Below are positions 1 to 64,000 of a stretch of 64,000 nt of DNA, in pieces. The position numbers were made by a program, and so were the translations under genes. The DNA is from Myxococcus xanthus (GTDB taxonomy: Bacteria; Myxococcota; Myxococcia; Myxococcales; Myxococcaceae): assembly GCF_900106535.1 (NCBI RefSeq), contig NZ_FNOH01000007.1:124001-188000 (forward strand), written 5' to 3'. Numbering within the stretch: position 1 is the stretch's first letter; the number at the start of each line of letters is the position of its first letter. The notes under the pieces were generated by a model, which was not told the DNA's origin, did no database searches, and worked only from the letters and a program-made list of their open reading frames with translations.

Positions 1-553
1 CCAGGGGAACGCCGCACTCGTCGGGCCACTCGCGCTCGGCCAGCGAGGACATGCCCCGGTTGCGCGGTCCGGGTTGTCCAGCCGACACCGGGCCGGGGAA
101 GGACAACGGGACGACGTCGGGGATGAACTCGAAGTCGCGTTCCAGCTCGCCGCGGGCTTCCTTCTCCGTATGGTCTTCGTAGAAGTGAGCCATGGTGGCA
201 CCGATGAGCGGCATGTACCGGTAGCTGCCGGGCTCCGCGCCGGTCTGCTCGGCCACCGTCGCGCCCGGCATGGGCGGCGTGGAGGAGTCCGCGCCGCGCG
301 TGCCCGTGCGCGCCGACTTCGCGCCCTTGCCCTTCCGACGGCGCTCTTCCTGTCCACTGACGGGCGGACGCGCGCCGGGCAGCGTGGCCGACCGCAGTCC
401 GAGAGCGAACAACGCGTCGGGCGCCTTGTTCGCCACCGCGAAGCGCAGCGCCGTCGTGCGCGACAGCACGCGCTCGCCCTGCTCCGTGCCGCGAGGCCCC
501 ACACGAGCCTGCGTCTCGATGGACTCCTTTGGAACCAACAGGTAGGACTTCAT
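1..553 (-). CDS. Partial unknown protein (N-terminal 184 residues; rest lies before the window)
   Basis: This reading frame runs leftwards off the window edge, so only its N-terminus is visible. It starts at the ATG at 553 (MKSYLLVPKE...), preceded by an AAGGAG ribosome site about ten bases upstream. There is no signal peptide or membrane segment. Residues about 70-100 form a Lys/Arg/Ser-rich linker, followed by a more ordered stretch (SYRYMPLIGATMAHFYED) and a run ending REWPDECGVPL at the edge. No catalytic motif is visible. The layout, a long prodomain-like N-terminus before a domain beginning near 'W..DECGVPLA', recalls myxobacterial subtilisin-like (S8) peptidases such as PopC. That is inference only; sequence beyond the left edge with a D-T-G motif would decide it. 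Confidence 0.55.
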   Translation of the reverse strand, partial: MKSYLLVPKESIETQARVGPRGTEQGERVLSRTTALRFAVANKAPDALFALGLRSATLPGARPPVSGQEERRRKGKGAKSARTGTRGADSSTPPMPGATVAEQTGAEPGSYRYMPLIGATMAHFYEDHTEKEARGELERDFEFIPDVVPLSFPGPVSAGQPGPRNRGMSSLAEREWPDECGVPL

Positions 554-1197
554 GGGTTGTGTGCTCCTTGAACCACCGTGCTACGCCGGACGCATGAGGC
601 GAGGTCATCCGGCATCAGGTCAGCACCCGTCGCGTGCGGAGCCTCGCGCGTGCGACAGGGGCAATGGGGCCGCGCTCGTGGCCGCGCGCCTCCGACAGGG
701 GGGGCCCACCAGCGCGACCTCCGCGCCGCGTGCCTGTGGCGACGTCCCCCCGGGACCTCCGGCCCGGCGGGTGGAAGGGGTTGCCCGGACGAAGGGTGGC
801 GCGGCCAGGAGCGCGCGCACGTCCGCAGCGCGTGCCTTCGCGCGCCCGGCCCGACGTGACAGTCTGCTCGCGGCGTCATGCCTGTCCCCCTTCCTCCAGA
901 GAGGCCCTGCGTTCCCATTCGATTGGACAGGAAGGGCCTGACAAAAAACCACGGATTTCCCGTAGTACACGCACGAATGGATTAATTCGGTTCTAACTGA
1001 CCTTGCGCGAACGTCCGGAAGTGGGAGTGATTCCCTCCCGGGTACGAGCGAGGTGCCCGGAGGCACACAGGAGCGGTGTCCTCCACCCGACCCCCGAGAA
1101 GACGAGGCCGGGAAAGACTCCGTTCCGACAATTGTTCGCCCACATCCCTCCGCCCGGATTAAGGGTGGGACGTTCGCATCCCCTGGAGCCGCCTGAC
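554..1197. other. Intergenic region, 644 bases, between divergent genes
   Basis: This gap must hold the promoters of the leftward gene ending at 553 and the rightward lgt-like gene from 1198. Open frames across it (for example 620-1066 on the minus strand) read as Arg/Pro/Gly-rich translations without domain character, and I treat them as GC-driven artefacts. Bases 938-990 are locally AT-rich (TGACAAAAAACC... GGATTAATTC), the likeliest promoter zone. No operator, riboswitch or terminator could be recognised. Confidence 0.4.
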
Positions 1198-2007
1198 GTG
1201 ATTCCCTATTGGCACGCCCCCTCGATTGAGCTGGGGCCCCTGAAAATCGAGCCCTTCGGCATCCTCGTCGCGGTGGGCATCCTGTTGGCCGCTCGCCTGC
1301 TTGGCCGGAACGCCGAGCGCGAAGGCCTGAACCCGGAGCCGCTCGCCGACTTCGCGCCCTGGGGCGTGGGCGTCGGCGTCGTCGTGGGCCACTGGGTGCA
1401 CCTGTTCTTCTACCACCCGGAGGAGCTGTCCAAGAGCCCGTTCCAGATTTTGAAGGTCTGGGATGGCCTGTCCTCGTTCGGTGGCCTTCTGGGCGGCATC
1501 CTCGCCGCCGTCGTGTTCTTCAAGGTCCGCAAGCTGCGCTTCTCGGACTACGCGGACTCGTTCGCCCTGGGCGTGGCGCCGGGCTGGGCGGTGGCGCGGC
1601 TGGGCTGCTTCGCCGTGCATGACCACCCGGGCGTGCCCACGGACTTCTTCCTGGCGGTGGCCTTCCCCGGCGGCCCCCGGCACGACCTGGGCATGTACGA
1701 CGCCATGGCGCTCTTCGCCATCAGCGGCGTGCTGTACGCCCTGCGCAACGCGGGGAAGCTGAAGGGGCGCCTGCTGCCGCTGCTGGCGGTGCTGTACGCG
1801 GCGTGCCGCTTCTTCTTCGACTTCCTGCGCGCCACGGACATGGCCTACGTGGACGCCCGCTACTTCGGACTGACGCCCGCGCAGTACGGCTGCATCGCGC
1901 TGGCGCTCTACGGCATCTGGGGCGTCCTGCGGCCTCAGGCGCCGGGCGCGGCCTCCTCGCCGCCGCCGTCGTCGCCGAAGAGCCCGGGAACGGTAGGCGT
2001 GCGGTAG
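1198..2007 (+). CDS. Prolipoprotein diacylglyceryl transferase family protein (Lgt-like)
   Basis: Lgt enzymes in the inner membrane transfer diacylglycerol from phosphatidylglycerol to the lipobox cysteine of prelipoproteins. The frame is open upstream to 1003, but similarity to the family begins at the GTG at 1198 (IPYWHAPSIELGPLKIEPFGILV), giving 269 residues, typical for the family. Several hydrophobic segments are visible, and the central signature is divergent: ARLGCFAVHDHPG where E. coli Lgt has GRxGNFxNxE, and DLGMYDAM where classical enzymes have HPSQLYEA. It may be a second, specialised Lgt; myxobacteria make very many lipoproteins. It stands alone, followed by a methyltransferase gene after about 115 bases. 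Confidence 0.75.
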   Translation: MIPYWHAPSIELGPLKIEPFGILVAVGILLAARLLGRNAEREGLNPEPLADFAPWGVGVGVVVGHWVHLFFYHPEELSKSPFQILKVWDGLSSFGGLLGGILAAVVFFKVRKLRFSDYADSFALGVAPGWAVARLGCFAVHDHPGVPTDFFLAVAFPGGPRHDLGMYDAMALFAISGVLYALRNAGKLKGRLLPLLAVLYAACRFFFDFLRATDMAYVDARYFGLTPAQYGCIALALYGIWGVLRPQAPGAASSPPPSSPKSPGTVGVR

Positions 2008-2122
2008 GGTCGCAACGTCCGCTGCCCTTCTCGCGGCAGCCTGGCGTTTCATGGGCCCGGAGTTCCGGCGCATCCGCGGCGGGCTTCCGGGCCCGCGCGT
2101 TTCTGACGAGGAGGCTGCTTCC

Positions 2123-2701
2123 ATGAAGGCACTCGCGTACGACGCAGTCATGACGCCCCTGGGCTGGCTGGGCCTCACCGCCGCCCGGCGCAAGCTGGTG
2201 CGCGGCCTGTCCGGCCACGTGCTGGAGGTGGGCACCGGCACCGGCCTGGCGTTGCCCGGCTACCCGGACACCGTCACCGCCGTCACCGCCATCGACGTGG
2301 ACGAAGCGGCGCTCGCGCGCGCCCAGCGACGGCGGCCCGACGCGCGGCTGCTGTATGCCAGCGTGGAGTCCCTGCCCTTCCCCACCGCCTCCTTCGACGC
2401 CGTGGTGTCCAGCCTCGTCTTCTGCAGCGTGGAGGCCCCGGCGCAGGCGCTGACGGAGATTTTCCGGGTCCTGCGCCCGGGCGGCGCGCTGCGCATGCTG
2501 GAGCATGTGCGCGCGCCCTCGCCAGCGCTGGCCACCGTGCAGGACTTGCTCACCCCCGCCTGGATGCGGGTGAGCGGCGGGTGCCGGCTGGACCGGGAGA
2601 CGTTCGACCTGGTGCGGCGCGCGGGCTTCGACATCGAGCGGCGCGTGCAGCGGCTCCAGGGCGTGAGCGAGCTCATCATCGCCCGGCGCCCGGCGAGCTG
2701 A
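2123..2701 (+). CDS. Class I SAM-dependent methyltransferase (UbiE/METTL7-like)
   Basis: A soluble 192-residue methyltransferase of unknown substrate. The start chosen is the ATG at 2123 (MKALAYDAVMTPLGWLGL), preceded by GAGGAGG; an upstream in-frame start at 2051 adds a poorly conserved leader. Motif I is VLEVGTGTGLALPGY, followed by the acidic end of strand 2 (AIDVDEAALARA), a motif IV region SFDAVVSSLVFCSVE, and the typical RVLRPGGALRMLEHVR. This combination (LRPGG followed by EHV) is usual in Methyltransf_11 and METTL7-type enzymes. The tail (VSELIIARRP) is also typical. Neighbours do not reveal a pathway. Confidence 0.8.
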   Translation: MKALAYDAVMTPLGWLGLTAARRKLVRGLSGHVLEVGTGTGLALPGYPDTVTAVTAIDVDEAALARAQRRRPDARLLYASVESLPFPTASFDAVVSSLVFCSVEAPAQALTEIFRVLRPGGALRMLEHVRAPSPALATVQDLLTPAWMRVSGGCRLDRETFDLVRRAGFDIERRVQRLQGVSELIIARRPAS

Positions 2702-2717
2702 CGCGCCGCCGGAGCGC

Positions 2718-3683
2718 TCAGGCGGGCACGGGCATGCGCAGCCCGGCGAGCTTGCGGTCCGTGAGGATGGAGTGGACCTGTGTGATTCGCCCGTCCGCCC
2801 CCAGCTCCACGCGGACCACCATCTGGGTGCCCGCCTGCGGGTCGCGCTGGGGCGGAGGAAACACGGCCACCACCGCCGGCAGGCCGTTGAGCATCCGCAG
2901 CTCCACGGCGGAGGGCGCCCCCCGCATCTCCATCAGCCGCCGGTAGAGCAGCAGCACGCGCGACTGTCCCAGCACCGGCACGCGCGCGGCGCGGTACTGG
3001 CCACCGCCGTCCGACAGCGCGCACACGTCGCTGGCGAGCAGCGCCTCCGCCGCCGCCACGTCCCCCGTCAGCAGCGCACCCAGGAAGCCCTCCAGCGCGG
3101 CGCGGGCGCGCGCTTGGAACTCCCGCGTCGGCAGGCAGCGGGCGCGGTCGTACGCCGCCATCGCCGCCCGCGCGCGGTGGTGCACCACCTTCACGTTGGA
3201 CTCGCGCAGGTTCAGCGCCTCGGCCACCTCGCGCACCGAGTAGTCGAACACGTCGCGCAGGAGCAGCACCGCCCGCTGCTTGGGAGACAGCACCTCCAGC
3301 GCGAGCAGGAAGGCGAAGGAGACACTCTCCAGCAGCGCGTAGCGACCCTCCGTGGAGCCGCCTCCCGGCAGCCGCGCCTCCACGCCAGGGGGCGGCAGCT
3401 CCTCCTCTCCCGTGTCCAGCGGCGAGGGCAGCCAGGGGCCCACGTAGCCCTCGCGCTTGCGCCGCCGCAACGTGTCCCGGGCCAGGTTCACCGCCACCCG
3501 CGTCAGCCAGGGGCGCAGCGCCTCCGTTCGCGCGGGCGGCGAGGCCAGGGCGCGCACGAAGGTCTCCTGCACCAGGTCCTCCGCGTCCGCCGACACGCCC
3601 GTCATGCGGTAGCAGAGCCCCCACAGGAAGCGCTCGTGCTCGCGCACGGCCTGCGCCAGTCCTTCGCGCGCGGAGCGGTCCAT
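2718..3683 (-). CDS. ECF sigma factor of the ECF41 type with SnoaL-like C-terminal domain
   Basis: A 321-residue RNA polymerase sigma factor. The sigma-2 region is near residues 10-75 (DAEDLVQETFVRAL) and sigma-4 near 130-185 (LSPKQRAVLLLRDVFDYSVREVAEAL). A long C-terminal SnoaL-like domain follows. Two hallmarks of the ECF41 group are visible: a GPWLPSPL motif between the sigma domains (family motif WLPEP) and SDGGGQ in the C-terminal extension (family motif DGGGK). In ECF41 proteins the extension, rather than a separate anti-sigma factor, controls activity. It starts three bases after the stop of the upstream flavoprotein gene, so the two form one operon. ECF41 genes are typically linked to carboxymuconolactone decarboxylase, oxidoreductase or epimerase genes; here the partner is an oxidoreductase. 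Confidence 0.9.
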   Translation of the reverse strand: MDRSAREGLAQAVREHERFLWGLCYRMTGVSADAEDLVQETFVRALASPPARTEALRPWLTRVAVNLARDTLRRRKREGYVGPWLPSPLDTGEEELPPPGVEARLPGGGSTEGRYALLESVSFAFLLALEVLSPKQRAVLLLRDVFDYSVREVAEALNLRESNVKVVHHRARAAMAAYDRARCLPTREFQARARAALEGFLGALLTGDVAAAEALLASDVCALSDGGGQYRAARVPVLGQSRVLLLYRRLMEMRGAPSAVELRMLNGLPAVVAVFPPPQRDPQAGTQMVVRVELGADGRITQVHSILTDRKLAGLRMPVPA

Positions 3684-3686
3684 GCG

Positions 3687-4982
3687 TCAGCGCCCCACTG
3701 CCCGGCGTGACGCCACCTGCTGGCCCGGGACGAGCGCGCGCGCCACCGACTCCGCGCTGGCGAAGGACGCCTCCGCGAGCAAGCCCTCCGGCCCCACCCA
3801 ATCTCCCACGCGGTACAACCCAGGCACGTGCGGCACCTCCACCGAGGGGCGTCCGCGCAGGCCGCCCGTCTCCGCCGTCGGCAGCCAGTGCGACACCAGC
3901 AGGGAGGGCCGGTAACGGCGCGCCACCACGGACGTCCGCCAACCGGGTTGCAGCGCATCCATCACTTCCTCCAAGCGGGCCTCGCTCGCCTCCGGGCCCC
4001 TGCCGCCCAGGTATTGCATCACATGCACCATCGCGCCGCCTTCCGGCGCCAGCTTCGCCACCGCGGAGTGCACCGACGCGTACCAGGGGCCATCAGTCCC
4101 GAGCGCGAACAGCGCGTCCGGACGGGGCAACCGGGACAGCCCCAGCTCCAGCGTGGCCGCCATCACCGGCACGGCGCGGGCCGCGTCGTGCGCCAGGAGC
4201 GCGTCAGCGGGCAGCAGCGCCGCGATGTCACCCGGCCCGCCCGCCACCACCACCGCGTCCGCCGCGTGCTCCGTCCCATCCGCGAGCCGCACGCCACGAA
4301 CGCGCGCACCCGTATCCGCTAGCAGGACCGCGCTCACGCGCGCGGAGAGCTCCAGCCGTGTGCCCGCATCGCGCGCGCGGGTCTCCAACTCGGAGACAAG
4401 CGTGCTCCACCCGCCGTCCACGTAGAGCACCGCCGGCTTCGCCTGGAGCTGGGCGACGGCGGACTGGGCGCTCATCGCGTCCACGTCCGCGCAGTAGGTC
4501 ATCACCCGCACCAGCGCCAGGATGAAGGCGCGGGCGTCCGCGTTCGACAGGTGCTGCTCCACCCAGTCGCGCGTGGTGATGTTCGCCAGCGGCGCCAGGT
4601 CCACGCGTCCCAGCCCCGCGAGCAGCTTCGCGAGCTCCAGCTTCCCCGGCAGTCCGAGCGCGTCCGTGGTCAGCAGGGAGACCAGCCCGCGCGGCATCGT
4701 GTGCAGGCGTCCGCCACTCAGCAGATACGAGCCCGCGCCGGGCATGCCACCCGCGGGCTTCACGCCCAGCTCGCCAAGCACTCGCATCCCCGCGCCCCCC
4801 TGGTACAGCGCGTGAGCGCCGAGGTTGAAGCGGAAGCCCTCCACGTCCGACGTCTGTCCCCGGCCTCCCAGGTGCTTCGAGCGCTCGAAGAGCGTCACCG
4901 CGCAACCGCCCCGTGCCAGCAGCGCCGCCGCCGACAGGCCTCCCAGCCCTCCACCGATGACCGCCACTCGAGGTGCCTTCAT
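3687..4982 (-). CDS. FAD-dependent oxidoreductase of the phytoene desaturase/amine oxidase type
   Basis: A 431-residue flavoprotein. The start at 4982 gives MKAPRVAVIGGGLGGLSAAALLARGG, placing the dinucleotide-binding GxGxxG fold immediately at the N-terminus; the frame is open 14 codons further but without similarity. Further family marks are FERSKHLGGRGQT after the Rossmann motif, the segment FRFNLGAHALY, and a C-terminal FAD contact (VPGLYRVGDWVGPEGLLAEASFASAE). The substrate is unknown; homologues act on carotenoids and other polyenes. It is the first gene of an operon with the ECF41 sigma factor and is probably its target, as in other ECF41 loci. Confidence 0.8.
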   Translation of the reverse strand: MKAPRVAVIGGGLGGLSAAALLARGGCAVTLFERSKHLGGRGQTSDVEGFRFNLGAHALYQGGAGMRVLGELGVKPAGGMPGAGSYLLSGGRLHTMPRGLVSLLTTDALGLPGKLELAKLLAGLGRVDLAPLANITTRDWVEQHLSNADARAFILALVRVMTYCADVDAMSAQSAVAQLQAKPAVLYVDGGWSTLVSELETRARDAGTRLELSARVSAVLLADTGARVRGVRLADGTEHAADAVVVAGGPGDIAALLPADALLAHDAARAVPVMAATLELGLSRLPRPDALFALGTDGPWYASVHSAVAKLAPEGGAMVHVMQYLGGRGPEASEARLEEVMDALQPGWRTSVVARRYRPSLLVSHWLPTAETGGLRGRPSVEVPHVPGLYRVGDWVGPEGLLAEASFASAESVARALVPGQQVASRRAVGR

Positions 4983-5055
4983 GTGCCGTCCTCCACCGAA
5001 ATGGCCCGGTGAAACGCCGGGCATTCAGCGACACCACGAAGGCGGCGGCCGAAAG

Positions 5056-5087
5056 GTTACGCGAGCCCGTGTTGCACGGCCGTGACA
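5056..5087 (-). promoter_or_regulatory. Candidate ECF41-type promoter upstream of the flavoprotein-sigma operon
   Basis: On the minus strand TGTCACG (5087-5081) matches the reported ECF41 -35 element TGTCACA in six of seven bases, and CGTAAC (5061-5056) resembles the CGTC -10 element. The gap is 19 bases, about three longer than the reported spacing, so the -10 assignment is doubtful. It lies 74-105 bases upstream of the start at 4982. The -35 element is embedded in overlapping CCGTG/CACGG arms (5067-5084), which could also be an operator. Confidence 0.35.
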
Positions 5088-5278
5088 GACGCGCCGCCTG
5101 CGCGAGAACCTTCCGTCCACGGTGCGTTTTTGAGCGGGTTCCGGCTGACTCTCCGCTCTGAAAACCGGGTGCACACCAACCCCGCAAGTCACCTACAGCG
5201 AGGCAATGTCAGAGGTAGTCGTAGACTTCTCCATGCACCGGCGGACTTTCCCGCCGGAGAGCCTCGAGGCATTCACGC

Positions 5279-6223
5279 ATGAGAAAGCTCCTCGCCGCCC
5301 TGCTCGCTCTTCCCGTTCTCACCGCCTGTGGTCCCGCGCCGGAGTCCGACTCGAATGACATGCGGCTGGCACCCGAGGGCGCCGAGGTGGCCTCCACCGA
5401 GCAGGAGCTGTTCGGCACGCCCCGTGAGCGCTCCGTCCGCCTGCGCACCGGCGTGACGCTGCGCTACGTGGAGCAAGGCCTGCCGCTGGGCCCCGCAGTG
5501 GTGTTCCTCCACGGCTTTTCGGATTCCAACCACACGTGGGACCTGAACCTGCGCACCTTCCCGCGCAACCACCACGTCTACGTGCTGGACCAGCGCGGCC
5601 ACGGGGATTCGACGCGCCCGGCGTGCTGCTACACGCAGCAGTCCTTCGCCGCGGACGTGGACGCCTTCCTGGAAGCGGTGGGCGAGCGCAGCGCCATCCT
5701 CGTCGGCCACTCCATGGGCAGCTTCATCGCGCAGCAGGTGGCGTTGGACTTCCCGCGGCGCGTGAAGGGATTGGTGCTCGTCGGCTCGGCACCCACCGTC
5801 GCCGGCAACCCGGTGGCGCTGGAGCTGAAGTCCATCGTGGACACGTTCGAGGGCACGGTGGATCCGGAGTTCATCCGCGCGTTCCAGGAGAGCACCTTCG
5901 TGCGCCCTGTTCCGGCGTCGTACATCAACACGATGGTGTCGGAGAGCAGCAAGGTGCCCGCGCGCGTGTGGCAGGACGCGCTGGACGGCCTGCTCGCGGA
6001 GGACCACTCGGCGCGGCTGAACCACATCCGCGTGCCGGTGCTCGTCATTGGCGGAGACCAGGACGGCTTCTTCTCCGTCGCTGACCAGCAGGCGCTGGTG
6101 GACGCCCTGCCGGACGCCGAGTTCAAGCTGTACCCGAACACCGGCCATGCGCCCCACGCGGAGCAGCCGCGGCGCTTCAACCAGGACGTGCACCGCTTCC
6201 TGCGCGAAGTGACGCGCTGGTAG
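5279..6223 (+). CDS. Alpha/beta-hydrolase lipoprotein
   Basis: A 314-residue predicted lipoprotein hydrolase. The N-terminus MRKLLAALLALPVLTAC is a signal peptide ending in a lipobox (L-T-A-C, Cys17), so the enzyme should sit on the outer face of a membrane. The fold is canonical: oxyanion region VVFLHGFSDSNHTW, nucleophile elbow GHSMGS (Ser about 146), acid in VIGGDQDGFF and histidine in PNTGHAPHAEQP. CCY in the cap is unusual and could be a disulfide site outside the cytoplasm. The substrate cannot be told. Divergent from the ECF41 operon and convergent with the EamA transporter gene. Confidence 0.85.
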   Translation: MRKLLAALLALPVLTACGPAPESDSNDMRLAPEGAEVASTEQELFGTPRERSVRLRTGVTLRYVEQGLPLGPAVVFLHGFSDSNHTWDLNLRTFPRNHHVYVLDQRGHGDSTRPACCYTQQSFAADVDAFLEAVGERSAILVGHSMGSFIAQQVALDFPRRVKGLVLVGSAPTVAGNPVALELKSIVDTFEGTVDPEFIRAFQESTFVRPVPASYINTMVSESSKVPARVWQDALDGLLAEDHSARLNHIRVPVLVIGGDQDGFFSVADQQALVDALPDAEFKLYPNTGHAPHAEQPRRFNQDVHRFLREVTRW

Positions 6224-6237
6224 GAGGAGGAAGTCGC

Positions 6238-6259
6238 GTGCCCGGGATTAACCGGGCAC
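6238..6259. terminator. Bidirectional terminator-like hairpin between convergent genes
   Basis: GTGCCCGG (6238-6245) and CCGGGCAC (6252-6259) are perfect 8-base arms around the six-base loop GATTAA. The TAA stop codon of the minus-strand transporter gene lies in the loop. There is no long T run, so Rho-independent strength is uncertain, but the position between two convergent genes fits a shared terminator. Confidence 0.5.
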
Positions 6260-7162
6260 CGCCCCCGGAGCACCGCCTCCCGCGGGCGGCTCCGGGGAGG
6301 CGCGGGGCACATCGGCGCGGGCCAGCATCACCGCGGCCCCGAGGATGAGAACGCCTCCCAGGACCTGGCGTGGGGTGAGCCGCTCGTCCAGGAAGAGCGC
6401 CCCCAGCACCACCGCCGTCAGGGGCTCCAGGTTGGACACCAGCGACGTGTTCACCGGGCCGATGCGCTGGATGCCCACGAAGAAGAGGAGCACCGCGGCC
6501 ACCGTGGCCACCAGCGCCAACCCCACCACCGCGGCCCAGCCCGTGACGGAGCCGGGGAAGGCAGGGCCACGCACCAGCATGGCCACGCCGAAGGAGAAAC
6601 CCGCCGAGCACAGGATGACGGTGCTGGAGGCCAGCGGCCCCGCCCGACCGGACACCCGGCCGCTGGCGACGACATAGACGGTGTAGAACAGCGCGGACAG
6701 CAGGCCCAGCAGCACGCCCGGCAGCGTGGCGCCGCCCTGGGACAGGTCGGCTGTCAGTACCGTGCCGCCCACCGACAGGACCACCGCCAGCCACTTCACC
6801 CGGCCCAGGTGCTCCTTGAAGACGACTCGCTGCACCAGCGCCACCAGCGCGGGGAAGGAGTACAGCAGCAGGGCCACCAGCCCCGCGGGCGCGTGCTGCA
6901 GGGCGAAGAAGTAGACCCCGGACTGGCTGAAGTACCCGGCGGCGCCCAGCAACATCAGGACGACTAGTACCCCACCCCGAGGCCACCGCTGGCGGCGCAG
7001 CACCATGACGCTGGCGAGCACCGCCCCCGCGATTGAGAAGCGAAGGAACAGCAGCGTGGCCACGTCCGTGCCCGCCGCATAGGCCAGGCGGCCAAAGAGG
7101 CCCAGCGCGCCGAAACACACGCCCGACAACGCCACGATGAGGAAGCCAGCCGTGCGGCTCAT
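6248..7162 (-). CDS. EamA/DMT-family transporter
   Basis: A 304-residue inner-membrane protein with ten hydrophobic segments arranged as two EamA repeats, the normal size for drug/metabolite transporters. The start at 7162 (MSRTAGFLIVALSGVCFGALGLFGRLAY) places the first transmembrane helix at the N-terminus. The hallmark end of the second repeat is visible (VSNLEPLTAVVLGALFLDERLTPRQVLGGVLILGAA, shown here only in part). Such proteins export amino acids, nucleotides or other metabolites; the substrate cannot be inferred. It is followed upstream by a rhodanese gene on the same strand with a gap of only 56 bases, so the two may be co-transcribed. Confidence 0.85.
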   Translation of the reverse strand: MSRTAGFLIVALSGVCFGALGLFGRLAYAAGTDVATLLFLRFSIAGAVLASVMVLRRQRWPRGGVLVVLMLLGAAGYFSQSGVYFFALQHAPAGLVALLLYSFPALVALVQRVVFKEHLGRVKWLAVVLSVGGTVLTADLSQGGATLPGVLLGLLSALFYTVYVVASGRVSGRAGPLASSTVILCSAGFSFGVAMLVRGPAFPGSVTGWAAVVGLALVATVAAVLLFFVGIQRIGPVNTSLVSNLEPLTAVVLGALFLDERLTPRQVLGGVLILGAAVMLARADVPRASPEPPAGGGAPGAVPG

Positions 7163-7218
7163 GGCCGGAGGGCGAACCCTGCTCCAACCGGGCGCCCGTG
7201 TCACCTGCCCCCGGTTGG

Positions 7219-7500
7219 CTACCAGTTCTTCACGGATTTGAGGTCGAAGACGTCCGGGAAGCCGTTGGCGCGCAGCAACTGCACGGCCTGGGCGCTGCGG
7301 CCACCCGCGGCGCAATACACCACCACGGGCGTGCCGGGCGGGCCCACCTCGGCCAGCCGGCGGGGCAGCTCCTGCACGGGGATGTTCCGGGCGGGCTCGG
7401 GGTGCCCTTCCTGAAATTCCTGCGGCGTGCGCACATCCAGCAGCACCGCGCCTTCAGCGACGAGCTGCCGGGCCTTCTCCGAGAGTTCCTGGGGTGTCAT
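7219..7500 (-). CDS. Single-domain rhodanese-like protein
   Basis: A 93-residue protein made of one rhodanese fold. LLDVRTPQEFQEGHPEPARNIP is the usual CH2A-type region, and the active-site loop is YCAAGGRSA with the catalytic cysteine near residue 66. It probably carries sulfane sulfur as a cysteine persulfide. It has no signal peptide. It lies upstream of, and in the same direction as, the EamA transporter. It is distinct from the longer rhodanese of the sulfide island at 35.5 kb. Confidence 0.9.
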   Translation of the reverse strand: MTPQELSEKARQLVAEGAVLLDVRTPQEFQEGHPEPARNIPVQELPRRLAEVGPPGTPVVVYCAAGGRSAQAVQLLRANGFPDVFDLKSVKNW

Positions 7501-7586
7501 GCCCCCACTCTAAGCCCGAGCGGGCAGGGGGCGACTGGCCGAAAACTGGAGGTGTCCGCCATGGACGCTACAGTTCTGTACCACCC

Positions 7587-8102
7587 ATGCGACTCGACAA
7601 GCATGCACTCCTGGGCCAGCTCGCGGACCGCCTCCAGCAGAGCGACCGGCTGGCCCACCGCGCCGAGGCGGAGGCCCGCGAGGCCGCCCGCAGTCTGGCC
7701 ACGGAGTCCGAGAAGAAAGAGGACGGCCGCGCCGCCCTGGAGTTCGGCAGCCTCGCCACCGGACAGGCCCAGCGGGCCCGCCGGGTCCAGGAAGAACTCC
7801 AGGCGCTGACGAAGTTCGGTCAGGCGGAGGTCCCCCGTTTCCCCCGGCAGGGGCCGGTGGCGCTGGGCGCCATCGTGGACGTCAGCACCGAGGACGAGGA
7901 GGGCTTCTCCGAGCGGACCTTCTTCGTCCTGCCCGCGGGCGCCGGCACCGAGCTGACGGGGCCGGGCGGTGACGGCTTCCTGTCCGTCATCACCCCCGCC
8001 TCCCCCGTGGGGCGCGCCCTCATGGGCCGAAAGGCGGGGGATACAGTGGAAGTGATGCTCGCGGGCGAGGTCCGCGAGTGGACGGTGCTCGAGGTCGCGT
8101 GA
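7587..8102 (+). CDS. GreA/GreB-family transcription elongation factor
   Basis: A 171-residue protein. An N-terminal coiled coil (residues 1-80, rich in Ala, Glu and Arg, with acidic residues near ESEKKEDGRAALEF at the tip) is followed by a C-terminal FKBP-like domain. That domain is recognised from ITPASPVGRALMGRKAGDTVEV, very close to the Gre C-terminal signature. Gre factors insert their coiled coil into the RNA polymerase secondary channel to stimulate transcript cleavage. The coiled coil is divergent from standard GreA, so it may be a Gre paralogue that regulates polymerase rather than the main cleavage factor. The start is the ATG at 7587; the open frame before it lacks similarity. Confidence 0.8.
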   Translation: MRLDKHALLGQLADRLQQSDRLAHRAEAEAREAARSLATESEKKEDGRAALEFGSLATGQAQRARRVQEELQALTKFGQAEVPRFPRQGPVALGAIVDVSTEDEEGFSERTFFVLPAGAGTELTGPGGDGFLSVITPASPVGRALMGRKAGDTVEVMLAGEVREWTVLEVA

Positions 8103-8142
8103 TGTCGAGCCTTCGACGAAAGCCCGGGGGGCACTAGCACCC

Positions 8143-10689
8143 ATGGCGCCCGTCGCGCGTGAATCCGAAAAGATGTCTTCTTCGCCTTCACCGCAAATCC
8201 AGGCGCTGCCCCCACCTGCCCTCCTGCCGCTCACCTGGCCCGCCGCCGTCGTGGGCCTGATGTTCGGCGTGCTGATGACGTACGTCCCATACGAGTTCCG
8301 GGTGGCCTCCTTCCGGCCGCTCTACCCGTATGTGCGCATGCTGGGCCTCACGTACCTGACGGGCAGCATCATGCTGATGGGCGCGCTGCTGTACCCGCGC
8401 GCGCCACGCTGGCTGGACGTCACGGGGCGCCTGCTGCTGGGCGCGGCCATGGCGCTGTACTGGTGGGTGCTCAACGTCCTGCCGGGCAGCTTCACGGGCA
8501 TCATTCTCTACCCGGTGCTCTTCGGCGGCGTGGTGCTGGAGGCCTGGCCCGCCATGCGCCAGCGGCCCGTGCTGCGCACCTTCGCGGCGCTCACCGGCGC
8601 GGCGTTCGGCGTGGCCATGCTGGTGGTGCCCGAGCGCTTCCCGCTCTCCGTCTACGCCCACCTCGCGCCCCTTCGGCCCCTGGTGGGCCTGCTCTTCGCC
8701 GTGTGCGGCGTGGGCCTGCTGCTGCCTTCCCACTGGCTCCACCGCCGGCTGCCGGCCCTGTTCATGGGCGGGCTGGCGGTGCCCTTCGCCCTGCTCGCGT
8801 ACGCGCTGGGCCGGGGTGCTTCATGGCTGGGCGCCAGCGTGTATGCGGTGCTCACCCTGGCCTGTGTCGCGCAGGCCCTGGACTGGCGGCCGCGCGCGCC
8901 TCGCACGGTGGGGTGGAAGCTGCTGCGAGGGCTGGCCTTCGCGGGGCTGGTGCCGCTGCTGGCGCTGGGCGGGCTGGCGGCGTACCTGGCGCAGAACGCG
9001 ATTGAACAGCAGGTGCGCGACGACACGCAGCGCGCCGCCGCGGGCGAGGCCGACTTCCTGCGGCGCTACCTGGACGACGCGGGCGAGTCCCTGGCGCTGA
9101 TGCTGGAGTCCCCGGGCTTCCGCGCCGCCTTCGCCGCGGCCGCGCCGGAGCGGCTGGAGCCCTACCTGGTCAACCTGGCGGCCCAGGAGCGCGCCTTCGA
9201 CGCGGCGCTCGCGGTGGACACCCAGGGCCACATCCTGGCCGCGTCTCCCAGCGTGGAGGGGTGGAACCTGGAGCCGCGCGACTTCCTGCCCCCGGCCTTC
9301 ACCCGGGGCGCCGAGGTGTCTCCGCCCTTCATCCGTCCGCCCGGCCAGCCCCTGGTCGCGGTGACGCAGCCCTTCCGCGAGGACGGCGAGGTGCGGGGCA
9401 TGCTGGTGGGCCTGCTGTCCCTGGAGCGACTGAGCCAGGCCACCACGCCCGCGTCGCGGCGCTTCCACGTGCAGGTGTTGGACAGGCGCGGCCTCAAGGT
9501 GCTGCGCGACACCGCGCCCGGAGCGCCGCTGCTGGGTGAAGCCCACCTGCCGGACGCGCTCAGCCTGGAGCTGCTGCGTCCCGGCATCGGCGTGCTGGAG
9601 GCCTTCGACGCGGCGGACCGCCGCATCCTCGCCGCCGAGGCCCCCGTGGAAGGCACGGAGTGGAACGTGCTGGTGACGCAGGAGCTGGTGGTGGCCTACG
9701 CGGCGATTACGCGCATGAGCGCCGCGGTGGTGGGGCTGGTGCTGCTGGGCGTCCTCATGGCCCTGCTGCTGTCGCAGCTGGTTGCCCGCGACGTCATCCG
9801 CCGCCTGGACCATCTGCGCTCCGCCACCGCCGCGCTGACCGCGGGCGACTGGTCACAGCGCGTGGACGTGGAGGAGGACGACGAGTTGGGCGAGCTGGCC
9901 CGCGGCTTCAACGAGATGGCGGCCCGCACGGGCGCCACGCAGACGGAGCTGAAGGAGGCGGTGCGCGCGCGCGAGGAGTTCCTCAGCGTGGCCAGCCACG
10001 AGCTGCGCACGCCGCTCACCCCGCTCAAGGGCTTCGCCGCGCTCACCCTCCAGCGGTTGGAGAAGAGCGGAGACTTCCCGGAGCGCGAGCGGCTGCTCAA
10101 GGCGCTGCGCTCCATGGCCCGGCAGACGGAGCGGCTGACGCGGCTGGTGGATGACCTGCTGGACACCGCGCGCATCCAGGGCGGGCGGCTGGAGCTGGAG
10201 CGCAAGCGTCTGGACCTGGTCCCCCTGCTGGGCGAGGTGCTGGAGCGCTTCGAGCTGCGCACCGAGTCCGGCGTCACCTTCGAGCTGGACGTCCCCGCCC
10301 ACCCGGTGGAGGGCGACTGGGACGCGCTGCGGCTGGAGCAGGTGCTCACCAATCTGGTCAGCAACGCCGTGCGCTATTCCCCCCACGGCGGCGCGGTGCG
10401 CATGTCATTGGAGGCCGCGGAGACGCACGTGCTGCTGAGCGTGCGCGACGAGGGCATCGGCATCCCTCCGGAGAACGTGGCGGACCTGTTCCGGCCCTTC
10501 GCGCGCGCGTCCAACGCCCAGGCGCGCCACTTCGGCGGACTGGGGCTGGGCCTCTTCATCTGCCGCGAAATCGTGGAGCGCCACGGCGGCGCCATCTGGG
10601 CGGAGAGCCCGGGGCCCCAGCGCGGCAGCAGCTTCCACGTGCGGCTGCCCCGCCGCGCCGAGCCCGCGGCATCCGCGAGCGCGGCCTAG
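8143..10689 (+). CDS. Membrane-bound sensor histidine kinase with multi-TM N-terminus and extracytoplasmic sensor
   Basis: An 848-residue sensor kinase. Residues about 20-280 hold roughly eight hydrophobic segments, then an extracytoplasmic Cache-like region (about 290-525), a final membrane helix (AVVGLVLLGVLMALLLSQLV), a HAMP domain (ELARGFNEMAARTGATQ), a HisKA H-box (SHELRTPLTPLKGF, phosphoacceptor His about 619) and a HATPase domain (VLTNLVSNAVRYSP, DEGIGIP, GGLGLGLFICREIVERHGG). All kinase boxes are intact. No response regulator gene adjoins; it is followed by two more kinase genes, suggesting a phosphorelay or orphan partners elsewhere. The start at 8143 is chosen for a purine-rich stretch upstream; 8173 is an alternative. 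Confidence 0.88.
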   Translation: MAPVARESEKMSSSPSPQIQALPPPALLPLTWPAAVVGLMFGVLMTYVPYEFRVASFRPLYPYVRMLGLTYLTGSIMLMGALLYPRAPRWLDVTGRLLLGAAMALYWWVLNVLPGSFTGIILYPVLFGGVVLEAWPAMRQRPVLRTFAALTGAAFGVAMLVVPERFPLSVYAHLAPLRPLVGLLFAVCGVGLLLPSHWLHRRLPALFMGGLAVPFALLAYALGRGASWLGASVYAVLTLACVAQALDWRPRAPRTVGWKLLRGLAFAGLVPLLALGGLAAYLAQNAIEQQVRDDTQRAAAGEADFLRRYLDDAGESLALMLESPGFRAAFAAAAPERLEPYLVNLAAQERAFDAALAVDTQGHILAASPSVEGWNLEPRDFLPPAFTRGAEVSPPFIRPPGQPLVAVTQPFREDGEVRGMLVGLLSLERLSQATTPASRRFHVQVLDRRGLKVLRDTAPGAPLLGEAHLPDALSLELLRPGIGVLEAFDAADRRILAAEAPVEGTEWNVLVTQELVVAYAAITRMSAAVVGLVLLGVLMALLLSQLVARDVIRRLDHLRSATAALTAGDWSQRVDVEEDDELGELARGFNEMAARTGATQTELKEAVRAREEFLSVASHELRTPLTPLKGFAALTLQRLEKSGDFPERERLLKALRSMARQTERLTRLVDDLLDTARIQGGRLELERKRLDLVPLLGEVLERFELRTESGVTFELDVPAHPVEGDWDALRLEQVLTNLVSNAVRYSPHGGAVRMSLEAAETHVLLSVRDEGIGIPPENVADLFRPFARASNAQARHFGGLGLGLFICREIVERHGGAIWAESPGPQRGSSFHVRLPRRAEPAASASAA

Positions 10690-10693
10690 CGCG

Positions 10694-12418
10694 TCAGGAC
10701 GACGACGGCTCCGGCGCGCCGTGCGCCGTCAGCCATTCCTCGGGGATGTCGCCGCGCGGCAGCTCCAGCACGAAGAGGGAGCCCTGCCCCGGCTCGCTGG
10801 TGGCGCGCACCGTGCCGCCGAAGGCCTCCACAATCTGCCGGGTGATGTAGAGCCCCAGGCCCAGGCCGCCGTAGTGCCTGTCACTCACCGCGCGCTCGAA
10901 GCGCTCGAAGATGCGCGGCAAATCCTCCGCGGAGATGCCGATGCCGCCGTCGCGCACCGTCAGGCGGGCGGTGAGCCCCTCCGCCTCCACCACCACGCGC
11001 ACGGGGTGTCCCGCGCCGTACTTCAGCGCGTTGGACAGCAGGTTGGTCACCACCTGCTCCAGCCGCAGCCGGTCCCACCGGCCCATGACGGGCACCGGCG
11101 CGTGCAGCTCCAGCTCACACTTCAACTGCGAGGCGGAGGGCGCGAAGCGGTAGAGGATTTCCGCCGCCACGCTGGCCAGGTCCATCTCCTCCACTTCCAG
11201 CCGCAGGCGGCCCGCGGTGATTCGCGACACATCGAGCAGGTTGTCCACCAGGCTCGTCAGCTTGCGCACCTGCCGCTGCACCACCTCCAGCGTCTCCGAC
11301 ACGCGCTCGGCGGACACCGGCTGGTTGTGGGCCGCCATCCCATCCACCTGCTTCTGCAGCAATTGCACCTTGAGGTGCAGCGGCGTCAGCGGCGTCTTCA
11401 GCTCGTGACTGGCGATTCCCAGGAACTCGTCGCGCAGGCGCACCGCCTCGCGCGCCTCCTGGAGGAGCTGCGCGTTGTCCACGGAGAGCGCGGTGCGGCG
11501 GGCCACCTCCTCCGCCAGCCGCAGCTCCTCCGCGCTGAAGTCACGGGCTTCATCCGCGCGGAAGAGGGCCAGCGTGCCGATGACGCGCTCGCGCGCCACC
11601 AGCGGCACGCCCAGGTAGCAGCGCAGGCCCAGCCCCCGCAGCAGCCGCGCGTGCTCCGCGTCCCGCGCGGTGGCCTCCACGTGGGCCTCCGTCACCCGCA
11701 ACCGCTCCGACTGGCCAGTGCCGAACAACGGCAGCACGCGCTCAGGCGGCAATGGGTAGCAGCGCAGCATCTCCTCCAGCAGGCCATGGCGCTCCGGCTC
11801 GGCGTGCAGCGCCGTCACCGGGCGCGGCGGCCCGCCGGGCTGGCCCAGGTACAGCACCGCCGCGTCCGCGAGCGCGGGCACCAGCAAGCGGAGCAACCGC
11901 GGCGCGGCCTCATCGTCGAACGCGGCGCCCAGCAGCGCACCGGCCTCCGCCAGCAGCCGCGCCGAGCCCACCGCGTCCAACCCCACGGCCGAGGCCACCT
12001 CACATGCGCGAAGCAGCGCTCCAGCCGTCGGGCCCGCGTCGTGCTCCAGCGGCACCGCGGAGGCGCGCAGCAGGACGTGCGTCCCATCCGGCCGGCGCAC
12101 CCGCCAGCGGGCCTCCGCCACCCACTCGCCCGTGAGCGCGCGCGCCAGGGGCGGCACCTCCACCGACATGGACGCATCCTCCGCACGCGTCCATACACAA
12201 CCGGGCAACCAACCCTGCTCGGCGCGTTCGGGCCGGCTCATACGGAACTGACGCCCGGCCTCCGTGTTGAAGGCGAGCACACGCCCGGTGACATCCACCA
12301 ACACGAGCGCCTCGCCCGCCTGCTCGAGCAGCAACCGGAGGACGCCCTCCTTCAGCAGGGCGTCCGCCTCTTCGGAGTCCAGATGCGTCATCGAAAGCGG
12401 GGCGCTTCCAGAGGCCAT
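10694..12418 (-). CDS. Soluble PAS-GAF sensor histidine kinase
   Basis: A 574-residue cytoplasmic kinase on the minus strand, its stop four bases from the stop of the preceding kinase gene (convergent). The order is PAS near residues 20-130 (LLLEQAGEALVLVDVTGRVLA), GAF near 150-320 (LGVPLVARERVIGTLALFR), a HisKA box (SHELKTPLTPLHLK) and a HATPase (VVTNLLSNALKYG, DGGIGI, GGLGLGLYITRQIVEAFGG). The start at 12418 (MASGSAPLSMTHLDSEE) was preferred to 12391 because GGGAAG lies upstream; the much longer open frame to 12688 is not protein-like. It is divergent from the hybrid kinase at 12651, sharing a 232-base control region. Confidence 0.85.
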   Translation of the reverse strand: MASGSAPLSMTHLDSEEADALLKEGVLRLLLEQAGEALVLVDVTGRVLAFNTEAGRQFRMSRPERAEQGWLPGCVWTRAEDASMSVEVPPLARALTGEWVAEARWRVRRPDGTHVLLRASAVPLEHDAGPTAGALLRACEVASAVGLDAVGSARLLAEAGALLGAAFDDEAAPRLLRLLVPALADAAVLYLGQPGGPPRPVTALHAEPERHGLLEEMLRCYPLPPERVLPLFGTGQSERLRVTEAHVEATARDAEHARLLRGLGLRCYLGVPLVARERVIGTLALFRADEARDFSAEELRLAEEVARRTALSVDNAQLLQEAREAVRLRDEFLGIASHELKTPLTPLHLKVQLLQKQVDGMAAHNQPVSAERVSETLEVVQRQVRKLTSLVDNLLDVSRITAGRLRLEVEEMDLASVAAEILYRFAPSASQLKCELELHAPVPVMGRWDRLRLEQVVTNLLSNALKYGAGHPVRVVVEAEGLTARLTVRDGGIGISAEDLPRIFERFERAVSDRHYGGLGLGLYITRQIVEAFGGTVRATSEPGQGSLFVLELPRGDIPEEWLTAHGAPEPSSS

Positions 12419-12650
12419 GAGGGACTTCCCGCGAGCAGAGGCAACATGGAGGCATGTCTCCTTCCCCGGACGAAGGGCAGCCTCCGTGTTTCCACAGAAC
12501 AGCAGAAGGGGCGCCGTCCCCATCCCGCGCCTGCCAGGGTCATCGAAGCCCCCTTGCTTGCCTGCCCGGAAATCCAGATTCTCTGTCCCTTTGTAGCGCA
12601 TCCGGGTGACCTTGCGTCCACCCGCGCGGCCCACTTTCTCGAGTTCCATC

Positions 12651-15509
<2,859 letters not shown>

Positions 15510-15622
15510 GCCCGCGAGCGGAGGTCGTATCGGGCAACGGGTGGACCCTCCTCCTGGTGACCGATGCGGCCTCGGGTGACTCCAGGCGAGTGTGCCGCAT
15601 CCCTCCAACCTCGAGGCCCTGA

Positions 15623-17059
15623 ATGAACCGCTCACTGCTGCTGGTCGCCGCGACGGGAGTGCTCGCCGTGGGCGCGCTCCTGCTGGGCACGCCGCCCACG
15701 CCGCCCGGACCACCCCCTCCCGCCGTCACGGACACCAGCCACACGGTGCGGCGCCCGGAGGACCCGCCCGCCACGCGGACCCTGACGCTGGTGACGTCCA
15801 AGCCGGAGGACGGCGCCCTGAACATGGCGGGCAAGCTGTCCGGCGCGTACGTGCAGACGGGGCCCAGCGAGGCCTTCGCGTGGATGGAGCTGAAGGCGCG
15901 TCCGGCGGAGACCGGCCAGCGGGTGCCCGTCAGCCTGGCGCTGGTGCTGGACCGCTCCGGCTCCATGAACGGCCAGAAGCTGGCCGACGCCCGGCGCGCC
16001 GCCACGGAGCTGGTGCAGCGCCTGAAGCCCGAGGACCGGCTGGCCTTCATCGACTACGGCACCGACGTGCGGGTGCAGCCCAGCCGGCGGATGACGGAGG
16101 AGGCGCGCGAGGAGCTGCTGACCCTCATCTCCGGACTGCAGGATGACGGCAGCACCAACATCAGCGGCGCGCTCGACGCCGCGGCCAACGCCCTGCGGCC
16201 CCACATGCGCGAGTACCGCGTCAGCCGCGCCATCCTGCTGAGCGACGGACAGCCCACCACGGGCATCGTGTCCGAGCCGGGCCTGCTGGACCAGGTCCGC
16301 CAGTTGCGCCGCGACGGCATCACCGTCAGCGCGCTGGGCGTGGGCCGGGACTACCAGGAGACGCTGATGCGCGGCATGGCCGAGCAGGGGGGCGGCTTCT
16401 CCGGCTTCATCGACGACTCGGCGCGGCTGGCGGAGGTCTTCTCCCGCGAGCTGGACCAGGCGACCAGCACCGTGGCGCGAATGGTGGAGCTGCGGCTGGA
16501 CGTCCCGCCCGAGGTGCAGGACGTGGAGGTCATGGGCATGGCGTCCTTCCGCGAGGGCAACGTGCTGAAGGTGCCGCTGTACGACATGGCCAGCGCCCAG
16601 ACGGTGCGCGTCATGGCGAAGCTGACGCTGAACACCTCGCGGACGGCCGGCGCGCTCGCGCTGCTGAACGCCCGGGTGCACTACGTCGACGTGGCGCGGG
16701 ACTTGCCGACGGAGACGGCGCTGCAGCTCACCGCGGAGGTGACGAGCGACCTGGACCGCGTGCGCGAGTACCTGGACAAGGAGGTGCGCGTCCATGCGGT
16801 CCGGGCGATGGGTACCCAGCACATGGTGGCCGCCGCGGAGGAGATGAAGCGGGGCAACAAGGCGAAGGCCAGTAGCCTGCTGGACAACGCCCGGACCATT
16901 TTCGGCACCTCCGCGGACGCGCTGTCCGGGGAGCTTGCGGACGTCCGCCGCTCCCAGGCAGCCTTGGCGGGCGCGTCCAGCGCGGAGGAGGCGCAGGCCG
17001 AGTCGCGCAACCTCCTCAAGAAGTCCATCAAGAACTTCGGCCAGAACAATACGTACTAG
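15623..17059 (+). CDS. VWA-domain protein anchored or secreted by an N-terminal hydrophobic segment
   Basis: A 478-residue protein. The N-terminus (MNRSLLLVAATGVLAVGALLLG) is an uncleaved anchor or signal peptide followed by a Pro-rich linker. A von Willebrand A domain covers about residues 105-290 with an intact MIDAS metal site: DRSGSMNG, the Thr/Ser region DDGSTNISGAL and the acidic LLSDGQPTTG. The second half has the beta-rich/helical tail found in Ca-activated chloride-channel-like VWA proteins. Its role is likely extracytoplasmic protein binding; substrate unknown. The gene is followed after 18 bases by the 17078 membrane/coiled-coil gene, suggesting a two-gene operon. Confidence 0.85.
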   Translation: MNRSLLLVAATGVLAVGALLLGTPPTPPGPPPPAVTDTSHTVRRPEDPPATRTLTLVTSKPEDGALNMAGKLSGAYVQTGPSEAFAWMELKARPAETGQRVPVSLALVLDRSGSMNGQKLADARRAATELVQRLKPEDRLAFIDYGTDVRVQPSRRMTEEAREELLTLISGLQDDGSTNISGALDAAANALRPHMREYRVSRAILLSDGQPTTGIVSEPGLLDQVRQLRRDGITVSALGVGRDYQETLMRGMAEQGGGFSGFIDDSARLAEVFSRELDQATSTVARMVELRLDVPPEVQDVEVMGMASFREGNVLKVPLYDMASAQTVRVMAKLTLNTSRTAGALALLNARVHYVDVARDLPTETALQLTAEVTSDLDRVREYLDKEVRVHAVRAMGTQHMVAAAEEMKRGNKAKASSLLDNARTIFGTSADALSGELADVRRSQAALAGASSAEEAQAESRNLLKKSIKNFGQNNTY

Positions 17060-17077
17060 CAGCAGGACGGTGAACCC

Positions 17078-18181
17078 ATGGCCCTCTCCGTGCAGTACTT
17101 CCACCGCGAGGAGTTCGAGACCCGCACGCTTCGCGCGCTGGGAGGTGCCGCCTGCATGGGCCTGGTCGCGGGGGCCGTTCCGGACCTGCACCTGACACCG
17201 GAGTACCTCGCCATCGTGGCCGCGGCGCAGGCGTGCGTGAAGCCCACCGGGGTCCACCCCCTGGCGCTGCGCCTGGCGCTGACGGTGCTGCCCGCCCTGC
17301 CCTACTTCTTCCGGGCCCCGGAGCCGTTGCCCGTGAGCCTCGCGGGCGCGCTCGCCGCGGCGATGGTGGCCTGGCTGGGCCATGGACGGGAGCAGCCGGG
17401 ACAACCCGCCGCGGTGGCCACCAGCGCCGCCGCCGCGGGCCTGCTCGTCCCACTGGGCCTCTACGTCCAACAGGTGCTGGAGGCGCGCTTCCTGGGGAGC
17501 GACGGCCTGCTGTCGGCGCTGGTGGGCTTCCTCGTCGTGGGCCTCTTCTGGAGCATCGGCACGCTGCCGGCCAACCTCCGCGTGGAGCTGGACGCGGTGG
17601 AGGCGAGGGGCCGCCAGTTACAGGACGCGCTCAAGGGCGACTCGCACACCCTGGCCACGCGGGCCCTGGCCCTCTACCGCCAGTGCAAGGACGTGGTGAC
17701 GAAGATGCCGCCCAGCACCGGGCGCACGGAGCTGCTGGGCGTGCTGGAGAAGATGACGGGCGACAGCTTCTCACTGGCGGAGGTCCACTTCGGGCTGGAG
17801 GCGCAGCTCGGCTCCGTGGTGGCCAACGACGTGGACGCCCAGGTGCGCGAGCTGCGAGAGCGCGCCGCCGCCACGCAGGACGCGGTGGCCCGCCGGCAGT
17901 TGGAGCTGGCCGCGTCCTCTCTGGGTGAAGAGCTCAACCACCTGGACGTGCTGGCCCGCCGCAAGGAGCGGCTGCTGGCCCAGCTCCACGCGCAGGTGGC
18001 GCTGCTGGAGCGCGCCCGGGTCTCCTTCATCGGAGTGCAGGGCAACGAGCTGGGTGCCAAGGGCGCGCAGGCCGCTGACCTGGCGCGCAAGCTGAAGCAA
18101 CTGGGAGAGCCCTCCTCCAGCGGGGGGCCCGACGACGTCGCCTCCGTGGCCGCGCCGAACCCCACGCGCGTCGCCCCCTGA
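17078..18181 (+). CDS. Unrecognised membrane protein with C-terminal coiled coil
   Basis: A 367-residue protein I do not recognise. Residues 1-175 hold about five hydrophobic segments with a longer, charged interruption near residue 105 (GHGREQPGQP). The last segment is ALVGFLVVGLFWSIGTLPA. Residues 180-345 are predicted cytoplasmic, highly helical and rich in Leu, Glu, Arg and Ala in heptad-like spacing (for example RERAAATQDAVARRQLELAA), which indicates a long coiled coil. The tail is low-complexity Ser/Gly/Pro/Ala. The start at 17078 lies 18 bases after the VWA gene, so a shared function is likely; a scaffold role is a guess. Confidence 0.6.
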   Translation: MALSVQYFHREEFETRTLRALGGAACMGLVAGAVPDLHLTPEYLAIVAAAQACVKPTGVHPLALRLALTVLPALPYFFRAPEPLPVSLAGALAAAMVAWLGHGREQPGQPAAVATSAAAAGLLVPLGLYVQQVLEARFLGSDGLLSALVGFLVVGLFWSIGTLPANLRVELDAVEARGRQLQDALKGDSHTLATRALALYRQCKDVVTKMPPSTGRTELLGVLEKMTGDSFSLAEVHFGLEAQLGSVVANDVDAQVRELRERAAATQDAVARRQLELAASSLGEELNHLDVLARRKERLLAQLHAQVALLERARVSFIGVQGNELGAKGAQAADLARKLKQLGEPSSSGGPDDVASVAAPNPTRVAP

Positions 18182-18189
18182 GCGACGCG

Positions 18190-18540
18190 CTACTTCTTCT
18201 TCCGGGACGCCCGAGTAGCGCGCTTGCGCCGCGGTGGGGGCGGGTGGCGCACCGGCGGCGCGTGCAGTTGATCCGCGATGCGCTGTTCAATGGCCTCGCG
18301 GGTGCTGCGGGCCTGGACCAGCGCCGCCTCGATTTCCTCACGCACGCGCGCCGCCTGCTCCTCCGCCGTGGCCCGGTACTCTGACGCCGTGCGGCGCAGA
18401 GCGATGCTGCCCCAGTCCGGCCCGGCATTCCGTTCACCAGTGCGCACTGCCTTGGGAGTCGGTGTCCTGCGCCTGCGGACCTTGGTCCTGGGTGTCTGCT
18501 GTCCTTCGTGCTCCGCCATCCGCGCCTCCCGGAAAGTCAT
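18190..18540 (-). CDS. Small basic helical protein, unrecognised
   Basis: A 116-residue protein convergent with the 17078 gene, their stops eight bases apart. The N-terminal third is Arg/Lys/Thr/Pro-rich, the middle (about residues 48-90) is one strongly amphipathic helix (YRATAEEQAARVREEIEAAL), and the C-terminus is an extremely basic tail (KRATRASRKKK). Such a layout suits a nucleic-acid- or membrane-associated protein, but no family is recognised. Two starts compete: 18540, with GGAGG five bases upstream, and 18519 (MAEHEGQQ), with GGGAGG. Both have equally good ribosome sites. Confidence 0.6.
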   Translation of the reverse strand: MTFREARMAEHEGQQTPRTKVRRRRTPTPKAVRTGERNAGPDWGSIALRRTASEYRATAEEQAARVREEIEAALVQARSTREAIEQRIADQLHAPPVRHPPPPRRKRATRASRKKK

Positions 18541-18817
18541 CCTGGCCTCCAGGAAAGTGGGCTGCTATCGGACGCGAAGGAAGCCCGTGCCTGGGCCGGC
18601 TTCTGGGCAGGCAGGCAACACACCGCCTGTTCATTCAGCAGGGTTGCTTCTCACCTGCTCCAGGAAAACGCTATGGGACGCCCTTCAAGATGCGGCAATT
18701 TCAAGGGCCCTTGGTACTGACAGCACCGCCGTAAGCCCCGTGGCCGGCGGGTACGGCGCGCACACACTCCTGCTTCGTCTGCCTCCATGGGAGGCAGCGG
18801 CGCCCTGCGAGGATACC

Positions 18818-19633
18818 GTGGCAGTCAGCGCACCCTTTTCGTTCCTGAAGAACCGCAAGCACAACCTGGACCGGATGACGCTGGGCGACCTCATCTACTC
18901 GTTCTTCACCTACTACGCGGTGGTGGCCTACATCACCGTGGGCATCATCAGCCTGGTCTTTGCCGTGAAGTGGTTCGAGAACCCACTGCGCATGCTGCTG
19001 GCGATGCTCGCCGCGAGCGTGGCGTTCCCCTTCGGCTGGTACCTGGTGCACAAGCACATCCTGCACAGCCGCTTCCTCTACAAATCACCGCTCACCGCGG
19101 CGACGTGGAAGCGCATCCACTTCGACCACCACCAGGACCCGCACGACCTGCGCGTGCTCTTCGGCGCGCTGGCCAACGTGCTCCCCACCGTGGGCGGCGT
19201 GATTGCCCCCATTGGCTATCTCATTGGCGGCAAGGCGGGCGCCGCCGCCGCGCTGGGCTGGGCCATGGTGATTACGTGCTTTTATGAGTTCTGCCACTGC
19301 ATCCAGCACCTGAACTACACGCCCAAGTCCCAGTTCCTGAAGGACATCAAGCGGCTGCACCTGTCGCACCACTTCCACAACGAGCAGGGCAACTACGGCA
19401 TCACCAACTACTTCTGGGACCGCCTCTTCGGGACCTTCTACGAGAAGTCGGGTGACAAGCCCAAGAGCCCCACCGTCTTCAACCTGGGCTACACGGCCGA
19501 GGAGGCCCAGCGGTATCCCTGGGTGGACCGGCTCTCCGGCGGCACCCGCGGTGACGGCCACCCGCGCCGATTCTGGGAGAACCAGGCCGACGCCAAGACG
19601 CCGCCGGAGCCCGCGACGCGACAGGAAAGCTGA
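18818..19633 (+). CDS. Fatty acid hydroxylase/sterol desaturase family enzyme
   Basis: A 271-residue membrane diiron enzyme. The GTG at 18818, with GCGAGGA just upstream, gives a protein starting shortly before the first conserved residues; the frame is open back to 18278 but that stretch overlaps the minus-strand gene and is not protein-like. Four hydrophobic segments carry the histidine clusters that bind two irons: HKHILHS, HFDHHQD, HCIQHL and HLSHHFH. Enzymes of this family hydroxylate or desaturate lipids or sterols with molecular oxygen; the actual substrate is unknown. It stands as a single transcription unit with a good terminator behind it. Confidence 0.85.
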   Translation: MAVSAPFSFLKNRKHNLDRMTLGDLIYSFFTYYAVVAYITVGIISLVFAVKWFENPLRMLLAMLAASVAFPFGWYLVHKHILHSRFLYKSPLTAATWKRIHFDHHQDPHDLRVLFGALANVLPTVGGVIAPIGYLIGGKAGAAAALGWAMVITCFYEFCHCIQHLNYTPKSQFLKDIKRLHLSHHFHNEQGNYGITNYFWDRLFGTFYEKSGDKPKSPTVFNLGYTAEEAQRYPWVDRLSGGTRGDGHPRRFWENQADAKTPPEPATRQES

Positions 19634-19658
19634 CGGCCAGGCACCCGCCTGAATCCCC

Positions 19659-19693
19659 AAGCCCCCTCCCTCACCCAGAGGCAGGGGGCTTTT
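19659..19693 (+). terminator. Rho-independent terminator after the hydroxylase gene
   Basis: AAGCCCCCT (19659-19667) and AGGGGGCTT (19683-19691) pair perfectly over nine bases and are followed by a short T run. The hairpin lies 26 bases after the hydroxylase stop and just before the BlaI promoter, insulating the two units. Confidence 0.8.
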
Positions 19694-19706
19694 GACGGAC
19701 CGCATC

Positions 19707-19744
19707 TACGAAGAGCTTCGTTGACATCTACGAATCCGTTCGTA
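19707..19744 (+). promoter_or_regulatory. Two palindromic operators, probable BlaI-family binding sites
   Basis: Site 1 is TACGAA-GAGC-TTCGTT (19707-19722), matching dyad symmetry in five of six arm positions. Site 2 is TACGAA-TCCG-TTCGTA (19729-19744), a perfect 6-base dyad. The centres are 22 bases apart, two helical turns. Site 1 overlaps the first bases of the -35 element and site 2 fills the -35/-10 spacer, so a bound repressor dimer would block polymerase. The dyad layout resembles, but differs in sequence from, the BlaI consensus TACA-N-TGTA. Confidence 0.8.
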
Positions 19745-19748
19745 ATAT
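19721..19748 (+). promoter_or_regulatory. Sigma-70-type promoter of the blaI-M56 operon
   Basis: A perfect TTGACA (19721-19726) and TAATAT (19743-19748) are separated by 16 bases. It is unusually consensus-like and AT-rich for this genome. Transcription should begin near 19755, leaving a leader of about 28 bases before the start codon at 19783. Confidence 0.85.
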
Positions 19749-19782
19749 GGATCCAGGCAATCGAGTCACGGAAGGAAGCATC

Positions 19783-20178
19783 ATGAGTGAGACGAAGCTG
19801 CCGCGTCCCACGGATGGAGAGCTGGCCATCCTGCGGGTCCTCTGGGCGCGTGGCGACAGCACGGTGCGCGAGGTGCACGAAGCCCTCACCCGCGACGAGC
19901 CCGAGGGCACCGGGTACACGACGGTGCTAAAGCTGATGCAAATCATGACGGAGAAGGGGTTGGTGGAGCGTGACGAGTCCCAGCGCGCGCACGTGTACCG
20001 GCCCCGGGCCACGGAGCAGCGCACCCAGCGGCAGTTGGTGACGGACCTGGTGGACCGCGCCTTCGGTGGCTCTCCGGCGCGGCTGGCGATGCAGGCCTTG
20101 TCGTCGAAGAAGACGCGTCCCGAGGAACTGGCGGAGCTGCGCCGGCTGCTCGACACCCTGGAAGGAGGCGAGGAATGA
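19783..20178 (+). CDS. BlaI/MecI/CopY-family transcriptional repressor
   Basis: A 131-residue repressor. The N-terminal winged helix is recognised from PTDGELAILRVLWARGDSTVREV and the recognition region GTGYTTVLKLMQIMTEKGLVERD, the standard family signature. The C-terminal helices serve dimerisation. In beta-lactamase systems such a repressor is inactivated when the partner M56 peptidase is stimulated. The next gene encodes exactly such a peptidase and overlaps this stop by four bases (ATGA at 20175). Two palindromes in its own promoter suggest autoregulation. No beta-lactamase gene is nearby, so the target process is different or encoded elsewhere. Confidence 0.92.
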   Translation: MSETKLPRPTDGELAILRVLWARGDSTVREVHEALTRDEPEGTGYTTVLKLMQIMTEKGLVERDESQRAHVYRPRATEQRTQRQLVTDLVDRAFGGSPARLAMQALSSKKTRPEELAELRRLLDTLEGGEE

Positions 20179-22307
20179 GTCGGCTGCTGATGGAGTCCCT
20201 GGGGTGGGCGCTGCTGCACTCGCTCTGGCAGGGCACGCTGGTGGCGCTGACGCTGGCGGTGGCACTCATCACGGTGGGGCGGCGCGCGGCGCATGCGCGT
20301 TACGCGCTGGCCTGTGGGGCGCTGGTGCTGGCGCTCGCGTTGCCGGTGGCCTCCGGGTGGAAGCACTTCCACGGCGCGCCCGCGCGAGTGGCGATGGACA
20401 CCTCCGTGCCGCGCGCGCAGTCCCTGACCTCTGCGCTGGGAACGCGGGGCCTGGAGGAGACGGTGACGCAGGCGGCGCGGCCCGCCTGGAGAGTGGCGCC
20501 CGTCGCGGCGTCGCCCGCATGGATTGACGCGGACATGGCCGAGGACGGCGCCGCGAACGGCTTCGAGAGCACGCTGCTGACGGGCCTCGGCTCTTTCCTG
20601 GTCATGGCCGGCCTGCTACTGCAACGCGCGCTGTCCCAGGTGGAAGCACACCTGCACTGGCTGGTGCTGGCGTGGGTGGCGGGCGTGGGCCTGTGCTCGG
20701 GGCGGATGGCGGCGGAGTGGATGAAGCTGCGCCGGCTGGCGGACCGGGCCCTGCCCGCGCCCGCGGCGTGGCAGGAGCGGCTGGACGCCCTGTCGCGACG
20801 CCTGGGCCTGCGCCGCGCGGTGCGGCTGCTCCAGTCCTCCGACGTGGACGTGCCCGCCGCGGTGGGCTGGCTGTCGCCCGTGGTGCTCCTGCCCGTGTCC
20901 ACCCTTGCGGGCCTTCCTGCCCGGCAGTTGGAGATGGTGCTGGCCCATGAGCTGGCCCACATCCGCCGTCATGACTTCGCGGTGAACCTGGCGCAGGTGC
21001 TGGTGGAGACGCTGCTCTTCTTCCACCCGGCGGTCCGCTGGATTTCCCACGTCATCCGCGTCGAACGGGAGCACTGCTGCGACGACGTCGCGGTGGCCGC
21101 CAGCGGCAACTCCGTCTCCTACGCCCGGGCGCTGACGGCGCTCGAGACGCTCCGCGTGCTGCCGGGAGCGCCAAGCCCCGCCATGTCCGCGCTGGGCGGC
21201 TCGTTGCCGGAGCGCGTCCGGCGGCTCATCACCCTGCCCACGTCGCGCTGCGCCTCACGCTGGGCGGCGGGCGCCTCCGTGCTCACCCTGGTCAGCAGCC
21301 TGGCCGTGGCCGCGCCGCTGACGTCGCTCCTGCTGGGGCAGACGGACGCCGCGCCGCAGCCAGGCGACGAGCCCGTCCTCATCCAGCCTCCGCCCATCCC
21401 GGCGCTCTCGCTCGCCCCGCCGGTGCCGCCCGCGCCCACACCCGTGCCACCGCCAGCGCCCCCGGCGCCTCCCGCTCCTCCGGCCAGTGTCGCGGCCGTG
21501 GCGGTCCAGTCAGCCCCGGGCCCCACCCCGCCACCTGCGCCTCCGGCGCGGAGCCTGGGTTCGCGCGCCCAGCGTGAGTCGGACCAGCAGACGCGGGTCG
21601 GCGCGGGGCAGCAGCTCTCCGTGGCGCAGCTCATCGCGCTCAAGAACGCGGGCATCACCCCGGAGCGCGTGCAGCAACTGACGGCCATGGGCTACACGCC
21701 GACCGTCTCCAACCTCGTGAGGATGAGCCACGCCGGCATCACCCCCGACTACATCCAGGACATGAACACGCGCTTCGGCCGGAAGCTGGAAGCGAAGGAA
21801 CTGACGCGCCTGCGGAACCTGGGCGTCACGCCCGAGTATGTCCAGTCCCTCAAGTCCGCGGGCTTCAACGTCGATGACCCGAAGGCCCTGTCCCACGCGC
21901 GCGCCGTGGGCGTGGACGAGGACTTCGTCCGTGGCATCAAGGATGCTGGGTACGCCGGCATGTCGCTGGAGGAGCTCGCCCACCTGCGCGCCGTGGGCGT
22001 GAGCCCCGAGTACATCCGGGAGATGAACAAGCACGGCCTGTCGAAGCTGAAGGCCCGGGAGCTGATGCAGCTTCGCGCCGTGGGCGTGGACCCGGGCTGG
22101 CTCGCCAGCATCCGCAAGGCGGGCGTGCAGACGATGGATACGAAGGTGCTCCAGCGGCTGCGCGCCACGGGCGTGGACGCCCACTTCCTGGGTGAGCTCC
22201 ACGACGCAGGCCTGAAGGACCTCTCCGTCGACGAACTGGTGCGGCTGCGCACCGGCGGCGTGGACGCGGACTTCATCCGGAAGATGCGCGGCACCGGCTC
22301 GAAGTAA
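20175..22307 (+). CDS. M56 (BlaR1-like) membrane metallopeptidase with C-terminal 29-residue repeats
   Basis: A 710-residue sensor peptidase. The N-terminal half has several membrane helices and the gluzincin site HELAH (HExxH, about residue 258) with the BlaR1-type downstream motif EREHCCDD, so zinc binding and proteolysis look intact. After a last membrane helix (about 357-383) comes a Pro/Ala linker (about 400-460), then about eight tandem repeats of 29 residues. Their pattern is L..LR..GV.P.YI..M...G...L...E, for example LRAVGVSPEYIREMNKHG. In BlaR1 this position carries a penicillin-binding sensor outside the membrane; here the repeats replace it. The gene overlaps blaI by four bases and is co-transcribed with it. 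Confidence 0.88.
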   Translation: MSRLLMESLGWALLHSLWQGTLVALTLAVALITVGRRAAHARYALACGALVLALALPVASGWKHFHGAPARVAMDTSVPRAQSLTSALGTRGLEETVTQAARPAWRVAPVAASPAWIDADMAEDGAANGFESTLLTGLGSFLVMAGLLLQRALSQVEAHLHWLVLAWVAGVGLCSGRMAAEWMKLRRLADRALPAPAAWQERLDALSRRLGLRRAVRLLQSSDVDVPAAVGWLSPVVLLPVSTLAGLPARQLEMVLAHELAHIRRHDFAVNLAQVLVETLLFFHPAVRWISHVIRVEREHCCDDVAVAASGNSVSYARALTALETLRVLPGAPSPAMSALGGSLPERVRRLITLPTSRCASRWAAGASVLTLVSSLAVAAPLTSLLLGQTDAAPQPGDEPVLIQPPPIPALSLAPPVPPAPTPVPPPAPPAPPAPPASVAAVAVQSAPGPTPPPAPPARSLGSRAQRESDQQTRVGAGQQLSVAQLIALKNAGITPERVQQLTAMGYTPTVSNLVRMSHAGITPDYIQDMNTRFGRKLEAKELTRLRNLGVTPEYVQSLKSAGFNVDDPKALSHARAVGVDEDFVRGIKDAGYAGMSLEELAHLRAVGVSPEYIREMNKHGLSKLKARELMQLRAVGVDPGWLASIRKAGVQTMDTKVLQRLRATGVDAHFLGELHDAGLKDLSVDELVRLRTGGVDADFIRKMRGTGSK

Positions 22308-22419
22308 GCCGTCCGTCCCGCGCCCCATCACCCAACACGTCTCGATTGCCCCACCCCGCTCGGCGCACGTCCCATCCGACGCGCGCCGCACGGGAGGGGT
22401 CTACCCGAAGGAGCCCACC

Positions 22420-23397
22420 ATGCGTCTCACGTCGTCACGCCTGTCCCTCGTGGCCCTGTTGTTGATGGCCACCTCCGCCGTCGCGGCCTCTTCCACCTTC
22501 GAGCCTCGCGGCACCTGGTCGGCCTCGCCCAAGAGCAGCGACCCATCTACCCTGAACCTCCAGCTCCGCCAGGGCCCGCACCGCAACATGGGCTTCACGG
22601 AACCCCTGGCGTCCTTCCAGGGACTGTCCACCACGGGCGGCGCCACCACCTTCACCCTGCCGCGCGAGGCCGGTACCTTCCACTTCGAAGGCCAGTTCCA
22701 GGACAGCCAGGGAGCGGGCCACTTCCGCTTCGATGCCAGCAGCGACTTCCTCAAGAAGCTGGCCACGCTGGGCTACTCGGACATCACGCCCGAGGTGCAG
22801 TTCCAGTTGGCGGCGACCAACGTCACGACCGCCCGCATCCAGGGGCTGGCCGCGCTGGGCTACAAGCAGCTCAGCACGGAGGAACTCATCCAGGCGGGCA
22901 TCTTCGACGTGACACCCGAGTACGTGCGCGGCCTGTCCGACGCGGGCTACCCCGGGCTGTCGTTCAAGGAACTGGTCGAGAGCCGCATCCACCGCGTCAC
23001 GCCCCAGCGCGTGAAGGAGTTCTCCGGCGTCGGCTTCGCGAAGCTGCCCTGGAATCAACTGACGGCCATGAGCATCCACGGCGTCACGCCCGACTTCGTG
23101 AAGCAGATGCGCGAGCTGGGCTTCCAGGGCACGGACGCGGATGACGTCATCGCCTTCCGCATCCACCGCGTCACGCCCGACTTCGTGAAGCAGATGCGCG
23201 AGCTGGGCTTCAAGGACCTCACCCAGGACCAGATTCTGGCCTTCCGCATCCACGGCGTCACGCCCGACTTCGTGAAGCAGATGCGCGAGGCGGGCTACCC
23301 CAACGTCACTCCGGACGAGCTGGTGACCCTGCGCATCCACGGCATCGACCGCATCTTCATTCGCGACATGTCGGGGACGGCGCCGAAGAAGAAGTGA
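22420..23397 (+). CDS. Secreted protein made of the same 29-residue repeats as the M56 peptidase
   Basis: A 325-residue protein with a Sec signal peptide (cleavage near SAVAA-SS, about residue 24). The N-terminal part (25-105) is beta-rich (TTFTLPREAGTFHFEGQF). From about residue 110 to 318 run about seven repeats with the pattern GVTPDFVKQMRELGF. The start at 22420 has AAGGAG upstream. The repeats match those of the preceding peptidase in length, key Gly-Val-(Thr)-Pro and helix pattern, which argues that the two proteins meet outside the cytoplasmic membrane. It lies 112 bases after that gene in the same direction. I know of no assigned function. Confidence 0.75.
   Translation: MRLTSSRLSLVALLLMATSAVAASSTFEPRGTWSASPKSSDPSTLNLQLRQGPHRNMGFTEPLASFQGLSTTGGATTFTLPREAGTFHFEGQFQDSQGAGHFRFDASSDFLKKLATLGYSDITPEVQFQLAATNVTTARIQGLAALGYKQLSTEELIQAGIFDVTPEYVRGLSDAGYPGLSFKELVESRIHRVTPQRVKEFSGVGFAKLPWNQLTAMSIHGVTPDFVKQMRELGFQGTDADDVIAFRIHRVTPDFVKQMRELGFKDLTQDQILAFRIHGVTPDFVKQMREAGYPNVTPDELVTLRIHGIDRIFIRDMSGTAPKKK
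23073..23297 (+). repeat. Three near-identical 87-base units within the secreted repeat gene
   Basis: Units begin at 23073, 23160 and 23247, spaced exactly 87 bases (29 codons). Their first about 45 bases are nearly identical, with an identical core CGTCACGCCCGACTTCGTGA continuing into the next codons, while the second half of each unit varies. This indicates recent duplication or gene conversion inside the gene. Confidence 0.85.
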
Positions 23398-23509
23398 CGC
23401 CGGGCGCGGTCAACGTCCGCCGGTGAACGGCCGGCCCCGCTACCGGGATGCACGGAGCGCCACCCGGCCACATCTTCCCCGCGGGACGGTGGTGGTGGGG
23501 AGGGTCGGA

Positions 23510-23941
23510 ATGTCGCTGCTTCGAACCGCTTGTGCCGGGATGCTCTTCCTGGCTGCGTGTGCATCAACCAACAAGTCCGCGGCGCCTGAGCCCCGCGCCA
23601 CGGCGCCGCGAGTCGAGGGGGTGGAGTACGGCTTCCACCCCCAGGACCCGGTCCGCGTCGGCTGGGGTGACCGGGGGATGATGGCCTTCCTGGAGCTGCT
23701 GCGAGGCCCCCAGGGCCAGCGCATCGCCTGGCGCCGCGTGGGCCCCTGCTGCGGCACCGGCGCGCCCACCGAGCTGGAGGTCTTCGAGGTGACGTACGAC
23801 GGGCTCGCCGCTCCGGTGAGCCTCTACCTGGACCCGAACACCGCGGGCGCCGTGCACGCGCCCAACGGCTTCAACCTCCAGGGGCTCGCCTCCCGCTCGC
23901 AGGTGGAGCAGGAGGAGACGCCCCGGGTCATCGAGCTGTAG
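23510..23941 (+). CDS. Small lipoprotein, paralogue of the gene at 38.7 kb
   Basis: A 143-residue predicted lipoprotein with lipobox L-A-A-C. The start at 23510 follows GGGGAGGG. The mature part holds DPVRVGWGD, LLRGPQGQRIAW, GPCCGTG and VTYDGLAAPVSLYLD. The product of 38716-39150 has the same blocks in the same order (DPIHVGGG, HLRGPEGQKIRY, GSCCAFE, VTYDGLEEPVMLYLN), so the two are paralogues. Small proteins with this pattern occur in several Gram-negative phyla and are sometimes labelled, without support, as a KDO-8-P synthase. The two adjacent cysteines are conserved in both copies. No function is known to me. Confidence 0.75.
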   Translation: MSLLRTACAGMLFLAACASTNKSAAPEPRATAPRVEGVEYGFHPQDPVRVGWGDRGMMAFLELLRGPQGQRIAWRRVGPCCGTGAPTELEVFEVTYDGLAAPVSLYLDPNTAGAVHAPNGFNLQGLASRSQVEQEETPRVIEL

Positions 23942-23949
23942 TCCGCGGC

Positions 23950-25731
23950 TCACTCCAGCGACGGCGCCGTGTCGCCCGGCAGGAACACCTCCCGCGCGAG
24001 CGACACCGGCAGCCCGATTTGGAGGAGCCGGTCGTGAAAGTCCTTCAGCACCAGCGTCTTCCCGCGCGACTCCAGGTGGCGGCGGTAGTCGTCGCGCAGC
24101 TTGAAAATCTGCATGCGCCCCACGGCGTAATACAGGTACGTGGGGTCGAGCGTGCCGCGCTCCACCTCGCGCAGTGCGGGGAAGGGCTCGAAGTACGCAA
24201 TCTCCGCGTACCGCTTCGCTACCGCCTCCACGGGCTCTCCGTACACATGCAGCGCCAGCGCCGCATACCAGCGCGCGTGCCGCTGGAGCGCGCGGCGGAG
24301 CTGTCCCAGCCGCACGGCCGGGTCACCATTGCCCAGGCCCTCATCCACCATCATCTGCTCGGAGTAGTGCGCCCAGCCCTCCACCAGTGACGCGGGGGTG
24401 AAGACCTTACGCACGTCCGTGGGAATCCGCGCGCCGTAGAGCAACTGCACGAAGTGGCCGGGCATGGCCTCGTGGACGGTGATGCCCAGCAGGCCCGCGC
24501 GGTTGAAGTACGTCAGGTGCTGGGCCTTCTGCTCGGGCGTCCAGCCGGGCTCCACGTTGGTGATGTTGTAGAAGGCCTCGGTGGCCTTCGTCTCGAAGGG
24601 GCCGGGGGTGTCCATGGACGCGAAGCCCAGCCGCGCATAGGGCGGCGTCTCCCGCACCACGGGCAGCCGGTCCGACGGTAGCGTGAGGATGTTCCGCTCG
24701 CGCACGAAGCGCTGCAGCTCCACCAACTGCGCCCGCGCCGACGCCACCAGCTCCTCCGCCTTCGGGTGGTCCTTCACCAGCTCCGCCATCACCTGCTCGG
24801 GCGTCTTGGTGGCGTCCAACCGGGCGGCCTCGCGCGCCACCCAGGCCTTGTAGTCGCGAATGGCGCGCTCGTTGATGTCGCGCAGCGCGTCCGCGTCCAG
24901 CGTGACGTGCTCCTCCAGCGCCAGCTTCTTCTCGAAGCGCTCGCGGCCCAGGCGGAAGTCGCCGTCCGCCTTGGGCAGCAGCTCACGCTCCAGCCACACC
25001 GCGAAGGCCTCCATCTGCCGCGCGGCCTCCTCACGCGCGGCGGAGAAGGCGGCGCGCTCGCTCAACGGCACCTGGGCATACCCCTGCGCCGCCAGGGCCC
25101 GGGGCAGGTCCGTGCGCAGGTACGCCGCGGTGCCGCGCGCGTCGCGCAGCGCGTACTCCGCCCACAGCTTTGGCACGCCGCTCAGGTTGAACTGCGCCGC
25201 GTCGAGCACGCCAGGGATGCGCGCCATCCGGGAGCGCATGGCGCGCATGCGCTCGGCCACGGGGGCGAACTCGCGTGACGACAGGCCGTCCAATCCGCTG
25301 GAGATGATGCCCACGTAGAAGCCCGGGTCGCGCTCCCAGGGGCGCACCTCCTCCAGCTCCAGCAGGTCGGCGCGCATCGCGTTCTCCAGCACGCGCACGT
25401 CCACGGCAGCGTCTCCCGACAGGCCACCGCGCGCCACCACCTGCTCCAGGCGCGTCAGCCAACCGCGCAGCGCCTCCGCCTTGCGCTTCAGCGCGCCCGA
25501 AGAGACGTCCGGCAGGTGGGCGTCATGCATGTGATAGCCGAGCCGCGTGGCCCGGGTGGGATGCGCCGCCGCATACCAATCCAGGTACTCGCGCGCGAGG
25601 ACGACATAGTCGGCATCCGCGGCGGAGACTGAAGCGGTGGGCATGGCCGTGGAAGACTCCGGCCCAGCCCCCGAGCGCGAAGCGCAAGCGGAGACACAGG
25701 CCAACAGGACGAATGCGGAGCGAATGCGCAT
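23950..25731 (-). CDS. DUF885 family putative zinc metallohydrolase, lipoprotein
   Basis: A 593-residue protein. The start at 25731 gives MRIRSAFVLLACVSACASRSG, a signal peptide with lipobox, followed by a Ser/Ala linker. The family marker HEAMPGHFVQ, an HExxGH-type zinc site, lies near residue 425, with a downstream EGWAHYSEQMM motif whose Glu is the likely third ligand. DUF885 proteins resemble metallopeptidases of the carboxypeptidase Taq/M2 type. Length is normal for the family. It should act in the periplasm or at the cell surface. It is convergent with the small lipoprotein gene (eight bases between stops) and divergent from the ELWxxDGT gene. Confidence 0.85.
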   Translation of the reverse strand: MRIRSAFVLLACVSACASRSGAGPESSTAMPTASVSAADADYVVLAREYLDWYAAAHPTRATRLGYHMHDAHLPDVSSGALKRKAEALRGWLTRLEQVVARGGLSGDAAVDVRVLENAMRADLLELEEVRPWERDPGFYVGIISSGLDGLSSREFAPVAERMRAMRSRMARIPGVLDAAQFNLSGVPKLWAEYALRDARGTAAYLRTDLPRALAAQGYAQVPLSERAAFSAAREEAARQMEAFAVWLERELLPKADGDFRLGRERFEKKLALEEHVTLDADALRDINERAIRDYKAWVAREAARLDATKTPEQVMAELVKDHPKAEELVASARAQLVELQRFVRERNILTLPSDRLPVVRETPPYARLGFASMDTPGPFETKATEAFYNITNVEPGWTPEQKAQHLTYFNRAGLLGITVHEAMPGHFVQLLYGARIPTDVRKVFTPASLVEGWAHYSEQMMVDEGLGNGDPAVRLGQLRRALQRHARWYAALALHVYGEPVEAVAKRYAEIAYFEPFPALREVERGTLDPTYLYYAVGRMQIFKLRDDYRRHLESRGKTLVLKDFHDRLLQIGLPVSLAREVFLPGDTAPSLE

Positions 25732-25988
25732 GGCGCGTCGAGTCTCGTAATGGGACGGCGGTTCGAAAAGCGGGAAGCGCACTCTGGATGCTTCTTCGTC
25801 GAACAGCGCTCGCCCGGGTTGTCGGCTGAAGGTCCCCGGTCTCGTACGCCGAGGCGCCCGCGGAGGGCGACTGTCACGCAATGACAGCCCTGGACCGACT
25901 CGCGGACGGCTTGGGTTTCGTCACATCCCGGCCAGATTGCGCGACCGCGGCACCCCACCGCAGCCAGCCACCGCAACAAGGAGTGAGT

Positions 25989-27503
25989 ATGCGTCTTCGC
26001 GCACAAAGCCTTCCTTTGCTGTTGTCCGCCGTTTCAGGCATCGCCACCCTCGGATGCGGCATCGAAGCACCCTACCCGGTTCGCCTGGAGCACGGGGAGG
26101 TGGAAGCCGCCGCCAGCCGTGAAGACACCGCGCGCCTGGGTGCGGCCTCCGGCTGGGACCTGTGCGACACGACGGCCCGGCTCGTGCGGGACATCATCCC
26201 GGGCGCGGGGCACTCCCATCCGCAGGACCTCACCCACGGCAACGAGGTCCTCCTCTTCTCCGCCACGGATGGCGTGGGGGGCCGTGAGCCCTGGCTGAGT
26301 TCGGGCGTGGCTCCGGGTACGCATCCGCTACTGGACGTGTACTCAGGAGGCCCGGGCTCGGACGCGGGCCCCTTCCTCCAGTGCGGGACGACGACGTACT
26401 TCGCGGCGAATGATGGAGTGCATGGCCGCGAACTCTGGAAGACGGATGGCAGCACCGAAGGCACGGAGCTGGTGAAGGACATCTCGCCGGGAGGGCTGGG
26501 CTCGGACCCGGAGCACCTGACCTTCTACGACGGCGTGCTGTACTTCACGGCGAATGATGGTGTGCATGGCCGCGAGCTGTGGCGCAGCGACGGCACGGAG
26601 GAGGGAACCTTCCTCTTGCGTGACTTCAGCACGGAGGGAAACCTGGTCTCCAGCCACTTCGAGCTGGTGGCGGGGACGAACGCCCTCTACATCAAGGTGA
26701 ACATCTTCTCACCGACCGACCGCCAGTCGAGCCGGGTGCAACTGTACCGGACCGATGGCGCCAGCTTCGTGCGGCTGGTGGATGGGTCGGAAGAAAACAT
26801 GCTGGGCGACCTGACGCCGGTGGGGGACAAGCTGTTCTTCACCTGGAACTTCGATGCGCCGCAGACGCGGCTCTACGTCACCAACGGCACGTCGAGCTGG
26901 GCGCGTTACGTATACACGTTCATCGGCGCCCCCCTGGGGATGGTCGCTTACAAGAACAAGCTCTTCCTGAGCGCGGCGACTGGAGCCGGGGGGGTGGACT
27001 TCGAGCTGTGGCGCAGCGACGGAACGACATCCGGCACGATGCGGGTGAAGGACATCTACCCAGGCAGGGTGCCGTCGCAGCCGACGAACCTCACGGTGGT
27101 GAAGGACCGGCTCTTCTTCGTCGCGGATGACGGGGTGCACGGCCGCGAGCTGTGGAGCAGCGACGGGACGAGCGCGGGGACGCGGCTGCACGCCGACATC
27201 GCCGTGGGCGCTCTGGGCTCGGAGCCCGCGGAGCTGACGGCCGTGGAGGAGTACCTCTTCTTCAGCGCCCACACGGAGGCCGGAGGCCGGGAGGCGTGGG
27301 TGAGCGACACCCGCGAGCCGGGGGTGTTCGAGGTGCAGGGCATCGCGCCGGGGTCCATGCACTCGGACCCGAGCAACTTCGTTCGCTCGGGGTGGGACCT
27401 CTACTTCGTCGCCAGCGACAGCACCGACTACGGCCGCGAACTGCGCGCGCTGCGCATCCGGCCGGCGGGCATGTGTGACATGAGCGGCAACGACGGGCTC
27501 TGA
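25989..27503 (+). CDS. ELWxxDGT-repeat lipoprotein
   Basis: A 504-residue protein with a signal peptide ending in a lipobox (SGIATLGC). The body consists of about seven repeats of 45-60 residues carrying variants of the ELWxxDGTxxGT motif: RELWKTDGSTEGT, RELWRSDGTEEGT, FELWRSDGTTSGT, RELWSSDGTSAGT. Between them recur LYFTANDGVHG-like blocks. This repeat family probably forms a beta-propeller-like surface structure and is common in myxobacteria; the role is unknown, with adhesion or ligand binding most often suggested. The start is the ATG at 25989 following AAGGAG-like purines; the open frame before it lies in the divergent promoter region. Confidence 0.85.
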   Translation: MRLRAQSLPLLLSAVSGIATLGCGIEAPYPVRLEHGEVEAAASREDTARLGAASGWDLCDTTARLVRDIIPGAGHSHPQDLTHGNEVLLFSATDGVGGREPWLSSGVAPGTHPLLDVYSGGPGSDAGPFLQCGTTTYFAANDGVHGRELWKTDGSTEGTELVKDISPGGLGSDPEHLTFYDGVLYFTANDGVHGRELWRSDGTEEGTFLLRDFSTEGNLVSSHFELVAGTNALYIKVNIFSPTDRQSSRVQLYRTDGASFVRLVDGSEENMLGDLTPVGDKLFFTWNFDAPQTRLYVTNGTSSWARYVYTFIGAPLGMVAYKNKLFLSAATGAGGVDFELWRSDGTTSGTMRVKDIYPGRVPSQPTNLTVVKDRLFFVADDGVHGRELWSSDGTSAGTRLHADIAVGALGSEPAELTAVEEYLFFSAHTEAGGREAWVSDTREPGVFEVQGIAPGSMHSDPSNFVRSGWDLYFVASDSTDYGRELRALRIRPAGMCDMSGNDGL

Positions 27504-27599
27504 GCGGCAGGCGCCAGGTCCCTTCTTCAAATCCAGGCCCGCTCCGAGAAAGCCACGGCACTGGACATTGCCCCCGGCGGCCCACTACGTGCGCCGGGC

Positions 27600-28319
27600 A
27601 TGAGCATGAACTGTCCGCACCGGTCCGCCTGGACGGAGCGCACCTCCGGCTGGCGGCGATGGGACCGGGAAACGGGCAGGATTGCCGGTGGGGCAGTGCT
27701 GGCGCTGGCACTGAGCTGCTCCAGCAATCTGCGGCACTCTCAGGAGACCGAGTCCTACGGGTTCATGAGCATCGACTCTGGCTATGTCTGGGCCAGGGGT
27801 CCGTGGCCCGAAGTCCAGGCTTCGAGCGACCCGGACGAGGTCATCGACCAGCTCTGTCCGGCCATCATGCGTCTGGACAGGGCCACCGCCAGGGACTTCG
27901 GACAGGAGTACTGCGGCGTCATCTACTCGCGGGGGGATGGCATCTACCGCACCACGCATCCCTCACCGCTGGGAGAGCCTCAGTTGCGCGGTGAGACGAA
28001 GCAGAAGTCCTGCTTCCCGGTCCGCCGCGTCGTCGACCCAGAGGCCCGGGTCACACCGATTCTCGCAGACTTCCACAGCCACCCCTGGTTCCCCTCGCCG
28101 CTGTCCCAACAGGACAAGATGGCGGCCAACCAGCTCTACTTCTTGAAGATCCAGTTTGATTCGGCCTGCCAGATCCAGAAGATCATCCCCTACCTGGACA
28201 GGCCCGATGCGCCCGGCGAGGTCTACTCCCGGCGAGGGAAACGCTGGGTCCTCATTGGAATCATCAAGCCGAGCAACAAGGCCGCAGGCATCGTGACCCC
28301 CGTTGGCGGGCTGGACTGA
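27600..28319 (+). CDS. Predicted lipoprotein with a complete JAMM (JAB1/MPN) metalloprotease motif
   Basis: A 239-residue protein. A hydrophobic stretch (GGAVLALALSC) ends in a lipobox cysteine at residue 40, after an unusually long polar leader. The C-terminal domain carries FHSHPWFPSPLSQQD, which fits the JAMM consensus H-x-H-x10-D exactly (His159, His161, Asp172), with a candidate upstream Glu103 in GQEYCGVIY. Such domains are zinc isopeptidases or deconjugases, normally cytoplasmic; a lipidated extracytoplasmic form is unusual. The gene is followed after 12 bases by a second lipoprotein gene and forms an operon with it. A start further in is possible, because 30 residues precede the hydrophobic core. 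Confidence 0.75.
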   Translation: MSMNCPHRSAWTERTSGWRRWDRETGRIAGGAVLALALSCSSNLRHSQETESYGFMSIDSGYVWARGPWPEVQASSDPDEVIDQLCPAIMRLDRATARDFGQEYCGVIYSRGDGIYRTTHPSPLGEPQLRGETKQKSCFPVRRVVDPEARVTPILADFHSHPWFPSPLSQQDKMAANQLYFLKIQFDSACQIQKIIPYLDRPDAPGEVYSRRGKRWVLIGIIKPSNKAAGIVTPVGGLD

Positions 28320-28331
28320 GCAGGAGACTTC

Positions 28332-28751
28332 ATGACCCGGTGGCTGCCGTTCCTCGTCCTGGCACTTCCCGCATGCGCGCTCTTCCAGCGCCCGCCACGC
28401 CCTGTCCACGCGCCACCGGAAGAAGCTGCTCGTTTCGAATTTCCCCCCACGGGCATTCCCGAAGAAGGGCTGCGCAGCATTCCAGGAGACATGGCGCGAG
28501 CCATCCAGCTCGCCATGGAGGACTTCTATCCCTGGGACAAGAAGGCGCCGACCCCGTCTCACCCCGGCAGGGAGTGCCTGTACCGGCGCGAGTCGTACGA
28601 CGTCTACGCGGCCCCCTACCAGGAGGGCGTCGTCCTGGTCGGCATCGTCCTGTCGCCCCAGGCCTGCGGCGCCCAGGCGGTCCCCAACGACATGGGCGCG
28701 CTCTATGCCGTCGACACGCGAGGTTGGCGCATCCTCGCCGTGCAACACTAA
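28332..28751 (+). CDS. Small lipoprotein paired with the JAMM protein
   Basis: A 139-residue predicted lipoprotein. MTRWLPFLVLALPAC is a short signal peptide ending in a lipobox (L-P-A-C, Cys15), followed by a Pro-rich linker and a compact domain. That domain holds ECLYRRESYDVYA, VVLVGIVLSPQACGA and a tail GALYAVDTRGWRILAV. A further two cysteines could form a disulfide. There is an AGGAGA ribosome site. No family is recognised. Being 12 bases after the JAMM gene, it is probably its partner: a substrate, inhibitor or co-factor. Confidence 0.7.
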   Translation: MTRWLPFLVLALPACALFQRPPRPVHAPPEEAARFEFPPTGIPEEGLRSIPGDMARAIQLAMEDFYPWDKKAPTPSHPGRECLYRRESYDVYAAPYQEGVVLVGIVLSPQACGAQAVPNDMGALYAVDTRGWRILAVQH

Positions 28752-29115
28752 ACGCCTGCCCGCCCTCGGCGCAGCCGGCCCCAGGGGCAACCGGGACGGC
28801 GTTGGCCCCCTTCCCTTCCTGGCGCCGGGTGCCCACATCGGAGAACTGTCGAGTGGCAGGGGGCACCAGGAGCCGGCTGGTGTCCCCTTTTTTCGTGCTC
28901 CCAGAGCGGCCGTCCGTCCTTCGAATTGTACGCCTCCGTGCATTTCTCCCCGCCTCCAGCGTCGTCTTGGGCAGAACTGTCATGCTGCTGTCCCGCTGCG
29001 GGCTGGCGCGTCTGACGCGTGCGGACGAGCCTGGGCTGGGCTAAGCGTCTGCCTGCCCGTCGGGTACCGCACAGGCCGGCGCCTGCGGCCCGCTCGCTGG
29101 AGGAGGTTTCAAGCG
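28752..29115. other. Intergenic region, 364 bases, before the AsmA gene
   Basis: It contains the terminator at 28859-28893. The rest must hold the promoter of the AsmA-family gene, whose frame is artificially open back to 28705. No operator or RNA element is recognisable; GC is similar to the surroundings. Confidence 0.4.
28859..28893 (+). terminator. Strong Rho-independent terminator after the JAMM/lipoprotein operon
   Basis: GGGGGCACCAG (28859-28869) pairs with CTGGTGTCCCC (28877-28887) over eleven positions with one G-U pair, with a seven-base loop and six T residues directly after. It lies 108 bases past the stop at 28751. Confidence 0.9.
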
Positions 29116-31818
29116 ATGTCCGACACCGTGGTGAAGAAGAAGCGCCGTTGGCCCTATGTCCTTGGAGGAGTCTTCGCGCTCCTCGTCATCATCGTGGCCG
29201 TGGCGCTCTGGCGACTGGACGCCATCCTGCTGAAGACGGCTCGCGACCAGGCGGCCACCTATTCCCAGCTCCTGGGACGTCCCATCGAAATCGGGGACAT
29301 CTCCACCAAGCTCTTCCCCACCATTGGCGCCCAGGTGGAGAACGTCACCGTCGGCCCCGCCGAAGGGGAAGACCTGCCGCTGGCCCAACTGGCCCTGATT
29401 GACGTCCGCGTCGCCGCGGGCCCGCTCCTGTCCTCCAGCGGCAAGGACATCCAGGTGAAGAACGCCGAGGTCTCCGGCCTCACCGTCAACCTGGTCCGCT
29501 TCGCCGACGGCACCACCAACGTGCAGCGCCTGCTCCAGCGGCTGGAAGAACAGCAGCCCAAGGAAGAGGAGGCTCCCGCTGAAGAGTCCCAGCCCATGGA
29601 CCTCTCCGGTGTCCACGTGGAGCGCGCGGCCCTCACCGACGGCGCCATCCGCTTCGTGGACCGCGGCGCCGGAGAACAGGCCCGCGAGCTGGGCGTGAAG
29701 GACCTGGACATCGAGGTGAAGGACCTCCGCGTGGGCAAGCCGCTGGTGGTGAACCTGGCCGCCGCCGTGCTCGCGGACACCCAGAACCTCCAGGTGTCCC
29801 TCCACGCCGCGCCGCTGCCGGCCACGCTGGTCCCCACGCCCGAGCGCGTGACGCTGAAGGCGCAGAAAATCGACCTCGCCCCGCTGGGCCCCTTCCTGCC
29901 GCCGGACATCGGCCTGCGTGCGGGCACGCTGGACGCGGACTGGCAGGCGGACCTGGGCGGCGCCGTTCCCGGCGGCCAGGGCCCCACGAAGCTGGTGGGC
30001 ATCATCAAGGCCCTGGGCCTGAGCTTCACCGGCTCCGAGGGCGGCAAGGCGCTGGACGTCGTCATGGACACCGACGTCGCGGGCGACATCAACACCGGTG
30101 ACCTGGCGCTCAACAAGCTGAAGGTGGACCTGGGCCCCGCGAGCCTCACCGGCAAGGGCAGCGTGAAGGGCCTGCTCACGGACAAGCCCGCGGTGGAGGG
30201 CTTCGAGCTGACGGGCCGCAACCTGGACCCGGCCGTGCTCGCCGAGTACTACCCGCCGCTGCGCAAGCAGCTCAACGGGATGATTGCCGGTCCCATCGGC
30301 CTGGACGTGCGCGGCAGCGGCACGCAGGACGCCCAGGCCATCGACGTCAACGTGGACCTGACGCCCGTGCGGCTGCGCGTTCCGGCCCAGCTCACCAAGG
30401 ACGCGGGCGGCGCGATGAAGCTCTCCGCGCGGGTCTCCGGCGCGGCGGCCACGGGCGGCGCCCTGCGCTTCGACGCGAAGGCGGACCTGGGCGGCATCGA
30501 CCTGCGGCCCGGCCTGCTGGTGGACAAGGCCCCGGGCCAGCGGATGGACCTGAGCGCCGCGGGCACCTACGCGCCCGGCAAGGGCTCCGGCATGAAGGTG
30601 GACATCCCCAAGCTCACCGCGAACGTGCTCGAGGACACGATGACGGGCAGCGCGTCCTTCGCGCTCGCGGGTACGGGGAAGAAGCAGACGACGACGTTCT
30701 CCGCGGACCTCAAGAGCCAGAAGCTGGACGCGGACGCGCTGATGATGAGCGAGGAGGAAGTCCAGGCGCGCGGCGGACCGCCGCCGGAGGAGCCGCCGTC
30801 GGATGACCCGACGCGCTTCAACGGCTACCGGGGCGACATCCGCTTCGCGGTGGGCACGCTGCGCTACATGGAGATGAACATGACCCAGGTGACGGGCGTG
30901 GTGAAGATGACCGACGACCTCATCACCGTGGAGAAGTTCTCCACGGGCGTCTACGGCGGACGCATCGTCGCGGACGGCACCACGATGCGCCTGGGCCCGC
31001 TGCCGGAGCAGCGCCCCTTCGAGGCGAAGGTGAAGGTGGAGGGCGTCGCGGTGGAGCAGGCGCTGACGCAATTCACGCCGCAGAAGGCCGTGACGGGCAA
31101 GTTCAACGGCAACGTGGACGTGAAGGGTGTGGGCTACACGCCCGACCAGCTCAAGCAGACGCTGCTCGGCGGCATCAACGGCGACCTGCTGGATGGCGAA
31201 CTGCTGGGCAAGGACCTGGTGGCCTCGGTGTCCGAGCCGCTCGCCAAGGCGCTGCCCATCGCGGCCAAGGGCCTGAAGAACGAGCAAGTGACGAAGCTGG
31301 GCGGTGACCTGCCCTTCAGCGTTCAAATCAAGGACGGCGTGGCCCAGCTCTCCAAGCCGCTGACGTGGGCGCGGCCGGAGGCGGAGCTGAGCTTCGACGG
31401 CGGCATCCGGCTGGATGGCTCGCTGGACCTGACGGGCTCCGTGTCGCTGACGCCGTCCACGGTGAAGACGCTGACGCTGGGCAAGGTGACGCCGCCGGCC
31501 GCCATCCCCGTGGGCCTGAAGCTGACAGGCCCCGCGTGGAAGCCGGAGGTCACCAGCCTGGACGTGAAGCCTGCGGTGGCGCAAATCGCGAAGCTGGCGG
31601 CCTCGTCGCTGGCGGGCAACCTGATTGGCGGCGAGCGCGGCCAGCAGGTCCAGAGCATCATCGAAGGCGGCGAGGACAAGCTTCGCGCCGAAGCCGAAGC
31701 CAAGCGCAAGGAGCTGGAGGCCAAGGCCGCCGAGGAGAAGGCGCGCCTGGAGGCCGAGGCCAAGAAGCGCGCCGAGGAAGAAGCGAAGAAGCGCCTGCGC
31801 GGCCTCTTCGGGAAGTAG
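29116..31818 (+). CDS. AsmA-family inner-membrane/periplasmic protein
   Basis: A 900-residue protein. The start at 29116 has GGAGGAGG about ten bases upstream and gives a short basic tail followed by one membrane anchor (WPYVLGGVFALLVIIVAVAL); the frame is open further upstream without meaning. The rest is periplasmic. An AsmA N-terminal domain is recognised from the segment LLGRPIEIGDISTKLFP, and a C-terminal AsmA domain from TGKFNGNVDVKGVGYTPDQL and LLDGELLGKDL. AsmA proteins are thought to bridge membranes and move phospholipids. The last 50 residues are a charged Ala/Glu/Lys coiled coil, unusual for the family. Single-gene unit. Confidence 0.85.
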   Translation: MSDTVVKKKRRWPYVLGGVFALLVIIVAVALWRLDAILLKTARDQAATYSQLLGRPIEIGDISTKLFPTIGAQVENVTVGPAEGEDLPLAQLALIDVRVAAGPLLSSSGKDIQVKNAEVSGLTVNLVRFADGTTNVQRLLQRLEEQQPKEEEAPAEESQPMDLSGVHVERAALTDGAIRFVDRGAGEQARELGVKDLDIEVKDLRVGKPLVVNLAAAVLADTQNLQVSLHAAPLPATLVPTPERVTLKAQKIDLAPLGPFLPPDIGLRAGTLDADWQADLGGAVPGGQGPTKLVGIIKALGLSFTGSEGGKALDVVMDTDVAGDINTGDLALNKLKVDLGPASLTGKGSVKGLLTDKPAVEGFELTGRNLDPAVLAEYYPPLRKQLNGMIAGPIGLDVRGSGTQDAQAIDVNVDLTPVRLRVPAQLTKDAGGAMKLSARVSGAAATGGALRFDAKADLGGIDLRPGLLVDKAPGQRMDLSAAGTYAPGKGSGMKVDIPKLTANVLEDTMTGSASFALAGTGKKQTTTFSADLKSQKLDADALMMSEEEVQARGGPPPEEPPSDDPTRFNGYRGDIRFAVGTLRYMEMNMTQVTGVVKMTDDLITVEKFSTGVYGGRIVADGTTMRLGPLPEQRPFEAKVKVEGVAVEQALTQFTPQKAVTGKFNGNVDVKGVGYTPDQLKQTLLGGINGDLLDGELLGKDLVASVSEPLAKALPIAAKGLKNEQVTKLGGDLPFSVQIKDGVAQLSKPLTWARPEAELSFDGGIRLDGSLDLTGSVSLTPSTVKTLTLGKVTPPAAIPVGLKLTGPAWKPEVTSLDVKPAVAQIAKLAASSLAGNLIGGERGQQVQSIIEGGEDKLRAEAEAKRKELEAKAAEEKARLEAEAKKRAEEEAKKRLRGLFGK

Positions 31819-31838
31819 GGCCCGCGGCCCGCGCTCCC

Positions 31839-31865
31839 TGAAACACGCTGAAACAGTCGGGAAAC
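31839..31865 (+). promoter_or_regulatory. Three TGAAAC-type half-sites upstream of the sqr promoter
   Basis: TGAAAC at 31839-31844, TGAAAC at 31849-31854 and GGAAAC at 31860-31865 are spaced 10 and 11 bases, one helical turn each. They lie about 50-75 bases upstream of the -24 element. A matching triplet, on the opposite strand, occurs before the persulfide dioxygenase operon. They are probable enhancer sites for the sigma-54 activator encoded at 33271. Confidence 0.7.
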
Positions 31866-31910
31866 AACGTGTTCACCTCGTCACCCGAGGCCTGCCCTCG
31901 GGGACGAGTG

Positions 31911-31926
31911 TGGCATGCGCCCTGCT
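31911..31926 (+). promoter_or_regulatory. Sigma-54 (-24/-12) promoter of sqr
   Basis: TGGCATGCGCCCTGCT places GG at 31912-31913 and GC at 31924-31925, the required spacing. It fits the consensus TGGCAC-G-N4-TTGC closely. Transcription should start near 31937, about 33 bases before the start codon at 31970. Confidence 0.75.
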
Positions 31927-31969
31927 AGGGCTTCCTGCCCGTTTCACGCGTCACAAGGGAGCGCGCGAC

Positions 31970-33241
31970 ATGCAGACGAGCGAGGACTTCGACCGCGGGG
32001 ATTCGGTGACGCCGTCCAGCCCCGTGGTGGTGCCGGTACGCGAACACCATCGCGTGCTCATCATCGGAGGTGGCACCGCCGGAATCACGGTGGCCGCCCG
32101 GCTGGCGCGCGCCGGGCAGAAGGGCGTCGCCGTACTCGAGCCTTCCCAGCACCACTACTACCAACCCCTGTGGACGCTGGTGGGCGCCGGGGAGGCGCGC
32201 GTCGAGGACACCGTGCGCAACGAGTCCCGCCTCATCCCGCACGGCGTGAAGTGGGTGCGCGACGCCGCCACGGAGATAGACCCGGAGGCGAGGGAGGTCC
32301 TCACCCGCGGTGGCCTCCGCCTGGGCTACGACTTCCTCGTCGTCGCCCCTGGCATCCAGCTCGACTGGGACAAGGTCGCGGGCCTGCGCGAGGCGCTGAA
32401 GACGCCGCATGTCAGCAGCAACTACGACGTCCAGCTCGCGCCCAAGACGTGGCGCCTGCTCCAGAACTTCCAGGGTGGCACCGCGCTCTTCACCCAGCCC
32501 TCCACGCCCGTGAAGTGCGCCGGGGCCCCGCAGAAAATCATGTACCTGGCCGCGGACCACTTCCGCCGCACCGGCGTGATGGAGCGCACCAGCGTCGTCT
32601 TCGGCTCCGGAGCCAAGACCATCTTCGGCGTGAAGCCCTTCGCTTCCGTGCTGGATGGCGTGGTGCACCGCTACGGCATCACGCCCCGCTTCCAGCACAA
32701 CCTCATCGCAGTGGACGGCGAGCGGCGCGAGGCCACCTTCGAGGCCACGCGCGACGGGCAGACGGAGCGCATCACCCTGGCCTACGACATGATGCACGTC
32801 ACCCCGCCGCAGAGCGCGCCGGACTTCATCAAGCGCAGCCCGCTGTCCTGGCGGGAGGGTCCGAACGCCGGCTGGGTGAAGGCGGACAAGTACACGCTCC
32901 AGCACCCGGACCATCCGAACGTCTTCGCGCTCGGTGATGCGTCGGACCTGCCCACCAGCCGAACGGGCGCCGCCATCCGCAAGCAGGCGCCGGTGCTGGT
33001 GGAGAACCTCCTGGCCTACATGAAGGACCTGCCCCTGCCCGCGCGGTATGACGGCTACGCGTCCTGCCCTCTCACCACCGGCTACGGGCGCCTGCTGCTC
33101 GCCGAGTTCGACTACGACGGCAAGCCCGCGCCCACCATCCCCTTCATCGACACCATGCAGGAGCGGCGCGACATGTGGCTGCTGAAGAAGTACGGCCTGC
33201 CACGCCTCTACTGGGCATTCATGATGCGGGGCCTTGCGTAA
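31970..33241 (+). CDS. sqr: Sulfide:quinone oxidoreductase (SQRDL-like)
   Basis: A 423-residue membrane-associated flavoprotein that oxidises sulfide to sulfane sulfur, passing electrons to quinone. The FAD-binding GxGxxG is VLIIGGGTAGITVAARLARAG (given here in part as GGGTAGI). The two redox cysteines characteristic of SQR are Cys183 in TPVKCAGAPQK and Cys366 in YASCPLTTGYGRLLLAEF, the latter very similar to mitochondrial SQRDL. The start at 31970 follows AAGGGAG; the frame is open to 31625 but overlaps asmA. A sigma-54 promoter precedes it, and a sigma-54 activator gene follows after 29 bases. It is the first enzyme of the sulfide island. Confidence 0.93.
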   Translation: MQTSEDFDRGDSVTPSSPVVVPVREHHRVLIIGGGTAGITVAARLARAGQKGVAVLEPSQHHYYQPLWTLVGAGEARVEDTVRNESRLIPHGVKWVRDAATEIDPEAREVLTRGGLRLGYDFLVVAPGIQLDWDKVAGLREALKTPHVSSNYDVQLAPKTWRLLQNFQGGTALFTQPSTPVKCAGAPQKIMYLAADHFRRTGVMERTSVVFGSGAKTIFGVKPFASVLDGVVHRYGITPRFQHNLIAVDGERREATFEATRDGQTERITLAYDMMHVTPPQSAPDFIKRSPLSWREGPNAGWVKADKYTLQHPDHPNVFALGDASDLPTSRTGAAIRKQAPVLVENLLAYMKDLPLPARYDGYASCPLTTGYGRLLLAEFDYDGKPAPTIPFIDTMQERRDMWLLKKYGLPRLYWAFMMRGLA

Positions 33242-33270
33242 GACGCCGGGAGCCGGGCTATGCACCGGCG

Positions 33271-34557
33271 ATGCCCACCTCCCACCTCGCGCTCCCCGCT
33301 CTGGATGCCCTCGCGGGCCCCGTGCTCCTCGTGGACGACGCGCGGAAGGTGACCGCGCTCACGCCCGCGCTCGAAGCCCTGCTGGGCGGCACGCTGCGCG
33401 CTGGGACACCGCTGGCGCAGGTCCTGGGGCGCGCTGACGGCACGGAGCCGCTGGACGCCGTCCTGAAGAACGGGTGTGAGGCCTCTGTCCGCTTGCGCGT
33501 GGGTGGGCGCTCGAAGCCCGTGCGGGTGCGCGCCGTCCCCCTGGCGCGAGGGCCTCGGGCATCCGGGTGGGCCCTGCTCGTCTCGCCTGACGCGGTGGAA
33601 GAGACGAACGGTCGCGCGGAGCTGTTCCACGGCCTGTGGACCCAGGCGCCCGAGTTGCAGCGCGTCTTCCGCATCGTCGAGAAGGTGGCCCGCACCGAGT
33701 CCAGCGTGCTCGTTCGCGGGGAGTCGGGCACCGGCAAGGAGCACATCGCTCACGCGCTGCATGCGCTGTCGGCACGGGCGCGAGGGCCGTTTCGCGCCAT
33801 CAACTGCGCGGCGCTGCCGCCCAACCTGCTGGAGAGCGAGCTGTTCGGCCATGTGCGCGGCGCCTTCACGGGCGCGGTGCGCGACAGCCCAGGACATTTC
33901 CGGCTCGCGGACAAGGGCTCGCTGTTCCTGGACGAGGTGGCGGAGATGCCCCTGGACCTCCAGGCGAAGATGCTGCGCGTGCTGGAGACGCGCACCGTCA
34001 TCCCCGTGGGAGGCCGCCAGCCCGTGCCCGTGGACGTGCGCATCATCGCCGCCACGCACCGGCCGCTTCGGCGCGAAGTGGAGACGGGGCGCTTCCGCGC
34101 GGACTTGATGTACCGCCTGCGCGTGGTGCCGCTCTTCCTCCCCACGCTGCGGGAGCGACGAGGCGACATCCTCCCACTGGCCCTGCGGTTCCTGGAGGAA
34201 CTGCACCAGCGAGGCGCCCGCCGCGTGGAGCGCTTCTCTCCTGGCGCCCGCCGCTTGCTGGAGGAGCACCCCTGGCCCGGCAACGTGCGCGAACTGCGCA
34301 ACGTGATGGAGTACGCCTACGTCATTGGCGAAGGCCCGGTGGTTCGAGAGGCGGACCTGCCACCGGAGTTCTCCGAGCAGCGGCAGGCCGCTCCCGCGAA
34401 GCTGCCGCCTCCGGATGCCTCGCTGGAGCCGGAACGGATCCGCGCCGCGCTCGCCCAGGCGGGCGGCAACCGCTCCGAGGCCGCGCGCCTGCTCGGCGTC
34501 AGCCGCGTGACGCTGTGGCGGCGCCTGCGCGACCTGGGTGCGACGGCGGAGCGCTGA
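33271..34557 (+). CDS. Sigma-54-dependent activator (PAS-like, AAA+, Fis-type HTH), probable regulator of the sulfide island
   Basis: A 428-residue enhancer-binding protein. Residues 1-110 form a PAS-like input domain (LLVDDARKVTALTPALEALL) with a single cysteine, Cys69. The AAA+ domain holds Walker A GESGTGKE, the sigma-54 contact loop GAFTGA, Walker B LFLDEVAEM and the end WPGNVRELRN. The C-terminal helix-turn-helix is RSEAARLLGVSRVTLWRRL. It lies between sqr and the dioxygenase operon, both with -24/-12 promoters and the same upstream repeats. By position it parallels FisR of other bacteria, which senses polysulfide through several cysteines; here only one is present, so sensing must differ. 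Confidence 0.9.
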   Translation: MPTSHLALPALDALAGPVLLVDDARKVTALTPALEALLGGTLRAGTPLAQVLGRADGTEPLDAVLKNGCEASVRLRVGGRSKPVRVRAVPLARGPRASGWALLVSPDAVEETNGRAELFHGLWTQAPELQRVFRIVEKVARTESSVLVRGESGTGKEHIAHALHALSARARGPFRAINCAALPPNLLESELFGHVRGAFTGAVRDSPGHFRLADKGSLFLDEVAEMPLDLQAKMLRVLETRTVIPVGGRQPVPVDVRIIAATHRPLRREVETGRFRADLMYRLRVVPLFLPTLRERRGDILPLALRFLEELHQRGARRVERFSPGARRLLEEHPWPGNVRELRNVMEYAYVIGEGPVVREADLPPEFSEQRQAAPAKLPPPDASLEPERIRAALAQAGGNRSEAARLLGVSRVTLWRRLRDLGATAER

Positions 34558-34609
34558 GCGACGGGCGGACGTCGGCCACGAAACACCACGAGCATGGCCC
34601 TCAAACGAC

Positions 34610-34637
34610 GTTTCACGCCTGTTTCAGGTGCGTTTCA
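34610..34637 (-). promoter_or_regulatory. Three TGAAAC half-sites upstream of the persulfide dioxygenase operon
   Basis: GTTTCA occurs at 34610-34615, 34621-34626 and 34632-34637 on the plus strand (TGAAAC on the minus strand), spaced exactly 11 bases. It is the same motif, number and periodicity as before sqr, in reverse orientation. The sites lie about 110-137 bases upstream of the -24 element, a normal enhancer distance. Confidence 0.75.
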
Positions 34638-34745
34638 CGCCTGCGCGCTTGAAGCATGCCGTCTTGCCCGCAAGGTCCGTTCCCGCGGTGCCGGCAACCC
34701 GTGTCCCCTCGACCCGAGTCCCGCCACCTCCATCACCCCGCCTGT

Positions 34746-34761
34746 TGGCACGTCACTGGCA
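34746..34761 (+). promoter_or_regulatory. Sigma-54 (-24/-12) promoter of the dioxygenase-rhodanese-exporter operon
   Basis: TGGCACGTCACTGGCA has GG at 34747-34748 and GC at 34759-34760. It matches TGGCACG-N4-TTGCA at all but one position. The start codon lies about 27 bases after the expected start of transcription. Confidence 0.85.
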
Positions 34762-34798
34762 ATGACGGCCTCGCACCCGATTCCGACGGAGGCGAACG

Positions 34799-35503
34799 AT
34801 GCTCTTCCGCCAGCTCTTCGACGCGGACACCTCGACGTATACGTACCTCCTGGCCGACGAGGCCACGGGCGCCGCCGCGCTCATCGACCCGGTGCTGGAA
34901 CAGACGGAGCGCGACCTGAAGCTCCTCCGGGAGCTGGGCCTCACGTTGTCCGTGGTGCTGGAGACGCACGTCCACGCCGACCACGTCACCGGCGCGGGTG
35001 TACTCCGCGAGCGGACAGGCGCCACCGTGGTGGCCTCCAGCCGCGGCGCGCCCTGCGTGGACCGGACGGTGAACCATGGAGACATCGTGCGCGTGGGCGG
35101 CCTCGAAGTCCGTGTCCTCGAGACGCCCGGCCACACCGACGACAGCCTGAGCTTCCTCTGTGAGCGCCGCCTCTTCACCGGGGACGCGCTGCTCATCCGC
35201 GGCACCGGAAGGACGGACTTCCAGAACGGCGACCCGGGCCAACTCTACGACGCCATCACCCGCGTCCTCTTCACCCTTCCCGACGACACGGCGGTCTACC
35301 CCGGCCACGACTACGCCGGGCACGCCATGTCCACGGTGGGCGAGGAGAAGCAGCACAACCCCCGGCTGGCTGGACGCACGCGCGCGGACTTCATCGTCTT
35401 GATGAACGCGCTCCAGCTCCCACCTCCCCGGAAGCTGGACGTGGCCGTCCCCGCCAACCGGGCCTGCGGACACACGCCGCCCTCACCTTCCCTCCAGGCC
35501 TGA
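34799..35503 (+). CDS. Persulfide dioxygenase (ETHE1-type metallo-beta-lactamase fold)
   Basis: A 234-residue cytoplasmic iron enzyme that oxidises glutathione persulfide to sulfite. The metal ligands are visible: THVHADH (His57, His59, Asp61, His62), His112 in ETPGHTDDS, Asp129 in FTGDALL and His170 in YPGHDY. The ETHE1 signature GTGRTDFQNGDPGQLYD is present, separating it from glyoxalase II. The ribosome site GGAGG lies just before the ATG at 34799. It is the first gene of an operon with rhodanese and TauE/SafE genes, and it uses the product of the sulfide:quinone oxidoreductase upstream. Confidence 0.93.
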   Translation: MLFRQLFDADTSTYTYLLADEATGAAALIDPVLEQTERDLKLLRELGLTLSVVLETHVHADHVTGAGVLRERTGATVVASSRGAPCVDRTVNHGDIVRVGGLEVRVLETPGHTDDSLSFLCERRLFTGDALLIRGTGRTDFQNGDPGQLYDAITRVLFTLPDDTAVYPGHDYAGHAMSTVGEEKQHNPRLAGRTRADFIVLMNALQLPPPRKLDVAVPANRACGHTPPSPSLQA

Positions 35504-35520
35504 AGTCACGCGGAGCCCCC

Positions 35521-36132
35521 ATGCATCCTCTCTGCGACAACGCCGCGCCCCATCCCGCGGGCTACCGCGACGTGGAGGTGGGACAGCTCGCGGCGTTCCT
35601 GCCCTCCGAGCTCACGCTGGTCGACGTGCGTGAGGCCGCCGAGCTCGACGGTATCCTGGGCCACGTCGCGGGCATCCGGCACGTCCCCCTGGCCACGGTG
35701 CCGGACGTTGTCGACGCCTGGCCGCGTGACACGGACGTGGTGATGATCTGCCGCTCCGGGGCGCGCTCGGCGAGGGCGGCCACGAGCCTGGTCGCCCTGG
35801 GCTTCACCCGAGTGATGAACCTGCGAGGCGGGATGCTCGCGTGGAACACCGCGCGGCTGCCCGTGGTGCGTCCTATCCCCCACACCCTGCCCACCTTGGG
35901 CACCGTCCGCGACGGACTGCTCGACGGCCTCCACCGCGCCGTGGCACCCCCGCCCCATGAAGGGCCCACCGTGCCCCCCCTGACGACCCCGTCTCGGGAA
36001 GCACTCACCGCAGTGCTCGACGCGCTCCAGGCCGCGCGGCCGACGGATGTCCGGGACACCGCCGCCTTCGAGCACCTGCTGCGCACATACCGGGACCTGC
36101 TCGCCGTCGCGCGCGCGGAAGGCGAGCGGTGA
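35521..36132 (+). CDS. Rhodanese-domain protein of the sulfide island
   Basis: A 203-residue protein. A rhodanese domain covers about residues 15-115, with VDVREAAELDG and the active-site loop CRSGARSARAA (catalytic Cys about 78), followed by LRGGMLAWN typical of the fold. The remaining 85 residues are a Pro/Thr linker and a helical tail (LRTYRDLLAVARAEGER) not found in simple rhodaneses. It starts 17 bases after the dioxygenase gene. It should move sulfane sulfur between glutathione persulfide and thiosulfate, completing SQR-dioxygenase chemistry. Confidence 0.9.
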   Translation: MHPLCDNAAPHPAGYRDVEVGQLAAFLPSELTLVDVREAAELDGILGHVAGIRHVPLATVPDVVDAWPRDTDVVMICRSGARSARAATSLVALGFTRVMNLRGGMLAWNTARLPVVRPIPHTLPTLGTVRDGLLDGLHRAVAPPPHEGPTVPPLTTPSREALTAVLDALQAARPTDVRDTAAFEHLLRTYRDLLAVARAEGER

Positions 36133-37010
36133 TGCTGTACGCGGGCATCGCGGGCTCGGTGCTCGTGGGCATCCTGCTGGGCCTGCTCGGAGGTGGCGGC
36201 TCCATCCTCATCGTGCCGCTGCTCATCTACGTGCTCGACGTCGAGCCTCGGACGGCCATCGCCATGTCCCTGGTGGTGGTGGGCGTCACCAGCGCCAGCA
36301 GCGCCTTCCTCCACGCCCGCGCGGGCCGCGTCCGCTGGCGCACCGCGCTCGTGTTCGGCGCAGGGGGCATGGGCGGAGCCTTCCTCGGTGGCCGGCTCAA
36401 TCCCCACCTCGCGCCCGACACGCTGCTGCTCCTGTTCGGGAGCGTCATGGTGGCCGCCGCCGTGGCCATGCTTCGCCGCCGGGAAGCCGGGCCCGCCGCC
36501 ACCAGCGTCTCCCCGCTCCCCGCGGCCCGCGTGCTCGCACAAGGCATCGCGGTGGGCGCGTTGTCGGGACTGGTGGGCGCCGGGGGCGGCTTCCTCATCG
36601 TGCCCGCGCTGTCACTGGCGGGGCTGCCCATGCCAGTCGCCACCGCCACGTCCCTGGTGGTCATCGCGCTCCAGTGCGCCGCCGGCCTGGTGGGCCACCT
36701 GGGCCACCTGGACCTGCCCTGGGTGCTCACCGGCGAAGTCCTCCTGGCCGCGATGACGGGCAGCCTCGTGGGCGGAAGGCTCGCGGGGCGCGTGTCCCCC
36801 GCGATGCTGCGCAAGGGCTTCGCCGTGTTCGTGCTGACCACCGCCGCCTTCCTCCTGGGCGCCCAGTCTCCCGCGCCCCTGCGTGAGCGCGTATGGACGG
36901 AGGGGCTGTGGCTCTGGAGCGTGGCGCCTCTTGCCGTGGGCATTCCCGTGACGGTGTGGCGCCTGCGCGTGGCCCGCCAGCGTCAGGCCGCGCAGGCCCT
37001 GCCCCGGTGA
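36132..37010 (+). CDS. TauE/SafE-family sulfite exporter
   Basis: A 292-residue inner-membrane protein with about eight hydrophobic segments in two repeats, beginning LYAGIAGSVLVGILLGLLGGGGS. The Gly-rich signature GLLGGGGSIL and its second copy GLVGAGGGFLIVPAL are the standard marks of the TauE/SafE (DUF81) family, which exports sulfite and related sulfonates. Its start overlaps the rhodanese stop (TGATG), so translation is coupled; a GTG three bases earlier is possible. In this operon it most likely removes the sulfite made by the dioxygenase. Confidence 0.9.
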   Translation: MLYAGIAGSVLVGILLGLLGGGGSILIVPLLIYVLDVEPRTAIAMSLVVVGVTSASSAFLHARAGRVRWRTALVFGAGGMGGAFLGGRLNPHLAPDTLLLLFGSVMVAAAVAMLRRREAGPAATSVSPLPAARVLAQGIAVGALSGLVGAGGGFLIVPALSLAGLPMPVATATSLVVIALQCAAGLVGHLGHLDLPWVLTGEVLLAAMTGSLVGGRLAGRVSPAMLRKGFAVFVLTTAAFLLGAQSPAPLRERVWTEGLWLWSVAPLAVGIPVTVWRLRVARQRQAAQALPR

Positions 37011-37017
37011 GGCACCG

Positions 37018-38562
37018 TCACGTGGACGCCAGCGGCACGGTGAAGCGGAAGGTGGAGCCGTGCCCCAGCACGCTCTCCACCCACAGACGGCCGCCATGCC
37101 GCTCGACGATGTCCCCGCAGATGTAGAGCCCCAGCCCCAGCCCACCAAAGCCGGAGATGGGGGCGTTGCGAGCACGGAAGAAGCGCTCGAAGAGGTGCTC
37201 CTGCTGATCCCGCGGAATGCCGATGCCTTCGTCCTGGACGGAGACATGGGCGTGGCGGTCCTCCCGAGCCACCCGGACGCGAACCGTTCCCCCACTGGGG
37301 CTGTACTTGAAGGCGTTCTCCATCAGGTTGACCAGGACCTGCGCGAGCCGGTCCGCGTCGCCCAGGACGACCAGGGGTGCCTCCGGCGCTTCGTACTCGA
37401 CCCGGTGGTGCGCGCTGGACAGGCGCATCTCGGAGACGACGTCATGGGCCAGCTCCTGCAACACGACGGGCCCATGCTTCAGCGTCAGCCGCCCTTCCTG
37501 GATGCGCGAGGTGTCCAGCAGGTCATTCACCAATCCCGTCAGGCGGCTCACCTGCATCAACGACTTGTCCACGTGCCGGGCGGAGGCCCCGTCCCCCTCG
37601 GCGCCGTGTTGCCGCAGCATCTGGAGGTGCAGCTTCAGCGGCGTGAGCGGCGTCTTCAGCTCGTGCGCGGCGATGGACAGGAAGTCGTCCCGCACGCGGA
37701 TGGCCTCCTGGGCTTCGCGCAGCAGCCGCTCGCGCTCGGCCTCGGCCTGCCGCTCCGCCGTCACCTCGCGGTAGCTCCACACGCGGCCGATGATGGCGCC
37801 CCCCATCCGCTGCGGCAGCGACTTGCGCTCCAGGATGCGCCCGTCCAGCAACTCCACCGTCTCCACGTCCACCTCTTCGGACGGCTCGAAGCGCTCCCGG
37901 ATTCGCGACGTGAACGACTCCGGGTGTTTCACGCCGCCCGCCGCGCGCACCAGCACCCGCTCCGCGTCGCGGTCCACCATCATCTCCTCGGTCAGCCCCC
38001 AGATGTCGAGGAAGCGCTTGTTGAAGGCCGTGACGCGCTTGTTCAGGTCCACCACGATGACGCCTTCCGCAATCGAGTCGAACGTGGCGCGCAGCACCGA
38101 GTTCATGTGCGCCAGGCTCTCCGGCGCGTGCCGCGTCAGACCGCCTTCGGCGACCTGCCCCATCGAGGACTCAGGAAGCTGGAGGCGCGCGCAGGCTCCC
38201 AACAATGTCCCCTGCTCATCGAACATGGGCAGGACGAAGGCCGTCAGGCCCGGCTCCTCGTGAACACCGGCCTTGCCCTGGAGCGCGGGCTGCATCGCCT
38301 GCGCGAGCCAGGGCAGCCGAGCGAGCACCTCGGCCACGGAACGCCCTTGAAAGGGCTCTCCCTGCGGCCCGGTGGCGTGAGTCAGCGCATCGTCCATCCA
38401 GAGCACGCGTCCGTGCGCGTCGACGATGAGCGCCGCCTGGAGCGCCTGCCCCAATCTCAGCAGCGCCGGAGCGAAGTCGGGCCCGCTCGGGTGACGGGCC
38501 TCGGCAGCCCCAGGCGCGCCCCATCCGCTCCGTCCTTCCTCATAGATGTGGGCCTTCGACAT
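37018..38562 (-). CDS. Soluble PAS-domain sensor histidine kinase
   Basis: A 514-residue cytoplasmic kinase, convergent with the exporter gene. There is a first degenerate PAS-like region (about 25-130), a second PAS with PAC (about 145-270: DSIAEGVIVVDLNKRVTAFNKRFL), HisKA (AAHELKTPLTPLKLHLQML, H-box intact) and HATPase (VLVNLMENAFKYSPSGG, DEGIGIP, GGLGLGLYICGDIVERHGG). The start at 38562 (MSKAHIYEEGRS) is taken because the open frame beyond it is Gly/Arg-rich and not protein-like. No response regulator adjoins. Close in design to the PAS-GAF kinase at 10.7 kb. Confidence 0.88.
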   Translation of the reverse strand: MSKAHIYEEGRSGWGAPGAAEARHPSGPDFAPALLRLGQALQAALIVDAHGRVLWMDDALTHATGPQGEPFQGRSVAEVLARLPWLAQAMQPALQGKAGVHEEPGLTAFVLPMFDEQGTLLGACARLQLPESSMGQVAEGGLTRHAPESLAHMNSVLRATFDSIAEGVIVVDLNKRVTAFNKRFLDIWGLTEEMMVDRDAERVLVRAAGGVKHPESFTSRIRERFEPSEEVDVETVELLDGRILERKSLPQRMGGAIIGRVWSYREVTAERQAEAERERLLREAQEAIRVRDDFLSIAAHELKTPLTPLKLHLQMLRQHGAEGDGASARHVDKSLMQVSRLTGLVNDLLDTSRIQEGRLTLKHGPVVLQELAHDVVSEMRLSSAHHRVEYEAPEAPLVVLGDADRLAQVLVNLMENAFKYSPSGGTVRVRVAREDRHAHVSVQDEGIGIPRDQQEHLFERFFRARNAPISGFGGLGLGLYICGDIVERHGGRLWVESVLGHGSTFRFTVPLAST

Positions 38563-38715
38563 GGGCGCTCCTCGGCCTCGTTGGCGGGACATTTCCGGCG
38601 GAAAGATGCGGCGCCCGCCAAGGGCATGAAAGGGGCCCCCCTGCTCGGCCGCCACCGCCGAAGGGGCTCCGACTCCCAGGCCGCTTGCCATGCGAAAGCG
38701 GTAGGCTTCCGCCAC

Positions 38716-39150
38716 ATGACGACCTCTCGCCTCGCGATGCTGTTCCTGGTGCCCGTGCTGGCCACGGGCTGTGCCTCCACCGCTGGCGCCACCCGGCCAG
38801 ACGAGCCCGCGACGGAAGCGGCGGCCCCCGAGGCCACGCCCAGCGCGCCCAGCGCGCCCAGCGCGCCCTCCGGCTATGGCTACAGCAAGAACGACCCCAT
38901 CCACGTGGGTGGAGGTGTCGGCGGCGAACACGAATACCTCCAGCACCTGCGGGGGCCAGAGGGGCAGAAGATCCGCTACGAGCGGGGAGGAAGCTGCTGC
39001 GCCTTCGAGTCGGAGGGCGCGCCGTTCGGCAGCGGCATGCTCGACGTGTACGTCGTCACCTACGACGGGCTGGAGGAGCCGGTGATGCTGTACCTCAACA
39101 TGTATGAACGGAAGGACCCGCGCGCCCCCGAAGGCTTCCGCCTGGACTGA
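38716..39150 (+). CDS. Small lipoprotein, paralogue of the gene at 23.5 kb
   Basis: A 144-residue predicted lipoprotein: signal peptide MTTSRLAMLFLVPVLATGC with lipobox A-T-G-C, then an Ala/Pro/Ser linker including PSAPSAPSAPS. The conserved domain holds KNDPIHVGGG, HLRGPEGQKIRY, GGSCCAFESEG, VYVVTYDGLEEPVMLYLNMY and ends APEGFRLD. All blocks correspond to those of 23510-23941; this copy is closer to the general family pattern. The gene stands alone. Confidence 0.8.
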   Translation: MTTSRLAMLFLVPVLATGCASTAGATRPDEPATEAAAPEATPSAPSAPSAPSGYGYSKNDPIHVGGGVGGEHEYLQHLRGPEGQKIRYERGGSCCAFESEGAPFGSGMLDVYVVTYDGLEEPVMLYLNMYERKDPRAPEGFRLD

Positions 39151-39156
39151 CGCGCG

Positions 39157-39322
39157 CTAGGAGCAGTCCTCGATGATGGGAGCGGCGACCAGCGGGCCCG
39201 ACATCCATTCCGACAGACACATCGGACCGCGTCTCGATGTCGCGCTGGTCCGCCGCCAGCACGGGGCTGACGCCGCGAATGCAGACCAGCAGGAATCCAG
39301 ACACACGAGCGAAGGTCTTCAC
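39157..39322 (-). pseudogene. Possible frameshifted gene for a small secreted protein
   Basis: On the minus strand a GTG at 39322 opens a signal-peptide-like stretch (VKTFARVSGFLLVCI), while a different frame further on ends with RGPMCLSEWMSGPLVAA and then IIEDCS before a TAG at 39157. A single base shift near 39275 would join them into a protein of about 55 residues. Neither half is recognisable as a family, and it could be chance; the 39157-39222 part alone could be a tiny ORF. Confidence 0.2.
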
Positions 39323-39391
39323 AGCCCTGAATTGTAGCAGGCATGCGTCTCCGCCGTTGACCGCTGCCAGTTCCGCACGGAGATTCCCTGC

Positions 39392-41047
39392 ATGACGCTG
39401 AGAGCCATGACCGACGTGGGCGCCGAGCTGGGCCTGTCTCCCGAAGACGTGCTGCCGTGGGGAACCCACCGCGCCAAGGTGTCGCTGGACGCGCTCGGCA
39501 AGCGGGGCGGCCGGCAGGGACGCCTGGTGCTCGTGTCCGCCATCAACCCCACGCCGCCGGGCGAAGGGAAGACCACCATGTCCGTGGCGCTGGCCATGGG
39601 CTTGCGCAAGCGAGGGCGCCGCGCGGTGGCGGCCCTGCGCGAGCCGTCACTGGGCCCTGTCTTCGGCGTGAAGGGCGGCGGCACCGGCGGCGGGCAGGCC
39701 AGCCTGGAGCCCGCGGCCGACATCAACCTGCACTTCACCGGTGACTTGCACGCCATCACCAGCGCCAACAACCTGCTGTCCGCGCTGGTGGACAACGCCG
39801 TCTTCTACGGCCAGCCGGTGGCCCTGGATGCCACGCGCGTGCGCTGGCGGCGCGCGCTGGACATGAATGACCGCTTCCTGCGCAACGTCATCGTCGGCCT
39901 GGGCGGCAAGGCGCAGGGCGTGCCACGCGAGGACCACTTCGACATCACCGCCGCCAGCGAGGTCATGGCCATCCTCGCGCTCGCGGAGGGCCTGAAGGAC
40001 CTGGAGGCGCGGCTGGGACGCGTCATCATCGGCCACACCCGGGACGGCCAGCCGGTGCGCGCGCGCGACGTGGACGCGGCGGCGTCCATGGTGGCGCTGC
40101 TCAAGGACGCGCTGATGCCCAACCTCGCCCAGACACGCGAGGGCGGCCCCGCGCTGGTGCACGCGGGCCCCTTCGCCAACATCGCGCACGGGTGCAGCTC
40201 CGTGATGGGCACGCGCATGGGGCTGGCCTACGCGGATGAAGTCATCACGGAGGCGGGCTTCGGCTTCGACCTGGGCGCGGAGAAGTTCCTGGACATCAAG
40301 TGCCGCGGCAGCGGGCTGTGGCCCCGGGGCGTGGTGCTGGTGGTGACGCTGCGCGCGCTGAAGCACCACGGGGGCGCCTCCCCCGCGCGCGTGGCCGAGC
40401 CGGACCGCGAGGCCCTGGTTCGCGGCTTCGCCCACCTGGAGAAGCACCTGGAGTCGGTGGCCGCCTTCGGCCTGCCGGCCGTGCTGTGCGTCAACCGCTT
40501 CCCGCAGGACACCGAGTCCGAGCTGGAAGAGCTGCGCGCCTTCGGCAAGGCCCGCGGCGTGGAGACGGCCGTGTGTGACGGCTTCTCGCGAGGGGGTGAC
40601 GGCTCGCTGGAGCTGGCCGACTGCGTGCTGGAGATGCTGGACGGTACGGACGCCGCGCCGCCCCAGCCGCGCTTCCTCTACGACGTGGCGCAGACACCCG
40701 AGGAGAAGGTGGCCGCCATCGCGCGCACCGTCTACGGCGCGGACGACGTGGCCTTCACCGCGAGCGCGAAGAAGGACCTGGACGCCATCCGCGAGCTGGG
40801 CGGCGCCGGACTGCCCGTGTGCATGGCGAAGACGCACCTGTCGCTGTCGGATGACCCCACGAAGCTGGGGCGGCCGCGCGGCTTCACGCTCACCGTGCGC
40901 GAGGTGCGGCTGTCCGCGGGCGCGGGCTTCATGGTGGCGCTCACTGGAGAAATCCTCACCATGCCCGGCCTGCCACGCGAGCCTGCCGCCCGCCGCGTCA
41001 CCGTCCACGACGACGGGCGCGTCACCGGGCTGATGCAGGGGGAGTGA
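39392..41047 (+). CDS. fhs: Formate-tetrahydrofolate ligase
   Basis: A 551-residue enzyme making 10-formyltetrahydrofolate from formate, ATP and tetrahydrofolate. Conserved blocks are visible throughout: the P-loop TPPGEGKTT, REPSLGPVFGVKGGGTGGG, INLHFTGDLHAITSANNLL, a second region FANIAHGCSS, and FGFDLGAEKFLDIKCR. Length is normal. GGAG precedes the start at 39392; a second ATG at 39407 is possible. It is a single-gene unit ending at a strong hairpin shared with the chemoreceptor gene. It provides one-carbon units. Confidence 0.95.
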   Translation: MTLRAMTDVGAELGLSPEDVLPWGTHRAKVSLDALGKRGGRQGRLVLVSAINPTPPGEGKTTMSVALAMGLRKRGRRAVAALREPSLGPVFGVKGGGTGGGQASLEPAADINLHFTGDLHAITSANNLLSALVDNAVFYGQPVALDATRVRWRRALDMNDRFLRNVIVGLGGKAQGVPREDHFDITAASEVMAILALAEGLKDLEARLGRVIIGHTRDGQPVRARDVDAAASMVALLKDALMPNLAQTREGGPALVHAGPFANIAHGCSSVMGTRMGLAYADEVITEAGFGFDLGAEKFLDIKCRGSGLWPRGVVLVVTLRALKHHGGASPARVAEPDREALVRGFAHLEKHLESVAAFGLPAVLCVNRFPQDTESELEELRAFGKARGVETAVCDGFSRGGDGSLELADCVLEMLDGTDAAPPQPRFLYDVAQTPEEKVAAIARTVYGADDVAFTASAKKDLDAIRELGGAGLPVCMAKTHLSLSDDPTKLGRPRGFTLTVREVRLSAGAGFMVALTGEILTMPGLPREPAARRVTVHDDGRVTGLMQGE

Positions 41048-41063
41048 GCCGAGCCCCAAGCCG

Positions 41064-41089
41064 GGGTGCCACCCAGGACGGTGGCACCC
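41064..41089. terminator. Bidirectional hairpin between fhs and the chemoreceptor gene
   Basis: GGGTGCCACC (41064-41073) and GGTGGCACCC (41080-41089) are perfect ten-base arms around the loop CAGGAC. It is placed between two convergent stop codons; no T run follows. Confidence 0.6.
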
Positions 41090-41108
41090 GCGCGGCCCCG
41101 AGGCGGCG

Positions 41109-42701
41109 TCAGACGCGGAAGCCGGTGGACAGCTCATGGAGCTGTCCCAGCGACGCGTTGATTTGCGTCACCGCCTGCTCGGCCGTCATCGTGGCCGTCA
41201 CCACGTCCGCCATCATGGAGGACAGCGTGGTCATCACCTCGGTCATCTGCGCGATGCCCGCGTTCTGCTGGGTGACGGAGGCCACAATCTGGCGCGCGGC
41301 CTGACTGCTCTCCTGCACCACGGTGGTGATTTCCTTCAGCGTGTTGGCCGAGGCGAGCACCTGCTCGATGCCCTCCTCCATCTTCTCGCTGTCGCCCTCG
41401 GCGATGCCCACCGTCTGGCGGATGGCCTGGTTGATTTCGAGCAGAATCTTGCCGATGCGCTGGGTGCTCTGCAGCGACTGGCCGCTGAGCGAGCGCATCT
41501 CCCGCGCCACCACCGCGAAGCCCCGGCCCTGTTCCCCGGCGCGCGCCGCTTCGATGGCCGCGTTGAGCGCGAGCACGTTGGACTGGTCCGCCAGGTCCTT
41601 CACGCTGCCGATGATTTCACCGGCATGCACGGCCTGGTCGCTCAGGTGCGCGATGCTGCCCACCAGCGCGCCCACGCGCTGGCGAATCTGCTGGAGGCCC
41701 TCGGCGCTCTTCTCGATGGACTCCTGGCCGGACGCGCTGAACGCATCCGCCTGTCCCGCCACGCGGAGCACCATCTCCGCGCGGCTGGCGGCCATGCTGG
41801 ACGTCTGCGCGATTTCGGCGATGGTGGTGCTCGCCTCGGTGAGGCTGCGGGACTGATTGGTGAGGAAGTTCACCTGCTCCTGGCTGGCCTGCGTCAGCGT
41901 CTTCGCCGCGTTCGTCAGGTCCGTCACCACCGTCTGGATGGTGGTGGGCACGTTGCGCAGCCGGGTCACCATGACCTGGAAGCCGCGCGCCAGCTCGCCC
42001 ACCTCGTCGTGGGCGCTCACGTCGATGGCCTGCGTCAGGTCGCCCTTCTCCGCGATGCGCGTGGCCACGTGGGTCAGCTTCGCCAGCGGCAGCGTCACCT
42101 CGCGGTGCAGCCAGTAGGCCAGCCCCACCGTCAGCGCGATGCACAACAGCACCAGCACGCACACCGTCCAGGTGGTGGCGCGGTGCAGCCCGGCCACCTC
42201 CGCGTAGGAGGTCGCGATGGCCTGGCCATCCGCTTCCACGGCCCTCTCCAGCTCATGGGACAGCGCGGCGGCCAGGGACTCCACGCTCGCGAGCGCGGAC
42301 GCCGCCTTCTCGTCCCCCTCCACCGCGAACGTCACCGCCGCCCTGGAGTTCGTCCAGTACGTGGCCAGGGACGACTTGAGTTCATCCACCCGCTGGCGGT
42401 TCGCGTCCGGTACGGCCCCCGCCAGGTCGAGCTTCGACTGGAGCTCGTCCACCTCCGCGCTCAGCGGCTCCAACCCTCCCGCCTTCGCCGCCACCGCCGC
42501 CAGCACGTTGCGGTGCAGGCCCGGGAAGCGGTGCATCACCTCACGGTTCAGCTCGATGGTGGGAACCTGCGAACTGCTGATGCGCGCGTACACGCCACCG
42601 GAGCGCGCGCCCAGGGCGATGAACGCCACCAGGATGGCCACCAGGAACACCGCGACAACAGCCGGCAACAACATCATCTTCTGCTTGAGCTTCAGACGCA
42701 C
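41109..42701 (-). CDS. Methyl-accepting chemotaxis protein
   Basis: A 530-residue chemoreceptor. There is an N-terminal membrane helix (MMLLPAVVAVFLVAILVAFIAL), a periplasmic four-helix type sensor (about 35-185), a second membrane helix (TWTVCVLVLLCIALTVGLAYW), a HAMP domain and a cytoplasmic signalling domain. The hairpin tip reads VKDLADQSNVLALNAAIEAARAGEQGRGFAVVAREMR, the universal MCP signature (only part needed here). The GTG start at 42701 is supported by GGGGAGG seven bases upstream. No che genes are nearby, so it should feed a chemosensory system elsewhere. Confidence 0.92.
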   Translation of the reverse strand: MRLKLKQKMMLLPAVVAVFLVAILVAFIALGARSGGVYARISSSQVPTIELNREVMHRFPGLHRNVLAAVAAKAGGLEPLSAEVDELQSKLDLAGAVPDANRQRVDELKSSLATYWTNSRAAVTFAVEGDEKAASALASVESLAAALSHELERAVEADGQAIATSYAEVAGLHRATTWTVCVLVLLCIALTVGLAYWLHREVTLPLAKLTHVATRIAEKGDLTQAIDVSAHDEVGELARGFQVMVTRLRNVPTTIQTVVTDLTNAAKTLTQASQEQVNFLTNQSRSLTEASTTIAEIAQTSSMAASRAEMVLRVAGQADAFSASGQESIEKSAEGLQQIRQRVGALVGSIAHLSDQAVHAGEIIGSVKDLADQSNVLALNAAIEAARAGEQGRGFAVVAREMRSLSGQSLQSTQRIGKILLEINQAIRQTVGIAEGDSEKMEEGIEQVLASANTLKEITTVVQESSQAARQIVASVTQQNAGIAQMTEVMTTLSSMMADVVTATMTAEQAVTQINASLGQLHELSTGFRV

Positions 42702-43078
42702 CCGCTGGCCTCCCCGCTACCGTGAGCCCCCTTCAACGCCTGCGACTCCACGCCGCGCGCCGCGGCCAGAATCCGGCTGTGGAAGAGCCACCCCGTTTTC
42801 CAAGGCCCGCTGCACCAGCACATGTCGCCATCCTTCCGTGGACTCCCGTGGGAGCCACAAACCCGTGCGGCCGGTGCTCACGCCGCGCGTCGTAGGATAG
42901 CCAACTGTCTGCGGGCTGGTAACTCTCACCACCCGTGTCATTCAGACGGACGCGGAGCGCCGTGAAAGACGGGTAGGACCCAACCCCACCTGGGCGAGCG
43001 CATCCCAACCCATGGCCCGGTTTCACCGCGCGCTCCGGGTAGGAGAGCAGGCCGTCGCTTCCCCGGTGGCGCCCCGTA
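42702..43078. other. Intergenic region, 377 bases, upstream of the chemoreceptor gene
   Basis: It lies between two minus-strand genes and must hold the chemoreceptor promoter. A weak candidate on the minus strand is TTACCA (42922-42917) and TATCCT (42899-42894) with a 17-base gap. No riboswitch consensus (a GEMM fold was considered) could be matched. Confidence 0.3.
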
Positions 43079-43468
43079 TCAGCGCACGGAGCGCTGGAGC
43101 GCGGGCGCAATCTCCTGCTGGCAGGTCGCGTCACATTCCGTGAAGCGGGTGAGGAAGTCCGCCATCTGCGCGCAGCGCTTCGGGAAGCGGCTGGTGCCCG
43201 CATCCCCCATGCACATCTCGTGGAAGGAGTCGCGCGTCTCCTGGAAGAGGGAGGCCCGCTGCGCGGGAGACAACGCGTTCAGCGCCCGGTTCTCCCCTCC
43301 CTGGAGGTACAGCCAGACGCCGCCGAGCAACAGCAGCACCAGCCCCACCAGCACGGCCTTCCGAGTCCGCTTCTCGGCCGGCGAGGGGCCTCGGGCTCGG
43401 GAGAAGACGTTCTCCTCCTCATCGTCTTCGGGCGGTGGGCCGCCTGCCATCATCCCCATCAAGCGCAT
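43079..43468 (-). CDS. Small single-pass membrane protein, unrecognised
   Basis: A 129-residue protein. An acidic N-terminus (PPPEDDEEENVF) and a basic patch lead into one membrane helix (AVLVGLVLLLLGGVWLYLQ). A C-terminal domain outside or inside the membrane follows, with four cysteines (MCMGD, KRCAQM, ECDATCQQE). The positive-inside rule places the C-terminus outside the cytoplasm, where the cysteines could pair. The start at 43468 (MRLMGMMAGG) is chosen over a longer open frame; 43456 is possible. No family recognised. Confidence 0.6.
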   Translation of the reverse strand: MRLMGMMAGGPPPEDDEEENVFSRARGPSPAEKRTRKAVLVGLVLLLLGGVWLYLQGGENRALNALSPAQRASLFQETRDSFHEMCMGDAGTSRFPKRCAQMADFLTRFTECDATCQQEIAPALQRSVR

Positions 43469-43626
43469 ACGCCCCCTGTTCCAGCCCAAACCGGGGAGCA
43501 ACGCCAGCACGGAGTGCAGCGGATGTGAGGCAACCGCCAACAAGCCGGGCGGCCATTGCGTGAGCTCCCGCACGCCGCGCGGGAGTCTGACCGCGCGCTG
43601 GCGCGGATTGCTCCTAGGATGAAGTC

Positions 43627-44988
43627 ATGGACATTGGTGAGCGCCCCATGCGGGTGCTGGTGGTGGACGACGAGCGGAACATCCGCCACACCCTGCGCGT
43701 GTGCCTGGAGGGCTTCGGCTGTGAGGTCCGCGAGGCGGCCACCCCCGAGGCCGCGCTGGCCGCGCTGGCGCAAGGCCCCGCCGACCTGGCCTTCGTCGAC
43801 CTGCGGCTCGGCACGGCCAGCGGAATGGAGCTGTTGCCGCGCCTCCTGGCCGAGTCGCCCCACCTGGACGTCGTGCTCATCACCGCCTACGCCACGTTCG
43901 ACACGGCGGTGGAGGCGATGCGACGCGGGGCACGGGACTATCTGCCCAAGCCCTTCACGCCCGCGCAGATTCGCCACGCGGTGGAGAAGGCGCGGCGGCA
44001 CCAGGAGCTGGCATCGCAGTTGGAGAACCTGGAGGGGCAGCTTTCCCAGGCGGTGCCGGAGGCCACGTTGGAGACAGCCTCGCCCGCGATGCACGCGGCC
44101 ATCGGGCTGTTGACGCGCGCGGCGGCGTCCGACGCGGCGGTGCTGCTGCGGGGAGAGAGTGGCACCGGCAAGGGGGTGCTCGCCCGCGCGCTGCATTCGA
44201 TGAGTGCTCGGCGGCGCCGGCCTTTCGTCACCGTCAACTGTCCCACGCTGTCCGAGCAACTGCTGGCCAGCGAGCTGTTCGGCCACGTGCGCGGCGCGTT
44301 CACCGGCGCGGTGAAGGACCAGCCAGGACGCGTGGAGGCGGCGGAAGGGGGCACGCTGTTCCTGGATGAAATCGCGGAGATGAGTCCGGGGCTCCAGGCG
44401 CAACTGCTGCGCTTCCTCCAGGAGAAGCAGTTCGAACGGCTGGGCGAGGGACGCACGCGCAAGGCGGACGTGCGGGTGGTGGCGGCGACGAATCGGGACC
44501 TGGAGAAGGACGTGGCCGAGGGGCGCTTCCGGGAGGACCTGCTCTACCGGCTGAACGTCATCGAGGTGAAGCTGCCGTCGCTGCGAGAGCGGCCGGAGGA
44601 CCTGCTTTCGCTGGCCCGGCGCTTCGTCTCCTTCTTCGCTCGCGCGGCGCAGCGCCCACCGCCGGAGCTGTCGCCCGCGACGGAGAAGATGCTGTTGGCC
44701 TATGGGTGGCCGGGCAACGTGCGCGAGCTGCGGAATGCAATGGAGCGAGCGCTCATCGTCTGGCCCGCGGAGGTGCTGGAGCCGCAGGCGTTCCCCGACC
44801 GCATCGCCGCGGCGGGGAGTCCGGTGATGACCCTGGGCGGGCCGCACACGTTGGAGGACATCGAGCGCGAGCACGTGCTGCGCGTCATGGCCTCGGCGCC
44901 CACGTTGGATGAGGCAGCGCGGGTGCTGGGCATCGACGCGTCCACGCTGTGGCGGAAGCGGAAGAAGTACGAGTCGGGCGAGGGCTGA
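43627..44988 (+). CDS. NtrC-type response regulator (receiver, sigma-54 AAA+, Fis HTH)
   Basis: A 453-residue regulator. The receiver (residues 8-120) has VLVVDDERNIR, the phosphoacceptor Asp in LAFVDLRLG, and Lys in YLPKPFTPAQIR. The AAA+ domain holds GESGTGKGV, GAFTGA, LFLDEIAEM and WPGNVRELRN. The HTH is LDEAARVLGIDASTLWRKRKKY. All key residues are intact, so it should activate sigma-54 promoters when phosphorylated. No histidine kinase adjoins; the nearest is the Kdp-operon kinase 1.7 kb away, on the other strand. A start at 43648 (MRVLVVDDE) is possible. Confidence 0.92.
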   Translation: MDIGERPMRVLVVDDERNIRHTLRVCLEGFGCEVREAATPEAALAALAQGPADLAFVDLRLGTASGMELLPRLLAESPHLDVVLITAYATFDTAVEAMRRGARDYLPKPFTPAQIRHAVEKARRHQELASQLENLEGQLSQAVPEATLETASPAMHAAIGLLTRAAASDAAVLLRGESGTGKGVLARALHSMSARRRRPFVTVNCPTLSEQLLASELFGHVRGAFTGAVKDQPGRVEAAEGGTLFLDEIAEMSPGLQAQLLRFLQEKQFERLGEGRTRKADVRVVAATNRDLEKDVAEGRFREDLLYRLNVIEVKLPSLRERPEDLLSLARRFVSFFARAAQRPPPELSPATEKMLLAYGWPGNVRELRNAMERALIVWPAEVLEPQAFPDRIAAAGSPVMTLGGPHTLEDIEREHVLRVMASAPTLDEAARVLGIDASTLWRKRKKYESGEG

Positions 44989-45128
44989 GCACGGGCCTGG
45001 GAGCGCCCGTGGTGTTCCACGGGAGCAGAGCGGGCAGGGCTTCTCCTCGTGCCTGGAGCGGTGATTGCGACGTCCTGCGAGCATGCGGAGCCTTGGAGGA
45101 CACCGAACCGATTCCAAGGAGCACAGAC

Positions 45129-45596
45129 GTGGACGTGATTGACCTGTTGATTCAGCAGCACCGTGAGTTGGAAGCGCTGTTCGATGCCTGTCGCGCGGCG
45201 AAGGACGATGCGAGCAAGCAAGAGCTTGGCATCCAGCTCGCGGAGGCGCTCACGTTGCACACCACGATTGAAGAACGCTGGGTGTACCCCGCCGCGCGCC
45301 GGGTGGTGGAGGAGAAGCTGATTCAGGACTCCGTCGAGGAGCACGGGGAGATGACGGAGCTCATCGCCCAGATGATTCGCGCGCGCAACGACCCGCAGAA
45401 GCTGGTGGCCCTGTTCGGCGAACTGGAGAAGGTGGTGAAGGACCACGTGACGATGGAGGAGCGCGACGTACTGCCCAAGCTCGGTCAGAAGGTCACCGAG
45501 CAGGACCTGGGCATGTCGTGCAAGGACATCGTCCGCACCGCCTCCGAGGTCCGCCGCGAGGAGATGCAGAAGCTCCAGGGTCAGGCGAACGCCTGA
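45129..45596 (+). CDS. Hemerythrin (HHE) domain protein
   Basis: A 155-residue single-domain protein. Iron ligands are visible in order: QQHRELEAL, LHTTIEERWVYPA, EEHGEMTEL and DHVTMEERDVLPK, the four-helix bundle pattern of two HHE motifs. Such proteins bind oxygen, nitric oxide or sense oxidants through a diiron centre. The GTG start at 45129 matches the start of similarity (VDVIDLLIQQH); the frame is open 60 codons upstream through the preceding gene's end. Single-gene unit. Confidence 0.85.
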   Translation: MDVIDLLIQQHRELEALFDACRAAKDDASKQELGIQLAEALTLHTTIEERWVYPAARRVVEEKLIQDSVEEHGEMTELIAQMIRARNDPQKLVALFGELEKVVKDHVTMEERDVLPKLGQKVTEQDLGMSCKDIVRTASEVRREEMQKLQGQANA

Positions 45597-45672
45597 GGCC
45601 TGGGGTTCAACGCACGGGGACGTAAGCGGCATGAAGACGAGGGCGCGGTGTTGCCCTGAGGCACACCGCTCC

Positions 45673-46179
45673 TCAGCAGGCAGCGGTCAGCATGTTGGTG
45701 CTGTCTGGCCTCCACGCGGACTTCTCCGCGAAAATTCGGACAGGGGCAGTGAGTCTCTTCTCCTGGACCTCGTCGAAGGACTTCACGGTGTAGTTCCGCT
45801 CGTGAAGCTCCAACATCACCATCAAGCGAAGAAGCAGCTCGAAATGCCAGCTGAACTCTTCGGCGCCGGTCTCCCAGCGGGACACAGCCTCAGAGCGGAC
45901 ATTGATGCGCTTCGCGAAGTCAGCCTGTGAGAACCCCAGATGCTTGCGCAGGAATCGAACTTCCAGCGGCGTCAGCAGGCTGTTCTTCGCGGCCAGGGCT
46001 TTCGCAATCGTCCGGTGCAACTCCTTCAACCTCGGGATCACGACCTCTCGTTCGTTGCACTTCTCGCACCGACGCTCAATCACCCCCACGAGGATGACAT
46101 CCTCCAGCCCACTCTCGTCGAAGTGGTAGCTGTCGAGTCGTGTCTCCAAGAGCTCCCCACCGCAGCTCTCACACTTCAT
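45673..46179 (-). CDS. MqsA/YgiT-type antitoxin-regulator: zinc ribbon plus HTH
   Basis: A 168-residue protein. The N-terminal zinc ribbon has two CxxC pairs (CESC, CEKC), and the C-terminal helix-turn-helix is of the Xre type (LTPLEVRFLRKHLGFSQADFAKRINVRSEAVSRWETG). This is the layout of MqsA, in which the zinc domain binds the toxin and the HTH represses the operon. A C-terminal extension of about 35 residues follows the HTH. It overlaps the upstream toxin-like gene by four bases (46176-46179). Base composition here is visibly less GC-biased than in neighbours, suggesting transfer. Confidence 0.85.
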   Translation of the reverse strand: MKCESCGGELLETRLDSYHFDESGLEDVILVGVIERRCEKCNEREVVIPRLKELHRTIAKALAAKNSLLTPLEVRFLRKHLGFSQADFAKRINVRSEAVSRWETGAEEFSWHFELLLRLMVMLELHERNYTVKSFDEVQEKRLTAPVRIFAEKSAWRPDSTNMLTAAC

Positions 46180-46514
46180 GACTTCCTCCAGACTGACACG
46201 ATGACCAACTCGTGCGCCTCACCCGCTTCGTCACAGCGAAAGGCCACCGCGAGCCCCATTCGTGGGGTTTCGATGACGTAGGTCCACCGACCATCCTTCT
46301 GCTCCCCCTCGCTGTTCACGACGCCGCCTTCGATGATGTTCTCGATGTCCGTGGTCGCGAGATTCCGCTCCTTCATGCGGTCCTTCGCGTGCTGCTTGAG
46401 AACCAACGAGCCCTCGTCCAAGAGGCGCCGGGCAAACCTGAGCGCCTCGAAACGCTTGAAGGGTTCCTTGCTCAACGCCCTCCACTCCCCCCTTACGCCG
46501 CGGACCACCGCCAT
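46176..46514 (-). CDS. DUF4258-type putative toxin of a toxin-antitoxin pair
   Basis: A 112-residue protein upstream of and overlapping the MqsA-type antitoxin gene. The DUF4258 pattern is VLKQHAKDRMKERNLATTDIENII and then GRWTYVIETPRMGLAVAF and ELVIVSVWR. Proteins of this family partner with YgiT/MqsA-like antitoxins and are presumed ribonucleases related in fold to MqsR/RelE-like toxins; this is family knowledge, not shown here. The toxin-first order is the same as in mqsRA. A perfect inverted repeat lies immediately upstream of the start codon. Confidence 0.8.
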   Translation of the reverse strand: MAVVRGVRGEWRALSKEPFKRFEALRFARRLLDEGSLVLKQHAKDRMKERNLATTDIENIIEGGVVNSEGEQKDGRWTYVIETPRMGLAVAFRCDEAGEAHELVIVSVWRKS

Positions 46515-46518
46515 TTGA

Positions 46519-46535
46519 CTTGCGGTGACCGCAAG
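46519..46535. promoter_or_regulatory. Perfect inverted repeat, probable operator of the toxin-antitoxin operon
   Basis: CTTGCGGT-G-ACCGCAAG is a perfect eight-base dyad around one base. It begins five bases upstream of the toxin start codon and would cover the ribosome site/early leader. Autorepression by the antitoxin HTH is the natural reading. The flanking bases (46536-46560) are AT-rich and probably contain the promoter. Confidence 0.75.
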
Positions 46536-46683
46536 ATTAGTAACAACGACGAATCAACGCGCACAAGTGATTTCCCAAGCGTTCGAAGTTCTTGGCTTTT
46601 CACGTGCACAGCACGCCAACCGTACAGAAGGCCTCTGACTCACCCTCTGGGTTGTCCTCGATGCTGAACGGACGACCTTCGCG

Positions 46684-48531
46684 TCACACGCTCGCCGGCC
46701 CGGACTCTTCCCGCCGGGGCAGCGTGAACCAGAACGTGCTTCCCTGGCCGGGCGTACTCACCACGCCAATGTCCCCGCCGTGTGCCTGGACGATGTCCTT
46801 CGCGATGGACAGCCCCAGCCCCGCGCCTCCCGCAGGCGCGCCGGGTGCCCGGTAGAACTTCTCGAAGATGCGCGCCTGTTGCTCCAAGGCAATCCCCTCC
46901 CCCGTGTCGCGCACCTCGAAGCGCACCCCGTGCGATTCCTGCCACACGTGCACCTCCACCTCGCCTCCCGGGGGCGTGTGCTTCACCGCGTTGCCCACCA
47001 GGTTCCCCAGCACCAACCCCAGCCGCTCCGGGTCCACGTCCACCGGCTCCACGTCCAGCCCCACCTGCTTCGACACCTGGACCCCGCGCTCCTCCGCCGC
47101 CATCCGCTGAGCGTCCAGCGCCGCGTCCACCAGTTCCTCCGCCGGCACCCGGCGAATCTCCAACTGAAGCTGCCCCGCCTGGATGCGCGACAGGTCCAGC
47201 AGGTCATCCACGATGCCCTGCAGCCGCTCGGAGTCCTCGCGCGCCGCGAACAACAGGTCCGCCTGCTTCTCCGTCACCGGCCCCACCACGCCCTCCGTCA
47301 CCAGGTGCAGCGCCATGCGCAGCGACGTGAGCGGCGTGCGGAACTCGTGCGCCACCGTGGCCACCAGGTCGTTCTTCAGCTCGTCGAAGCGCCGCAGCCG
47401 CGTCACGTCCTGGAGAATCACCGTGGCCCCCACCACCTCCCCTGACTCGCCATGCACCGGACTTCCCCGAGCCAGCAGCCACCGGTCCCCGTCCGGGAGC
47501 GGCGCCCGCACCGCCTCTTCGTACCCGCGCGGCTGATACGCCCCTCGCCCCGTCAACACGTGCTCACGCACCCGCTCCAGCACCGCGCGCGCCTCCGGCA
47601 CCACCTGCCCCAGCATGTCCCCGCCCGCTTCGAGCGACAGCCGCAGCACGTCCTCCGCCGCGCGGTTGACGTTGAGCAGCCCTCCGTCCGCGCCGAACAC
47701 CACCACCGGGTCCGGCAGGCTGTCGATGGCCGCCTGTGATGCCGCCTGCGCCTGGAGCAACTCACCCAGGCTGCTGCGCCGGTACTGCTGAAGCGCCTCC
47801 GCCATGGCGTTGAAGTCCCGCCCCACCTGCGCGATTTCGTCCTGTCCCTCCACCACCGCGCGCGCCGCGTAGTCGCCCTCGCCCAGGCGCCGCACCGCCT
47901 GTGACAGCACCGACACCGGACGGAGCGCCCGGTGCGTCAGCGACTGCGACGCGAACAACCCCACCACGAAGGCCACCATCACCGCCGCCACCATCACCGT
48001 GTTCACCCGCGCGCTCTGCCGCTGCAACGCCTCGCTCTTGCGCACCATGGCGTCCTGGTTCAGGTCCAGGATGGCCCGGGCCGCTCCGGTCACCTCCTGG
48101 AAGGCCGGCTCGAGAACACCGAAGTACGCCTCCCGCGCCCCCTCCGGCGACGACTGGGCGAGGAACCCGTCATAGGCCTCCTGGTAACGCCGCCAGGACG
48201 TGCGCAACCGGAGCGTCGCCGCATCCTCGGCGGGCTCGGTGACGTTGCCTTCCTGCACCCGCAACTGCGACTCCAAGCGCGCGCGCTGCGCCGCCTGCTG
48301 CGTCAGCCCGCGCTGCCGCTCACCCGCGATGATGAAGAGCGCCCCGCTGTCCATGCGCTCCAACTGCGCCATCATCTCCTGCGCGGCCAGCACACTGCGG
48401 TAGTTGTCCTGAAGCACCCGAGGCCCAGAACGCCCCAGTTGGGACAACGTCACCACGGCCACCACGCCCACCAACAACAGCGCCAGGGCCAGGGGTGCCT
48501 GCGCCAACAACAACCGGGCTCGCAGCGTCAT
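46684..48531 (-). CDS. Membrane sensor histidine kinase of the Kdp operon (KinB-like)
   Basis: A 615-residue kinase. There is a first membrane helix (residues 7-30), an extracytoplasmic helical sensor (about 35-175), a second helix (MVAAVMVAFVVGLFASQSL), a HAMP domain, PAS (about 260-370: SLPDPVVVFGADGGLLNVNRA), HisKA (VAHEFRTPLTSLRMALHLV) and HATPase (VLGNLVGNAVKHTPPGG, DTGEGI, AGLGLSIAKDIVQAHGG). It overlaps the truncated KdpD gene by four bases (ATGA), so it is co-translated with it. It replaces the kinase half missing from that protein but has its own sensor and is not a KdpD C-terminus. Confidence 0.88.
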   Translation of the reverse strand: MTLRARLLLAQAPLALALLLVGVVAVVTLSQLGRSGPRVLQDNYRSVLAAQEMMAQLERMDSGALFIIAGERQRGLTQQAAQRARLESQLRVQEGNVTEPAEDAATLRLRTSWRRYQEAYDGFLAQSSPEGAREAYFGVLEPAFQEVTGAARAILDLNQDAMVRKSEALQRQSARVNTVMVAAVMVAFVVGLFASQSLTHRALRPVSVLSQAVRRLGEGDYAARAVVEGQDEIAQVGRDFNAMAEALQQYRRSSLGELLQAQAASQAAIDSLPDPVVVFGADGGLLNVNRAAEDVLRLSLEAGGDMLGQVVPEARAVLERVREHVLTGRGAYQPRGYEEAVRAPLPDGDRWLLARGSPVHGESGEVVGATVILQDVTRLRRFDELKNDLVATVAHEFRTPLTSLRMALHLVTEGVVGPVTEKQADLLFAAREDSERLQGIVDDLLDLSRIQAGQLQLEIRRVPAEELVDAALDAQRMAAEERGVQVSKQVGLDVEPVDVDPERLGLVLGNLVGNAVKHTPPGGEVEVHVWQESHGVRFEVRDTGEGIALEQQARIFEKFYRAPGAPAGGAGLGLSIAKDIVQAHGGDIGVVSTPGQGSTFWFTLPRREESGPASV

Positions 48532-49697
48532 GGGCGGCGTCCCTCCTCGCGCGGCTCGAAGGCCACCACGTGGATGTCGAAGCCCCGGCCTTCACGAACC
48601 AGCCTCATGTCCACCGCGCGCCCCAGCCGCTGCTTCCACCACGGCTGATGCGAACGGCCGACGATGATGTGACCCACGCCGTGCGAGCGCGCGAAGTCCA
48701 GGATGCCCTCCACCGGGTCTCGAGCCCTCAGGCGCACCACCTCCGCGCCCAGCTCCTTCGCCTTCTCGATGTTCGTCAGCAGATGCCGCTGCGCCTCCGC
48801 GTCGATGAGGTGCGGCGCCTCGCGCGGCGTCTCCACGTACACGACGAACCAGTCCGTGTTCAGCCGGCCCGCCATCCGTGAGCCCCGGCGCATCAGCGTC
48901 GCCGCGTGCCGGGGATAACTGGACAGCGCCACCAGCACCCGGCCCCAGGCCGCGCTCCGCTGCGAACCTTCATCTCCCTCTCCCGGAGGCGGCCTCGCGG
49001 TGGCGCGGTCCAGGCTCTCCGCCACCTCACGCAGCGCCAGCTCGCGCAGCGTGGCCAGGTTCTCCTCCGTGAAGAAGCGCTCCAGCGCCCGCGGCACCTT
49101 GTCCTTCGCGTAGATCTTCCCCGTCCGGAGCCGCTCGTGCAGGTCCTCCACCGCCAGGTCCAGGTTCACCACCTGGTCGGCGGCCTTGAGGAAGCTGTCG
49201 GGCAGTGTCTCCCGCACGGCGACGCCGGTGGCGCGCTCCACCAAATCGTTGAGGCTCTCCAGGTGCTGGACGTTGAAGGCCCCGATGACGTTGATGCCCG
49301 CGTCCAGCAACGCCTGCACGTCCTGATAGCGCTTGCGGTGGCGGCACACCGGAAGGTTGGTGTGAGCCAGCTCGTCCACCACCGCCACCTGGGGCTTGCG
49401 CGCGAGCACCGCGTCCAGGTCCATCTCCTCCACGGTAACGTCGCGGTAGGAGTACTGCTTGCGCGGCACCACCTCCAGGCCCTCCACCAGCGCCTGCGTG
49501 TCCGCGCGGTCATGCGACTCCACGAAGCCCAGCACCACGTCCACGCCGCGCCGCTTCAGCGCGTGTGCCTCCTCCAGCATCCGGTACGTCTTCCCCACCC
49601 CGGCCGCGAAGCCGATGTAGAGCTTGAGCCGGCCACGCCTGCCCCGCTCCACCAGCTCCAGGAAGTCCTCCGCGCGTGAGCGCCGCGTCATCGTCAT
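48528..49697 (-). CDS. kdpD: Truncated KdpD: KdpD sensor domain plus universal stress protein domain only
   Basis: A 389-residue protein, less than half of a standard KdpD (about 900). Residues about 18-225 form the KdpD domain with Walker A GFAAGVGKTYRML, VDELAHTN and VQHLESLND. Residues about 250-380 form a universal stress domain (VLVALSSYPRHAATLMRRG, HIIVGRSHQPWWKQ). The four membrane helices, GAF and kinase domains are absent. It probably senses cytoplasmic conditions (K+, ATP or cyclic-di-AMP bind this region in other KdpDs) and modulates the kinase encoded just downstream. It lies 88 bases after kdpC. Confidence 0.92.
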   Translation of the reverse strand: MTMTRRSRAEDFLELVERGRRGRLKLYIGFAAGVGKTYRMLEEAHALKRRGVDVVLGFVESHDRADTQALVEGLEVVPRKQYSYRDVTVEEMDLDAVLARKPQVAVVDELAHTNLPVCRHRKRYQDVQALLDAGINVIGAFNVQHLESLNDLVERATGVAVRETLPDSFLKAADQVVNLDLAVEDLHERLRTGKIYAKDKVPRALERFFTEENLATLRELALREVAESLDRATARPPPGEGDEGSQRSAAWGRVLVALSSYPRHAATLMRRGSRMAGRLNTDWFVVYVETPREAPHLIDAEAQRHLLTNIEKAKELGAEVVRLRARDPVEGILDFARSHGVGHIIVGRSHQPWWKQRLGRAVDMRLVREGRGFDIHVVAFEPREEGRRP

Positions 49698-49785
49698 CCT
49701 CTGCCCATCTGGTGGGAGGCGGGGCGGAGGATGCCCTCGCGCCCGGCGAATCTCACGTGGTGAATGCGCGTGCCCCCCACGTCGC

Positions 49786-50421
49786 TCAAGGTGCGCCCTG
49801 GCCCGGCGAGGCCCTGCCCCCCACGCCCGGCGCCGCGTCCGGAAGCGGCCCGAAGCGCCTGTCCAACGCGAGGTTCAACAGCAGGACGTTGACGCGCGGC
49901 TCGCCCAGCACGCCGAAGGTCCGCCCCTCCACCCGCGCGTCCACCACGTCCAGCACCCGCTCCAGCGCCACGCCGCGGGCCCGTGCCACCCGCGCCGCCT
50001 GCCAGCGCGCCGCCTCCGGCGACAGGTGGGGGTCCAACCCAGACGCGGACGTCGTCACCAACTCGGCGGGAACGGGCCCCGCTGCATCCGGATTCTCCCG
50101 GCGCAGGCGCTCCAGCTCGGCCGCCGCGCGTTCCTTCAGCTTCAGCGACGTGGGCCCCAGGTTGCTGCCCGAGGACGCCGCGCCGTCGTAGCCCGCGCCA
50201 GCGGCGGAAGGACGCGGATGGAAGTACCCCGCCCGGGTGAAGCCCTGGCCGATGAGCGCGCTGCCCACCACGCGGCCCCGGCCGTCCTTCACCCACGAGC
50301 CATTGGCCTCCCCCGGAAAGAGGAGCTGCGCAAGCCCGGTGACGGCCAGCGGGTACAGCAGCCCCGTGAGCACCATCGTGACGACGCACGTGCGCAGGGC
50401 CGTGAGGAATGTGGAGAACAT
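49786..50421 (-). CDS. kdpC: Potassium-transporting ATPase subunit C
   Basis: A 212-residue accessory subunit of the Kdp pump with one N-terminal membrane helix ([20 protein letters not shown]). Family blocks are visible: [28 protein letters not shown] and, near the end, [12 protein letters not shown]. The DPHLSPEAA segment with the preceding [10 protein letters not shown] is characteristic. The start at 50421 has AAGGA upstream; a GTG at 50439 is possible. It lies 14 bases after kdpB. Confidence 0.95.
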
Positions 50422-50435
50422 GGGGATAAGTCCTT

Positions 50436-52496
<2,061 letters not shown>

Positions 52497-52497
52497 C

Positions 52498-54219
52498 TCA
52501 GTAGCGCTTTCCAGCCCCGGCGAGGAAGTGCTCGACGATGGGGCTCAAGGAGAGGGCGGGGAAGAACGTGAGCGCGCCGACGATGACAATCACGCTCACC
52601 AGCAGACCGGTGAAGAGCACGCCGTGCGTGGGGAAGGTGCCCGGGCCCGCTGGCACCACCTTCTTGCCCACCATGGAGCCTGCGATGGCCAGCGCGGGCA
52701 CCATCATCAGGAAGCGCCCGCCGAGCATCGCCACGCCCAGGGTGATGTTCCAGAAGGGCGTGTTGGCGTTGAGGCCCGCGAAGGCGCTGCCGTTGTTCGC
52801 CGTGCCGCTGGTGTACGCGTAGAGGATTTCGGACAGGCCGTGCGGCCCCGCGTTGTTGAGCGAGGACACGCCCTGCGGCAGCACGGCCGCCAGCCCGCTG
52901 AAGCCCAGCGTGAAGAGCGGGAAGACGAGCACGTACAACATCGCGAGCTTCATCTCCCGCGCCTCGATTTTCTTGCCGAGGTATTCGGGCGTGCGGCCCA
53001 CCATCAGCCCGGCGATGAAGACGCTGAGCACCACCATGACGAGGATGCCGTAGAGGCCCGCGCCCACGCCGCCGAAGACGACCTCGCCCAGTTGCATGTT
53101 GACCATGGGCACCAGGCCGCCCAGGGGCGTGAAGCTGTCGTGCATCGCGTTCACCGCGCCGCACGAGGCCGCGGTGGTGACGGCGGCGAAGAGCGAGGAG
53201 GCCGCGATGCCGTAGCGCACCTCCTTGCCCTCCATGTTTCCCGCCTGCGCCACCTGCCCCGCGACACTCAACGCCGGGTTGGCCTGGGACTCCGCCGCGT
53301 ACACCGCGGCCACGCCTACGAGGAAGAGGACGGACATCGCCGAGAGCAGGGCCCAGCCTTGCCGGGTGTCTCCCGCCATCTTCCCGTAGGTGTACGTGAG
53401 GGCCGCGGGGATGGCGAAGATGGACAGCATCTGCACCAGGTTGGTGAAGGGCGTGGGGTTCTCGAAGGGGTGCGCGCTGTTGGCGTTGAAGAAGCCGCCG
53501 CCATTGGTGCCCAGCGTCTTGATGGCTTCCTGCGAGGCCACCGGTCCCTGCGCCAGCGTCTGACTCGCGCCCTCCAGCGTCACGACCTGCGCATAGGGCG
53601 CGAAGTTCTGGAGCACGCCCTGCGACACCAGGAAGAGCGCGTAGAGCAGACTCAGCGGCAGCAACACGTAGAGGGTGGCGTTCATCACATCCACCCAGAA
53701 GTTGCCCAACGTCTTCTGTCCGTCCGGACCGGGCCGGCGGGTGAAACCACGCGCCAGCGCCAGCGCGACACCGATGCCCGCGGCGGCGGAGACAAAGTTC
53801 TGCCACGCCAGCGCCACCATCTGCGTGAGGTAGCTGAGCGTGGACTCACCCGCGTACGACTGCCAGTTGGTGTTCGCGGTGAAGCTGACGGCGGTGTTGA
53901 AAGCCAGCTCCGGCCCCACCGCTCCCAGCCCTTGCGGATTGAGCGGCAGCAGGTGCTGCACGCGCTGGAGGCCGTAGACGATGAGGACGCTGAAGAGGCT
54001 GAACGCCAGCAGCGAGCTCGCGTAGGCCACCCACGTCTGTTCGTGCCGGTCCGCCGCGCCGCACAGGCGCAGCAGCAGGCGCTCCAAGGGGCCCAGCACG
54101 CGCGGCAGCGGACGGGTGTCCCCTTCGAGGACACGGAAGAGATAGGCCCCCAGCGGCTTCGTCACCGCCAGCACCAAGGCGAAGAACAACAGGATTTGCG
54201 ACCAACCGATGAAGGACAT
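52498..54219 (-). CDS. kdpA: Potassium-transporting ATPase subunit A (K+ channel subunit)
   Basis: A 573-residue membrane subunit with about ten helices. Its four selectivity-filter loops are recognisable: [49 protein letters not shown] and [13 protein letters not shown]. Length is normal. It binds and conducts K+, energised by KdpB. The kdpF gene ends nine bases upstream. Confidence 0.97.
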
Positions 54220-54228
54220 GGCGGGGGC

Positions 54229-54318
54229 CTAGAAGCGCGCCGGGCGAAGCAGCGCGTAGATGAGGTAGGCACCGAGCAGCACGGACAGGACGGCGCCAGC
54301 GGCATATTCGAAAGTCAT
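54229..54318 (-). CDS. kdpF: Kdp small stabilising subunit F
   Basis: A 29-residue peptide (begins MTFEYAAGAVLSVLLGAYL, ends RPARF) with a single membrane helix, in the position and size typical of KdpF, which stabilises the KdpABC complex. It is too short for ordinary gene callers. It begins 11 bases after the stop of another small ORF and ends nine bases before kdpA. Confidence 0.85.
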   Translation of the reverse strand: MTFEYAAGAVLSVLLGAYLIYALLRPARF

Positions 54319-54329
54319 CGGGCAATGCC

Positions 54330-54410
54330 TCACAGGCGCTCGCATCCGTGGACGTAGACCCACGCGAGCGCGAAGAAAGCGGCGGTGACAAGAACGAGCA
54401 CGAGGTCCAT
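54330..54410 (-). CDS. 26-residue membrane peptide upstream of kdpF
   Basis: A minus-strand ORF with one hydrophobic helix: it begins MDLVLVLVTAAFFALAW and ends CERL. It lies between the porin gene and kdpF, with GGAGCCC a few bases before its ATG. Small ORFs with an AAFFALAW-like core and a CERL-like end precede kdpF in several Kdp operons, so it is probably real, perhaps a further small Kdp subunit. No function is established to my knowledge. Confidence 0.65.
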   Translation of the reverse strand: MDLVLVLVTAAFFALAWVYVHGCERL

Positions 54411-54426
54411 GAGATGGGGCTCCTGT

Positions 54427-55530
54427 TCAGAACCAGGCGACGGCGCTGAGCACCCCGAGCGTCTCGGCGTCCTCGAGCATGGGCGCGCCATCCCCTCCCG
54501 TGGCGCGGCCGGTGAACACGTCTGCGGTGGAGGTGTCGCGGCGCGCCTCCATCTTGAGGACCAGGTGTTCTGCGGGCTTCAACTCCAGGGTGAGGGTGCC
54601 GCCCGCCAACGTCTGGACGGCCCCCGTGATGAGCCCGTCCTCGTCGCGATAGGCCTCCACCCGGGCGGCAACGGCCACGACGTCGGAGAGTTGCACCCGC
54701 GCGTTGAAGCCCGCCGCGTACCACAGGGCCGCCGACTGTCCGGAACGCGCCTGCCGGCCCACGTCCGCCGTGGCGGCCAGCGCGAAGGCGTGCGTCACCT
54801 TCCAGGTGGCCACGGCGTCCACGAAGAGTCGCAGGCCACCGTCACCTTCTTCTCCCACGAAGGTGTTGAGGGCGGTGGATAGCCGCGGGCCCGCGTAGGC
54901 CACCTGCGTGCCCAGCGCCTTGCCGCGGTTGTTCTCTCCAATCGTCTGCCAGCCATTGAGCAGGTGGAGCTGCGCGCTCCACGCGTCATCGAAGGCCCAG
55001 GTGCTCTTGAGGCCGGACTGGTAGTAGGGCGACAGCTCACCCATCCACGAGCGCGTGTAGTTCCAGTTGAGCCGCGACTGGAACGACTCCAGACCGATGT
55101 GACTGGGATAGACGCCCGCCTCCAACGTGAGCGGTCCCGTCGCGTACGACACCGTGGCCTGCTGGAGATGGCGCCACACCTCGGGCCCGATGGCCGGGCC
55201 TTCCGGCTCGGCCTGGTGCAGCACCTCGATGCCGGTGCCGAAGCCCAGCAACACCTTGAAGCCCACGGGCTCGGGCGCGAGCGACACGCCCAGCGACGCG
55301 AGGTTGATGGAGACCTCGTTGTCCCGCCGGGCGGTGGTGCCCGTGCCAGGGATGAAACTGGCACCGTCGGCGGGGCGATTGGTGTTGTAGCCGAAGTAGA
55401 CGTCCACCCCGCCTTCCACCTCCAGGCGAGACAGCAGGCCCGGGGCTTCGGCATCGGGAGACGGCTCCGGCGAAGGGGCCTGGGACAACAACAGGGAGGA
55501 CACCAGGGATGGCAGTGGAGAAGCGAGCAT
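54427..55530 (-). CDS. Outer-membrane beta-barrel protein (OmpL/porin-2-like) at the head of the Kdp operon
   Basis: A 367-residue protein. The start at 55530 gives a signal peptide (MLASPLPSLVSSLLLSQA), then a Pro/Ser linker. Alternating hydrophobic strands and aromatic girdles follow (GGVDVYFGYNTNRP, AGVYPSHIGLESFQSRLNWNYTRS), and the protein ends in ...VLSAVAWF, the terminal Phe needed for barrel assembly. This pattern fits the putative beta-barrel porin-2 family. Located 16 bases before the small kdp ORFs on the same strand, it is probably co-transcribed and may give potassium a path through the outer membrane. Confidence 0.8.
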   Translation of the reverse strand: MLASPLPSLVSSLLLSQAPSPEPSPDAEAPGLLSRLEVEGGVDVYFGYNTNRPADGASFIPGTGTTARRDNEVSINLASLGVSLAPEPVGFKVLLGFGTGIEVLHQAEPEGPAIGPEVWRHLQQATVSYATGPLTLEAGVYPSHIGLESFQSRLNWNYTRSWMGELSPYYQSGLKSTWAFDDAWSAQLHLLNGWQTIGENNRGKALGTQVAYAGPRLSTALNTFVGEEGDGGLRLFVDAVATWKVTHAFALAATADVGRQARSGQSAALWYAAGFNARVQLSDVVAVAARVEAYRDEDGLITGAVQTLAGGTLTLELKPAEHLVLKMEARRDTSTADVFTGRATGGDGAPMLEDAETLGVLSAVAWF

Positions 55531-55580
55531 GGTCGTGTCTCCCCAAGAGCACGCGCCGTGCCCGGCCACGGCTCACGAAC

Positions 55581-55598
55581 CCCCTGTCATTCCAGGGG
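55581..55598. other. Hairpin in the leader region of the Kdp operon
   Basis: CCCCTG (55581-55586) and CAGGGG (55593-55598) form a perfect six-base stem with loop TCATTC. It lies about 50 bases upstream of the porin start in the transcript. It could affect the leader, but no known riboswitch (including the ydaO c-di-AMP class) is recognised. Confidence 0.3.
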
Positions 55599-55799
55599 CT
55601 TGTGTCCCTGCCGCCATTCTCCAGGTTGCAACTTGCACGAACGGGCTCGGGAGCATCGTGCGCGCTGAAATCCGCCGCCGCTTCCTGCCCCGCGAGGCCA
55701 GAGCCCGTCCTCACGTCGACGAAGGGTGAGCGGCCCCCGCCCTGAATGATGGCTGTCCACCAACGCGGGACAAGTCGCGCCCACGCCGCGTGATGCCGG

Positions 55800-56477
55800 G
55801 TGCTTTCTTCCGCGCGCGTGCAAGCCCCTGAACGACGCAGGCCTCAGCCGTGGCTCATCCGAGTCACCCACTGGCTCAACGTACCGCTGCTGCTCATCAT
55901 GGCGGCCAGCGGACTCCAGATACTTGTCGCCTATCCCATGCTCGGACCACAGGGCCGGCCCTACGGCTGGTATCCCTACCAGGGCATCCCTCCACCCGAA
56001 TGGATGCGGCTGGGGAACTGGCTGGCCGGCGCCCGTCACTGGCACTTCGCCTTCGCGTGGTTCCTCATCCTCAACGGCGTGGCGTACGTGCTCTACCTCG
56101 CCCTCAGCGGTGAGTGGCGCCGCCGCCTCTTCCTGCCCCGCCGCGACACACGCAACGCCCTGGACACGCTCGCCTTCTACCTGCGCGTGCGAAAACACGC
56201 GCCCGCGCAGGGGCTCTACAACGGCCTTCAGCGGCTGGCGTACACGGGCACGCTGGCGCTGGGACTGCTCGCGGTGCTCTCCGGGCTGGTCCTCTACAAG
56301 CCCGTGCAGTTCGGCGCGCTCACTTCGCTGCTAGGTGGCTACGACGCGGCGCGCGCCATCCACCTCGTCATCCTGGCGCTGCTCGCCCTGTTCACCGTGG
56401 GCCACATCACCCTGGTGCTGCTCCACCCGCGAAGCCTGGCGGAGATGGTGACGGGCGGAAGGAAGCCGGATGCCTAG
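55800..56477 (+). CDS. Cytochrome b561-like membrane protein, partner of the molybdoenzyme
   Basis: A 225-residue membrane protein with four helices. Haem-ligand histidines are visible in IRVTHWLNVPLLL, GARHWHFAFAWFL, DAARAIHLVILAL and TVGHITLVLLH, the pattern of the di-haem cytochrome b family. It should take electrons from quinol and pass them to the molybdopterin protein encoded next, whose start overlaps this gene by eight bases. The same pair (b-type cytochrome plus YedY-like protein) is known from MsrPQ and related systems. The GTG start at 55800 is weakly supported; 55818 is possible. Confidence 0.82.
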   Translation: MLSSARVQAPERRRPQPWLIRVTHWLNVPLLLIMAASGLQILVAYPMLGPQGRPYGWYPYQGIPPPEWMRLGNWLAGARHWHFAFAWFLILNGVAYVLYLALSGEWRRRLFLPRRDTRNALDTLAFYLRVRKHAPAQGLYNGLQRLAYTGTLALGLLAVLSGLVLYKPVQFGALTSLLGGYDAARAIHLVILALLALFTVGHITLVLLHPRSLAEMVTGGRKPDA

Positions 56478-57165
56478 ACACCTCCTCACGCGGCGCACGG
56501 CGCTGCTGGGCACCACCGCGCTCACGGCCAGCGCGTGTGACAGCAGCCGCCCTCACGAGGGCTTCCTGGGCGTCATGGAGCGCTTCAACGCGCGCGCGCA
56601 GGCCCTGTTGTTCGATGAACGCCGGCTGGCGCCGGAGCTGCCTCCCGAGGAGACGACGCCTCCAGGCAAGTTCCCCGAATACTACGTCTCCGACACGGTG
56701 CCGCTCGCGCCCTCGGGATGGGCGCTCCGAGTGGGCGGGCTCGTGGCGCACCCCACCGTGCTGACGCTGGACGCCCTCCAGCGAATGCCTCGCACGGACC
56801 TGCGCATTCGCCACCACTGCGTGGAAGGCTGGACCGCGGTGGCGTCCTGGCATGGCGTCCGCCTGAGCGAGCTGGCCCGCCAGGTGGGCGCGGACACCCG
56901 CGCGGGCTACGTGGAGCTGCGCTCGTTCGACGCGGGTTATTACTCGTCCTGGGACCGGCCCAGCGCCTTCCATCCGCAGACGATTCTGGCCTACGGAATG
57001 AACGGCCAGCCACTGACGCCCGGCCACGGCGCGCCGCTGCGCCTCTATTCGGGCGTGAAGCTGGGTTACAAGATGGTGAAGTACCTCACCGAGGTGAACT
57101 TCCTGCCCGAGCCCACCGGAGGCTACTGGGAGGACCGCGGCTACGAGTGGTTCGCGGGCGTGTGA
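56470..57165 (+). CDS. Molybdopterin-dependent oxidoreductase (sulfite oxidase/YedY fold)
   Basis: A 231-residue protein of the sulfite oxidase superfamily. The molybdenum-binding cysteine is Cys117 in RIRHHCVEGWTAVASW. Other marks are ALRVGGLVAHP before it and GHGAPLRLYSGVKLGYKMVKYL after it. The N-terminus has a twin-arginine-like start (LTRRTALLGTTALTASAC) ending in a lipobox-like cysteine, implying Tat export and perhaps lipid anchoring. With the preceding cytochrome b it probably forms a periplasmic reductase or oxidase; the substrate is not evident. Shorter than MsrP (about 330 residues). Confidence 0.85.
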   Translation: MPRHLLTRRTALLGTTALTASACDSSRPHEGFLGVMERFNARAQALLFDERRLAPELPPEETTPPGKFPEYYVSDTVPLAPSGWALRVGGLVAHPTVLTLDALQRMPRTDLRIRHHCVEGWTAVASWHGVRLSELARQVGADTRAGYVELRSFDAGYYSSWDRPSAFHPQTILAYGMNGQPLTPGHGAPLRLYSGVKLGYKMVKYLTEVNFLPEPTGGYWEDRGYEWFAGV

Positions 57166-57272
57166 GGCCCCCTCAACTCGCCACGCGCCCACGACATCAA
57201 CGACAGCCATCGACGCCTGCGACGGGGCGTGTGTTCAGACGCACCGCCGCGCATGAGGCTGGGGAGCAAGAC

Positions 57273-57707
57273 TCAGACCTTGCTGCCGGCGAAGCCACCA
57301 CCGAAGGGCGAAAAGCCCCGCTTGCGCAGCGCCTCGCGCTCGGCCTGGAGCGCGGCCAGCGCCTCGTCGCGGGTGGCGTAGTGATTGACGGCCGCGCCGT
57401 TGATGGCGCCGCTGGTGAGCACGAACATGCGCGTCATCTCGTCACCACCGAAGCGATACGAGCGGTGCGTGTAGCGCTCCAGCACCTCGCGCCGCTCCTT
57501 GCCGAAGACGCGGCCGGCGGTGAACTTCACCACCAGCCCGTCCAGGTTGATGAGGAGGTCCACCTTGGGCGGGTACTTGGAAAGGTGCTCCTCGACTTCC
57601 TTCCGCCAGCGAAGGACGTCCGCCTCACTCACCAACACGCAGTCGGTGAAGTAGGCGGTGACGACGTCGTTCAGCGCGTCGTACTCGAAGGACATGTTCC
57701 AGGCCAT
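57273..57707 (-). CDS. Unrecognised small soluble protein
   Basis: A 144-residue protein. The start at 57707 (MAWNMSFEYDALN) has AGGAGG upstream; 57695 is an alternative. Alternating strands and helices (VVTAYFTDCVLVSEADVLRWRKEVEEHL, VDLLINLDGLVVKF) resemble a STAS/SpoIIAA-like fold, with an unusual Gly-rich end (FSPFGGGFAGSKV). No family assigned. It lies 25 bases after the alpha/beta-hydrolase gene on the same strand and is likely co-transcribed with it. Confidence 0.65.
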   Translation of the reverse strand: MAWNMSFEYDALNDVVTAYFTDCVLVSEADVLRWRKEVEEHLSKYPPKVDLLINLDGLVVKFTAGRVFGKERREVLERYTHRSYRFGGDEMTRMFVLTSGAINGAAVNHYATRDEALAALQAEREALRKRGFSPFGGGFAGSKV

Positions 57708-57732
57708 CGTGCTGCCTCCTCGAAGCGGGCGC

Positions 57733-58518
57733 TCAGGCCGGCTGGGAGCCGGCGAGGAAGGCGGACACCAGCGCCGCCGTCTCCGCCGGGCGCTCCACCT
57801 GTGGGTAATGACCGGGGCCGGGAAGGTACGACAGGCGCGCGCCGCGAATCCTCGACACCACCGCCTCCCGCAGGAAGGCCGCCGGCAGGAAGGCGTCGTC
57901 CGTGGCCAACACCAGCGTGGGCGCCGTAATCGAGGCCAGCTTGTCGGCGAAGCCACCCGCCGTCCACGCGTCGAAGACGTGCTCGATGGCCGCCGGGCTG
58001 ACGCCCATCGAGTCCTTCACCAACGCCTCCAGGGCCTCCGGCGACAACTGCTTGCACGCGAGTCCGAGGATGGTCTGCTTCTTCTCGCGGCTGTCCGCCG
58101 ACGTGCGGAACAGCCCCGCCGCATCCGGAGGCAGCGGAAGACCCGCGGCGGGCACCGTGTTGAGGAGCACCAGCCCCTCCACGCGCGCCGGCACTTCCGC
58201 GGCCACCCACTTCACCAGCTGGCCGCCCATGCTGTGCCCCACCAGCGTGAAGCGCCGCGCGTCCACGGCGTCCGCCACGGCCAGCACGTCGTGCGCCAGC
58301 GACTCCAGACTGAAGCCTCCGTCCGGCCGGCCCGACTGACCCGAGCCCCGCATGTCCGGAATCACCAGCCGCAGCCCCGTCAGGTCCAGGCGCTCCACCA
58401 GCGCATCCCAGACCGCGCCTGATACCATCCAACCGTGGACCAGGATGACCGTGCGCGGACCCTCACCCACGACACGGTAGTGGAGCGAAGTCCCGTCTTT
58501 CGCTGAAGTCGTGGGCAT
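57733..58518 (-). CDS. Alpha/beta-hydrolase
   Basis: A 261-residue cytoplasmic hydrolase. VILVHGWMVSGAVWDALV is the oxyanion region, GHSMGGQLV the nucleophile elbow (Ser about 99), TLVLATDDAFLP the acid region and PGPGHYPQVERPAET the histidine. All catalytic residues are present. The start at 58518 is preceded by GGAGAGACGGA. The substrate is unknown; sequence character is that of ester or lactone hydrolases. Followed by the 57273 gene in the same transcript, and divergent from the methyltransferase gene. Confidence 0.87.
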   Translation of the reverse strand: MPTTSAKDGTSLHYRVVGEGPRTVILVHGWMVSGAVWDALVERLDLTGLRLVIPDMRGSGQSGRPDGGFSLESLAHDVLAVADAVDARRFTLVGHSMGGQLVKWVAAEVPARVEGLVLLNTVPAAGLPLPPDAAGLFRTSADSREKKQTILGLACKQLSPEALEALVKDSMGVSPAAIEHVFDAWTAGGFADKLASITAPTLVLATDDAFLPAAFLREAVVSRIRGARLSYLPGPGHYPQVERPAETAALVSAFLAGSQPA

Positions 58519-58647
58519 TCCGTCTCTCCGTTGCAACGAGATAAAACAGGATTGTAGAAATCTACAGAAGCGCTAGCAAGCCACGGTTTGGGCGTGTTGA
58601 CCAGCCCGACGCGGAGTGCGCGCGGCTCTGGCAGACTCCAGCACCAC

Positions 58648-59388
58648 ATGGTGGACGAACAGGCAGGCGCCACGGGCGCGGCGAAGCGCACGGTGTACTG
58701 CGAAGACGCACTCGTTTGGCTGGAGGCGCGACCGGTGTTGGAGGGCAGCTCGGCCATCGCGTCCCTGCCGGACTGGTCCGAGTTCCCGTCCCTGTCGCTG
58801 GCGGAGTGGAAGGCCTGGTTCATCCGCGCCGCGGCGCTCATCCTCGCGCGCGTGCCGCCCGAAGGCGTGGCCATCTTCTACCAGACGGACGTGAAGGACG
58901 AGGGCACCTGGGTGGACAAGGGCTACCTGGTGGCCCGCGCCGCGGAGGAGGTGGGCGTTGACCTGCTCTGGCACAAGGTGGTGTGCCGGCGGCCGCCCGG
59001 GACGGTGACGTTCGGCCGGCCCGCGTACTCCCACATGCTGTGCTTCTCGCGCGGCGTCCGCGTGGACATGGCGAAGTCCACGCCGGACGTCCTGCCCGAA
59101 GCGGGCGAGGTGACGTGGACGCGCGGCATGGGCGTGGAGGCGTGTCTCATCGCGTGCCGCTTCATCCTGGAGCACACCCGCACGCGCACGGTGGTGGACC
59201 CCTTCTGTGGCCACGGCACCGTGCTGGCCGTGGCCAACGCGCTGGGTCTGGACGCGGTGGGCGTGGAGCTCAGCCGCAAGCGGGCGCGCAAGGCCCGCAA
59301 CCTGCGCGCGGAGCTGATGGACGGCACGCTTGTCCTGTCAGGCGCCCATGGCACGGGCGCGCCTGTGGGCGACGACGACGCGCTGTAG
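58648..59388 (+). CDS. SAM-dependent methyltransferase resembling N6/N4 DNA methylases
   Basis: A 246-residue protein. The SAM motif lies near the C-terminus (VVDPFCGHGTVLAVANALGLDAVGVE), preceded by an N-terminal part with AWFIRAAALILARVP and DLLWHKVVCRRP. This is the permuted order of beta-class DNA methylases (DPFxGxGT with G.E at the end). However, the catalytic (D/N/S)PP(Y/W) motif is not found; the nearest segment is IASLPDWSEF, so an altered substrate such as RNA or a small molecule is possible. Start at 58648; earlier in-frame starts (58588) overlap the divergent promoter. Its stop is directly adjacent to the stop of the next gene. Confidence 0.75.
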   Translation: MVDEQAGATGAAKRTVYCEDALVWLEARPVLEGSSAIASLPDWSEFPSLSLAEWKAWFIRAAALILARVPPEGVAIFYQTDVKDEGTWVDKGYLVARAAEEVGVDLLWHKVVCRRPPGTVTFGRPAYSHMLCFSRGVRVDMAKSTPDVLPEAGEVTWTRGMGVEACLIACRFILEHTRTRTVVDPFCGHGTVLAVANALGLDAVGVELSRKRARKARNLRAELMDGTLVLSGAHGTGAPVGDDDAL

Positions 59389-60051
59389 TCACCCTTGCTG
59401 CGACCGCGCCGCGACGTCCTCGCCGGGCGCCGGAACGAAGGCCGCCTGGGCGCCCGACTCCCGCGCCACGGTGGCCTCCAGCTCACCGATGAAGGCCGCG
59501 AAGAGCCGCTCTTCCAGCGCCAGCGCGGCATCCAGCGTGGCGCCCACGGCGGTGAGGCGCTCGACACACGCATCCTCGATGGTGAGCCGGTGGCTCTGCT
59601 CCTCGGTGACGACGCGCCCCAGCTCCTCGCGCACGGCCGGCTGGCGGGACGCGGCCTTGTAGAGCGGGTACAGCACCATGGCGCGCCGTTCGATGGCCGT
59701 CGTCGTGAGCAGGTAGTGCAGATAGACGTCCGGCGCGCCCGTAAAGGACGTCGCCCAGGTGGCCAGCTCGTGGTCCAGCGCCTGGAAGTAGCGGCCCGCG
59801 GCCTCCGGGCAGAGGAACGTGGTGATTTCCGCGCCGGCGACCTCGGCGGACAGGCGCTTGAAGGCGAAGGCGTGGCGCGTCTCGTCGGCCAGGTGCCCCA
59901 GCACCTCCAGCGTCGGGTGCCGGTCCGCCACGGTGCGCGAAATCTTCCGCGCGCCGATGAACTCCATCAGGGACAGGGTGTGGAGCCAGCGCGCCTCCAT
60001 ATCGGGCGACTGGGCAAGCTGGCGGAGCACGGCCTGGATTCGGTCACGCAT
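59389..60051 (-). CDS. Ferritin-like diiron protein (MiaE/rubrerythrin-type fold)
   Basis: A 220-residue helical protein. Likely iron ligands occur in the helical pattern E...ExxH, twice: TLSLMEFIGARKI, LADETRHAFAFKRL, TAIERRAMVLYPLY and VTEEQSHRLTIED. This fits a ferritin-like four-helix bundle, such as MiaE or other diiron oxygenases. Length is normal for MiaE-type proteins, but specific function is unclear. The start at 60051 (MRDRIQAVLRQL) is preferred. Its stop codon touches the stop of the convergent methyltransferase gene, with no base between. Confidence 0.75.
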   Translation of the reverse strand: MRDRIQAVLRQLAQSPDMEARWLHTLSLMEFIGARKISRTVADRHPTLEVLGHLADETRHAFAFKRLSAEVAGAEITTFLCPEAAGRYFQALDHELATWATSFTGAPDVYLHYLLTTTAIERRAMVLYPLYKAASRQPAVREELGRVVTEEQSHRLTIEDACVERLTAVGATLDAALALEERLFAAFIGELEATVARESGAQAAFVPAPGEDVAARSQQG

Positions 60052-60139
60052 GAGGCCGTCCTCTAGCCCGGCGCCGGGCCCCATTGCGAGCCCGAAGACA
60101 GGCCCGACCCCAGGGAACGGTGTCGGCGGCCCCTTCTGG

Positions 60140-61027
60140 TCAGCTCGCGGCGACGGCTTCAACGGGCTTGCGCGACGTCGCGGAGCTGCCCACGGACGCC
60201 AGGATGATGCAGCCGATGGCCGCCCACTGCACCAGCGACAGCCGCTCATCCAGCAGCAGCAGCCCGGACACGGCGGCCAGCGCCGGCTCCAGGCTCATCA
60301 GGATGCCGAACGTGCGCGTGGGGAGCGCCTTGAGGGCATACATCTCCAACGAGTACGGCAGCGCGCTCGACAGCACGGCCACGCACAGGATGATGGGAAG
60401 CAGCGACACGTCCAGCAGCTTCATGCCGGCGTGCGCGACCCCGAAGGGCATGACGAGCAGCGCCGCGACGCACATCCCCAGCGACGCCGCCGTGCCGCCG
60501 TGGACGGTGCCTCCGGCCCGCTGACCGAAGAGGATGTACAGCGCCCAGCAGGTGGCGGCCACCAGTGCCCAGAAGACGCCCATCCAGTCCAGCGACCGCG
60601 ACGTCTCCGACAGCGGCAGAATCAGCAGGATGCCTGCCACGGCCAGCAGCGCCCACACGAAGTCGAGCGCCCGGCGCGTGGAGAAGATGGCCAGGGCGAG
60701 CGGCCCGGTGAACTCGATGGCGACGGCGATGCCCAGCGGGATGCGCTCCAGCGCCAGGTAGAAGGTCAGGTTCATCCCGCCCAGCGCCGCGCCGTAGATG
60801 GCCACGGCCCGCAAGTCCTTGCGGGTGAGCCGCTGCCGCCAGGGCCGGAACACCGCCGCCAGGATGAGCGCCGCGAAGAACACGCGAAGCGCCGTGGCCC
60901 CCGCCGCGCCCAAGACGGGGAAGACTTGCTTGGCCAGCGAAGCGCCCGTCTGGATGGAGGCCATCGCGACGAGCAACGTCAGGACCGCCACCGTGACCGG
61001 CCCCGGCTTCGTCAAGACTCGAGACAT
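60140..61027 (-). CDS. EamA-family exporter, RhtA-like
   Basis: A 295-residue membrane protein with ten hydrophobic segments in two EamA repeats. The start at 61027 gives MSRVLTKPGPVTVAVLTLLVAMASIQTGASLAKQ, close to the N-terminus of RhtA (threonine/homoserine exporter). Other marks are PLGIAVAIEFTGPLALA and SLEMYALKALPTRTFGILMSLEPALAA, the latter strongly RhtA-like (parts shown). The function is probably amino-acid or related metabolite export. Single-gene unit. Confidence 0.87.
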   Translation of the reverse strand: MSRVLTKPGPVTVAVLTLLVAMASIQTGASLAKQVFPVLGAAGATALRVFFAALILAAVFRPWRQRLTRKDLRAVAIYGAALGGMNLTFYLALERIPLGIAVAIEFTGPLALAIFSTRRALDFVWALLAVAGILLILPLSETSRSLDWMGVFWALVAATCWALYILFGQRAGGTVHGGTAASLGMCVAALLVMPFGVAHAGMKLLDVSLLPIILCVAVLSSALPYSLEMYALKALPTRTFGILMSLEPALAAVSGLLLLDERLSLVQWAAIGCIILASVGSSATSRKPVEAVAAS

Positions 61028-61200
61028 TCCGCGCACCTCTTCCACCGCGCCCTCTGTCCATCCCGTATCACCCGCCTGCCCTGAAGGGTGAAGAGAACAC
61101 GCTGGACAACACTCGCCTGGCCGGGAGTTTGACGGCGCGGGGGCGCCTTCGCTTTGCTCGGGGGTGAAACGACTGTGCCGGGCCCCGGGGGGGAGCCAGC

Positions 61201-61623
61201 ATGACGCCAAGAGTCCGAGAAATCCGGTTCCATCCACTTCGCACGCGACGAGAATGCCCACCGCGCTGGGATGCCCGCACGGGCGCGCTCGCGACGCCGC
61301 GGCCTCGAAACCGCGCGATCAAACCAGCGCACGACGGCTCGCACGGCGACACCGCCCGTGACGACGCGCTGACGGCCTACCTGGCGCGCTGCAATGAGTT
61401 GGGCGCCATGGAGGGCCCGTTGGGTGCGCGCACGCTCACCCCCACGCTGCGGCCCGTGCTGGAGGCCCTCCACCACGTGCTCGCGGGCGGCGAGGTGTCG
61501 GTGCAACTGCTCCAGCGCGGCAACGCGGACATCGTCAACGAACTGAACCTCCGGGCCGAACGCGCCACCGAGGAGTCGTCCAGCCTGGGTACGGCGGGTG
61601 ACATCCTGTCCGCCACCGTATGA
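61201..61623 (+). CDS. Small unrecognised protein, first gene of the 61-64 kb operon
   Basis: A 140-residue protein. The ATG at 61201 follows a very strong GGGGGGAG ribosome site; residues 1-50 are basic and poorly ordered. Residues 55-140 form a compact, mostly helical domain (LTAYLARCNELGAMEGPLG, VLEALHHVLAGGEVSVQLL, VNELNLRAERATEES). No family is recognised. Its stop overlaps the start of the histidine kinase gene by four bases (ATGA), so it is co-translated and likely works with it; a cognate regulator or adaptor is a guess. Confidence 0.55.
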   Translation: MTPRVREIRFHPLRTRRECPPRWDARTGALATPRPRNRAIKPAHDGSHGDTARDDALTAYLARCNELGAMEGPLGARTLTPTLRPVLEALHHVLAGGEVSVQLLQRGNADIVNELNLRAERATEESSSLGTAGDILSATV

Positions 61624-62978
61624 GTCCGCGCTCCGCCGGGCGACAGGCCCTCCTGTCCTCGTTCCGGCGGTGGACGCGCGCCCAGGATGCCGCGGAGGTG
61701 CTGGCCGCCTCGGGCCTGGGCGCGTGGCTCGCGCTCTGTGCCTTCGTGCCGAGCCTGCTGGCCATGACGGCCTGGGCCCCCGGCGCGCGGAGCTTCTTCG
61801 GCATCCACTTCGGCACCGCGCTGCTGTGCGCCGCGCCCATGTTGACCAGCGGCGTCCTGTTCTCGCTCGTCCACCGGCGGCGCCGCCGCATCGAGCCCTG
61901 GGGCTGGGGGTGGCTCATCTTCGGCGTGGCGACGATGCACTTCTTCGTGGCCGCGCTGATGGCCCTGTCGGCGCCGCCAGGGGCCGCCGTCATCGCCTCG
62001 CTGTTCCTCTTCACCACCGCCTTCCATGGCCGGCTGCACCGGGTGACGCCGCGCCAGCCCTTCCTCGCCCTGGGCACCGCGCTGGCCCTGGCGCTGGCCC
62101 TGCCCCTGCGCGGCAGCGACGAACACCTGGCCCTCTTCGGCGTCATCGGACCCGCGGCGCTCACCGCCCAGCTCTATCTGGGGACCTTCGCCGTGCAGCA
62201 TGACCGGGCCCGCGCGGACGCGGAGCGCCTGCGCGCCGCCGTGCACGCGCAACTGCTGGAGCAGCAGGAGCGCGACGTGGGCCGCCTGTCGCAGGCGCTG
62301 TCGGAAATCCTGGGCTACCACCACGACATCGACAACGCGCTCATGGCGGCGGGCAGCGCGGCGGACATGCTGGCCGTGGTGGGCGCGCACCGCCCGGGCC
62401 CCGGCCGCACCGAGTTCGACGACCTGCTCCGGCAGCTCAACGACAACCTGACGCAGATACGGGACATGATGATGGACGCCCGCAACAAGGGGCGGCGCCA
62501 TGCCGGCATGGAGCCGGAGCCCGTGGAGCTGGCGCCGGTGCTGGACTCGGTGCAGGCCAGCGTGGGCCTGCGCTTCCCGGACGTGGACATCCAGGTGGAG
62601 GTGGAGCAGCCCTCCCCGCCCCTGCGCGCCCTGATGCGCGGCGGCGCGCCCACGCTGCGCCGCGTGGTGGAGAACCTGGTGCTCAACGCCTGCGAGGGCA
62701 ACGGCGAGGAAGGCGCCGCGCGGGTCCACATCCATGCGCGCGTGGAGCCGCTCAGCGGGCGCCTGGAGGTCACGATTACAGATGATGGCCCCGGCTTCCC
62801 GCCCGGCCAGCTCAGCCGCCCCGCCGAGGCGCTGTACACCAGCAAGTCCCACGCGACGGGCCTGGGCCTCTACACCAGCGAGTGCCTCCTGCGCGCCAGC
62901 GGCGGCATGCTGCACCGGCGGAACGCGACAGGGGGCGGCGCCGTGCTCCGCATGGTCCTTCCCAGGGAGTACCGATGA
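61620..62978 (+). CDS. Membrane histidine kinase with HDxxN-type phosphoacceptor box
   Basis: A 452-residue protein. About six hydrophobic segments (residues 25-200, such as ALFGVIGPAALTAQLYLGTF) are followed by a cytoplasmic helical region and the box ILGYHHDIDNALMAAGSAAD, a variant of the HisKA H-box resembling HD-N-N types. A HATPase follows: VVENLVLNACEGNG, DDGPGFPPG, ATGLGLYTSECLLRASGG. It should autophosphorylate, but the missing consensus HE-x-(R/K) leaves some doubt. No response regulator is visible. It overlaps the previous gene and the next gene by four bases each. Confidence 0.8.
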   Translation: MSPRSAGRQALLSSFRRWTRAQDAAEVLAASGLGAWLALCAFVPSLLAMTAWAPGARSFFGIHFGTALLCAAPMLTSGVLFSLVHRRRRRIEPWGWGWLIFGVATMHFFVAALMALSAPPGAAVIASLFLFTTAFHGRLHRVTPRQPFLALGTALALALALPLRGSDEHLALFGVIGPAALTAQLYLGTFAVQHDRARADAERLRAAVHAQLLEQQERDVGRLSQALSEILGYHHDIDNALMAAGSAADMLAVVGAHRPGPGRTEFDDLLRQLNDNLTQIRDMMMDARNKGRRHAGMEPEPVELAPVLDSVQASVGLRFPDVDIQVEVEQPSPPLRALMRGGAPTLRRVVENLVLNACEGNGEEGAARVHIHARVEPLSGRLEVTITDDGPGFPPGQLSRPAEALYTSKSHATGLGLYTSECLLRASGGMLHRRNATGGGAVLRMVLPREYR

Positions 62979-63712
62979 GCGGCGGAGCCCTGTACCAGGA
63001 GTCGCTGCGCGCGCTTCGCCGGCTGGGCTTGCCGGAGGTGTCGGAGCGGGACGTGCTCGCGGCGCTGGAGGCGGCGCAGCCCGGCCCCCTGTCCCTCTTC
63101 TACGAGGCGGGCGCGGAGGCCGGTCTGCCGCGCGAGGCCCTGATGGCGCGCGGCGCCGGGCTCTTCCTCAGCTTCAGCGCGGGCAACCTCGCCGACGACC
63201 TCATCGACGGTGAGTGCACGTACCACGACCCACCCATCCGCGTGGGGCCGTGCGTGCAGTTCATCCTCCAGAACCTGGCCTTCGCCACGCTGTGCGGCGC
63301 GCCGGCGCAACTGCCGGGCACGGTGCTGGAAGAGGCGGTCCGCACCCTGGCGGTGGCCGCCGGCCCGCAGGCGCTGGAGGTGCGCGCCAGCGACTGGACG
63401 GCGCCGTTGTTCCGCCAGGTCGCGGAGGGCATCGCCGGCCAGCAGTGGGCCGCGTACCTGCGCGTGTTGTGGGCGGGCACGGTGCTGGAGCCCCGCGCGG
63501 CGGCGGCGGGCCGGGCACTGGGCGTGGCCGCGCACGTGGCGGAGGACATCCGCACGCGGGACGTGCGCTTCACCAGCATGCCCGGGGCGGACCGTCACGC
63601 GGTGGTGGCCTGGGCGCGCGCCGCCGCGCAGGCGCTGCGCCGACTGGACCTGCGCTGCCTGGACGCGGCGCTGCGCCGCATCGAACCGATGCTGCCAGAG
63701 GGGGAGTCATGA
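62975..63712 (+). CDS. Isoprenoid-synthase-like protein (polyprenyl synthetase fold), degenerate motifs
   Basis: A 245-residue, all-helical protein. NLADDLIDGE contains a DDxxD (Asp74, Asp75, Asp78) like the first Asp-rich motif of class I prenyl synthases, and HVAEDIRTRD (Glu190-Asp196) sits where the second motif DDxxD occurs. The spacing (about 115 residues) fits the fold. It is shorter than true polyprenyl diphosphate synthases (about 300) and the second motif is altered, so it could bind, rather than make, prenyl diphosphates. Co-translated with the kinase before and the methyltransferase after (ATGA overlaps). Confidence 0.6.
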   Translation: MSGGALYQESLRALRRLGLPEVSERDVLAALEAAQPGPLSLFYEAGAEAGLPREALMARGAGLFLSFSAGNLADDLIDGECTYHDPPIRVGPCVQFILQNLAFATLCGAPAQLPGTVLEEAVRTLAVAAGPQALEVRASDWTAPLFRQVAEGIAGQQWAAYLRVLWAGTVLEPRAAAAGRALGVAAHVAEDIRTRDVRFTSMPGADRHAVVAWARAAAQALRRLDLRCLDAALRRIEPMLPEGES

Positions 63713-64000
63713 ACGCCGAAGCCGTGCAACCCGAGTGGAGACGCGACGAGGTGAGCGCGTACTACGAGGCGAAGACGGAGCGGCTGCTCCAACGCTATGG
63801 GCCCGGCCCACGCGTGCACTATCACTCCGGGCTGGTGGACGTGGTGCCGCCGCCCGGCGCGTCCTCGGAGGTGCTGCGCGACACGGTCCATTCCGCGCAG
63901 GAAGCGCTGCTGATGGAGCTGGCGCGCGCCGTGGGCCGCTTCCCGGACGGCGGCGAGGTGGTGGACGTCGGCTGTGGCCTGGGCGGCGGCGCGCTCTACT
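63709..64000 (+). CDS. SAM-dependent methyltransferase, partial (cut by the window end)
   Basis: The first 97 residues of a class I methyltransferase. The N-terminus has YYEAKTERLLQRYGPGPRVHYHSGL, and motif I begins at the edge (VVDVGCGLGGGALY). The start overlaps the previous stop by four bases. This N-terminal pattern occurs in methyltransferases located beside terpenoid genes, so methylation of a prenyl diphosphate or terpenoid is possible but not shown. The rest of the protein lies beyond 64000. Confidence 0.8.
   Translation, partial: MNAEAVQPEWRRDEVSAYYEAKTERLLQRYGPGPRVHYHSGLVDVVPPPGASSEVLRDTVHSAQEALLMELARAVGRFPDGGEVVDVGCGLGGGALY

Follow-up and report, generated by a model that had tools for sequence, protein, structure and literature searches.

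JAB domains that serve as toxins and are encoded beside immunity genes were described by Zhang et al. 2012 (PMC3482391). The excerpted sections of that survey place Tox-JAB in large polymorphic toxins (RHS, T6SS, T7SS and others), propose a nuclease function for it, and describe Imm65, the partner of Tox-JAB-1, as the sole lipoprotein in the set of immunity families. Two genes of Myxococcus xanthus, found in a window of 64,000 nucleotides (the whole stretch of DNA that was analysed), resemble Tox-JAB-2 (DUF4329) and Tox-JAB-1 with their partners Imm-NTF2-2 and Imm65, as far as the same excerpts describe them (PMC3482391), in the E, H[ST]H, S and D residues of the JAB/JAMM motif and in the neighbouring (here putative) immunity gene. 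Like Imm65 in these sections, the partner encoded in the window is a predicted lipoprotein, and its model, loosely NTF2/cystatin-like, can be set beside Imm-NTF2-2. Unlike Tox-JAB, the JAMM domain described here makes up a predicted lipoprotein of its own, in which Cys residues are conserved, and its partner has no sequence match to a known immunity family.

The second closest system is SitA/SitI, whose likeness, according to the available parts of PMC5562445 and PMC8546572, lies in a lipoprotein effector, an immunity gene downstream of it, a multiplicity of loci and traA-bearing hosts. The same parts attribute to SitA an escort domain of ~375 aa and nuclease carboxyl termini acting in the cytoplasm, and state that the immunity proteins are not transferred. 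In contrast, the window encodes a single small JAMM domain without the ~375-aa amino-terminal escort domain, and its partner is a lipoprotein. Gut Bacteroidales are described in PMC12247911 as carrying orphan immunity genes that confer protection from neighbours.

The JAMM/MPN+ (M67) peptidases PfJAMM1, AF2198, AMSH and Cap3 share motif and fold with the window protein. To our knowledge, the enzymes known in this class work in the cytoplasm on ubiquitin-like tails. A cytoplasmic action of prokaryotic JAB domains on such tails is also stated in the excerpted text of PMC3482391. The window protein, by contrast, is predicted to be exported and lipidated, and has four additional conserved Cys. The colicin M immunity protein Cmi and the T6SS immunity protein Tai3 are small immunity proteins whose folds weakly resemble that modelled for the partner (Z 4.5 and 4.7, values of common arrangements); the entry title of Cmi mentions a disulfide, and no sequence relation of either protein to the partner was found. 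A stand-alone lipidated JAMM-partner pair was not found described in the openly licensed literature searched, and the word JAB is absent from the accessible portions of a review of myxobacterial killing (PMC10433427) and of PMC12077131. Toxins with JAB domains are known, as is one family of lipoprotein immunity proteins. The pair in the window is one copy of a cassette multiplied in social myxobacteria and has the look of an as yet unrecognised system of weapon and antidote, not of a housekeeping enzyme. Its features in the window are the following.

27600..28319, plus strand: open reading frame of the JAMM-domain lipoprotein (239 aa), a probable effector or toxin, with a match to Prok-JAB and a model (pLDDT 88) of JAMM/MPN fold.
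27717..27719, plus strand: predicted lipidation site, the lipobox Cys at residue 40 (77/77 relatives).
27855..28169, plus strand: four conserved Cys (C86, C105, C138 and C190), presumed to form disulfides (each 77/77).
27906..27908, plus strand: catalytic Glu E103 of the JAMM motif (77/77 relatives).
28074..28115, plus strand: predicted zinc site H159-S-H161-P-x6-S169-x2-D172, conserved in the alignment of 77.
28332..28751, plus strand: open reading frame of the partner lipoprotein (139 aa), a probable immunity protein or inhibitor, with lipobox C15, C82 and C112 (model pLDDT 89).

The H-x-H-x10-D signature and the upstream Glu of the original prediction are complete in the window protein (E103, H159-S-H161 and D172), as is Ser169, which had gone unmentioned. 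Variation of the motif residues among orthologues, which had been named as an argument against the assignment, is virtually absent: E103, H159 and D172 are each found in 77/77 sequences, H161 in 76/77, and position 169 is Ser or Thr in all 77, as are the four Cys invariant. This alignment comprises the window protein and 76 of 79 non-redundant sequences, leaving aside the duplicate of the window protein and two tandem second copies devoid of the motif. The motif is more than a chance occurrence because its residues are conserved across the 77 relatives. It is likewise intact in 99 of 103 full-length JAMM frames, a count which includes the two motif-less tandem copies; the four exceptions amount to three distinct genes, one with H161P that was fetched twice and two degenerate second copies that follow a normal pair. 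Note that these second JAMM-like lipoproteins, located 3' of the pair at L100 (G079:C4) and L101 (G062:C301), have lost both the Glu and the HxH motif; they are presumably inactive and perhaps act as decoy or regulator.

Profile matches are weak for the window protein itself, which scores 20.9 bits with Pfam Prok-JAB (E=3.5e-4; curated cut-off 25) and 14.5 bits with DUF4329/Tox-JAB-2 (curated cut-off 28.6). At E<=0.1, Prok-JAB is matched by 49/77 JAMM relatives (best 1.3e-6) and DUF4329 by 18/77 (best 1.8e-4). The AlphaFold model, called for as a check of the motif, has a pLDDT of 88 and displays a JAMM/MPN fold; the mature protein of ~200 aa consists of one JAMM domain. Foldseek gave a top E of 0.013, with no hit at E<=0.001 and its top ranks filled by JAMM/MPN entries. 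The best VIA-align match is PfJAMM1 (Z 7.5, rmsd 3.5 over 112 residues), Cap3 reaches Z 6.7, and all entries among the 50 matches listed are of JAMM/MPN type except one RadC. The window protein is thus assigned to the JAMM/MPN class by homology and modelled fold, with a predicted peptidase activity.

The JAMM protein and its partner are very probably exported lipoproteins, because their lipobox Cys is invariant (77/77 JAMM proteins and 69/69 partners) and further Cys are conserved; on the same grounds the claim of an extracytoplasmic, lipidated JAMM protein with a lipoprotein partner is upheld as a prediction. Gly, Ala or Ser precedes the lipobox Cys in 76/77 JAMM proteins, while the strict textbook pattern is fitted by just 22/77 of them and by 19/69 partners. 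The signal peptide of the window protein has an unusually long n-region that places the Cys at residue 40 (~14-28 in most relatives) and carries Ala at position -3 of the lipobox; taken alone, the lipobox of this copy is weaker than that of the family. In M. xanthus, a Lys at position +2 is linked to inner-membrane retention of lipoproteins, according to the available sections of PMC3222651, and an Ala at +7 is a mark of matrix lipoproteins. The +2 Lys is absent from all 77 JAMM proteins and all 69 partners, and the +7 Ala occurs in 8/77 and 6/69, respectively. The window protein reads Cys-Ser-Ser-Asn-Leu-Arg-His and has neither residue, as expected of a SitA-like lipobox. Because the +2 Lys is missing in both families, most JAMM and partner proteins are predicted to reach the outer membrane.

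The dedicated small lipoprotein gene expected 12 bases downstream was found there, on the same strand. In the partner alignment (the window partner and 68 of 85 sequences, after removal of the duplicate and of 16 rows that were tandem copies, longer or from a distant subfamily), lipobox C15, C82 and C112 are invariant in 69/69. Searches with Pfam and NCBIfam profiles assigned the partner to no family. None of the 69 partners matched an immunity family at a meaningful score; NCBIfam gave one weak match, with a putative immunity lipoprotein of T6SS (E 0.23). In the model (pLDDT 89), a helix is packed against four strands in a cystatin-like arrangement. Foldseek returned nothing at E<=0.001 for it; VIA-align neighbours (Z 4.5-7.7) are designed cystatins, of which one gives the best value of 7.7, PepSY-type domains, cystatin, NTF2 proteins, Tai3 and Cmi. 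The cystatin/NTF2-like likeness of the modelled partner is a suggestive hint, its Z values being within the range of common arrangements.

The two genes lie between neighbours that do not belong to the unit. The locus is organised as follows.

25989..27503, plus strand: upstream flank gene coding an ELWxxDGT repeat protein (NCBIfam TIGR04534, E=1e-106), outside the unit and kept in strains without the cassette.
27516..28752, plus strand: accessory cassette delimited by flank alignments, absent in G066, G076, G075, G063 and, with approximately the same limits, in G060.
28858..28888, plus strand: terminator-like hairpin followed by a T run, 3' of the pair (1 found versus 0.7 expected in shuffled sequences).
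29116..31818, plus strand: downstream flank gene, an open reading frame for a large protein, which we take to be AsmA-like, outside the unit; its first 400 residues were found in 8/8 relatives searched.

Flank alignments with relatives end at 27515 (27477 for G060 and 27523 for G075) and restart at 28749-28753, and only a few bases of microhomology are seen by eye at the junction. The hairpin sits in the flank that cassette-less strains keep. The pair is present at this position in two of eight relatives (G077 and G078), the partner alone is found in G067, and neither gene is found in the other five, which lack both as one block (in G060 with nearly the same limits). The pair is an accessory cassette. 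The G067 locus has a deletion of ~330 bases that removes the whole active site of the JAMM protein, with the partner kept.

The genome of the window (G000) codes seven JAMM and seven partner genes, 7/7 paired, in seven places with different neighbours. A search in other Myxococcota, as suggested by the original prediction, revealed matches to the JAMM profile in 62/195 genomes and to the partner profile in the same 62. All belong to the Myxococcaceae, the family of the window's own species, and cover 8 of its 26 genera; the number of JAMM copies per pair-bearing genome ranges from 1 to 26 and varies between species. A scan of GTDB genomes gave 68 loci, all from Myxococcaceae according to their titles apart from records labelled Comamonas. 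These records, titled Comamonas sp. KCTC 72670 (BNCN01; L180, L188, L210, L225, L236 and L237), coincide with G067, which is placed in the genus of the window, and their label looks wrong. None of 72,556 plasmid and 50,697 phage records matched the JAMM protein, and no integrase was noticed beside the seven loci of G000 (genes called by a home-made program and read by eye); cargo of a mobile element or phage was rejected on these grounds. A role in anti-phage defence, considered since JAMM proteins occur in CBASS-type systems, was also discarded: PADLOC had no match to either protein, and both are predicted to be exported.

The two genes are linked in one direction. The partner is directly 3' of the JAMM gene at 30/30 best loci and at 68/68 further loci (a few fetched twice), with a median gap of 14 bases in 106 pairs, 25 of which overlap (start codons chosen by script). 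Tandem partners, present at 11/105 loci, resemble stacked immunity genes. In a census of 11 genomes, every intact JAMM gene is accompanied by an intact partner (49/49), as is every JAMM gene broken by stops, frameshifts or fragmentation (12/12), and one more JAMM fragment lies beside an intact partner. A further 30 partner matches have no JAMM gene, 19 of them full-length and free of stops (although a wider profile suggests a frameshift in one of these, G014:C123) and 11 fragmented or carrying stops. Overall, the partner alone is intact at ~31 loci, many of which are one locus in several strains and are therefore not independent, and the JAMM gene alone is intact at none. Four weak JAMM matches lacked a partner at threshold; three (G066:C234, G015:C9 and G014:C46) have a divergent partner detected with the wider profile (E 2e-4 to 5e-4) and the fourth (G075:C686) is a JAMM fragment of 33 residues. 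Beyond the flanks of known loci, no other lipoprotein effector or recurrent gene was seen upstream of orphan partners in 15 of the 40 orphan loci. Polymorphic swapping, by which a different effector would precede the orphan partner, was discarded for lack of a candidate at these 15 of the 40 orphan loci listed.

Partners without a functional JAMM gene are, by their substitution patterns, under purifying selection. The partner of G000 compared to that of G067, whose JAMM gene is dead, has a dN/dS of 0.08 (the JAMM value, meaningless past the deletion as the frame was carried over, was not used), and intact pairs at the window locus display 0.07-0.11 for the partner and 0.13-0.21 for the JAMM gene. 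By comparison, the flanking ELWxxDGT-repeat gene (25989-27503) has a relatively high dN/dS of 0.32-0.47 among close relatives. Seven relatives carry a partner without a JAMM gene at the C1:333 locus. Pairwise dN/dS of these partners is mostly 0.12-0.23, with higher values of 0.35-0.58 in four close pairs (two of them 0.54 and 0.58) that rest on few differences. G000 is nested among the seven JAMM-less genomes, and the JAMM gene may have been gained there by G000 rather than lost elsewhere. The partner is also found alone at C1:391 (G066 and G076) and at C12:150 (G076). Ratios are low in both genes, with no sign of diversifying selection. Note that at L060 (G058:C14, ~3010-4704 on the partner-oriented strand) an orphan partner lies near a macro-domain protein and its neighbour, which presumably form a DarTG toxin-antitoxin pair.

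The pair is probably a cassette of effector and immunity genes (toxin and antidote) that operates in the cell envelope. The JAMM lipoprotein would be anchored in the envelope, facing the periplasm or the surface, and if unrestrained would damage an envelope component of its carrier cell. The cystatin/NTF2-like partner would be sorted to the same compartment to bind and block the JAMM domain, so that cells carrying the cassette or the partner alone would be protected while contact would harm related cells that lack the partner. The scheme infers the protease activity and toxicity of the first protein, its neutralisation by the second, and the route and target. It is favoured because the partner is kept with or without the JAMM gene, an intact JAMM gene is never found without the partner, the two products have the same predicted compartment, and partners are sometimes in tandem. 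The copy number, the patchy distribution of the cassette and the existence of orphan partners suggest antagonism between relatives. Several observations weigh against it, namely the low dN/dS of both genes, with diversifying selection not seen, the lack of both an escort domain and a modular carboxyl terminus, and the possible gain of the JAMM gene by G000 at C1:333. Furthermore, not every orphan was kept, as seen from the fragmented or stopped partners (11/30 of those without JAMM) and the one that looks frameshifted. JAMM enzymes cut isopeptide bonds, and peptidoglycan cross-links or lipoprotein tethers would be conceivable targets in the envelope.

A housekeeping or social envelope protease, regulated by a dedicated lipoprotein inhibitor that keeps a value of its own by acting on the cell's paralogous JAMM proteins as well, is an unlikely alternative that accounts for the low dN/dS and the cystatin-like model of the partner; the 1-26 paralogues per genome could share inhibitors. 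At a fixed locus, however, the pair is present in some close relatives and absent from others, copy number varies between species, and 12 JAMM genes are broken beside 49 intact ones, all of which is unusual for a needed enzyme. The absence of intact JAMM genes without partner and the gain and loss of the cassette would also be explained by a self-maintaining, toxin-antitoxin-style cassette of the envelope that is not delivered between cells, whose linkage is kept since loss of the partner harms the cell. This is improbable, as selection on orphan partners at loci without a JAMM gene calls for JAMM protein from outside or from a paralogue, and addiction alone is insufficient to explain why they are retained.

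The original prediction regarded the partner as inhibitor or substrate of the JAMM protein. The inhibitor is favoured, because purifying selection acts on the partner even at loci with a broken or missing JAMM gene, and no locus showed the opposite; this and the one-way linkage speak against the substrate. That the partner is processed by the JAMM protein, or is a chaperone for its folding, would agree with tight linkage and a shared predicted compartment, but is very improbable given that there is no obvious reason for its conservation without JAMM, as beside the dead JAMM gene of G067. Host genera are predatory myxobacteria, a life style which would suit a surface protease directed at prey with a partner that protects the producer, but this proposal can be nearly dismissed, since orphan partners in relatives fit defence against relatives rather than prey and no evidence for secretion beyond the envelope was obtained; no result presented here supported the suggested processing of surface proteins or prey-directed activity.

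For the effector-immunity cassette, outer membrane exchange by TraAB is tentatively considered the likeliest delivery route. G000 carries TraA (1135 bits) and TraB (1018 bits). TraA scores above cut-off in 62/195 genomes, to which G019 with a TraA cut short is added, and the amino-terminal region of the G000 TraA is matched by 63/195. TraA and the pair coincide in 61 genomes, with the pair only in G024 and TraA only in G004 and G007. The overlap fits an exchange of lipoproteins like that of SitA (PMC5562445, PMC8546572); it is weak evidence because it is confounded by common ancestry, both traits marking one clade. An argument against this route is that, with both proteins predicted in the outer membrane, the toxin and its antidote would be passed on together, whereas SitI is not transferred. 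Delivery might alternatively occur by type VI secretion or through surface contact. Besides the full TraA, a second, shorter TraA-like gene, which comprises the amino-terminal half only and matches NF033759 (~400-460 bits), was observed in several genomes, as follows.

G000:C9:5549-6583: shorter TraA-like frame, with similar frames in G066, G076, G077, G078, G060 and G067.

A rather unlikely extension of the effector-immunity reading is that the pair represents a further, as yet unrecognised class of contact-delivered, escort-less lipoprotein toxins of social myxobacteria that act in the envelope. JAMM protein and antidote would be swapped together by outer membrane exchange, and a recipient lacking the gene would be harmed once the antidote runs out, a cell-to-cell form of plasmid addiction. 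If so, the 1-26 copies per genome would account for much of the kin-recognition barcode. If the effector-immunity reading is true, up to 26 loci per genome would be added to myxobacterial kin discrimination, and the pair would provide a small enzyme-inhibitor system to ask which envelope bond is cut by a JAMM enzyme.

Follow-up and report, generated by a model that had tools for sequence, protein, structure and literature searches.

A compact Myxococcus gene set with an unusual methylated terpene-like compound as its probable product

To judge from the sequences of its enzymes, a compact gene set common to all the Myxococcus genomes sampled probably directs the synthesis of an unusual, methylated molecule of terpene-like type. 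Terpenes with added methyl groups depart from the isoprene rule. In the Myxococcus set a stripped-down isoprenyl diphosphate synthase takes the position of the cyclase, and the set occurs in each genome of the Myxococcus sample, a strain labelled M. xanthus among them. The combination of a stripped IPP-synthase fold in place of a class I cyclase with a kinase encoded in the same operon is a new variant, and literature searches among open-access PMC papers turned up no account of the cassette, of C6-methyltransferases in Myxococcus or of a linked kinase. If the proposed reading is true, the cassette would offer a new terpenoid and a new route from synthase to cyclase-like enzyme, as well as the unusual case of a histidine kinase tied genetically to two biosynthetic enzymes even as it loses its phosphorelay residues. 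Such a gene set suggests that a much-studied group of social bacteria has a product and a type of terpene enzyme that are both new.

The operon in the window

The window, which is the whole stretch of 64,000 nucleotides that was analysed, covers positions 124001-188000 of contig C7 in a 9.26 Mb genome of the genus Myxococcus (G000), and the named genomes closest to it are Myxococcus strains as well. Calling of open reading frames in the window and its flank gave four genes in series on the plus strand, which are referred to here as SMALL, HK, PREN and MT:

61201-61623, plus strand: SMALL, 140 aa, conserved core from about residue 53 (position 61357), no known family
61620-62978, plus strand: HK, 452 aa, histidine-kinase-like protein with six TM segments, HATPase_c domain at residues 344-449 (Pfam E 1e-16)
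62322-62324, plus strand: codon of His235 in HK, the presumed phosphoacceptor, present in the protein of the window
62975-63712, plus strand: PREN, 245 aa, trans-isoprenyl-diphosphate-synthase fold without the IPP-binding residues
63194-63208, plus strand: first Asp-rich motif of PREN, DDLID (residues 74-78), from the orthologue alignment
63542-63556, plus strand: second Asp-rich motif of PREN, altered to EDIRT (residues 190-194), from the alignment
63709-64000, plus strand: first 97 codons of MT, a SAM methyltransferase of the C6-FPP-MT/BezA family

The complete MT has 293 aa, and its stop lies past the window at C7 188590, equivalent to window position 64590 (L009:3710-4591). As described in a first-pass annotation of this DNA, each gene overlaps the next by ATGA at all three junctions, and these overlaps recur in other genomes, namely in 55/58, 71/72 and 61/67 loci across the three junctions (redundant loci included). 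An overlap of 4 nt is by itself common in bacteria, and the real evidence for the association of these genes is their comparative linkage rather than the overlaps. Since dN/dS values between Myxococcus relatives range from 0.18 to 0.47 for all four genes, the whole set is real and under constraint.

The prospect of further enzymes past position 64000, also raised in that annotation, came to nothing: the 14 kb that follow MT showed no additional enzyme gene belonging to the unit. An operon extending downstream with more enzymes was rejected, as a lipoprotein gene and SbcD/SbcC-like genes come next. The lipoprotein gene (L009:4740-5070, C7 188739-189069) starts 149 nt after MT, has its own Shine-Dalgarno sequence and encodes a small Gly-rich protein with the lipobox ITGC; similar lipoproteins follow MT in several related genera, including the eroded MT of the genus g26. 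Upstream of the operon, the minus strand carries two divergent genes (window 59389-60249 and 60246-61061). One encodes a transporter of EamA-like type and the other a helical protein, possibly of a diiron or heme-oxygenase-like type, and the pair of genes is syntenic in some relatives. Scans for promoters and terminators gave nothing above chance, a result to be read with the reservation that a sigma-70 consensus need not fit myxobacterial promoters, and a search of a plasmid collection returned no match.

The methyltransferase and its synthase-fold partner

The fourth protein had been recognised early on as a SAM methyltransferase, and it can now be placed in the family of terpene-diphosphate C6-methyltransferases. 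Its closest solved relative is the farnesyl-diphosphate C6-methyltransferase SvaMT of Streptomyces varsoviensis (PDB 9TB4; 273 aligned residues, 40% of them identical, E 1.4e-55). Second comes BezA (PDB 7FBH; E 6e-52), which methylates geranyl diphosphate at C6 in benzastatin biosynthesis, and no other structure scores better than 4e-15. Over its full length, MT is nearer in homology to these two enzymes than to any other solved methyltransferase. SvaMT and BezA share 39% mutual identity, and the mechanism comes from SvaMT, whose residues, including the catalytic Glu165, were probed by mutation (PMC12929941). This glutamate corresponds to E155 in MT and is kept in 35/37 aligned orthologues, and the Phe243-Trp244 pair of SvaMT corresponds to F233-W234, kept in all 35 rows that cover it. 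Three other positions of SvaMT, His194, Ile205 and Tyr209, have been replaced near-uniformly across the MT clade by Cys, Phe and Trp. In SvaMT, His194 is hydrogen-bonded to the catalytic Glu and is essential (PMC12929941). The same position is Cys184 throughout the MT clade and Val in BezA and, because BezA lacks the histidine too, Cys184 sets MT apart from the FPP-specific enzyme but not from the family.

With BezA, MT also shares a tyrosine at the position of Tyr47, and it differs from it in pathway context and in the Trp210 gate. This tryptophan controls substrate size in BezA, where the W210A change opens the enzyme to FPP (PMC10881772). In our reading of the alignment, Trp210 would fall on the Ile205 position of SvaMT, which is Phe in MT. 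With the pocket residues replaced and the Trp gate exchanged for Phe, the chain length of the MT substrate is not readable. That MT methylates a prenyl diphosphate is very probable on homology grounds, and a C6-methylated prenyl diphosphate is the likely intermediate given the identity of MT to SvaMT and its relationship to BezA.

In the bacterial C6-methylation pathways known so far, methyltransferase and class I cyclase go together, as is the case for the SvaMT-type methylation and the cyclases of the kantenol, jaegerol and marxdiol pathways (PMC12929941, PMC12723460). In S. varsoviensis, as in the Myxococcus operon, the methyltransferase gene adjoins a gene for a terpenoid-fold protein (PMC12929941, PMC12723460). 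The two systems differ in the pocket residues of the methyltransferase, in the presence of SMALL and HK inside the Myxococcus operon and, above all, in the partner itself, which is an isoprenyl-diphosphate-synthase-fold protein without any curated-family match instead of a canonical class I cyclase.

Neither Pfam nor NCBIfam has a family that matches PREN, and the only hit of a profile search of the PDB was a GGPP synthase at chance level (E 0.87), which made a fold comparison necessary. An AF2 model built from a 22-sequence alignment (mean pLDDT 91.6) was used, and the PDB matches listed for this confident model are isoprenyl diphosphate synthases that align over about 235 residues, with a best Z of 23.5 and with none of the top 50 at 21 or below. 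The earlier description of a prenyl-synthase-like third protein is upheld by this fold, even though the family databases are blind to it. When PREN was aligned by profile to canonical polyprenyl synthases encoded in the same family of bacteria, the first DDxxD (D74, D75 and D78) aligned exactly with the synthases, and it is kept in 45/47 orthologue rows. The second Asp-rich motif, already seen to be altered at first pass, reads EDIRT/S where canonical synthases have DDIRD. Among the aligned diphosphate contacts, the Arg-Arg that follows DDxxD has become Tyr-His and the Lys-Thr has become Ile-Ala; at the place of KRxRP, which an ungapped upstream extension of the alignment reaches, QPGPL replaces KRARP. 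Compared with FPP and GGPP synthases, PREN has kept the whole fold (Z of about 23) and the first metal motif, and has lost every IPP-binding residue checked.

Prenyl chain elongation by PREN was rejected in view of this missing IPP site. Such a residue pattern should allow at best the binding of metal and of an allylic diphosphate, with no addition of IPP, and PREN is probably a cyclase-like partner rather than a chain elongator. By eye, no clear NSE/DTE motif was found in the PREN alignment, in which DDxxD is present. With its second DDxxD and its RR and KT contacts gone, and with no recognised NSE/DTE-like motif, PREN could be inactive; a catalytic, cyclase-like role is rated somewhat better than an even chance. 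To our knowledge, the IDS-like terpene synthases of fungi and insects have no methyltransferase partner. These eukaryotic enzymes are terpene synthases derived from the IPP-synthase fold (PMC7484799), and they are set beside PREN by analogy.

The two enzymes of the operon are also coupled through their histories. Two separate PREN-MT gene fusions have occurred, one encoding 522 aa (L046/L065) and the other 523 aa (L094), and erosion affects the partners in parallel. In Citreicoccus, the DDxxD of PREN is changed, motif I of MT has gone from GCGLGGG to GCVRGGS, and the accompanying DyP-type peroxidase has changes in its GxxDG motif and in the presumed heme-binding His. In genus g26, where PREN is absent, MT keeps Glu155 and the Phe-Trp pair, motif I has become GSVLGG in 3/5 loci, and erosion has also reached the YGPGPRVHYH segment and the YWRT pocket, a state that represents either decay or a new function. 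The retained catalytic residues of one enzyme track those of the other, the pattern that would be expected of consecutive steps.

The presumed sensor module and the distribution of the cassette

The six-helix kinase with an HDxxN box reported at first pass was confirmed in both respects, with six TM segments by hydropathy (residues 33-188) and HDIDN at residues 235-239. Its HATPase_c domain, its intact N and G ATP boxes and its HDxxN box liken HK to two-component histidine kinases with a PrsK/AtoS-type kinase domain, from which it differs by an operon of biosynthetic genes and by the loss of the phospho-His and of the receiver Asp in several lineages. His235 is replaced by Gln or Glu in 10/44 aligned orthologues (the g15/g16 genera and some Myxococcus), is Gln in the Myxococcus genome G147 and likewise Gln in 3/5 g26 loci, its loss having occurred in at least three lineages. 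Without this residue in several lineages, ordinary phosphotransfer is not the conserved function everywhere and, because the membrane and ATP-binding domains remain in every kinase, we propose ATP-dependent control or anchoring.

The lack of a visible response regulator, pointed out in the first-pass annotation, holds for Myxococcus, where none adjoins the operon and no receiver homologue was found in the genomes searched, but not for Archangium, whose cassette includes a receiver. These Archangium receivers have Ala at the phospho-Asp site and keep the acidic pocket and the Lys. A phospho-Asp receiver linked to SMALL-HK was found only in G156, at a locus devoid of PREN and with a weak receiver similarity (E 0.002). 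This SMALL-HK-receiver unit (L116:7545-10301), which has neither PREN nor MT, possibly represents the ancestral two-component form. Its existence suggests that the sensor module was once independent, and the whole pattern suggests an ancestral phosphorelay that joined PREN-MT and then lost part of its phosphotransfer chemistry.

In SMALL, some 90 residues make up a conserved core, and the stretch N-terminal to it is peculiar to the M. xanthus clade. It has no family in Pfam or NCBIfam, no match in the PDB and a poor AF2 model (pLDDT 57.5). A role as RiPP precursor was rejected, the core being conserved along its length.

Across the phylum, PREN occurs in 48/195 genomes, SMALL in 45/193 and MT in 56/193, counts that come from related genomes and are not independent events. 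All 27 Myxococcus genomes sampled carry PREN and MT, and 26 carry SMALL, the exception being G147, with an in-frame deletion of the conserved centre of SMALL. SMALL is nearly always accompanied by PREN, with G156 as the sole genome in which it is not. A wider survey of 297 genomes from the phylum of G195 yielded only G195 itself.

The first-pass annotation had made its reading depend on linkage of the genes in other genomes, and linked they are, in several arrangements. The genus names used for these loci were assigned by matching to named ones. The order SMALL-HK-PREN-MT is that of Myxococcus, Pyxidicoccus, Hyalangium and relatives, and the order in Archangium is DyP-receiver-SMALL-HK-PREN. 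The DyP-type peroxidase and the phospho-Asp-less receiver head the cassette at L043:5650-6893, L042, L045, L059 and L060 (Archangium and relatives), and no close C6-methyltransferase was found in the genomes with this arrangement. Citreicoccus has DyP-PREN-MT, one MAG has a fused PREN-MT followed by DyP-SMALL-HK, and G157, from another family of the order, combines SMALL-HK with a fused PREN-MT. The SMALL-HK-PREN of G160 has a lower GC content than its neighbouring genes. Genus g26, probably Corallococcus, retains at the syntenic site (L118-L122) an HK-MT pair without SMALL or PREN. SMALL-PREN-MT or SMALL-PREN are found in three environmental genomes labelled Deltaproteobacteria or, very probably in error, Klebsiella. 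Two public records with the cassette are labelled Comamonas sp. KCTC 72670 (L052) and Klebsiella pneumoniae MAG (L064); L052 resembles a Myxococcus genome and L064 resembles the unclassified environmental genome L063, and both labels are probably wrong.

Proposed function and alternative explanations

We favour, at slightly better than even odds, a homoterpenoid biosynthetic unit with an attached and partly degenerate sensor module. MT would use SAM to methylate a prenyl diphosphate, either GPP or FPP, at C6, and the resulting diphosphate would carry the new methyl group and a shifted double bond. PREN, which has lost its hold on IPP and kept the Mg-binding first DDxxD, would ionise this diphosphate and then rearrange, cyclise or hydrolyse it, occupying the place of the class I terpene cyclase in the known C6-methylation pathways. 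The six-TM HK and SMALL would together be the membrane-bound sensor part of the unit and would control or anchor the enzymes, with control through an ATP-dependent conformational change at least in those lineages without the phospho-His. In Archangium, the DyP-type peroxidase is found in place of the methyltransferase and, since PREN is kept there without any close MT, PREN need not use a methylated substrate. Of the two options offered at first pass, a lipid-derived signal made and sensed by the same unit or a regulated methylated-isoprenoid product, the latter is the better one, supported by the conserved unit and by the family of MT. Against the homoterpenoid unit speak the possible inactivity of PREN, the PREN of Archangium that lacks a close MT, the retention of HK-MT without PREN in g26 and an MT pocket unlike those of both solved enzymes. 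A bolder version, which we regard as improbable, would make PREN a new bacterial terpene synthase family, derived from isoprenyl diphosphate synthases and using C6-methylated prenyl diphosphates, within a membrane-tethered complex whose histidine-kinase-like subunit swapped phosphotransfer for ATP-driven control of the enzyme pair, possibly gated by the product.

Plant GPP synthases have small subunits that provide a parallel for a non-catalytic accessory role, and PREN might likewise steer a housekeeping prenyl synthase to supply GPP or FPP to MT, with genes elsewhere encoding the enzymes that complete the methylated product. PREN has lost most of the cationic contacts that the synthase makes with its substrate, the mint GPP synthase heterotetramer is among the equal structural matches listed, and the PREN-MT fusions would fit substrate channelling as well. 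We nevertheless hold this explanation to be rather unlikely, as the first DDxxD is lost only alongside erosion of the partner enzyme, which suggests a catalytic metal site. Still less probable is a unit devoted chiefly to signalling, in which the kinase reads an isoprenoid ligand made or bound by PREN and MT and signals to a distant regulator. Almost every lineage has HK and SMALL coupled to PREN, and the G156 unit looks like a working two-component system; however, the repeated replacement of the phospho-His, the Archangium receivers without phospho-Asp and the lack of receiver homologues in the Myxococcus genomes searched are at odds with it, and no HK gene was found near PREN in three environmental genomes and Citreicoccus. 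That the genes are mere neighbours with unrelated functions, kept together by common ancestry of the chromosome region, is very unlikely. Flanking genes are indeed syntenic in the family too, and short overlaps of this kind are widespread, but the genes also stay together in a second family of the order and in distant environmental genomes where other genes flank them, and they show changes of gene order, fusions and correlated loss.
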